Positions 1 through 33,580 of a stretch of 33,580 bases of DNA are shown one piece after another. The stretch's first letter is position 1; each line of letters begins with the position of its first letter. Source of the DNA: Acidimicrobiia bacterium (lineage in GTDB: Bacteria; Actinomycetota; Acidimicrobiia; Spongiisociales; UBA5794); assembly GCA_030066875.1 (NCBI GenBank), contig JASJAS010000027.1:1-33580 (forward strand), written 5' to 3'. Under the pieces are notes generated by a model. That model made no database searches. It saw only the letters and a list, made by a program, of their open reading frames with translations, and was not told the origin of the DNA. The translations under genes were made by a program, and so were the position numbers.

Positions 1-534
1 TCCAGCCATCTCGATGCTGTCGGCTTCGTGGAGGATGCGTGTGTTGTGCCCGTGGCGCGCCGCTTCAAGACGGTCGTCACCTCTGCCGCCGGTCATCCGC
101 TGGACAAGACGTACTACCAGACAGTCAAGGGCATGGTGACTCCACTCGATATCCTCGAGCCGGGGGCCAATCTCATAGTTGCGTCCGATTGCTCCGAAGG
201 GATGGGTTCGGAAGCGTTCCGCGCCTCGCAGCATCGTCTGGTTTCAATCGGCCCGGAGGCCTTTCTCAATGGCATCCTCGGTAAGCGGTTCGCCGACATC
301 GACGAGTGGCAAAGCGAAATGCAAGTCAGAACCACGCGGGTAGCGGACATCCACCTGTACTCAAGAGGGCTCCCTACAGGGGATCGCTCTCTAACAGGTG
401 TCAATCTCATCGAGTCTGTCGAGGAAGCGATCACGAGGAGCCTCGAGGAGACCGGTGATCGAGCGGTAGCGATGATTCCGGAAGGACCGTACGTAGTGCC
501 GAGGTACAGTGCGGGCCAAGTGCGGTCTGCCTGA
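1..534 (+). CDS. LarA-like (nickel-dependent lactate racemase family) protein, C-terminal part; 5' end lies outside the window
   Basis: Frame 1 is open from base 1 to the stop at 534. The translation ..VVTSAAGHPLDKTYYQTVKGMVTPLDILEPGANLIVASDCSEGMGSEAFR.. resembles the LarA C-terminal domain. Confidence 0.75.
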   Translation, partial: SSHLDAVGFVEDACVVPVARRFKTVVTSAAGHPLDKTYYQTVKGMVTPLDILEPGANLIVASDCSEGMGSEAFRASQHRLVSIGPEAFLNGILGKRFADIDEWQSEMQVRTTRVADIHLYSRGLPTGDRSLTGVNLIESVEEAITRSLEETGDRAVAMIPEGPYVVPRYSAGQVRSA

Positions 535-596
535 GCACTCCTCGGTTCGATTCCGACGTCTGGTCCGTAACGATCTGTTGCGCCGTCGGGTACGAC

Positions 597-1148
597 CTAG
601 CCAGTTCGGCCGGCGGCCCGCCGCCAGTGCTGGTCCGAGCCGTCTGCGGTGTCGGTTGCGGCAAGCACCGCCTTCACCTCGTGGGGGTAGAGGATGCTGA
701 CCAGGCAGAACTCGTTGCCGAATGGGTCACACATGACGGCCCAGTCGATGGCGGGGGGTTCGCCCTCAAACGATCCCGGTCGCGGGTAGATGCTTGGAGC
801 CTTCTTCACGGACCCGCCCAGGGTCTCGACCTGTGCAATCGCGTCGTCAACGTCGGCGACGTGGATGTCGATGTGGGACCGGTTGGCGGCATCATCCTTC
901 GGCCGGTCGACCTTCTGCAGGATGATCTCGTGCTGCCAGGGGTCGGGCCGACCGAGGTAGGAGAAGCGGTCGGTCCAGTGGCGGCGATAGGTTCCCGTGG
1001 ACGGTGGGGCACCGATCACAGGCAGGCCGGTGAGCTCGGAGTAGAAGGCCTCGGCGACCTCGAGGTCCTCGACATCGATGACATGGCAACGCAGCTTCCC
1101 GATTCCCACGGGATGGCATGCTAGCCAAGTGGCCCTTGCGAGCGTCAC
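597..1148 (-). CDS. VOC superfamily (glyoxalase/bleomycin resistance-like) protein
   Basis: Translation has the VOC pattern: RCHVIDVEDLEVAEAFYSELTGLPV ... HIDIHVADVDDAIAQVETLGG ... VMCDPFGNEFCLV. Confidence 0.8.
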   Translation of the reverse strand: MTLARATWLACHPVGIGKLRCHVIDVEDLEVAEAFYSELTGLPVIGAPPSTGTYRRHWTDRFSYLGRPDPWQHEIILQKVDRPKDDAANRSHIDIHVADVDDAIAQVETLGGSVKKAPSIYPRPGSFEGEPPAIDWAVMCDPFGNEFCLVSILYPHEVKAVLAATDTADGSDQHWRRAAGRTG

Positions 1149-1265
1149 CGAGGGAGTGACGTTCTAGCTGGATGATCGGCACCGGCACGAATGTGCGGAA
1201 TACGTTATGGGGGTAAGTGCGTTCGTGGGGACGAGTGTCCGTCGGCAGCTCGGAGGAGTTGAAGA

Positions 1266-1685
1266 ATGGAAGAGATGCAGTTCCCCGCGCCTTCAGAAGG
1301 CATTGTCGTTACCCATTTCGTCGTTTCAGGTGACGTAGCTGCTTCTCGAGACTTCTATTCGGGGGTTCTCGGCGGAACCACCGTCAGGGAGGGCGCCCCG
1401 ACAATCGTGAAACTCGCCAATAGCTGGGTCATCATCAACGAGGGCGGCGGACCGACCGAAGACAAACCCAACGTGTTCCTGGATGTCCCGTCTGATCAGA
1501 ATCAGGTAAGCGCGTTCATGAACATCCGCGTCGCTGACATTCAGAACGTCTATGACGAGTGGTCGGCGAAGGGTGCGACCTTTCTCACGCCACCTATCGA
1601 CAGGGGAGCCGAGATCCGCTGCTATATGCGCGATCCAGATGGCCACCTGATCGAGGTGGGCCAGGCAACAGGCGTTCTCACTTAG
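1266..1685 (+). CDS. VOC superfamily protein
   Basis: THFVVSGDVAASRDFYSGVLGG ... NIRVADIQNVYDEWSAKGATF ... CYMRDPDGHLIEVGQ. Confidence 0.85.
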   Translation: MEEMQFPAPSEGIVVTHFVVSGDVAASRDFYSGVLGGTTVREGAPTIVKLANSWVIINEGGGPTEDKPNVFLDVPSDQNQVSAFMNIRVADIQNVYDEWSAKGATFLTPPIDRGAEIRCYMRDPDGHLIEVGQATGVLT

Positions 1686-1794
1686 CCGTCAACAGCCACG
1701 CCCACGACGGCCCAGAGGCCTGCGAGTTCGTCCCAATCGAGCTGCGCCGTGCCTCAGGGGAACGCCACAGGGGCAGCGAACGCCACGAACCCCC

Positions 1795-1856
1795 GGAGTT
1801 AAGCTACGCAGCCTTGCCCTCGTAGCTCAGGGGATAGAGCACCGGTTTCCTAAACC
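1795..1856 (+). repeat. Left copy of a 62-bp direct repeat (tRNA-Arg 5' half plus upstream leader)
   Basis: Matches 4174-4235 with one mismatch (GCCT versus GCCC before TGCCCTCG). Confidence 0.93.
1816..1856 (+). pseudogene. Truncated tRNA-Arg(CCT): 5' half only, through the anticodon arm
   Basis: GCCCTCGTAGCTCAGGGGATAGAGCACCGGTTTCCTAAACC is identical to the first 41 nt of the intact tRNA at 4195. Sequence diverges after AAACC, with no T-arm or 3' acceptor strand. Confidence 0.9.
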
Positions 1857-2098
1857 TCTCGGCACCAGCGCTGTGCCACAACCGGAGAACCCCGTTGAAT
1901 CGGCGTTTCGCGTAAGCGACAGCTGCGAGTTATGTGCTGAAACGCAGACGGGAATCGGCAGACTCAGTCCGCTCACAATGCCGGTCATGGAGCGGGGGTT
2001 GAGGACGTTTGGCTCTTGCTTGCTCGCTGGTTCTCTGATTCGTTGTCATATGAGACCGCTGTTCGGAGCGCTTACTGGGTGGCGGCTTTGGAGGACCG

Positions 2099-2590
2099 AT
2101 GACTCAGCGTGTGGCGAGCGACCAGTCGGCGGTTGAGGGCTTCACCCTGTTCGTCAAGCGGTACCGCTCGATGCTGGAGCATGCACTGGTGGGCGTGGTC
2201 GGTCCGGATCTTGCGGCCGATGCCTCTTCGGAGGCGTTTGCGTACTGCTGGAGACAGTGGGATCGCGTCGGAGCGATGGAGCATCCGGCTGGATACCTGT
2301 GGTCGGTCGGACGCAGTAAGGGCCGCGACCTGGCAAGGCAGAACGGCAGGGCGCATCGGCCTCTACTGCCAGCGATCGTCCACTCAGACCTACCCCTGGT
2401 GGAGCCGGGCCTTCCAAAGGCACTAGCAGGCCTCTCGGAGAGGCAGCGTGTGGCCGTCCTTCTCATCCACGGATTCGGCTGGACCTACTCGGAGGTTGCC
2501 GAGTTCCTCGACATCTCGGTGTCGTCGGTACAGCAACATGCACAACGGGGAATGGCGAAACTCCAGAAGAGACTTGGAGGTGCATCGTGA
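2099..2590 (+). CDS. RNA polymerase sigma factor, sigma-70/ECF-type
   Basis: Region 2-like FVKRYRSMLEHALVGVVGPDLAADASSEAFAYCWRQWDRV and region 4-like LAGLSERQRVAVLLIHGFGWTYSEVAEFLDISVSSVQQHAQRGMAKLQ. Confidence 0.88.
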   Translation: MTQRVASDQSAVEGFTLFVKRYRSMLEHALVGVVGPDLAADASSEAFAYCWRQWDRVGAMEHPAGYLWSVGRSKGRDLARQNGRAHRPLLPAIVHSDLPLVEPGLPKALAGLSERQRVAVLLIHGFGWTYSEVAEFLDISVSSVQQHAQRGMAKLQKRLGGAS

Positions 2591-4020
2591 GGACTGACAT
2601 GTCAGGCCAGGTGCGGGCCTACGCCGAGCACCTCGAAACACAGATCAACGACTGGGAGATCGACGACCTGTTCCGCGAGGCCACGCTCACCCTGCCCCGC
2701 ACCCCAGTGAGGGTCAAGAGCTGGCGTGGTCCTCTGGTTGGCCTAGCGGTCATGATGCTGGTGCTCGCCTTCGGCGGCACCCTCTGGCTGCTTCGAGAAG
2801 AGCCCTCCAACGTCGTCGCTCCGACCCCCTCAACTGTCGCCCCAACTACCGCGACCATCGACCCCACTCCTGAGACCATTGATGTCGGATCGCTTGTGTG
2901 GAGTCGGGTGCCCTTCGACGAAGTCGCGTTCCGTCCCACTCAAGGAGCGGGGATGTCGGATGTGGTGGCCTGGGATGGCGGGTTTGTTGCAGTCGGAGAA
3001 ACGAACACACCAAAGGACGGTGACTGGGGAGTAGATGGAGCCGTTTGGCTGTCCCCGGACGGCGTGACCTGGACTCTGCTCCCCAACGGAGATCGACCCC
3101 TGGGCGGTGCCCAGAAACAGGACATCGGGGCCATCACTACAGGCGGACCCGGTCTCGTAGCGGTCGGTCAAACACTGGATGACCCCGACACCAGGAGCGT
3201 TACCTCAAGCTGGACGGCCTCGGCGGTCTGGACCTCCGAGGATGGTCTCGTCTGGACCAAGTCTCCTCTCGCTGGTTCGTTGAATGACGTGACTGCGGGT
3301 GGCCCAGGAGTCGTCGCCGTGGGGCGCGACAGTGGGGCCGCTGCGGTATGGACCTCCCCGGACGGGACCACCTGGGCCCGAGTACCGCACGATCCCGCCA
3401 TATTCGGTCATGGTGGCGGTGAAATGTGGCAAGTCGCTGCCGGGGAAGCAGGCCTGGTCGCGGTCGGCTGGCTGAACGGCACAGGTGCGGTTTGGACATC
3501 GCCCGATGGACTCGACTGGTCCGTCCATCTGGGAGCAGGCATGGAGCACCGGTCAGTCCATCCTCCAGGCATCCAGGCAGTCGCCGCCACGCCACAGGGA
3601 TTCGTCGGAATCGGAAACGAAGAAACGATCGAAGACGCATGTGGCGAGGGGGCACCGGGAGATTGTCGTGTCATGATATGGACCTCTCCCGACGGGGTCA
3701 CTTGGACCCGCGTCCCACACGATGACGACGTTCTAGGCGGAGGCCTCGACAAACAGTTCGCATACGCCGTGACAGCCGTCGGCGACCAGATCGTGGTGGC
3801 AGGCAGCAGCGTGTGGACGTCGTCCGATGGTCGCACGTGGTCACGCAGCTACGAGGACTCCGCCATAGCAGGCGATCGCGAGGGATGGATGCGCGCGGTA
3901 GCGGCGAGCAACGACGCGGTGGTCGTCGTTGGCGGATCGCCGACCGGGACGTCTGCCGTCGTCTGGGTGGGAACACCCAACCACGGCGCCGGGAACCCTG
4001 TCCAGTGGCCGGAACAGTGA
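2587..4020 (+). CDS. Single-pass membrane protein with extracytoplasmic propeller-like (BNR/WD-type) repeats; probable anti-sigma/sensor partner of the upstream sigma factor
   Basis: GTGA overlap with the sigma gene stop; one TM segment (GPLVGLAVMMLVLAFGGTLWLL); repeated VWTSPDGxxWxRVPHD units. Confidence 0.75.
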   Translation: MRTDMSGQVRAYAEHLETQINDWEIDDLFREATLTLPRTPVRVKSWRGPLVGLAVMMLVLAFGGTLWLLREEPSNVVAPTPSTVAPTTATIDPTPETIDVGSLVWSRVPFDEVAFRPTQGAGMSDVVAWDGGFVAVGETNTPKDGDWGVDGAVWLSPDGVTWTLLPNGDRPLGGAQKQDIGAITTGGPGLVAVGQTLDDPDTRSVTSSWTASAVWTSEDGLVWTKSPLAGSLNDVTAGGPGVVAVGRDSGAAAVWTSPDGTTWARVPHDPAIFGHGGGEMWQVAAGEAGLVAVGWLNGTGAVWTSPDGLDWSVHLGAGMEHRSVHPPGIQAVAATPQGFVGIGNEETIEDACGEGAPGDCRVMIWTSPDGVTWTRVPHDDDVLGGGLDKQFAYAVTAVGDQIVVAGSSVWTSSDGRTWSRSYEDSAIAGDREGWMRAVAASNDAVVVVGGSPTGTSAVVWVGTPNHGAGNPVQWPEQ

Positions 4021-4173
4021 CCTGCCCGCGAACCCTCGACAAGCAACACTCATCCGGGGGTGACCAAACACCGCCCGTATCGGCACGTATGGGTGCCCTC
4101 CAAACCGGTGCTCTACCAACGCTGTGCGATCGGTTCTGAAACGCTCCCCCAAGCAGACGTACCCAGAAACCCT

Positions 4174-4235
4174 GGAGTTAAGCTACGCAGCCCTGCCCTC
4201 GTAGCTCAGGGGATAGAGCACCGGTTTCCTAAACC
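4174..4235 (+). repeat. Right copy of the 62-bp direct repeat
   Basis: GGAGTTAAGCTACGCAGCCCTGCCCTCGTAGCTCAGGGGATAGAGCACCGGTTTCCTAAACC; compare 1795-1856. Confidence 0.93.
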
Positions 4236-4267
4236 GGGTGTCGGAGGTTCGAATCCTCCCGAGGGCG
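4195..4267 (+). tRNA. tRNA-Arg (anticodon CCT)
   Basis: Acceptor GCCCTCG pairs CGAGGGC; anticodon stem CCGGT/ACCGG with loop TTCCTAA (anticodon CCT); T-arm GGAGGTTCGAATCCTCC; no encoded CCA. Confidence 0.95.
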
Positions 4268-4269
4268 CG

Positions 4270-4315
4270 CGGACTCGCAAAGCGAGTCCGTTGGCAGTTT
4301 CCTCCCGGAAACTGC
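4270..4315. repeat. Two tandem minimal hairpins directly after tRNA-Arg
   Basis: CGGACTCGC-AAA-GCGAGTCCG (4270-4290) then GCAGTTTCC-TCCC-GGAAACTGC (4294-4315); both have perfect 9-bp arms. Confidence 0.85.
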
Positions 4316-4354
4316 GGCCCTGGGCACGGCGGTGGCCGCGGAGCGGCGCAGCGG

Positions 4355-5509
4355 CTATCGGTCCAGCGCAAACAGCTCGACCGAGTTGCCGACACCACGC
4401 AGGTCGATGGGCCCCAAACTCTCGACTGTGATCCCGTCGGGGATGGTGACTGCCTCGACCACATCGCCAGATGCCAGGAAGGTGCGCTCGAAGTCACGAC
4501 ACGCCTGCTCGATCCGAGCCGTCGTGTTCGGCGTGTCACCCAGGTAGACGATCTCGTGTTTGACCGTCCCGATTTCCCCGGTGACCACGGGCCCCATATG
4601 CAAACCCGCCCAGAAGCTGGGGACCGCACCGAACTCCGCGAGGTAATCGCCGGACGAATGGTCGATTGCGTCCGCCATGGCAAAGACGGTCTGGATGCAG
4701 GCCGCGTTCTCGAGGCCCTTGCGTTCGGTCCAGGTGAGAACGACCTCGTCGCCCACGAAACGATGGATATCGGCGCCGTGGCGGAGCGCACTGGTGGAAA
4801 CGTCTGCGACAAACCGCTTGAGAAACGCGTGATAGCGAAGATTGCCCAGCTTTTCTGCGATCTGGGTGGAGCTGCGCAGATCGACGAAGAGAAAGATGCG
4901 GACCTCCTCGCGTGGTCGGTGGTAGCGACCGAGGATCAAGCCGACGAGCACGCCCCGCCCGAGCAGCCGATTCACCTGGGCGATGAAGTTGATTACGAGG
5001 GCCGCGACGAAGCTGATGACGACGGACCAGGCGAGTCCCGGGTCAACCAGCTCGTTCCAGGCCACGCCGCCAATTGTCAACAGAGGTACGGCGATTGTCG
5101 TGACGATGATGGCGAGCCAGGCCAGGCTCCGGGTGACTAGAACGACCAGGAACGGAGCCTCGCGCCACCCACGGGGAATGAGACCGACGGCCCAGCCGAC
5201 GTCGAACGCGACCATTCCGGCTGCGATCAGGAATCCGATCAGCGCGCCGGTGACGATCGACCGGGTTGTGCCATCGCCAAGGAAATAGCCGGGGATGAGG
5301 CCGATGAGCGCGCCCAACGGAGTAACGGCGGCGAGGACCCGCGCCATGATCTGCCACTGCTCTGACCTCGTCACGTAGCCGTCTGCTCTGCTCGGGCGGG
5401 CAATCTTAGGGGTTCTCGCCGGGTCCCTCAGCAGCACGAGTGCCGGATGATGATCCTGACCGGCTGCTCGCTCGCCGTTGGCGGACACGGCACACGTCAT
5501 CGAGGGCAC
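4355..5509 (-). CDS. Membrane-anchored class III adenylate/guanylate cyclase
   Basis: N-terminal hydrophobic segments, then a cyclase domain: FLFVDLRSSTQIAEKLG, HRFVGDEVVLTW, YLGDTPNTTARIEQACR. Confidence 0.85.
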   Translation of the reverse strand: MPSMTCAVSANGERAAGQDHHPALVLLRDPARTPKIARPSRADGYVTRSEQWQIMARVLAAVTPLGALIGLIPGYFLGDGTTRSIVTGALIGFLIAAGMVAFDVGWAVGLIPRGWREAPFLVVLVTRSLAWLAIIVTTIAVPLLTIGGVAWNELVDPGLAWSVVISFVAALVINFIAQVNRLLGRGVLVGLILGRYHRPREEVRIFLFVDLRSSTQIAEKLGNLRYHAFLKRFVADVSTSALRHGADIHRFVGDEVVLTWTERKGLENAACIQTVFAMADAIDHSSGDYLAEFGAVPSFWAGLHMGPVVTGEIGTVKHEIVYLGDTPNTTARIEQACRDFERTFLASGDVVEAVTIPDGITVESLGPIDLRGVGNSVELFALDR

Positions 5510-5721
5510 TGATCGCGGCAGGGATGGCCAAGCTCATCGCAACCGCAACATGACCCATGGCAGGGTCCCCCACCCGCAGACTTGGGGGTAGCTTCTTACA
5601 CTTCGGACCGCTGGTTCCACGGAATCAGCATGCCAGGAGACCGTTGGGGGGGTTTTCTCCCGCCTGCGGCTGAAAGTGCGCCGGCGACGACCAAGTCGGC
5701 CAACAGCTGAGGTAGCAATTC

Positions 5722-6651
5722 GTGCGAACAATGATCACCGGAGGATTGGGCTTCCTGGGCCACGCCCTCGGATCACAACTCGAGACCGAAGGGCACGACG
5801 TCAGGTTGATGGACATCCGCGACGGCGCGCCGCAAGGAGCCGACTACTGCCGTGGCAGCGTCCTCAGCCTCGAAGATTGCCTGAGAGCCTGCGAAGGTGT
5901 CGAGATCGTGGTCCATGGCGCCGCGGTTCACCAGGCCCACAGTGTCGGCTACGGTCCCTTGGCCGCCGCCGATGTCAACGTGAGGGGCACGATCAACCTG
6001 TTCGATGCCGCAATCAAGACAGGCACGCGCCGCTTCGTGTTCCTCTCGACTTCCAAGGTATATGGCGATCCGTCGGAACTACCGTCGGCCGAACATGACC
6101 CGCTCGCACCCCGGGATGTCTACGCACTCAGCAAGCTCGCTGGCGAGCACCATCTGCGCGTGAGCCAGCCCGATACGGACATTGAGGTCGTCTTCATGCG
6201 CCCGTTCTCGGTGTATGGCCCGGCACAGAACCTCGATACCGGGTACGTCGGCATGGTACTGAAGTCGCTCCTCGGTGAGCGCCCCATCGAACTCCCGGGA
6301 CTTCCCGACTACAAGCGGGACTTCGTGCACATCGACGACGTCACACGACTGTGTGCGACCATCATCCGCACCGAATCCCTGCCCGGATTGACCATCGTCA
6401 ATGTGGGAAGTGGCGAAATGGCCTCGCTAGCGCAGTTGGTGACGAGTGCGTCTCGCATAGTCGGATCCGATTTGCCCATCGGTTATCGCACGCCGCCGGC
6501 GGGGACGCTGACCCGTTCACACGCAAACATGGACTACGCCGCGGCGCGCTTCGGTTTCCGGCCGTCATTCCAACTCGCTGAAGGTCTGGCCGACACCATC
6601 GAGTGGTTTACGTCCGCACATCTACCCCGGCAGGAACGGAGTGCGCAATGA
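5722..6651 (+). CDS. NAD-dependent epimerase/dehydratase (SDR family)
   Basis: MITGGLGFLGHAL dinucleotide motif; VYALSKLAGEHHLR (YxxxK); FSVYGPAQN; RDFVHIDDVTRL. Confidence 0.9.
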   Translation: MRTMITGGLGFLGHALGSQLETEGHDVRLMDIRDGAPQGADYCRGSVLSLEDCLRACEGVEIVVHGAAVHQAHSVGYGPLAAADVNVRGTINLFDAAIKTGTRRFVFLSTSKVYGDPSELPSAEHDPLAPRDVYALSKLAGEHHLRVSQPDTDIEVVFMRPFSVYGPAQNLDTGYVGMVLKSLLGERPIELPGLPDYKRDFVHIDDVTRLCATIIRTESLPGLTIVNVGSGEMASLAQLVTSASRIVGSDLPIGYRTPPAGTLTRSHANMDYAAARFGFRPSFQLAEGLADTIEWFTSAHLPRQERSAQ

Positions 6652-7352
6652 TTGCGGCACTGATTCTGGCCGCAGGCAAAGGGGAGCGGTTCGGTAGAGA
6701 TCCACACCCGAAGCAGTACAGCAACCTCTGCGGCAAGCCGCTATTCGTGCACAGCGTGTCGACCTACGGGGCGATGCCCGAGATCGATCGAATTGTGCTC
6801 ACGTTCGACACTGATTGCGAAGACTTGGTGCAGACCTCTCTGGAGCAGCACGGCCTCGTAGACGCGGTCGACCTCGTCCCGGGCGGTGCGACACGACAGG
6901 CTTCGATCGGGAATGCCGCCGCAGCGTTGGGTTCGCTCGATGCTCTAGATCGCAATGACATGATCGTCGTCCACAATGCCGCGTCACCGAATACGCGAGC
7001 GGCATTCGTGCGGGAGTGCATAGAGGCAATGGAGGGGTTCGACGCTGTCCAGGCGTGCGTCCCGGACACGCGCACCGTCTTCGAGCGGACCGACAAAGTG
7101 GTCAGCCGAGTGTTGCCTCGAGCCCACCTTGTCTACAACTGCGACCCGCTGATCTACCGGGCCGACGTGTTTGCCCGCTTGATTCAGACCCAGCACGAGC
7201 GGGGAACGACCGGGGAAACAACGAGTGACACCGCACTCGAACTCGGCTACCAACTCCGCCTGGTCGAATCGAGCTACGACAACATCAAGGTCACAACGCG
7301 ATGGGACATCTATGCAATCGAAGCCGCGATGCAGGATGGATCCGCTTCCTGA
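6648..7352 (+). CDS. IspD/TarI-like cytidylyltransferase family protein
   Basis: MIAALILAAGKGERFGRDPHPKQYSNLCGKPLFVHSV and SYDNIKVTTRWDI; ATG overlaps the epimerase stop (ATGA). Confidence 0.8.
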   Translation: MIAALILAAGKGERFGRDPHPKQYSNLCGKPLFVHSVSTYGAMPEIDRIVLTFDTDCEDLVQTSLEQHGLVDAVDLVPGGATRQASIGNAAAALGSLDALDRNDMIVVHNAASPNTRAAFVRECIEAMEGFDAVQACVPDTRTVFERTDKVVSRVLPRAHLVYNCDPLIYRADVFARLIQTQHERGTTGETTSDTALELGYQLRLVESSYDNIKVTTRWDIYAIEAAMQDGSAS

Positions 7353-7375
7353 CGATCTCCTAGCCGGCTATGCCC

Positions 7376-7852
7376 TCAACTGACCTCGACGACCCCCGAA
7401 CCCAGCACCGCCTTCAGGTCGAGGAAATCGGCGCACACAACGCCCCAAGTTCCCGTTGACGCGGCGAATGGCTGCAGCAGAGGCTCGGTCATCGATGCCG
7501 ACATCCGGGCAGCAATGAAGTCGTCCCACCCCGACGGATCGTCGTTGCCCGCGAGCCCGTACTGATCGAACCGCCCTGCTGCCACGTCACTCTCGAGGTC
7601 TGACAGCTGGTAGCCGTCACCAAGCAGGATCAGCCAGGCCTCGCCGGGATTCGACGACATATTGAACACGGAAACCTCAGCTAGGCCGGCGGCAATTGGA
7701 CCGCTCTCGACCGTGCACACAGTCCCGTCGAACGTGACTTCTGGCGGGCCGGCATCTTCAACCTCCGCCGCGTCATCGCTCCCGCCGCAGGCAGCCAAGA
7801 GCAGAACAAGAATGAGCAGACGGGCAACGGCCCGCCCCGACCTGACTTTCAC
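7376..7852 (-). CDS. Hypothetical lipoprotein
   Basis: Signal peptide with lipobox LILVLLLAACGGSDD; no further family recognised. Confidence 0.7.
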   Translation of the reverse strand: MKVRSGRAVARLLILVLLLAACGGSDDAAEVEDAGPPEVTFDGTVCTVESGPIAAGLAEVSVFNMSSNPGEAWLILLGDGYQLSDLESDVAAGRFDQYGLAGNDDPSGWDDFIAARMSASMTEPLLQPFAASTGTWGVVCADFLDLKAVLGSGVVEVS

Positions 7853-7940
7853 TTCCTCTCCCTCCCAGGGTGAGGACCAACCTACAGGTCAACTAACGCG
7901 CTTGGGCTGCAACATCGCAGCGCGCAAGCTGGTCCGGCCG

Positions 7941-8186
7941 TTAGGGCTTGAGAGACTCCACCAGGTCGACATAGGCCTGCTTGGCGTCTTCCGACTCCGT
8001 CCCTTCGAGCGCAGCCCACGCGTCGTATTTGGCTCTGCCCACGAAGTCCATCATCCCCGGACGCTTCCCTTCGACATCCCCCACGGTCGCCTGCTTGTAC
8101 AGGGCGTAGAGCTTGAGCAGATCCTCGTTGCCAGGTTTCTCCGGTAGCTCCTGGACCTCGGCAACTGCAGTTTCGAAATCCGACAT
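7941..8186 (-). CDS. Acyl-CoA-binding protein (ACBP) family
   Basis: MSDFETAVAEVQELPEKPGNEDLLKLYALYKQATVGDVEGKRPGMMDFVGRAKYDAWAALEG matches the ACBP core (LLKLYALYKQATxGD, KYDAW). Confidence 0.92.
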   Translation of the reverse strand: MSDFETAVAEVQELPEKPGNEDLLKLYALYKQATVGDVEGKRPGMMDFVGRAKYDAWAALEGTESEDAKQAYVDLVESLKP

Positions 8187-8223
8187 CTTCGGTCCCCTTC
8201 TCGAATGCTGGCCTAATCGTCGA

Positions 8224-9327
8224 TCATCGCAGCGCTCGGTGCAAGAAAGCCGCGATCTGCTCCCGGGTCACCACATCGCTCGGACAGAACAGATCATTGT
8301 CCGGCGGGTTGCAACCGGTGGTTATGCCGGCCGTGGCAAGACGATCGATATCCCCCTCGAAGACCGAATCATCGTCGTCGATGAACAGATCGCGTTCGCC
8401 CATATCAGACAGTCCGAGCGCCCGCACCAGGAAGGCTGCCAGCTGGCCGCGCGTCACGAAGTCATCCGGGCAAAACTCAGCTGCTCCACACCCCCGGGTA
8501 ATCCCGCTGGCGGAAAGCCACTCGATGTCACTCGCAAAGACGCTGCCGTCGACATCCGTGAAATCAGCCGGGGCTCCGTTTACTTCGACGAGATCGCCGA
8601 ACGCACGGTGGAGGAACGCAGCCAGCTGACCTCGGGTCACGGGAACCTGAGGGCAGAATCGATTCCCCGCCGCATTGCACCCCGCCGTGATCCCCTCGCC
8701 AACCAGCCACTCGATGTCTTCTTGGAATGTGGATGTGCGGTCGTCGCAGAAGGTGTCGCCGTCCTCGGCGGAGAACCCGAAGCACCAGATGTTGTCGGCA
8801 CCGACATATGTCCACTCCCACGGCTCCGGTCGCGGGCCTTGATTGGTCGCGTCGGGCGGGTAGCTGGGTATCCACCCGTGGCGCTTGGCGGTCTCGTAGT
8901 TGTTCGCCGATAGCCACGCGTAGGCCGGCGAGTTGACGAACTCGAAAATCTCATAGCCGGGCTGAGTGATGTCGACGGCGTAGCCCGTGTGGTGTTTCGA
9001 GTATCCCGTCGGCGCCACATAGCGGAGCCGGGCATCGATCGCCGCGTCGGTGTACGAGGTCAGTTTCCGCAACAGGACGTAGGTCTGGGCGCTGTGATCG
9101 CGATAGGCCGAAGCAAGCAGCAGCGTATGCCCGGCTGACTTGGCGTCAGCCCGCAACTCCAGCCAAGCCTCGGCCGCGTCCGGCTGCATCTGGAGCCAGC
9201 CGACGTTGACCAGCGGCCCTGCCGGTAGCGGCCGGCGGATGTAGCCGCGGCCCTCCCCGATGCTGCGAATCCGTGCATCGATGGAGCTGTTGCCGGTGAT
9301 CGACGGTGCGGGCCCGATCGGCGCCAA
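8224..9327 (-). CDS. VanY-type D-Ala-D-Ala carboxypeptidase domain followed by SLH repeats; true N-terminus uncertain
   Basis: ASAYRDHSAQTYVLLRKL ... YVAPTGYSKHHTGYAVDI (VanY), then three SLH-like units (DIEWLVGEGITAGC ... VTRGQLAAFLHRAF). A signal-peptide-like sequence continues upstream in frame. Confidence 0.82.
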   Translation of the reverse strand: MAPIGPAPSITGNSSIDARIRSIGEGRGYIRRPLPAGPLVNVGWLQMQPDAAEAWLELRADAKSAGHTLLLASAYRDHSAQTYVLLRKLTSYTDAAIDARLRYVAPTGYSKHHTGYAVDITQPGYEIFEFVNSPAYAWLSANNYETAKRHGWIPSYPPDATNQGPRPEPWEWTYVGADNIWCFGFSAEDGDTFCDDRTSTFQEDIEWLVGEGITAGCNAAGNRFCPQVPVTRGQLAAFLHRAFGDLVEVNGAPADFTDVDGSVFASDIEWLSASGITRGCGAAEFCPDDFVTRGQLAAFLVRALGLSDMGERDLFIDDDDSVFEGDIDRLATAGITTGCNPPDNDLFCPSDVVTREQIAAFLHRALR

Positions 9328-9563
9328 GTTGTCCAGTTCGGCTTCGGTGAATAGCTGGTTGAACTCGTTCCCGGTGAACTCGGGAAGCTCCTCCCCGGCG
9401 GCTGCGCCTACCGAGCCGAGGATGACAAGGACCGCTACCGCGACGGCTAGAAGGAGGCCGTGCGGCGATCTGGTGGGTTCGACTCTGGCCCGTTGTTTCG
9501 AGGTCTCGATGAGCGTGAAGATACCGTCACCACGGTGGTCATCAAATCACTGTTGGATTCTGG

Positions 9564-10685
9564 TCAACAGTTCTCGAGTGCCGACTCCGGTGGGACGTAG
9601 TCGTAGCCGAGGGCGCGGGCCACATGTTCTTCCGTGATCGAGCCCTTGCAGACATTCAGGCCGCCGAGGAAATACGGGTCCTCGAGTAGCGCCTGTTTGA
9701 CACCCTTGTCCGCCAAGGCGAGCGTGAACGGCAGCGTTGCGTTGTTGAGCGCGTAGGTCGAGGTGCGGGGAACTGCACCGGGCATGTTGGCAACGCAGTA
9801 GTGGACAACATCGTCGACCACGTAGGTCGGTTCTTCGTGGGTCGTAGGTCGCGATGTCTCGAAGCAACCGCCCTGATCTATGGCGACGTCTACCAACACC
9901 GAACCGGGCCGCATCTGACGGACAAGATCGGCGCTGACCAGTTTCGGCGCCCTATCGCCCTTGACCAGAACCGCTCCGATCACGACATCGGCGTCCAACA
10001 CCCATTCTTCGATCGCCGAAGCCGTCGAGTAGACCGTTTGGACCGCGGTACCGAAACGGCGGGCAAGCCGATCTAGAACCTTGATGCTCTTGTCGAGCAC
10101 GGCCACCTCGCCACCGAGCCCGGCTGCCATCTGAATGGCGTGCTCGCCAACCACGCCGCCGCCGATGACGACGACGTTGGCCGCCTTCACCCCGGGCACG
10201 CCTCCGAGCAGAAGGCCGGCTCCGCCGTTCGGGGCTTCGAGACAATGGGCTGCCGCCTGAATGGACATACGGCCGGCGACCTGTGACATCGGTGCCAGCA
10301 GCGGCAGTCCGCCGCGCCGGTCGGTAACGGTCTCGTAGGCAACACAGGTGGCACCGCTCTTGACGAGATCCGTCGTTTGGTCGGGGTCCGGGGCGAGATG
10401 CAGATAGGTGAACAGAACCTGGTCCTCGCTGAGTTGGGCCCGCTCGACGGCTTGGGGTTCTTTGACCTTGACGATGAGTTCGGCTTCGGCCCAGATCTCA
10501 GCGGCGCTATCGGCGATCTTCGCACCGGCGGCCCAATATGCGTCGTCGGCGGCGCCGATGCCGATGCCGGCATCCTTCTCGATGATCACATCGTGGCCGT
10601 GGGCGACCAACTCTCGCACGCTGGCCGGGGTCAGACCCACCCGGCGCTCCGCCTTCTTGATCTCCTTCGGCGACCCAACGAGCAT
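9564..10685 (-). CDS. ald: Alanine dehydrogenase
   Basis: MLVGSPKEIKKAERRVGLTPASVRELVAHGHDVIIEKDAGIG ... VVVIGGGVVGEHAIQMA ... VDVAIDQGGCFETSRPTTH. The start is the internal ATG, not the longest ORF start. Confidence 0.95.
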   Translation of the reverse strand: MLVGSPKEIKKAERRVGLTPASVRELVAHGHDVIIEKDAGIGIGAADDAYWAAGAKIADSAAEIWAEAELIVKVKEPQAVERAQLSEDQVLFTYLHLAPDPDQTTDLVKSGATCVAYETVTDRRGGLPLLAPMSQVAGRMSIQAAAHCLEAPNGGAGLLLGGVPGVKAANVVVIGGGVVGEHAIQMAAGLGGEVAVLDKSIKVLDRLARRFGTAVQTVYSTASAIEEWVLDADVVIGAVLVKGDRAPKLVSADLVRQMRPGSVLVDVAIDQGGCFETSRPTTHEEPTYVVDDVVHYCVANMPGAVPRTSTYALNNATLPFTLALADKGVKQALLEDPYFLGGLNVCKGSITEEHVARALGYDYVPPESALENC

Positions 10686-10793
10686 TTCGCGACCTCCTAC
10701 TTGCAGGCCACACCGGGCCTGCCCGATCAACTGAATCTAACGCGTCGCGGCGATGTTCCGAATGACAACACCGAATCTTGGCCAGCTCAGTTG

Positions 10794-10817
10794 GATACCT
10801 ATCGATCGATAGGTATC
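10794..10817. promoter_or_regulatory. 24-bp perfect palindrome, candidate TetR-family operator, left copy
   Basis: GATACCTATCGATCGATAGGTATC is its own reverse complement; it overlaps a possible TTGGAT-N17-TATCAT promoter and lies in the divergent ald/COG2403 intergenic region. Confidence 0.8.
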
Positions 10818-10868
10818 ATCTGCAGCCGAAGTGGCCATGCACGGGGAGACAGCACGACGGAGGAGCAG

Positions 10869-12209
10869 ATGGCAAAGCGTAAGGTGATCATCATCGGGGC
10901 CGCGGGCCGCGACTTCCACAACTTCAACACTCGCTTTCGCGATGACGACGGTGTCGAGGTAGTTGCGTTCACAGCCGAGCAGATTCCCGGCATCGAGGAC
11001 CGGATCTACCCGGCTGAGCTGGCAGGGCCGTTGTACCCCAACGGTATCCCGATCTACACCGAGGATGATCTGCCGCGCTTGATCGTCGAGCTCGGCGCCG
11101 ATGAATGCGTCTTCTCCTACAGCGATATCTCGTACCAACACGTCATGGGCGTTTCGGCCATTGTCCAAGCTGCGGGCGCTTCCTTTACTCTCCTAGGACC
11201 CAGCGACACGCAGATCAAGAGCACCAAGCCAGTCATCTCGGTGTGTGCGGTTCGCACCGGTGCCGGCAAGTCGCAGACTTCCCGCGCCGTAGTGGAAAGG
11301 CTCATGGCGAAGGGGCTCAAGGTAGTTGCCATCCGCCACCCCATGCCGTACGGCGATCTGGCGGCACAGAAGGTGCAGCGCTTTGCCGAGATCGCCGATC
11401 TCGAGAAGCACAACTGCACGATCGAGGAGATGGAGGAGTACGAGCCGCACATCGTTCGCGGCAACGTCATCTACGCCGGTGCGGACTACGAGGCAATAAT
11501 CCGCGCCGCAGAGAACGATCCGGCTGGATGCGATGTGATCGTATGGGACGGCGGCAACAACGACTTCTCGTTCTATGAAGCGGATCTGGCGATCACCGTC
11601 GTTGATCCGCACCGGCCCGGCCATGAGCTCAGTTACTACCCCGGTGAGGTCAACCTGCGCACCGCCGATGTCGTCATCATCAACAAAATCGACTCTGCCG
11701 ACCTGGCAAACATCGAGACGGTCCGCGAGAACATTGCGAAGACCAACCCGAATGCCAGGGTGATCGACGCAGCCTCCACGCTGCGCCTGCAGGACCCAAC
11801 TGTGGTGGATGGCAAGCGAGTCCTTGCCATCGAGGACGGCCCCACCCTGACTCATGGCGGCATGAAGATCGGCGCAGGTGTCGTGGCTGCCCGCAAGTAT
11901 GGGGCGACGGAACTCGTTGACCCTCGGCCTTACCTGGTCGGCAGGCTCCGGGAGACCTTCGAGACCTATCCGGAGATTGGAACCATCCTCCCGGCAATGG
12001 GCTACGGCGAGGAACAGCTGCGGGATCTCGAGGCCACTATCAACACCACTGACTGTGACGCAGTTGTCGTGGGCACTCCGATCGACCTGGCACGGGTGGT
12101 CAACATCGAGAGACCGCACACCCGGGTCTTCTACGATCTTCAGGAGATCGGCCAGCCCAACTTGGACGGCGTCCTCTCCGAGTTTGTCGACAAGCACGCC
12201 CTCGTCTGA
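10869..12209 (+). CDS. COG2403-type predicted GTPase / cyclic 2,3-diphosphoglycerate synthetase-like protein
   Basis: MAKRKVIIIGAAGRDFHNFNTRFRDD ... VCAVRTGAGKSQTSRAVVERL (P-loop) ... VVIINKIDSAD. The longer ORF start at 10377 is antisense to ald and not credible. Confidence 0.8.
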   Translation: MAKRKVIIIGAAGRDFHNFNTRFRDDDGVEVVAFTAEQIPGIEDRIYPAELAGPLYPNGIPIYTEDDLPRLIVELGADECVFSYSDISYQHVMGVSAIVQAAGASFTLLGPSDTQIKSTKPVISVCAVRTGAGKSQTSRAVVERLMAKGLKVVAIRHPMPYGDLAAQKVQRFAEIADLEKHNCTIEEMEEYEPHIVRGNVIYAGADYEAIIRAAENDPAGCDVIVWDGGNNDFSFYEADLAITVVDPHRPGHELSYYPGEVNLRTADVVIINKIDSADLANIETVRENIAKTNPNARVIDAASTLRLQDPTVVDGKRVLAIEDGPTLTHGGMKIGAGVVAARKYGATELVDPRPYLVGRLRETFETYPEIGTILPAMGYGEEQLRDLEATINTTDCDAVVVGTPIDLARVVNIERPHTRVFYDLQEIGQPNLDGVLSEFVDKHALV

Positions 12210-12284
12210 TCGGTCAGCAGCGATAGAGTGTGCCGGGGTGATCGGGTCGGTGACTCGCCCCTGCTCGGCAGTGAAGGGAGCCAC

Positions 12285-14093
12285 GTGGCAAGTCCGCTGA
12301 AGCCAGCGACCGAGTTCGAGATCAACCGCTACCACGTCGATCTGTCCTCGCTTGCGGTTCGCCACGAGCGTGTACGCTGCACCGATTTCGAAGATGTCCT
12401 CGGGGGAATCGCACGAGCTACCAAGCTGCTCGCCGGCGTCGAAATCACCGACTCCTACGACCCACAAGCTCCGCTTGTCATGAACCTCGGCCTGCTCAGC
12501 GGCACCCGGGTCATGACGGGGCTGCGCACGTTCTTCCACGGCTATTCGCCGCTCAAGCAAGCCGGCAACGGCAGACCGGGGCTGATGTGGTCGGCCGGCA
12601 GCGGGCATTTCGGAACCAAACTGCGGGGCCTCGGCATCGACGAGGTGATCTTCACCGGCCGGGCCGAGCAACCGACTCTGCTTCACCTGTCTGCCGATAA
12701 GGATGGAGGACCGGCTCGCTTCGAATTCCTCGACGCCTCCGACCTGCGGGGGCGGATGGTGAACGACCGAATCCAGGACCTCCACAGACGCTATCCCGAC
12801 GCCCACTTCGCAAGCATCGGTCCCGCCGGCGAGAACTACGAAACGGTGAGGTTCGCCTCGATCGCGCTATCGACCGACAACCAACTCGAAACCGGCGATG
12901 CCAAGCCCCGCTACTGCGGCCGGGGCGGCTACGGCGGTTTGATGGCATCCAAGAACCTATGGGCGATCGCCGCCGAAGGACCCAATCCGGCGCGAGTCCG
13001 TGGCCTCCGTGACGTCAACAAGGAGATCAACCTCGGTGAAGGCAGCGCCCGCTACCGCGATCTGCCCAACGACCGGGGCGGAACCTGGCGAAATATGAAG
13101 ATGATGCAGGAAGCCCAGTCGCTTCCGGAGTTCAACTTTGCTCCGACGGGGACGGAGTTGTCGAAGCCACTCCTCCGCCCGAGCGTCGAAGCCGGCCCCT
13201 ACGTTGTACTTGCCGAGAGCTGCTACTTGTGCGGCATCAGATGCCACAAGAACGTCTACAAAGAGGTTGACGGCGAAGCCGGTGGGTTCCACGCCAAGGT
13301 CGACTACGAGCCGTTGACTCTGTTGTCGTCAAACCTCGGGATCTTTGAGCCTGACATCGTGTTCGACCTGATCCACCTGATCGACGAGCTCGGGATGGAC
13401 TCAATATCGCTCGGGGTCACACTCGGGTATGCGATGGATCACAACCGGCGGACCGGAGCCGGAACCCTCGGCGGATTGAGCTTCGGCGACGCCGAAGGCG
13501 TCTTTTCCGCCGTCCGTGCGGTGGCCGCCGGCGAGCTCCCCGATCTCGGCCAGGGTGTGAAGCGGTTGTCGGAGCAGGTTGGCGAGACCGCGTACGCAAT
13601 GCACTCCAAGGGGGTCGAGTACCCGGCCTACCAACCCCATACCAACCCCGGATTCCCCTGGGCGCTGGCAGGCGGCCACATGTCGATGCGCACGTTCTTC
13701 CTTTATGTGATCGAGCGTGAGACCGATGTCGACTACTGGGTCGATGCCATCACCAATCGTGGCCCGCTCATCCTGATGGATGACATCACCGGACTCTGCA
13801 AGTTCGCCGCCATCACTCCTGAGGTAGAAGCGGAAGCGCTTCGCATTGCCACCGGTCTCGACATCGACGGCGAACAGCTGCGACGGGCGGTCGCAAACAC
13901 GTTTCTGCGGGGCTACGCCTGCGAACGTCGCGTCGGGTTCGACGCTGCCGACTACCGACTACCCGCCGTTGCCCATGAGCCGATGGGAGCCTCAGATCTC
14001 GCCCACTTCAACACGCCGGATTTCTTCGGCCAGGTGCAACGGCGCGTGCTGGCGATCCTCGACGAAAGGGCTACCGCGGCTGGCTTCATGTAG
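12285..14093 (+). CDS. Aldehyde:ferredoxin oxidoreductase family, tungsten-type
   Basis: RYCGRGGYGGLMASKNLWAIAAEG; 4Fe-4S ligand pattern CYLCGIRC (CxxCxxxC) plus late GLCKF; GTG start preceded by AAGGGAG. Confidence 0.92.
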   Translation: MASPLKPATEFEINRYHVDLSSLAVRHERVRCTDFEDVLGGIARATKLLAGVEITDSYDPQAPLVMNLGLLSGTRVMTGLRTFFHGYSPLKQAGNGRPGLMWSAGSGHFGTKLRGLGIDEVIFTGRAEQPTLLHLSADKDGGPARFEFLDASDLRGRMVNDRIQDLHRRYPDAHFASIGPAGENYETVRFASIALSTDNQLETGDAKPRYCGRGGYGGLMASKNLWAIAAEGPNPARVRGLRDVNKEINLGEGSARYRDLPNDRGGTWRNMKMMQEAQSLPEFNFAPTGTELSKPLLRPSVEAGPYVVLAESCYLCGIRCHKNVYKEVDGEAGGFHAKVDYEPLTLLSSNLGIFEPDIVFDLIHLIDELGMDSISLGVTLGYAMDHNRRTGAGTLGGLSFGDAEGVFSAVRAVAAGELPDLGQGVKRLSEQVGETAYAMHSKGVEYPAYQPHTNPGFPWALAGGHMSMRTFFLYVIERETDVDYWVDAITNRGPLILMDDITGLCKFAAITPEVEAEALRIATGLDIDGEQLRRAVANTFLRGYACERRVGFDAADYRLPAVAHEPMGASDLAHFNTPDFFGQVQRRVLAILDERATAAGFM

Positions 14094-14095
14094 AG

Positions 14096-16027
14096 CTATC
14101 GCTCGAAACCCAACGAGCGCAACCCGGCTGTTGCCGCCGGATCCTCGAGTAGCTCTCGCAATGCGGCCACCGCGGGCTTGTCCCATCGGTCTTCCGGGAT
14201 GGCAAAGTCGTACTCCTCGTCGTGGATGAACCTGAAGCCCAGGCCGGCGCTCTTCGCAACAGTGTCGATGGCGAACCCCCAGTCGGCTCTTCCCTGGCTT
14301 ACCGCAGCGGCCACAGCATGATGCGTCCTGGCCTGGTGGAGATAACCCGGCGGAGCCTTCCCTCCGAGCAGCCGGTCGATCAGGACCCGGGTTCCGCTGC
14401 CCGGGTTTCGGTTGACCATGCGCCGCGGCCCGGAAGCGAGCATCTCGGGCAGGTCGTCATCAGGAACGTCTGCAAGCTCAGAATCCTCGTGCCGGTACAC
14501 GATTCCCTGACGGCGCCGGTAGCCTCGCAGCAGCCTCACCCCGTTCGGGAGAAAGGGAGTGTTGTAGCGCCCGGACGTTTCGTCCAACAAGTGAACACCC
14601 GCAACATCGGCTTCACCGCGCCCGACCGCAGTGAGGCCACCGCTGGAACCGACGGGAACCATCTTCACCGCGTAGCCGCCGTCTGCGAGCATCCCGAGCA
14701 GCAAGTCGAACCCAACACAATGACTCCCGATGGCCACTAGGTCGGCCAGCGCAAGCTCCGGCTTGAACAGGTGAACGTCGACAACCGCACCTTCTTCGAC
14801 ATACTCGGTCGACGACGGAATCCGAATGAAGCCATCTGCCCTGCCGAAAGCGGTGACACTGCCCGAGCCGGCTCCGATGGGATATGCCGCCAATCCGGAT
14901 GGTCCCCGCACGAGCTCGACCAGGTTGTATTCGGTGCGGCCCGTGGCCGAGCCGATGCGCAGCGGTACGTGCGCGGAGATTGACTTGCGCTCCCGCCCGG
15001 AAAGTCCAGAGAGACGGCGTAACAACGGCGCCACGAACTCGTGGAAGGTGAAGATCGCCGAGGTTGGGAAACCCGGGAGAACTACCACCGGCGTGCCGGA
15101 GATGGCTGCCAGCAAGACCGGTTTGCCCGGCTTCAACGCAACGCCATGGACCACAACACCAGCCGATTCGGGAAGCCTATCCGCCAAGCTGTGCACCACG
15201 GTGGCGTTGAGGTCTCCTTCACCCTTTGAAGTTCCGCCGCTGAGCAGCACGACATCGACGGTTTCACCGACCAGCAGCTGTTCAACCGTTTGTTCGAGCA
15301 CCGCCTCGACATCCGGGATGATCCCGCAGGGCACAGGCTCGCACCCAAGTTCGGCGATTGTGTCCAGCAGAATGCGCTGATTCGAATCAAACACCTGACC
15401 CACGCGCAGGGGTCTGCCCGGAGCCACCACCTCGTCACCGGTTGAGATGACGGCCACCCGAGGCTTGGCGATCACCGAGACTTGTGCTGCACCAATGGCT
15501 GCCAGAATTCCGGTTTCGTGGGCTGCAAGCCGAGCACCTCGCCGGATGACCGTTTCGCCCCGACCGATATCCGAGCCGGCGAAGGTTATGTTGGCGCCGG
15601 GCACGACCGGCTTCGTGATCCGGATGCCATCCGGTGCGGGTTCGGTGTTTTCAACCATCACCACCGCATCCGCACCGCGGGGCACAACGGCACCGGTGGC
15701 GATCGGAACCGCGACGCGCGGCTCCAATTCGAGACCTGAGGGTGGTTGCTGACCCGCAGCCAAGGACAAGCCGGCGAGGCGGAGCGCGATCGGCTCCAGC
15801 TCCTCAGCACCGAAGGTGTCTTCGGCGCGGACGGCAAAGCCGTCCATATTGGATCGGTCGAAGGCGGTTACATCGACCTCGGCGACAACGTCCTCGGCAA
15901 GGACCCTGCCCAGTGCCGCAGCCAGCGGTATGTGCTCCACACGAGGCTCGAGATGCGCACAGGCTTCACTGAATCGCGCGTGGGCAACCGACTCGTCGAC
16001 CACGTCGAGAAACTGCCGTTGCTTCAC
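14096..16027 (-). CDS. MoeA (molybdopterin molybdenumtransferase) fused to a C-terminal PBP/LysR-substrate-like domain
   Basis: MoeA motifs FDRSNMDGFAVRAEDTFGA, GDEVVAPG, VLLSGGTSKGEGD, VVLPGFPTSAIFTF; C-terminus ALADLVAIGSHCVGFDLLLGMLADGG ... MVNRNPGSGTRVLIDRLL. GTG start overlaps the previous stop (GTGA). Confidence 0.88.
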   Translation of the reverse strand: MKQRQFLDVVDESVAHARFSEACAHLEPRVEHIPLAAALGRVLAEDVVAEVDVTAFDRSNMDGFAVRAEDTFGAEELEPIALRLAGLSLAAGQQPPSGLELEPRVAVPIATGAVVPRGADAVVMVENTEPAPDGIRITKPVVPGANITFAGSDIGRGETVIRRGARLAAHETGILAAIGAAQVSVIAKPRVAVISTGDEVVAPGRPLRVGQVFDSNQRILLDTIAELGCEPVPCGIIPDVEAVLEQTVEQLLVGETVDVVLLSGGTSKGEGDLNATVVHSLADRLPESAGVVVHGVALKPGKPVLLAAISGTPVVVLPGFPTSAIFTFHEFVAPLLRRLSGLSGRERKSISAHVPLRIGSATGRTEYNLVELVRGPSGLAAYPIGAGSGSVTAFGRADGFIRIPSSTEYVEEGAVVDVHLFKPELALADLVAIGSHCVGFDLLLGMLADGGYAVKMVPVGSSGGLTAVGRGEADVAGVHLLDETSGRYNTPFLPNGVRLLRGYRRRQGIVYRHEDSELADVPDDDLPEMLASGPRRMVNRNPGSGTRVLIDRLLGGKAPPGYLHQARTHHAVAAAVSQGRADWGFAIDTVAKSAGLGFRFIHDEEYDFAIPEDRWDKPAVAALRELLEDPAATAGLRSLGFER

Positions 16028-17529
16028 GAGGGCAAGCCGGACTGGTAGAGATGTACCTCCACCTCGGCGCCGGAGGGGTATCCCTCGAGCCCGGCGGGAA
16101 CGACGACGAACCCGTCCGCCCGGGTCACCGACGACAGAACCGAGGCTCCGGAAATCGCCAGCGGACGAACGACAGGGCCGTCGACCTGGACGCGGGCATA
16201 GTCGGTGCGACCGATCTGCGAGACCAGTCTCGACTCGAGCGGTAGCCGCACCGACCGGTAGGGCCACTGCTCGGGGAGGCCGGCAAGACGGCGCACGACC
16301 GGCCCCGCAAAGAAGTCGTAAGCGACAAGACACGACACGGGATTGCCGGGCAGCAACAAGATTGGGACGCTCCCAAATCTCCCGACGCCGGTTGGCGACG
16401 ACGGCCGCATCGCTACGCCGTGGACGATCAGTTCGCCGAGCTCATCCACCAACACAGGTACGAGGTCTTCGGTTCCCACCGAGGCTGCGCCCGCCGTCAC
16501 GATTACGTCTGCGCCGGGCTGACTCAGCGCGGCTCGCATCTCGTCTATGTCGTCGGGAACACGGACCACCTCCGGAATCCCGCCATCTCGATCGATCAAG
16601 GCCGACAGCATGGGAGAGTTGCTGTCAACGATGCTCGTACCGTGTGGCGACTCCCCCGGTTCGAGCAACTCGTCGCCGGAGACGACAACGCGAACCCGGG
16701 GCCGGCGGATCACCAAGACCGGGCTATGGCCGATGGAGCTGAGCAGCCCAACATCCTGGGCTAGCAGTCGTCGTCCCGTCGTCAGCACGCGGTCGTCAAC
16801 GGCGATGTCCTCACCGACGCGGCCGACGTTCTTACCGGGTGGCACAGCAGCACTCACTCGGACCGAGCCTTTTGCCTCTACCGCGTCCTCGGCGCGCAGC
16901 ACCGCGTCTGCCCCGTCGGGCACCGGTGCACCCGTCATGATGCGCACTGCGGCCCCGGGCTGAACCTGTAGCGAAGCGCCTGCTCCCGGCAAAGACTCAC
17001 CGACGACGCTGAGCTCGATCGGGCTGTAGGCAGAAGCTCCAAATGTGTCGTCGGCACGGACCGCATACCCGTCCATCGTGGCCCGGCGGAATGCGGGGAC
17101 ATCAAATCTGCTGACCACGTCTTCACCCAGCACCCTGCCTGAGCATGCGTGCAACGAAACCGGCTCGACTGCGAGATGCTCAACCCCGTCGAGCGCCGCC
17201 TTCCGGGCCTGCGCCACCGTGGCCCGCTCCCGAAATCCGCGCATCCGCACGTCGTGGGCGCCGCCGACGATGCTGATGAGGATGTCGATCCGATCACCGG
17301 CTGCGACAGGTCGAGTATCCAGCTCCTCCCGGGCGACGAGCTCCTCTTCGTGGAAGATGGCCAGATGCGGATGAGCCGCCCCCGCGGTATCGAACAAGCG
17401 GGGGGCGAGTTCAGGGTGCAGCGCCGTGGCCGCTCGCAGTGCAGCGCCGACAGTCTGTCCATCTCCGTCGACGAACTCTGACCCCGCTGCATACTTGCGC
17501 AGCTGGCTGGGAAGCCGCACGGTTACCAC
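16024..17529 (-). CDS. Fusion of a MoaD/ThiS-like ubiquitin-fold domain (ending IVGG) with MoeA
   Basis: N-terminus VTVRLPSQLRKYAAGSEF ... AGDRIDILISIVGG, then MoeA VPAFRRATMDGYAVRADDTFGA ... VVVSGDELLEPGE ... LLLPGNPVSCLVAYDFF. Start GTG 17529 overlaps the preceding TAA. Confidence 0.85.
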   Translation of the reverse strand: MVTVRLPSQLRKYAAGSEFVDGDGQTVGAALRAATALHPELAPRLFDTAGAAHPHLAIFHEEELVAREELDTRPVAAGDRIDILISIVGGAHDVRMRGFRERATVAQARKAALDGVEHLAVEPVSLHACSGRVLGEDVVSRFDVPAFRRATMDGYAVRADDTFGASAYSPIELSVVGESLPGAGASLQVQPGAAVRIMTGAPVPDGADAVLRAEDAVEAKGSVRVSAAVPPGKNVGRVGEDIAVDDRVLTTGRRLLAQDVGLLSSIGHSPVLVIRRPRVRVVVSGDELLEPGESPHGTSIVDSNSPMLSALIDRDGGIPEVVRVPDDIDEMRAALSQPGADVIVTAGAASVGTEDLVPVLVDELGELIVHGVAMRPSSPTGVGRFGSVPILLLPGNPVSCLVAYDFFAGPVVRRLAGLPEQWPYRSVRLPLESRLVSQIGRTDYARVQVDGPVVRPLAISGASVLSSVTRADGFVVVPAGLEGYPSGAEVEVHLYQSGLPS

Positions 17530-18104
17530 TGCGGTTCGCCTCGTACCGAAAGCGTCTCCAACCACCGGAGCAGCCGACCCCCGGTTCGCCAGATCGCCCA
17601 GCCCATCAGCCCGCCGAGGGCGCCAAAGACCACATGATTCGCTAGCGACTTCATCAAGCCAAAGACCTCGACGTTGCGCACCATGTCGGCCATCCAGGCG
17701 TTGGCAAAGATGTACCCGAACTTCGCCAGGTGCACAAGGGTTCCGGCGATCATGGCTCCCCAGAATCGGTGGATTGGCAACCGCAGCATGGCCCCAGAGT
17801 CGAGCAGTGCCCCCGCCATGCCATAGAGGACGGTGTTGTAGGCCATCGAGTGGTTGAGCCCTACCGGTACGCTCCACAATCCCATCGAAAGGCCGGCGAT
17901 GGTAGCCATTCCCGGTCGGTCGTTTCCAAGGCGGCCGGCGATTAGAACACCGATCCAACCGACACCGGCGTGCCCGGGTATGCCCAGCGAGAAGTCGAGG
18001 TAGCGTTTGGCCAGGGCAGCCAGCAGCCCGGTGGCGATCGCCAGCAGCACGGCTACCGTCGGTGAAACGCGCCGGCGCGAGTCAGTTGGGGCGAGCGTCT
18101 GCAT
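17523..18104 (-). CDS. Small integral membrane protein, possibly ECF-transporter S-component-like
   Basis: 193 aa, several hydrophobic segments (VAVLLAIATGLLAALAKRYLDFSLG; GVGWIGVLIAGRLG; MAYNTVLYGMAGALLDSG); overlaps neighbours on both sides. Confidence 0.6.
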   Translation of the reverse strand: MQTLAPTDSRRRVSPTVAVLLAIATGLLAALAKRYLDFSLGIPGHAGVGWIGVLIAGRLGNDRPGMATIAGLSMGLWSVPVGLNHSMAYNTVLYGMAGALLDSGAMLRLPIHRFWGAMIAGTLVHLAKFGYIFANAWMADMVRNVEVFGLMKSLANHVVFGALGGLMGWAIWRTGGRLLRWLETLSVRGEPQW

Positions 18105-18813
18105 TCACCCACCTCTCGCCTTCTCGCCTTGCTACCAACACCGGCATGCCTCCAGTCACCCTGGGACGCACCCAGTCTCCCAGATCCACGGTGGACTCGG
18201 CGCGCAGTGACCTCGAGGAGCTCGCATCGACAACGTCGATGATCCCGGTCCGGTCCAGGATCTCCGCGACCGTCAGTACGCCTCCAACGTCGCGGATTCC
18301 TCCGAGCCCGACAAAGCGCCCGTCATTGCCCTCGCAGCGCAGAGCCAGTGCCGCAAGCGCCCCGATGACGCCATCCTTGGTCCCACCGAGACCGACGAGC
18401 CGGACGCCATTGTCCTCCGCCAAGCGGTGCGCCTCCGGCTGGGTGACAAGACCCACCTGGGCGGCCCTGGCGAACTCGACCAAGGCATTCGCTGGAGTCA
18501 GCTGTGCCATGGCTACCCCGGGATCGGACCCGGCGACGCTTTCTTCCTTGACGAAGTCGGTGACCGCGTCGAACAACCGGGCCGGCGCGGCAATCTCGTC
18601 GCAAACCAACGCAGCTGCGGAGTTGCGCGATGTCTTGGGCACGCCCGCCCCCTCGAAGAGTTGATGACGGCTGACTCCCCGCGACCGTCCGAGTCCGGAG
18701 CCGGCAATGGCGTCGGCGAGACGACGGGCAAGTTGTCCGGTGCCGCCTTCATGCGGCATATCGGTGTCATCTATCCCGATGACCCAATCAGGAGAACCGG
18801 ATCTCGGCAACAT
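18082..18813 (-). CDS. TiaS-like (tRNA(Ile2) 2-agmatinylcytidine synthetase-type) domain protein, function unknown
   Basis: N-terminal WVIGIDDTDMPHEGGTGQLARRLADAI resembles the IGxDDTDS..GG..T signature; LVGLGGTKDGVIGALAALAL follows. Confidence 0.6.
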   Translation of the reverse strand: MLPRSGSPDWVIGIDDTDMPHEGGTGQLARRLADAIAGSGLGRSRGVSRHQLFEGAGVPKTSRNSAAALVCDEIAAPARLFDAVTDFVKEESVAGSDPGVAMAQLTPANALVEFARAAQVGLVTQPEAHRLAEDNGVRLVGLGGTKDGVIGALAALALRCEGNDGRFVGLGGIRDVGGVLTVAEILDRTGIIDVVDASSSRSLRAESTVDLGDWVRPRVTGGMPVLVARREGERWVNADARPN

Positions 18814-19240
18814 CTCTCACCCACTGCTGACGGGGAAGGTCGATCGCAGCAAGCTTGAGAGTGCCTCGATTGGTCACGTCGAGAACCCAGGTGTCATCCA
18901 CCTCGGAAGCGTCGATCTCGAGAGCAACGGCAACAACCCTTCCCTCGCTCATCCCCAGGACTTCGGCAGACCTCCAGTCGTCGACACCGGAGGCGGCTAC
19001 CACGCCGAGCAGCGACGGACCGGATTCGATATCCCCGTCGACGGTGATCTCAGCCGTTGGGACCTCTTGTTCGAGTTCCGCCAGCGTCCAGTCGCGTACA
19101 ATCTCGTCGCCAACAACGATCCGGAGTACCACGTCCTCGGCCGGAGGTGCCTCGGCTGACTCGTCGCCACTACTGCAACCAGCGACGATGACTCCGACCA
19201 ATCCCAGCAATCCGATACAGCTCAACAACCGATCCGGCAT
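18788..19240 (-). CDS. Lipoprotein with a possible molybdopterin-oxidoreductase-like (SUOX-type) fold domain
   Basis: Lipobox LVGVIVAGCSSGD; DWTLAELEQEVPTAEITVDGDIESGPSLLGVVAASGVDDW weakly recalls the substrate-side domain of SUOX-type proteins. Confidence 0.5.
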   Translation of the reverse strand: MPDRLLSCIGLLGLVGVIVAGCSSGDESAEAPPAEDVVLRIVVGDEIVRDWTLAELEQEVPTAEITVDGDIESGPSLLGVVAASGVDDWRSAEVLGMSEGRVVAVALEIDASEVDDTWVLDVTNRGTLKLAAIDLPRQQWVRDVAEIRFS

Positions 19241-19241
19241 C

Positions 19242-19883
19242 TCAACCCTGGTTCATCTCTAGCTCGACACCGGCTCGTATCTCGTCGACGCGATCAGGGT
19301 CTGCAAGCACTGCGCGCAAGACGAATGAAGCCAGCTGATGAGCGAAGTCGTCTGCATCCGCTTGGGGCTCTCCGGCGGTGTCAACGATGTCACCCCGCAG
19401 GATCCAGGTGATCACCTTGTGGGCAATCAGCGGGTCGCTCTTGACGAACTCACCCGAATCGATTCCCTCCTCGATGATTGCCAACCGAGCGCCTTGTAGC
19501 TCGTTGTGGCGCTGCCGCTTGTCACCGAAGTCGGAATCGTTGAGGACCGACTCGACGGAACTCAGGTCGTAGGCACATCTGCAGATGAACGATATGTCCG
19601 CTACGAGGTAGCGATACAGCCTGACGGCCGGCGAGCCCGAGGCGGCGGCTTCACGCTTGGCCACGCGGGTAGCTTCGGCATGGTCGATGTCGATCAGTTC
19701 GGCCATGATGGTCTGCTTCGAGGGAAAGTGATGGAACAGCGAAGGTTGCCGAATGCCTACTGCGGCGGCAATCTCCCGGGTCGAGGTTCCTCGGTAGCCA
19801 TTCCGGGCGAAGAGCCGTGACGCTTCGAGCAAGATCCGCTCCCTCGTAGAGAGCGTCCCGGTTTGGGTGACGGTGGGGGTCAT
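19242..19883 (-). CDS. TetR-family transcriptional regulator
   Basis: RERILLEASRLFARNGYRGTSTREIAAAVGIRQPSLFHHFPSKQTIMAELI is a typical TetR HTH; internal ATG at 19883 chosen as start. Confidence 0.93.
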   Translation of the reverse strand: MTPTVTQTGTLSTRERILLEASRLFARNGYRGTSTREIAAAVGIRQPSLFHHFPSKQTIMAELIDIDHAEATRVAKREAAASGSPAVRLYRYLVADISFICRCAYDLSSVESVLNDSDFGDKRQRHNELQGARLAIIEEGIDSGEFVKSDPLIAHKVITWILRGDIVDTAGEPQADADDFAHQLASFVLRAVLADPDRVDEIRAGVELEMNQG

Positions 19884-19949
19884 GCTTTCTCTCAGTTGCA
19901 GCGTCAGGGTAGATTCGGGCGGCACCCAGACGTTCGACTAGAACTCTGG

Positions 19950-19965
19950 CCTATCGATTGATAGG
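19950..19965. promoter_or_regulatory. Candidate TetR operator, right copy
   Basis: CCTATCGATTGATAGG is identical to the core of the 10794-10817 palindrome at 15 of 16 positions; lies between the TetR ATG (19883) and the argF GTG (20003). Confidence 0.8.
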
Positions 19966-20002
19966 GTAGTCGAAAGTGACGAGCACGTGAAGGAGAGGGA
20001 TC

Positions 20003-20908
20003 GTGGACTTCGTGAACGTTGCAGATCTCGGCCCCGACGGCCTGCAAGAGGTATTGGCCCTCGCTGCCGACGTCAAGACCAACCGCTCCGAGGTCGCCGG
20101 CTCGCGACCGGGCCTCAGAGTTGGCCTCTTCTTCGAGAAGCCATCGACGAGGACACGCGTCTCCTGCGAGGTCGCCTCCGCCGATCTCGGCATGGTTCCG
20201 CTGGTCCTCAAACAAGACGAGGTTGGCCTGGGCAAGCGGGAATCGGTTGAAGATGTGGGTCGGGTGCTCGACAGGTACCTCGATGTTCTTGCGTTCCGGG
20301 TGTTCGATCATCAGAACCTGATGAAGATGGCCGCGATCACTGATGCCCCTGTCATCAACCTACTCAGCGATCTCGAGCACCCGTGCCAGGCACTTGCCGA
20401 TCTACAAACCGTTGCGGAGCACCGTCCTCTACCGGGCGCCACGGTTGCATTCATCGGCGACGGCAACAACGTATGCAACTCGCTGATGATTGCCGGAGCG
20501 ATGATGGGAACCAACGTCCGGGTCGCCTCCCCCGACGGCAATGAACCCACCGACGAAATGCTCGCGGCCGCTCGAGCCGGTGCGAGCGGTGGCGCCACCA
20601 TCGCCGTCACCAACGACCCGGCAGAGGCCGTTGCCGGCGCCGACGTCGTGTACACCGACGTCTGGGCGTCGATGGGACAGGAGGATGAAGCAGCCGAACG
20701 GCGCCGGCGATTCCAGCCATATCAGGTGAACCTGGATCTCTTCGAGAAGGCCCAGGACGACGCCGTCTTCATGCATTGCCTTCCCGCCCACCGCGGTGAC
20801 GAGGTGACAGATGATGTCGCCGACCACTCCCGCAGTCGCATCTTCGACCAGGCCGAGAATCGCATGCATGCCTTCAAAGCGCTGCTTCTGTATCTGACCG
20901 CTGATTGA
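20003..20908 (+). CDS. argF: Ornithine carbamoyltransferase
   Basis: FFEKPSTRTRVSCEV, LEHPCQALADLQT, DVWASMGQE, FMHCLPAHRGDEVT; strong RBS AAGGAGAGGG before GTG. Confidence 0.9.
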   Translation: MDFVNVADLGPDGLQEVLALAADVKTNRSEVAGSRPGLRVGLFFEKPSTRTRVSCEVASADLGMVPLVLKQDEVGLGKRESVEDVGRVLDRYLDVLAFRVFDHQNLMKMAAITDAPVINLLSDLEHPCQALADLQTVAEHRPLPGATVAFIGDGNNVCNSLMIAGAMMGTNVRVASPDGNEPTDEMLAAARAGASGGATIAVTNDPAEAVAGADVVYTDVWASMGQEDEAAERRRRFQPYQVNLDLFEKAQDDAVFMHCLPAHRGDEVTDDVADHSRSRIFDQAENRMHAFKALLLYLTAD

Positions 20909-20960
20909 CCGGGGATGACTCCAGCCGAATGGTCGGTTCTCGGCTGGCTAACCTCGCACG

Positions 20961-21893
20961 ATGCCCACATCGCGCTACAGGCTCATCGCGACGGTAGGTG
21001 TCGTCACCATCTCGTTCTCGCCGATCCTGATTCGCGCCGCCGGCGACGGCAGCGACATGACCATCGCCTTCTTCAGGGCGCTGTACGCACTGCCCCTCCT
21101 CGTCATCATTCACTGGCGGGTACGCGAGCGCGATGAACGCCCCAGACGGAGCCGCATGCTGGCAGTCGCCTCCGGCGTATTCCTAGCACTGGATCTGGCG
21201 TTCTGGCATGCCTCGATCCGTCAGCTCGGGGCCGGACTGGCAACCGTGATCGTCTACATCCAGGTGGTCTATGTCGCCTTGCTCGCCTGGCTCCTTTTCG
21301 GGGAGAAGCCGGCTCGGCGCTCGGTAGCGTTGCTGCCGCTCATCTTGCTCGGCATTTTTCTGATCTCGGGTGCCGGCAGCGCCGACGCCTACGGAGACAA
21401 CCCGGGCCTGGGCACGATCCAGGCCTTGACCGCCGGCCTCCTCTACGCACTTTTCATCCTGTTGCTGCGGGAATCCGGTCGCGGCCACTCTGCTCCCCCA
21501 TCCGGCCCCTTGCTCGATGCCACCATCGGGCTTGCCATCGTTGCCCTCATCATCGGGGTCTCCACCGAACCCGACTTCAGCCTGGAACCGTCCTGGCCGC
21601 TCCACGGCTGGCTGCTGCTGCTCGCTTTGGTCGCCCAAGTGATCGGCTGGCTGATCATCACCAAGGCCATGCCCCATCTCCCGGCCCTCGACACGTCGAT
21701 CCTGCTGCTGGGCCAGCCGATGCTCGCCATCCTCTGGGCCGGCATGATCTTCGACGAGTCGCTCGGATCAGGCCAGTGGTTCGGCGTGGCTCTGGTTCTC
21801 GCCGGATTGACGCTGTTCAACCTCGGCAAGCCGGCGCCCGACTCAAGCGAGCCGCGGGAGCAGGTCGGGGAGTCGCTCGACGATCCGGTCTAA
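20961..21893 (+). CDS. EamA/DMT-family transporter
   Basis: About ten hydrophobic segments in two halves; LDLAFWHASIRQLGAGLATVIVYIQVVYVALLAWLLFGEKP. Confidence 0.88.
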   Translation: MPTSRYRLIATVGVVTISFSPILIRAAGDGSDMTIAFFRALYALPLLVIIHWRVRERDERPRRSRMLAVASGVFLALDLAFWHASIRQLGAGLATVIVYIQVVYVALLAWLLFGEKPARRSVALLPLILLGIFLISGAGSADAYGDNPGLGTIQALTAGLLYALFILLLRESGRGHSAPPSGPLLDATIGLAIVALIIGVSTEPDFSLEPSWPLHGWLLLLALVAQVIGWLIITKAMPHLPALDTSILLLGQPMLAILWAGMIFDESLGSGQWFGVALVLAGLTLFNLGKPAPDSSEPREQVGESLDDPV

Positions 21894-22649
21894 CTCGACA
21901 ACCTCTTCGGCCCCGAGCGCCATCATCGCCGCCTGCGTGAAGTCGTCGACACCGTCGCCGGCTGCGACGCAGCGGAGTCCGGCCTCCCGTATCGCCCGGA
22001 TGGCATCGTCGCTCGACGGATGGCCGAGATCGACCAGAGTCAGCACGGGGCGGTCGGCTACGCCTTCAGCAAGCGCCCCCGGATTGCGCCAAACGATGGT
22101 CCGATGTGAGAGCGCTGCGGCCGCATCATTCAGGTCAGCCCTCAGGTCCGGGCTGAATCCGAAGAGTGCGAGCCTAGGAACGCGGGTTGAGATAGCTCGA
22201 CTCCGCGCAGCGGAGTCGCTCTGACTCGGCACAGCCGAGTCAGACGGGACCAGTCCCGCTCGTACCCGTGCCTGTTCTATCCCCCACTCCATATGCACCC
22301 TCCAGGCATCCTCCCCGAGGTCACGGGAGGTCGCCGGGTAGAGATCGAACACATCGTCGGGGTGGATCTCGACCGAGCGCTCGTCCCGTGCCACCGGGAC
22401 CACGTTGCGATCTAGGAGCGCATCCGTAACCGGCTCGGTTGCGCGCCGCACCAATTCGAGCGGTGGATCTGCAAGCACCTGCTGCGCCAGCGACGCCGAG
22501 AGCTGCTCGGTCGCCGCCACGATGATTCCGCTCAACGCGTCATCGTCCACAATCCCAATATCGGCCAGTCGGCGCCGCAGGTAGCCCGGGAACGCAGCGA
22601 CGAGGGCCGCGCGCAGCTGATGTCCGACTGAGTCCGCATGTTCTGTCAC
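21843..22649 (-). CDS. Hypothetical protein
   Basis: 268 aa ORF on the strand opposite EamA with a 51-bp convergent 3' overlap; contains the 22198-22258 hairpin cluster in frame. Confidence 0.6.
   Translation of the reverse strand: MTEHADSVGHQLRAALVAAFPGYLRRRLADIGIVDDDALSGIIVAATEQLSASLAQQVLADPPLELVRRATEPVTDALLDRNVVPVARDERSVEIHPDDVFDLYPATSRDLGEDAWRVHMEWGIEQARVRAGLVPSDSAVPSQSDSAARSRAISTRVPRLALFGFSPDLRADLNDAAAALSHRTIVWRNPGALAEGVADRPVLTLVDLGHPSSDDAIRAIREAGLRCVAAGDGVDDFTQAAMMALGAEEVVELDRIVERLPDLLPRLA
22198..22258. repeat. Three tandem minimal hairpins within a coding region
   Basis: CGACTCCGC-GCA-GCGGAGTCG (22198-22218); CTGACTCGGC-ACA-GCCGAGTCAG (22221-22243); CGGGAC-CA-GTCCCG (22245-22258). 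Confidence 0.9.
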
Positions 22650-22699
22650 AGCGTCAGGATACGGTGTAGCAAGCCCTTGGTAGAGTCACCGATCGACCC

Positions 22700-23470
22700 A
22701 TGAAACGCGCTTTTCTCGTCCTCGCCCTGCTGACCCTCCTGCTCACAGCCTGCCGCGCCGAGGTCAGAGTCGTTCTCGAGGTCACCGAGAATGGCTCCGG
22801 CACGCTTCGCAGCGACGTGGGTGTCGACAACGAGTTGCAGCTCCTCATCAACCAACTGTTCGGCGCCGATGGAGAGAACATCATTGCCGAACTCGACCTG
22901 GGACTCGAAGGAACCTCGGAAACCCGCCTCGAGGGAGACCTGACCGTCTACAGCACTGAAGTCGAATTCACCGATGTGTCCGGGATTGCAGCCGCCTCGG
23001 CCGGCAACTTCACCGAGTTCAGCTTGGAGATGACCGACGACGGCACCGCGCTCGAAGCCACGCTCGACCTAGCCGGAGAACTCGATCTCGCCCAGTTCCC
23101 CGTTGATCCGGCGAGCATCGACCCCGCAAACCTCCAAGCGACGGTCATCGTTTCACTGCCCGGCGAGGCCACCGACCACAATGCGGACTCAGTCCTCGAC
23201 GACGGGCGCTTCTCCTGGATCATCCCGCTCGACAGCGAGCTCTACATGTTCGCCAACACCGAGTACCCCAAATCCGGTTTTCCCTGGTGGCTGGCCGGAC
23301 TGCTCGCCTTGTCGGGTGGTCTCGCGCTGGCAGTGTGGCTGGCCGCGGTCCGCCGCGACAAGAAGACCGGCGCCACTCGTCGAGCCGCTCCCGAACCTCC
23401 GCCGGTCACCCCGCCGGAACCTGCAGCCGAACCGAAGCAGACGGACTCGCCCTTCTTCGACCTCGACTAG
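22700..23470 (+). CDS. LppM-like lipoprotein
   Basis: Lipobox LLLTACRAEVRVVLEVTENGSGTLRSDVGVD and a C-terminal TM segment (FPWWLAGLLALSGGLALAVWLAAVRR). Confidence 0.72.
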   Translation: MKRAFLVLALLTLLLTACRAEVRVVLEVTENGSGTLRSDVGVDNELQLLINQLFGADGENIIAELDLGLEGTSETRLEGDLTVYSTEVEFTDVSGIAAASAGNFTEFSLEMTDDGTALEATLDLAGELDLAQFPVDPASIDPANLQATVIVSLPGEATDHNADSVLDDGRFSWIIPLDSELYMFANTEYPKSGFPWWLAGLLALSGGLALAVWLAAVRRDKKTGATRRAAPEPPPVTPPEPAAEPKQTDSPFFDLD

Positions 23471-24627
23471 TGGGTCAGCTTCTCCCGCAGCCTCCAGGTC
23501 CCCAGGGCCAGTAACAGCACGGCGAAGCCGGCCAACACCGCAATCTCGACGAGGATGTCCGCCACGGTTCCGCCACGGCGGATCAGCTCTGCAAACCCAT
23601 CTAGACCCCATGCATGAGGAGTGATGTGGGCGACCTTCACCATCGTCTCTGGGAATATCTCGAGCGGGAACATGCATCCGCCCAATGCGGCGAGCCCGAG
23701 GCCGATGAATACGCCCATTGATCCGGCCTGCTCATCGTTGTCGAAGATGGCACCCATCAGCATGCCCCCACCTGCGCCCACCAGCGCTATCAGGATCAGC
23801 AGTACGGCGGCACCGAGCAGGTTGCCCCAGCGCACTTCAAAGGCGACCGCCGCGCCGATCATGATGAACAACCCCTGGATCATCGCTATCGCAAAACGGC
23901 CACCGGTTTCGCCAACCAGAATCTGACCGATCGACGTCGGCGTCGAAACCATGCGTCGCGACACACCCAGTCGTCGGGTGTTGATCAGGGCCGCCGAGCC
24001 GGCAAGCGATGTGAGGAAAACGAACAGGATCAGGTTCGACGGAGCGCCGAGGTCGAACTGACCCAGGTTCTCCCCAAACACGGATTCACCCGTTGACTCG
24101 CGCGCGACATCAGTTCCGATCGGGCCAGCAGCTACGAGCTGGGCGGACTGCACCGCGGCGTCGAAGGATGCCAGGCCTTCGTCCTCAACGAGACGGGCCG
24201 CGCGGAAGACTGCGCTCTGGTTGGCGGCGATTGCCTCGATGGTGGAACGGTACTGGACGACGCTTTGATCGAGCCGGCCGACGAACTCGACTTCTGCGAC
24301 CTCGCCCGTGCTCAATCGTTCGTCATAGTCGACGGGGACGATGACGCCCATATTGGCTACGCCTCGCTCCACATCCTCGAGCAACAGCTTTCGGTCGTCG
24401 TAATCGATTGCATCGAAGTCTTCGTTCTCCACGATTTCTGCTACGAACTCCGACGCAAACGGCCCGCCGCCTTCATCAAGCACGCCGACCTTTGGCTCAA
24501 AGCCGCCGCCGAAGGCCGCTCCGATTACCAGGATCAGGAGCATCGGGAAGATGAACACGAAGAAGATGGTCGACGGATCTCGCAGCATCCTGCGCACATT
24601 GACCGCCGTTATTGCCAGGGCCTTCAT
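23467..24627 (-). CDS. ABC-2 type transporter permease
   Basis: DPSTIFFVFIFPMLLILVIGAAFGGG and six hydrophobic segments; ATGA overlap with the upstream permease. Confidence 0.87.
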   Translation of the reverse strand: MKALAITAVNVRRMLRDPSTIFFVFIFPMLLILVIGAAFGGGFEPKVGVLDEGGGPFASEFVAEIVENEDFDAIDYDDRKLLLEDVERGVANMGVIVPVDYDERLSTGEVAEVEFVGRLDQSVVQYRSTIEAIAANQSAVFRAARLVEDEGLASFDAAVQSAQLVAAGPIGTDVARESTGESVFGENLGQFDLGAPSNLILFVFLTSLAGSAALINTRRLGVSRRMVSTPTSIGQILVGETGGRFAIAMIQGLFIMIGAAVAFEVRWGNLLGAAVLLILIALVGAGGGMLMGAIFDNDEQAGSMGVFIGLGLAALGGCMFPLEIFPETMVKVAHITPHAWGLDGFAELIRRGGTVADILVEIAVLAGFAVLLLALGTWRLREKLTH

Positions 24628-25796
24628 GGCGCCAACACCTTTCCTCGGCCCAGCAGCGTGGCCAGGGCAACAGTCACCACGAAGAAAGCGAGCATCGCCA
24701 GCGCCGGGGTGACGACCACCGCCAGTCCGTCACCAGCGGACAGGTCCCCCAACCCCTGGAGAAACCACGCGTGCGGTGTCAGCTTGGAGAAGAGCGAGAG
24801 GATCGCAGGACCCTGGCTCAATGGGAAGAACGTACCGCCCAACAAGCCGAGCACGACGGCGACTATCGATTGCCAGTTGGCCGCCTGTTCCGGCGTCTTC
24901 GAGACAACGGCCACCACTGCCATGATGCCGAGGGCCGACAACACCCCGGCAAGCATCAGGATCAAGACTCCTGCGGGATCACCCCACTCGGCTCCGATGA
25001 GAAGCGTGGTGGCGACGGCGAGCACAATCATCGAGACTATTCCAAGCACGAAGCTGGTCAACGCCTTGCCCCCGAGGATGCTCCACCGGCTGATCGGGGC
25101 GCCCAACAACCGGGGAAGCGTGCCGTGGAAGCGTTCCTCGAGCAGCGAAGACACCCCGAACTGGACTGTGAAGAAGAGGAAGAACACGGCCATACCGGCG
25201 GAGAAGAACGTGACAATGTCGAGCTCGCGGCTGGCTGCCTCTGTGTCGGCGAGAACGACCGCAGCCGGTGCCCCGGCGGCAGTGGCGATTATGGCTTCAG
25301 GGTCGGTTGCACCATTGAGCACCGCCGCCCCTACCGCGATGCTGATGGCGTCGACCTCGGCGAGATAACCGTCGAGGATCGCTTCTGCGATCTGGGTGGA
25401 GATCGATTGGTCGACGTTGCCGACCAGCCGCACCGTCCCCCCCTGTCCTGCCATGACCCCGTCGCTTAAGCCCTCCGGGAAAACATACAGTGCGTGGATG
25501 GTCCCCGCCTCGACATCGGCTAGGGCCCCGTCGAGATCGGCGTAGCTGGTCGCGGTGGCCAGGCCCTCGGCAACGACATCGGGCAGCACTTCCTCGATAA
25601 ACCCGCGGCTGACCTGTCCCCGGTCTTCGTCGACGTACCCGAGGAACACATCGAACGAGCCGCCTGCGGTATCGGGGATGATCGCCCCGAAGATGAGCGC
25701 AAGGCCCAGTGGCGCAACCAGTCCGAGCAGGATCGCCGACCTATCGCGAATCCGTTGCGATAGGTCCTTGGCGGCGATGATGAATGCGGCTCGCAT
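24624..25796 (-). CDS. ABC-2 type transporter permease
   Basis: AAKDLSQRIRDRSAILLGLVAPLGLALIFGAI and ABC-2 membrane topology; overlaps the ATPase gene by 1 bp. Confidence 0.87.
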   Translation of the reverse strand: MRAAFIIAAKDLSQRIRDRSAILLGLVAPLGLALIFGAIIPDTAGGSFDVFLGYVDEDRGQVSRGFIEEVLPDVVAEGLATATSYADLDGALADVEAGTIHALYVFPEGLSDGVMAGQGGTVRLVGNVDQSISTQIAEAILDGYLAEVDAISIAVGAAVLNGATDPEAIIATAAGAPAAVVLADTEAASRELDIVTFFSAGMAVFFLFFTVQFGVSSLLEERFHGTLPRLLGAPISRWSILGGKALTSFVLGIVSMIVLAVATTLLIGAEWGDPAGVLILMLAGVLSALGIMAVVAVVSKTPEQAANWQSIVAVVLGLLGGTFFPLSQGPAILSLFSKLTPHAWFLQGLGDLSAGDGLAVVVTPALAMLAFFVVTVALATLLGRGKVLAP

Positions 25797-26731
25797 CAGT
25801 CGCGTAGAGCCTTTCCGGTCAGATGCAGAAACACCGACTCGAGGTTGGGTTCGACGACCTCGACGCCCGAGATGCCGACGTTCGCTTGCTGTGCCGTATC
25901 GAGGATGCGTGGCAGCAATTCGCTGGCTCCCTCGACCAGGATCTCAACCGACGCTTCGGCGGCGCTGATGCTCTCGATCTCGCTGATCGGCTGGAGCGCC
26001 TCGACCAGGCGAGGAGCGCTGCCAACCACGCCGAGATTCACCGTATCGCGTTGACCCACCAACTCGACCAATTCCCGCCGGGTCCCCTCTGCACGAATCT
26101 TGCCGCCATCGATGATTGCCACCCGGTCGCAGAGACGCTCCGCCTCCTCCATGTAGTGCGTGGTGTACAGAACGGCGGTGCCGCTGTGGCCGAGGGCTTC
26201 GACTCCTTCGAGGATGGCGTTGCGACTCTGCGGGTCAACGCCGACGGTTGGCTCGTCGAGAATGAGCAGGCTGGGCTCGTGGAGGAGACCGATGCCTATG
26301 TTGAGCCGGCGCTTCATGCCACCCGAATACTCGTCGGTGCGATCGTCGCTGCGGTCCGCCAGACCGATCACCTCGAGGACTTCATCGATACGAAGGTCGA
26401 GCTGCTCCTTCGGCAACCCATACAGCTTCCCGAAGAAGCGGAGGTTTTCTCGAGCACTCAGATCCGGGTAGATGGCGATGTCTTGAGGGACGTAGCCGAT
26501 TTGCGCCTTGCCCTCCGTGGTGTGGGTCGTGATCTCGGTGCCACCTACGGTGACGGTGCCCGCATCGGATTCGAGGATCCCGGCGATCATCGAAATGCTG
26601 GTGGTCTTGCCGGCCCCGTTCGGTCCCAGCAGACCGTATGTTTCGCCGGCCGCGATGTGGAAACCAACGTCGTCAACCGCAACCAGGTCATCGAAGGCCT
26701 TGACCAGGCCTGCGCATTCAAGGACGTTCAA
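25796..26731 (-). CDS. ABC transporter ATP-binding protein
   Basis: Walker A GPNGAGKTT, signature EYSGGMKRRLNIG, Walker B LLILDEPTVGVDP. Confidence 0.95.
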   Translation of the reverse strand: MNVLECAGLVKAFDDLVAVDDVGFHIAAGETYGLLGPNGAGKTTSISMIAGILESDAGTVTVGGTEITTHTTEGKAQIGYVPQDIAIYPDLSARENLRFFGKLYGLPKEQLDLRIDEVLEVIGLADRSDDRTDEYSGGMKRRLNIGIGLLHEPSLLILDEPTVGVDPQSRNAILEGVEALGHSGTAVLYTTHYMEEAERLCDRVAIIDGGKIRAEGTRRELVELVGQRDTVNLGVVGSAPRLVEALQPISEIESISAAEASVEILVEGASELLPRILDTAQQANVGISGVEVVEPNLESVFLHLTGKALRD

Positions 26732-26830
26732 ATCCCCTGCCTCCTCGTAGCCTTGGCGCCCAAGATAGGCGACGCGCCCGGCCGTTGTCGTCCTTCAGCT
26801 GAATGATTGCCGTGTCCGCCGTGCGGAGGA

Positions 26831-27790
26831 TTATGCCGCGAGCACCGTGACGACGAGAAGCCCGTGAGGACCCTGCAAAACCACGATTCCGGCCTTGGTG
26901 ACCTCCTGACGGGTCATGTCGGGTCCGGCAGACTCGACGAGGGCGGCATGTCCGGTTTCCGGAGAGGCCGCCAAGACGACCAGCTCTGTGCGAGCAATCG
27001 TCGGGATTCCCGCCTGGTTGAGTCGATCCCGGAGTTCCGCGTCCCCGTACAGCCGCACGGTCCCGGTTCCGTAACCTTCCATCGCAAGGTCGAAGGCAAG
27101 CTGGTCGAGGCCGGGAGAACGCAGCACCGGTTCCGCGTCGTTGGCGACCCGCTCGGCGTTGAGTAGGCGGAAAGTCTCGTCTTCGGCGTCGGACAGACGA
27201 TCGAGATCAGCGGCGGCTGTAGCCGGCACAACCACAGGCTGGCCTGCAGTAGGAACCGCCTGTGTGTTGCCCGTCAGCTCCCGAATCCGCAACGTAATCT
27301 CAACAACCCGGTCACCGGACAGAACCCCGAGCACTTGCTGGGGCACCCCGTCCGGCTGGGTCAGCGTGTCGGCAACCGCAGAGTCTTCGAGTCCTTCCGC
27401 CACTGCTTCGGGAAGCGGCATCACCGTCAACAGCGACAGCACGAGCGTGACCACGAGCACTAAGGCAACGATGCTGAGGGCTGCGCCGGCGGCGCGGTTC
27501 GCGGTCGACACCCCAGGCAGTAGTCGAATCCCGAGATGGAGCACGCGGCTGAGCACCGCAGCTCCGATGGAGATGAGCAGGAAGATCCCTACTCCGGCGA
27601 CGACTCGAGATGCATCGGGGGAGGCCCCGGACATGTCGGCGAAGACCCGACCGAGCGGCGTCGACAGCCGGAACGAGACGATCGTTCCCACTACCAGGAC
27701 CGCCAGGCTGATGACCTCGCGAACGAGGCCCCGCATCCAACCCCGGACGGCCAGGACAACGAGCAGTGCTCCTAGGGCAACGTCAACCAC
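26831..27790 (-). CDS. CvpA-family membrane protein with a C-terminal CAP/SCP-like domain
   Basis: VDVALGALLVVLAVRGWMRGLVREVISLAVLVVG (CvpA) and FRLLNAERVANDAEPVLRSPGLDQLAFDLAMEGYG (CAP-like). Confidence 0.78.
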   Translation of the reverse strand: MVDVALGALLVVLAVRGWMRGLVREVISLAVLVVGTIVSFRLSTPLGRVFADMSGASPDASRVVAGVGIFLLISIGAAVLSRVLHLGIRLLPGVSTANRAAGAALSIVALVLVVTLVLSLLTVMPLPEAVAEGLEDSAVADTLTQPDGVPQQVLGVLSGDRVVEITLRIRELTGNTQAVPTAGQPVVVPATAAADLDRLSDAEDETFRLLNAERVANDAEPVLRSPGLDQLAFDLAMEGYGTGTVRLYGDAELRDRLNQAGIPTIARTELVVLAASPETGHAALVESAGPDMTRQEVTKAGIVVLQGPHGLLVVTVLAA

Positions 27791-27801
27791 GATGCGTCCG
27801 G

Positions 27802-29073
27802 CTATTCGACTGCGGCGTCTTCGCCGCCGTCGTCCTCCACTGGGGTTTCGGCGGCAGCCGCATCGGCATCGAGCGATTCACGTATCGCTTCATACAGCGT
27901 CTCCGGTGGCTGCGACGATTCGATCATGGCCTCGAGGGCATCTTCCCACGACTGCCCGAGTACTCGCGTCCGCCACAGGTGGCCGGCGAGAATCTTGAGA
28001 ATGGCCGTGATCGGCACCGCAAGCAGCACACCCCAAATACCGCCGATCCCGCCTCCAAGCACCAGCACGAGGATGATGACGGCGGGATGCAGGCTGACGG
28101 TCGCCCGCAGCACGTTGGGGCTGATGAGATGGTTATCGAGTTGTTGCACGATGAGGGCGACGACACCCGCCCAAAACGCTGTGGTGACATCGGCAGTGAC
28201 AAACCCGACGAGCACTCCGAGGAAGCCGCCAACCCAGGGTCCGACAAACGGGATGATGTTGAGGAAGCCGGCAATCATCCCGATGATCAGCCAGAACTCG
28301 AGCCCAATGATGCGAAAGCCGATGCTGGTCATCACCCCCACGATCAACGCCACCAGGACTTGGCCCCGGAGGAACCCTCCAATGGCCCCACCGAGCCGAC
28401 GGGAGACATGGAGCACCTCGGCTTTGTGCCGTTCGGGTATGAGCGAGATGGCTTCTTCCCGCACCCGAGGTAGGTCGACAAGCACGTAGAAGGCCACAAC
28501 GGGAGCAAGGAAGAATACGAGGACGGTTTCGAGAAGGCCTGTCGTGACCTCACCGAGGCGATCCCACACGACCGAGAGGATTCTGTCCTGGGCGTCCGGG
28601 TCTTGGATGAAATCCTGAAGTCGCTCGTAGGACCACAAGTCGACGTCCTCGAAGCCCAGACGAGCGATGAGGTCCTCGATCTCACGAGTTGAGTCCTCGT
28701 AGATTTCGGGAAAGCTCGACGCCAGCTCGGAAGCCTGCGACGTCACCGCCGGCGCAACGGCGAAGCCAAAGAGCACCAGCGCTCCCAGTAGCAGCACGAA
28801 AGCTAGGAAGGCGCCGATGACCCTGGGGATATGGCGGGCGTGGAACCAATTGACCACGGGGTTGAGCACGTAGATGAGCGCGAGCGCCAGAACTACCGGC
28901 GCCAACAGCACCTCGAGCCGGGACAGAATCTGGAGAGTGATCCAGACGAGCACCGCTGCACCGACCAAGCTCCAGGCGGCAATGCCAACACGCGAGACCA
29001 GCGCACTGAGGTCGCGCTGCGCCGGGGCGTCGCCGGCGTCATCAACGAGAACGGATGGCGCTTCCTCGGCCAT
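27802..29073 (-). CDS. AI-2E family (PerM-like) transporter
   Basis: Multiple TM segments; NIIPFVGPWVGGFLGVLVGF and LHPAVIILVLVLGGGIGGIWGVLLAVPI. Confidence 0.9.
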   Translation of the reverse strand: MAEEAPSVLVDDAGDAPAQRDLSALVSRVGIAAWSLVGAAVLVWITLQILSRLEVLLAPVVLALALIYVLNPVVNWFHARHIPRVIGAFLAFVLLLGALVLFGFAVAPAVTSQASELASSFPEIYEDSTREIEDLIARLGFEDVDLWSYERLQDFIQDPDAQDRILSVVWDRLGEVTTGLLETVLVFFLAPVVAFYVLVDLPRVREEAISLIPERHKAEVLHVSRRLGGAIGGFLRGQVLVALIVGVMTSIGFRIIGLEFWLIIGMIAGFLNIIPFVGPWVGGFLGVLVGFVTADVTTAFWAGVVALIVQQLDNHLISPNVLRATVSLHPAVIILVLVLGGGIGGIWGVLLAVPITAILKILAGHLWRTRVLGQSWEDALEAMIESSQPPETLYEAIRESLDADAAAAETPVEDDGGEDAAVE

Positions 29074-29321
29074 CAGCCGACCGTGGAATCAAGCCGGCGG
29101 GCCAGTGCTTCCTTGCGTTCCCGGCGGATTCGCCTCAGGCGGCGGATGACCAGTGGATATTCCCTTGCCGCCGCCTCGTCGTCCACCAGCCGTCGCAGGG
29201 CCTGATAGTAGCGAGTGGCGCTCATCCCCAGGTACTCCCGTACGGCGCGGTCCTTGGGCTCCGGGTAGTGCCACCACGAGCCTTCGAACTCGAGCACCTT
29301 GATATCTCTCTGCGACAGCAT
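29073..29321 (-). CDS. DUF3263 family protein
   Basis: LSQRDIKVLEFEGSWWHYPEPKDRAVREYLGMSATRYYQALRRLVDD. Confidence 0.85.
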   Translation of the reverse strand: MLSQRDIKVLEFEGSWWHYPEPKDRAVREYLGMSATRYYQALRRLVDDEAAAREYPLVIRRLRRIRRERKEALARRLDSTVG

Positions 29322-29398
29322 GCCGTCACGTTATCGGCGACCCCCGACAGAAACGCGGATTTCGCGAGCTGAGTCAGCACCAGGCAAAGACGATTCGG

Positions 29399-30322
29399 TT
29401 ACCTGTCCAGGAATTCGATGAGTGCGGGGACGATGCGCTCGTGGGCATCCTCCTGAAGGTAGTGGCCGGCGTCTTCGATTCGTTCTACCTCGGCATCCGG
29501 GAACGTCTTCAGCCAAAGTTGGTCCACCATCTCCGGAACGAAAGCGATGTCCTTCATGGCCCACATGATCTTGACCGGTTTGCTGCGGAAGTGCTTCTCG
29601 AGCCCGGCCTCGATCTCAGCGTTGAGATCGCTGACTTCGCCCTGCGGGCCGGCCGGGATCTCCCGGGGAAAGACCAGGATCGCGGTACGGCTTGCGTACG
29701 TCGGATGTGGGGCCAGGTAGGCAGCCTTGACGTTGGGGTCGAAACGATCCCTGTGCACCACGCCAGCACGGAAGAGGAATCCGCGAACAAAGAGGTGGGC
29801 ACCCTTCACCAGGGCCTCACCGACCCCTTTTGTCTGGAACATCTTCAACGGAAGTGGCAGCTTGACGTCGGTCCGCGGGCGGTGGGCAAACGTGTTGAGG
29901 ACGAACAGCGAGCGGACTCGTTCTGGGTGGCGAGTCGCCCAGTAGTAAAGAGTCGGGCCTCCCCAATCCTGGCCCACGGCAGTTGCGTCCTGCAGATCGA
30001 GCGACTCCAGCAGCGATTCGAGCCGCTCGCTGTGACGGCGAATCGTGTACAGCTCAGGCTGATCCGGCTTGTCGGAACGGCCAAACCCGAGATGATCGGG
30101 AACGATCGCTCGGTATCCCGCTTCGGCGAGCGGTCCGATGAAGTTGCGATACAGGTACCCCCAGGTGGGATTGCCGTGCATCATCACCACGGGCTTACCG
30201 TCGCGAGGGCCTTCATCCACGTAGTGCATCCGCCCATCGGCGCTGTCGAACCACCTGGGCTCGTAAGGCCAAGTCCCGTTGAATGTCCAGTCGGTGGCCA
30301 CGAATCCCTCCCGTTGCGGCAC
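29399..30322 (-). CDS. Alpha/beta hydrolase, haloalkane dehalogenase-like
   Basis: HGNPTW oxyanion/halide motif, nucleophile GQDWGG (Asp-Trp), catalytic His in DAGHYLQED. Confidence 0.85.
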   Translation of the reverse strand: MPQREGFVATDWTFNGTWPYEPRWFDSADGRMHYVDEGPRDGKPVVMMHGNPTWGYLYRNFIGPLAEAGYRAIVPDHLGFGRSDKPDQPELYTIRRHSERLESLLESLDLQDATAVGQDWGGPTLYYWATRHPERVRSLFVLNTFAHRPRTDVKLPLPLKMFQTKGVGEALVKGAHLFVRGFLFRAGVVHRDRFDPNVKAAYLAPHPTYASRTAILVFPREIPAGPQGEVSDLNAEIEAGLEKHFRSKPVKIMWAMKDIAFVPEMVDQLWLKTFPDAEVERIEDAGHYLQEDAHERIVPALIEFLDR

Positions 30323-30385
30323 TACCGAACCGAACGCCCTCGCGCCGCGATCAATTCCCAGACCATCGCTTGCCGCACATCTCTG

Positions 30386-31882
30386 TCATTGCGCAACGGA
30401 TTCGCTTGTGGGCCCGGATTCGCCATGCATATAGGCGATGACGTCGGCGGCGGTGTAGAACTCCACAGGTTGGAGACGAGTCATCAGGTCTCGAACACCT
30501 TGGAAATCTGATCCCGCTGTCACAACGGCCGGCTCTTCGTACGCGCTCTTCACCCGGTATTGCGCCAACCCAGCCGTGGCCAGGAGACCGTTGCACAGGC
30601 ACAGCCGCCCTTCAGTGTTTGCGATCCTGCCGCCCTTGATATCGCCGTAGGCACGTAGCGGCTCAGCCGGGCAGCGGTATCCGATCGAGCTTCCGTCGGT
30701 CACGTAGGGCATCCGGAGCATGCCAAGGTCACATACCCTTGTGCGGTCCTCGTAGATATTCTCGTCGGAGAGAGTCCCCGGTACCTGGACGATGCGGAAG
30801 GGGAAGCCAGTCGGGGAAGCGCGCCAGTCTGACCGCACTTCCACGCCACCATCAGTGGCTTGGGCCAGGATCTGGCGCTTCAGGGCGGGAGCCAGACCGG
30901 ATTCTCGGCTGAACGCAAAAGCGGTACCGACTTGGACTCCGGCGGCTCCTTCGGTGAGTGCTCCCTTGAGGCCCTCGGGGGTTCCGTAGGATCCGGCGAG
31001 CCAGAACGGCAACCCGATGTTGCGCAGTTCTCCGAGCTCGACGTGATCTCGGTCATCGTAAATCGGTTGACCGAGCGTGTCGGTCTTGCGGGGACCGCGC
31101 GGTGGCGCGTTGTGGCCTCCGGCGCTCGGTGCTTCGACGATGAACCCGTCGGGTGCCTCAGGCAAGGCCGCCAAGCCGCTAGCGAGCTCAACGGAAGCGA
31201 CAATCCCGAGAACCTCCGGCCGCCTGATCGAGGGCGGGTGACCGCCGTGCAGATCAGCCGGGTCGAATCGCACGTCGACGTCTCCGTCTGCAGAGGTGAG
31301 TCCCTGTATTCGCAGCGGTAGGCCAACTGGTTCGTGGCGGGCAAGGCGAGCAACGAGATCGGGAATATCCTTGGGGTTCCCCGCTCCGACGATCACGTAA
31401 TCGACATCGGCCAACATCGCCCCGTAGATCGAGAAAGGAATCGGCATCTCGATCTTTCGCAGGTAGTTGATACCGACGGGTCCGTCGTGGCCCTCCTTGG
31501 CAAGAAACACCTCGACGAAGTTGGCCGCGACGGCTAGTTGCTGGAGCGCCGGGTCAGGGCTGACGGTGAAGGAACGCACGTTCTTGAACGGCTTCCGCTC
31601 ATCTTTCCCGCCCGGGACGTAGTAGTCATTGACGATCCGTCCGGCTGCGTCCCGGAATGGGAAGCTGTCGAGCGCACGACGGATGTGCCCGCCCGGGTCC
31701 CCGACCTGGAGCCGACGCGCCATGACCACCTCGAGAGCCGTCCCGGAGACCACACCCAACTCTCCGCGACGGGCAACTGCGTTGGCAAGTGGCCAGCCGG
31801 AGACGGCGACGCCCATGCCTCCTTGGATGATTCTCGGCAGTGTGTCCCGGGCTCCGCTTGGAGTGGTGGCTGATGCTGGCAT
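30386..31882 (-). CDS. Nitronate monooxygenase / 2-nitropropane dioxygenase-like
   Basis: IIQGGMGVAVSGWPLANAVARRGELGVVSGT, EAPSAGGHNAPP, LAGSYGTPEGLKGALTEGAAGVQVGTAFAFS. Confidence 0.85.
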   Translation of the reverse strand: MPASATTPSGARDTLPRIIQGGMGVAVSGWPLANAVARRGELGVVSGTALEVVMARRLQVGDPGGHIRRALDSFPFRDAAGRIVNDYYVPGGKDERKPFKNVRSFTVSPDPALQQLAVAANFVEVFLAKEGHDGPVGINYLRKIEMPIPFSIYGAMLADVDYVIVGAGNPKDIPDLVARLARHEPVGLPLRIQGLTSADGDVDVRFDPADLHGGHPPSIRRPEVLGIVASVELASGLAALPEAPDGFIVEAPSAGGHNAPPRGPRKTDTLGQPIYDDRDHVELGELRNIGLPFWLAGSYGTPEGLKGALTEGAAGVQVGTAFAFSRESGLAPALKRQILAQATDGGVEVRSDWRASPTGFPFRIVQVPGTLSDENIYEDRTRVCDLGMLRMPYVTDGSSIGYRCPAEPLRAYGDIKGGRIANTEGRLCLCNGLLATAGLAQYRVKSAYEEPAVVTAGSDFQGVRDLMTRLQPVEFYTAADVIAYMHGESGPTSESVAQ

Positions 31883-32079
31883 CTTCGCCTTCCTACGGTG
31901 ATGTGACCTCAGCTGAGCCGGTGTGGTTACCACTGAGCGCCTTCAATGCCGTGAAGGTCGTTCGATCCGCTTGGTGCGACCGTCATGACAGGCGCCGAGT
32001 CTCGACCGCACAATTGCTGGGATTCACCGATGCAAGACTCCAATCCTCTGCGGCGCAACCGAGGAATCGGACCACGAAC

Positions 32080-32119
32080 GACTCTGCAAAGCAGAGAATC
32101 AGGATGTGCCCGTAGGGCA
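32080..32119. repeat. Two minimal hairpins 3' of tRNA-Thr
   Basis: GACTCTGC-AAA-GCAGAGAATC (32080-32100, 6-bp perfect inner stem) and TGCCC-GTA-GGGCA (32107-32119). Confidence 0.65.
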
Positions 32120-32123
32120 GGCG

Positions 32124-32197
32124 AGCTGGCGAAGGGATTCGAACCCATGACCTGCTGATTACAAATCAGCTGCTCTGCCGGACTGAGCTACGCCAGC
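32124..32197 (-). tRNA. tRNA-Thr (anticodon TGT)
   Basis: Reverse complement GCTGGCGTAGCTCAGTCCGGCAGAGCAGCTGATTTGTAATCAGCAGGTCATGGGTTCGAATCCCTTCGCCAGCT; acceptor GCTGGCG/CGCCAGC; loop TTGTAAT. Confidence 0.95.
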
Positions 32198-32209
32198 GGG
32201 CCGCTGTGC

Positions 32210-32965
32210 CTATTGCAGCGGGGCGCCGAGTGTAGTGCTGCGAATGCGGCTTACCTCGAACAACGCCAGCGATGCAGCTACCGATGCGTTGAGGCTTTCG
32301 ACCTCGGGAGCAATCGGGATACTGACGGTGACATCGAGCAGATCCGAAGCAAGACGTGACAACCCTTTGCCCTCGGCGCCGACGACGATCGCTACCGGCT
32401 CGGCAAGCAGGTCGCAACCGAACAGCGAACGCTCCCCGGCTGCGTCGAGACCGACCAGCCAGACCCCAAGCTTGCGCAACCTACGCATGGCATCAGCGGT
32501 CGACTTGGCCCGAGCTACAGCCAGCTCTTCGAACGCCCCGGCGGCGGCCTTGAACGCCGTGGCTTCGAGCGATGCGGAGCGACGCTCCGGGATCACCAAA
32601 CCCTTCACTCCTGCGGCAAGCATCGAGCGAGCGATCGCCCCCACGTTGCGCGGATCCTCCAAGTGATCCAGCACCAGCAGTGCGGCCGGCTCATTTGCCG
32701 CGACCGCAGCTTCGAGCGGGACGAGCGGCAGCGGTCGCGCCGCCGCAACCAGCCCTTGCGGAGCCCCAGTGGTAGCCCGATCGCGCACATCGTCGACCTC
32801 CTCGATGACGACACCGGCGCTCCGGGCGTTGGCAAGCAGCGCGGCGTAGTCGGCGCGGTTGGTACGCGAGATCTCGACAGTGAGCGACGTGACTCTACCC
32901 GCGTCGATGGCCGCTCGAACGGCATGGAATCCCTCGAGGCTACGCCCGATGCCAGCGGACGCCAT
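32210..32965 (-). CDS. rlmB: 23S rRNA (guanosine-2'-O-)-methyltransferase RlmB-like, TrmH/SpoU family
   Basis: LVLDHLEDPRNVGAIARSMLAAGVKGLVIPERRS, IVVGAEGKGLSRL, SIPIAPEVESLNASVAASLALFE. Confidence 0.92.
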   Translation of the reverse strand: MASAGIGRSLEGFHAVRAAIDAGRVTSLTVEISRTNRADYAALLANARSAGVVIEEVDDVRDRATTGAPQGLVAAARPLPLVPLEAAVAANEPAALLVLDHLEDPRNVGAIARSMLAAGVKGLVIPERRSASLEATAFKAAAGAFEELAVARAKSTADAMRRLRKLGVWLVGLDAAGERSLFGCDLLAEPVAIVVGAEGKGLSRLASDLLDVTVSIPIAPEVESLNASVAASLALFEVSRIRSTTLGAPLQ

Positions 32966-33580
32966 CGGGTGTGTCCTCGAGGACTATGCCCAGCCCGGCC
33001 AGCCCATCTCTAATCCGGTCGGCCGTGGCCCAGTCCTTGTCGGCTCTGGCTGCACCTCGCAGCTCGATCATCTCTGCGATCGCGCTCTCGCCGCGCTTGG
33101 CGATGCCGAGTTCAGCGGCCAAAGCTGCGATCTGGTCGGCGATGTCATCGAGACCGGCACTCGGCTCGGCCAAACCAAGCACCCCGATGATTTCGTCGTA
33201 GGCGGCAACCCAGGGACCCGCATCCTCGCCGGCATCCAGGCGCCGGTTACCGTCGCGGATGATGTCGAACAAGACCGCCAATGCGCCGGCATTGTCGAGG
33301 TCATTCTCCATCGCCGCTCGGAATGAGTCCATGGCCGCGTCCAGCGGAACATCATCGACCACTCCCGGGATGCGGCGCCGGAACGCCCACATCCGGTCGA
33401 GCGAGGCCCGGGCATCGACCAGCGCCTCTTCACTGAATTCGAGCGGCTTGCGGTAGTGGGTGCGCAGGTAAAAAAGTCGCACCGCACCCGGGGTGTATTT
33501 CTCGATGCCCTCGACGAGGTCGATGACGTGCCCCGTCGACTTCGACATCTTCTCTCCGGACAGATTGAGGAGACCGTTGT
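32940..33580 (-). CDS. cysS: Cysteinyl-tRNA synthetase, C-terminal part; 5' end outside the window
   Basis: Reverse-strand NGLLNLSGEKMSKSTGHVIDLVEGIEKYTPGAVRLFYLRTHYRKPLEFSEEAL; class I KMSKS motif. Confidence 0.93.
   Translation of the reverse strand, partial: NGLLNLSGEKMSKSTGHVIDLVEGIEKYTPGAVRLFYLRTHYRKPLEFSEEALVDARASLDRMWAFRRRIPGVVDDVPLDAAMDSFRAAMENDLDNAGALAVLFDIIRDGNRRLDAGEDAGPWVAAYDEIIGVLGLAEPSAGLDDIADQIAALAAELGIAKRGESAIAEMIELRGAARADKDWATADRIRDGLAGLGIVLEDTPDGVRWHRA

Follow-up and report, generated by a model that had tools for sequence, protein, structure and literature searches.

The window analyzed here, the whole of a 33,580-nt stretch of DNA from an Acidimicrobiia bacterium, encodes a ubiquitin-like (Ubl) domain and a metal-inserting MoeA as a single chain. 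The Ubl domain ends in a Gly-Gly that is invariant among its relatives yet internal in the gene product, where it could become C-terminal only after a cut. The question raised by the locus is whether the fusion is a precursor from which the Ubl domain is released or a protein that works in one piece.

Results

A ubiquitin-like domain is fused to a complete MoeA

The fusion gene encodes a 501-residue protein on the minus strand, from a GTG start codon at 17529 to a stop codon at 16024-16026 (Table 1). The plus-strand frame over 16024-17529 is interrupted by many stops. Upstream of the GTG, the open frame continues into the gene for a membrane protein; the start was set at 17529 because nearly all homologs begin with [MVL][VAP]xxR[LI]P and because the gene then briefly overlaps the 3' end of the one upstream. 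A preliminary description of this interval had proposed a MoaD-like domain joined to a full MoeA without a stop, and both translation and Pfam searches agree, with the minus strand as the coding strand. The domain boundary was confirmed by profile searches and structure prediction: the Pfam match to ThiS spans residues 4-90 (E 6.3e-6, above cut-off), those to MoeA_N, MoCF_biosynth, and MoeA_C cover residues 104-494 (all above cut-off), and the AlphaFold model passes from a beta-grasp fold into a MoeA helix. An assembly or frame error was ruled out as the source of the fusion by the existence of 14 distinct fused sequences, the window's included (499-503 aa; one is cut by a contig end). The window's fusion is 60-70% identical overall to the others.

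Table 1. Features of the fusion locus, with positions in the window
Feature	Position	Strand	Evidence
P-loop GTPase, CobW/cDPGS-like, conserved AORa partner	10845..12209	+	Pfam cobW, E 7.3e-6; beside AORa in most clustered loci
AORa, divergent aldehyde ferredoxin oxidoreductase homolog, convergent with the operon	12228..14093	+	Pfam AFOR_N, AFOR_C; co-occurs with Ubl
Second MoeA with PBP-like C-terminal domain (MoeA-PBP), next gene of the operon	14096..16015, coding from about 15988 or 16015	-	NF011068, 694 bits, above cut-off; Pfam PBP_like
MoeA1, residues 93-501, complete insertase, begins DVRMRGF	16027..17253	-	Pfam MoeA_N, MoCF_biosynth, MoeA_C; 1uz5 and other MoeA structures
Internal Gly-Gly, predicted cleavage after Gly90	17260..17265	-	Invariant in 14 fused and 4 free relatives; coil, pLDDT 65-70
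MoaD/SAMP1/WorX-type Ubl domain, residues 1-90, ends Gly89-Gly90	17260..17529	-	Pfam ThiS, NF041918, CysO (3dwg), AlphaFold
Conserved 193-aa membrane protein overlapping the fusion start	17523..18104	-	Adjoins Ubl in L187, L193, L228, L229, L234, L238
Methanogenesis marker 11/TiaS-like protein	18082..18813	-	TIGR03280, E 1.1e-14, below cut-off; conserved neighbor
150-aa lipoprotein-like protein, conserved neighbor	18788..19240	-	No Pfam above cut-off; kept in L187, L193, L229, L238

The Pfam ThiS match recurs in 10 of the 14 fusion members. In a search of curated models, the best match of the Ubl domain was SAMP1 (NF041918; E 2.7e-8, 34 bits vs. a cut-off of 60), and the model for MoaD sensu stricto (TIGR01682) gave no match. 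The term "MoaD-like" therefore holds in the sense of a ThiS/MoaD-type beta-grasp domain, but "MoaD" itself is a loose label, since SAMP1 outscores the moaD models. Among solved Ubl structures, only CysO (3dwg, E 1.4e-4) matched. The AlphaFold model of this part consists of beta-grasp strands and helices with pLDDT values mostly of 80-93. In close pairs, dN of the Ubl domain is well below dS, indicating that this part of the protein is maintained.

The top fold matches of the remainder, MoeA1, are MoeA structures. The oxyanion-pocket KPGK of Escherichia coli MoeA is replaced by RPSS, which is invariant in the 14 fusions; the Ser of NPVS (E. coli Ser303) and the equivalents of D59, T100, E188, and D228 are kept. 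A tungsten or molybdenum preference was sought in the MoeA1 pocket and abandoned: the Methylorubrum tungsten marks Arg291 and Ala312 are absent (the positions are Ser378 and Ser399, as read off the alignment by eye). The two adjacent MoeA proteins differ in their pockets, with KPGK...FPTS in MoeA-PBP and RPSS...NPVS in MoeA1, and these cluster-paired proteins could form a heterodimer.

The internal Gly-Gly is invariant and lies in a coil

Gly89 and Gly90 are encoded by GGC GGC (17265-17260). The preliminary description had named orthologs lacking this pair as evidence against its proposal; all 14 fused sequences and all 4 free relatives retain it. Across these 18 proteins, only 7 of the 90 columns of the Ubl domain, Gly89 and Gly90 included, are invariant (chance of both falling among the invariant columns, 0.005, assuming equal columns). 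In the AlphaFold model (14 sequences, mean pLDDT 77.7), the last beta-grasp strand spans residues 80-85 and the first MoeA helix residues 94-100, and the coil between them (86-93) has a pLDDT of 65-70. In the model the Gly-Gly is thus exposed, in a low-pLDDT coil between two folded domains, and is probably accessible to a peptidase.

The segment previously taken for a linker, AHDVRMRGFRERATV, proved to be the start of MoeA: unfused MoeA relatives have a conserved D[VI]RMRGF close to the N terminus, read as DVRMRGF, DIRMRGF, or a near variant in MoeA1 proteins of Actinomycetota and Acidobacteriota bins. The spacer between Ubl and MoeA is then two residues, A-H in the window (A/S/V/G followed by D/E/H across the family), or three in G251 (GGGHDDVRM).

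The carrier and MoeA1 occur apart

The fusion was found in 13 of 395 genomes of the class, spread over five families of one order, and in one further genome (L034); a phylum-level sample of 397 genomes gave none beyond that order. The named relatives bear the record titles of uncultured Acidimicrobiia, Actinomycetes, and unclassified bacterial bins. Fused MoeA1 proteins are dispersed over the actinobacterial part of the MoeA1 tree, in which many forks are weak; their distribution requires at least five changes, most simply read as one gain and about four losses. Several separate lineages have MoeA1 without the carrier. In L006 and L040, MoeA1 is kept and the Ubl gene is broken, reading MAIVEMR and MTIVEMR, respectively, before a stop codon just ahead of the relic ...ALIGGA[DE]DVRMRGF.

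Free carriers were found in four genomes. That of G017 ends in SVVGGAPT and takes the fusion's position, flanked by the membrane-protein gene and AORa, in window-like synteny; the separate MoeA1 of this genome carries the junction relic LIGGADDVRMRGF. The carrier of G354 ends in SIVGGAA. In G268 and G102, free Ubl proteins encoded beside AORa end exactly at the Gly-Gly, and G268 has a second copy of the Ubl in a fusion elsewhere in the genome. These free carriers show that Ubl and MoeA1 are separable. The carriers of G017 and G354, with three and two residues past the Gly-Gly, would still need trimming, which fits a lineage that already processes such proteins.

The carrier co-occurs with AORa

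AORa is present in every one of the 16 Ubl genomes but in only 24 of the class's 395 (Fisher p 6e-23; 3e-13 when counted by genus, kinship being ignored). The remaining AORa genomes are seven of genus g7, in two of which a MoeA1 without Ubl was read, and G002, whose AORa locus stops at a contig edge. AORa adjoins the Ubl locus in the window and in many relatives, a WorX-like placement. The distribution of the Ubl follows AORa, not MoeA1 or AORb, and its restriction to AORa genomes points to a WorX-like carrier serving AORa. The presence of AORa without the carrier in genus g7 indicates that the carrier is not essential to every AORa. A division of AORa into carrier-linked and carrier-less clades was considered and dropped, as the tree yields no two clean clades. 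AORb, a second AOR type about 25% identical to AORa, lies directly upstream of MoeA1 in many relatives (e.g., L192:7956-9929) and was not found in the window.

Partner proteins and candidate peptidases

The window's genome contains genes for MoaE and a MoeB/ThiF-type E1, and its MoaE retains the KARVPIWKKE stretch. No free housekeeping MoaD was found in 15 genomes searched at loose thresholds. The only other moaD-type domain in these genomes is itself fused: its PPVSGG end leads into some 250 residues predicted to form 4-9 membrane segments, for which there is no Pfam family. This fusion was seen in 28 of 30 inspected loci (L123-L152; L148:1489-2478 on contig C147 in the window's genome) and may be the housekeeping MoaD, here too with its Gly-Gly inside the chain. 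Its presence rules out, as stated, the idea that the fused Ubl is the only MoaD of the genome; a 331-aa ThiS match at first taken for ThiS-ThiG is this same membrane-protein fusion. In these cells, a working MoaE would require some internal Gly-Gly to be freed. Two further types of free Ubl were seen: a family ending in AVSGG, whose gene directly follows that of a BNR/sialidase-like repeat protein (L180:3093-3413, L190:1336-1614), and a TtuB-like, 64-aa ThiS-like protein ending in VISGG, adjoining a TtuA-like tRNA thiolation enzyme (L182:2424-2618, L184:2664-2858). Neither is a likely partner.

Prok-JAB (JAMM) peptidases were detected in 47 of 60 relatives and in 38 of the 41 high-quality genomes among them. 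Nine of the 13 fusion genomes have a JAMM gene, namely all eight that are at least 87% complete plus G005; none was found in the window's genome (81% complete), G351, G322, or G376, all four at most 85% complete. In a simple pattern search, the HxH...SxxD catalytic pattern was present in 6 of 8 JAMM loci inspected. As the family is nearly universal in the order, its presence speaks for availability and establishes no specific link to the fusion.

Discussion

Known systems related to the fusion

Mycobacterial MoaX, the precedent offered in the preliminary description, is an apt one: it is cleaved at Gly82-Ser83, and the cleavage is required for function (PMC4326299). Like the window's fusion, MoaX comes from Actinomycetota and has the same order of parts, with an N-terminal Ubl and a conserved internal Gly-Gly directly before a cofactor enzyme. 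In MoaX the partner is MoaE and cleavage has been demonstrated, whereas here the partner is MoeA and cleavage is predicted. HvJAMM1 cuts SAMP1-MoaE exactly after the Gly-Gly (PMC4443979). Such JAMM-cut linear Ubl-MoaE proteins (the HvJAMM1 case and DR0402 in Deinococcus) share with the window's protein a SAMP1-type Ubl and a junction Gly-Gly, and JAMM genes occur in most fusion genomes; they differ in having MoaE as partner, whereas the window's MoeA fusion is known from sequence and its genome yielded no JAMM.

Among AOR-linked carriers, AorD and AorE of Aromatoleum (PMC6365974), WorX, with a putative role in pterin synthesis (PMC13328260), and UblC of Thermococcus kodakarensis, which adjoins AOR in an organism whose UblB is required for the tungsten cofactor (PMC11323500), resemble the window's domain as ThiS-like proteins encoded beside AOR and thought to serve tungstopterin synthesis. 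Those known are free or, in Azoarcus, fused to AOR, whereas the window's Ubl is fused to MoeA. MoeA is also joined to other cofactor proteins in MoeA-MobB and MoeA-PBP, but the added parts have no Gly-Gly tail needing release. Mec is a JAMM that acts at the C terminus of CysO, the one solved Ubl protein matched by the window's domain; CysO, however, is free and serves cysteine rather than cofactor synthesis.

The fusion as a probable precursor

By analogy with these systems, the Ubl-MoeA fusion is probably a precursor, cut after Gly90 into a WorX/SAMP1-type sulfur carrier for the AOR of the locus and MoeA. The carrier would be translated as one chain with the metal-inserting MoeA1, and cleavage after Gly90 by a peptidase, in all likelihood a JAMM/MPN+ one, would yield a carrier of 9.5 kDa whose Gly-Gly is free and a MoeA of 42.8 kDa beginning Ala-His-Asp-Val-Arg-Met. 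The carrier would then be adenylated by the MoeB/ThiF-type E1 of the genome and thiocarboxylated, and together with MoaE would give sulfur to molybdopterin, into which MoeA1 and the MoeA-PBP encoded by the next gene would insert W or Mo. In this scheme, the cleavage, the identity of the peptidase, the thiocarboxylation, and the metal are what we infer.

The precursor reading is favored because the Gly-Gly is invariant while few columns of the domain are, and sits in an interdomain coil; because carrier and MoeA1 each occur apart, with the carrier confined to AORa genomes; and because MoaE, E1, and, in most fusion genomes, JAMM are present, with MoaX and SAMP1-MoaE as precedents. Counting against it are the four fusion genomes in which JAMM was not found, the AORa of genus g7 that lacks a Ubl, and the long retention of the fusion, not to be expected of a purely neutral one.

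Alternatively, the fusion would remain uncut and the Ubl would tether MoeA to MoaE, E1, or AOR, so that the pterin is handed straight over to the insertase, with the Gly-Gly as a mere flexible hinge. The fused state is old and common, the MoaE-binding surfaces of a MoaD would suit docking, and no peptidase was found in the 81% complete genome of the window. A hinge, however, needs no two invariant glycines, yet the pair is invariant at 37-60% domain identity, and it is present in free carriers with nothing to hinge, ending exactly there in G102 and G268. We consider such a tether unlikely. A regulated precursor, in which the Ubl would hold MoeA inactive as SAMP1 does MoaE and one cut at the Gly-Gly would start sulfur donation and metal insertion together, seems quite unlikely; if true, carrier and MoeA would arise in equal amounts and two steps of the pathway would be coupled by ubiquitin-style cleavage.

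More doubtful is a Ubl that acts as a SAMP1-like protein modifier instead of a sulfur carrier, the fusion being a store of modifier or a modified, switched-off MoeA activated by JAMM. The domain scores best against SAMP1, which inhibits MoaE until JAMM frees it (PMC4443979), and Ubl proteins of T. kodakarensis perform both jobs (PMC11323500), but SAMP1 also acts as a MoaD, no conjugation genes were seen in the locus, and the genes with which the Ubl is associated are those of AOR and the cofactor. Finally, the internal start suggested in the preliminary description, which would yield a separate MoeA1 besides the fusion and spare MoeA1 any cleavage, is highly improbable. In its favor, L006 and L040 keep MoeA1 despite the destroyed MoaD frame and must therefore use a start close to DVRM, and Met96 is invariant. 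Met96 is just as conserved in unfused proteins, however; no conserved start codon or Shine-Dalgarno sequence was found at the junction in the 12 sequences checked (six of them encode residue 94 by GTC, GTT, or ATC, and GGAGG-like sequences, present in 4 of 12, lie 13-16 nt from the Met96 ATG, too far); and the Gly-Gly of the carrier would stay unfreed.

A new partner for Gly-Gly fusions

Precursor fusions cut after Gly-Gly are a known kind; MoeA as the partner is new. The available excerpts of fusion surveys list MoaD-MoaE, MoaD-MoeB, and MoeA with a periplasmic-type domain, and no MoaD-MoeA appears in them (PMC11237513, PMC1779556). A literature search of incomplete coverage gave no relevant match for a MoaD-MoeA fusion, which may be recorded somewhere without comment. 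The fusion places a metal insertase among the partners to which bacteria join a ubiquitin-like carrier through its Gly-Gly, and the fused, split, and carrier-less relatives within one order are a natural test case for cutting and for the roles of AOR-linked carriers. Taken with the order-wide MoaD-membrane fusion, the finding suggests that precursors are the routine form in which sulfur carriers are made in this lineage, in which case a Gly-Gly peptidase should be required for cofactor synthesis.

Neighboring genes

An Rfam scan of 9-21 kb gave nothing above threshold, and no Moco-type riboswitch was seen. MoeA-PBP follows the fusion in every locus long enough to tell. The membrane protein overlapping the fusion start has no Pfam match and might be a metal transporter component. 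The P-loop GTPase is one that we take to resemble cDPG synthetase-type proteins. The protein resembling methanogenesis marker 11 and TiaS stands here in a bacterial AOR locus.
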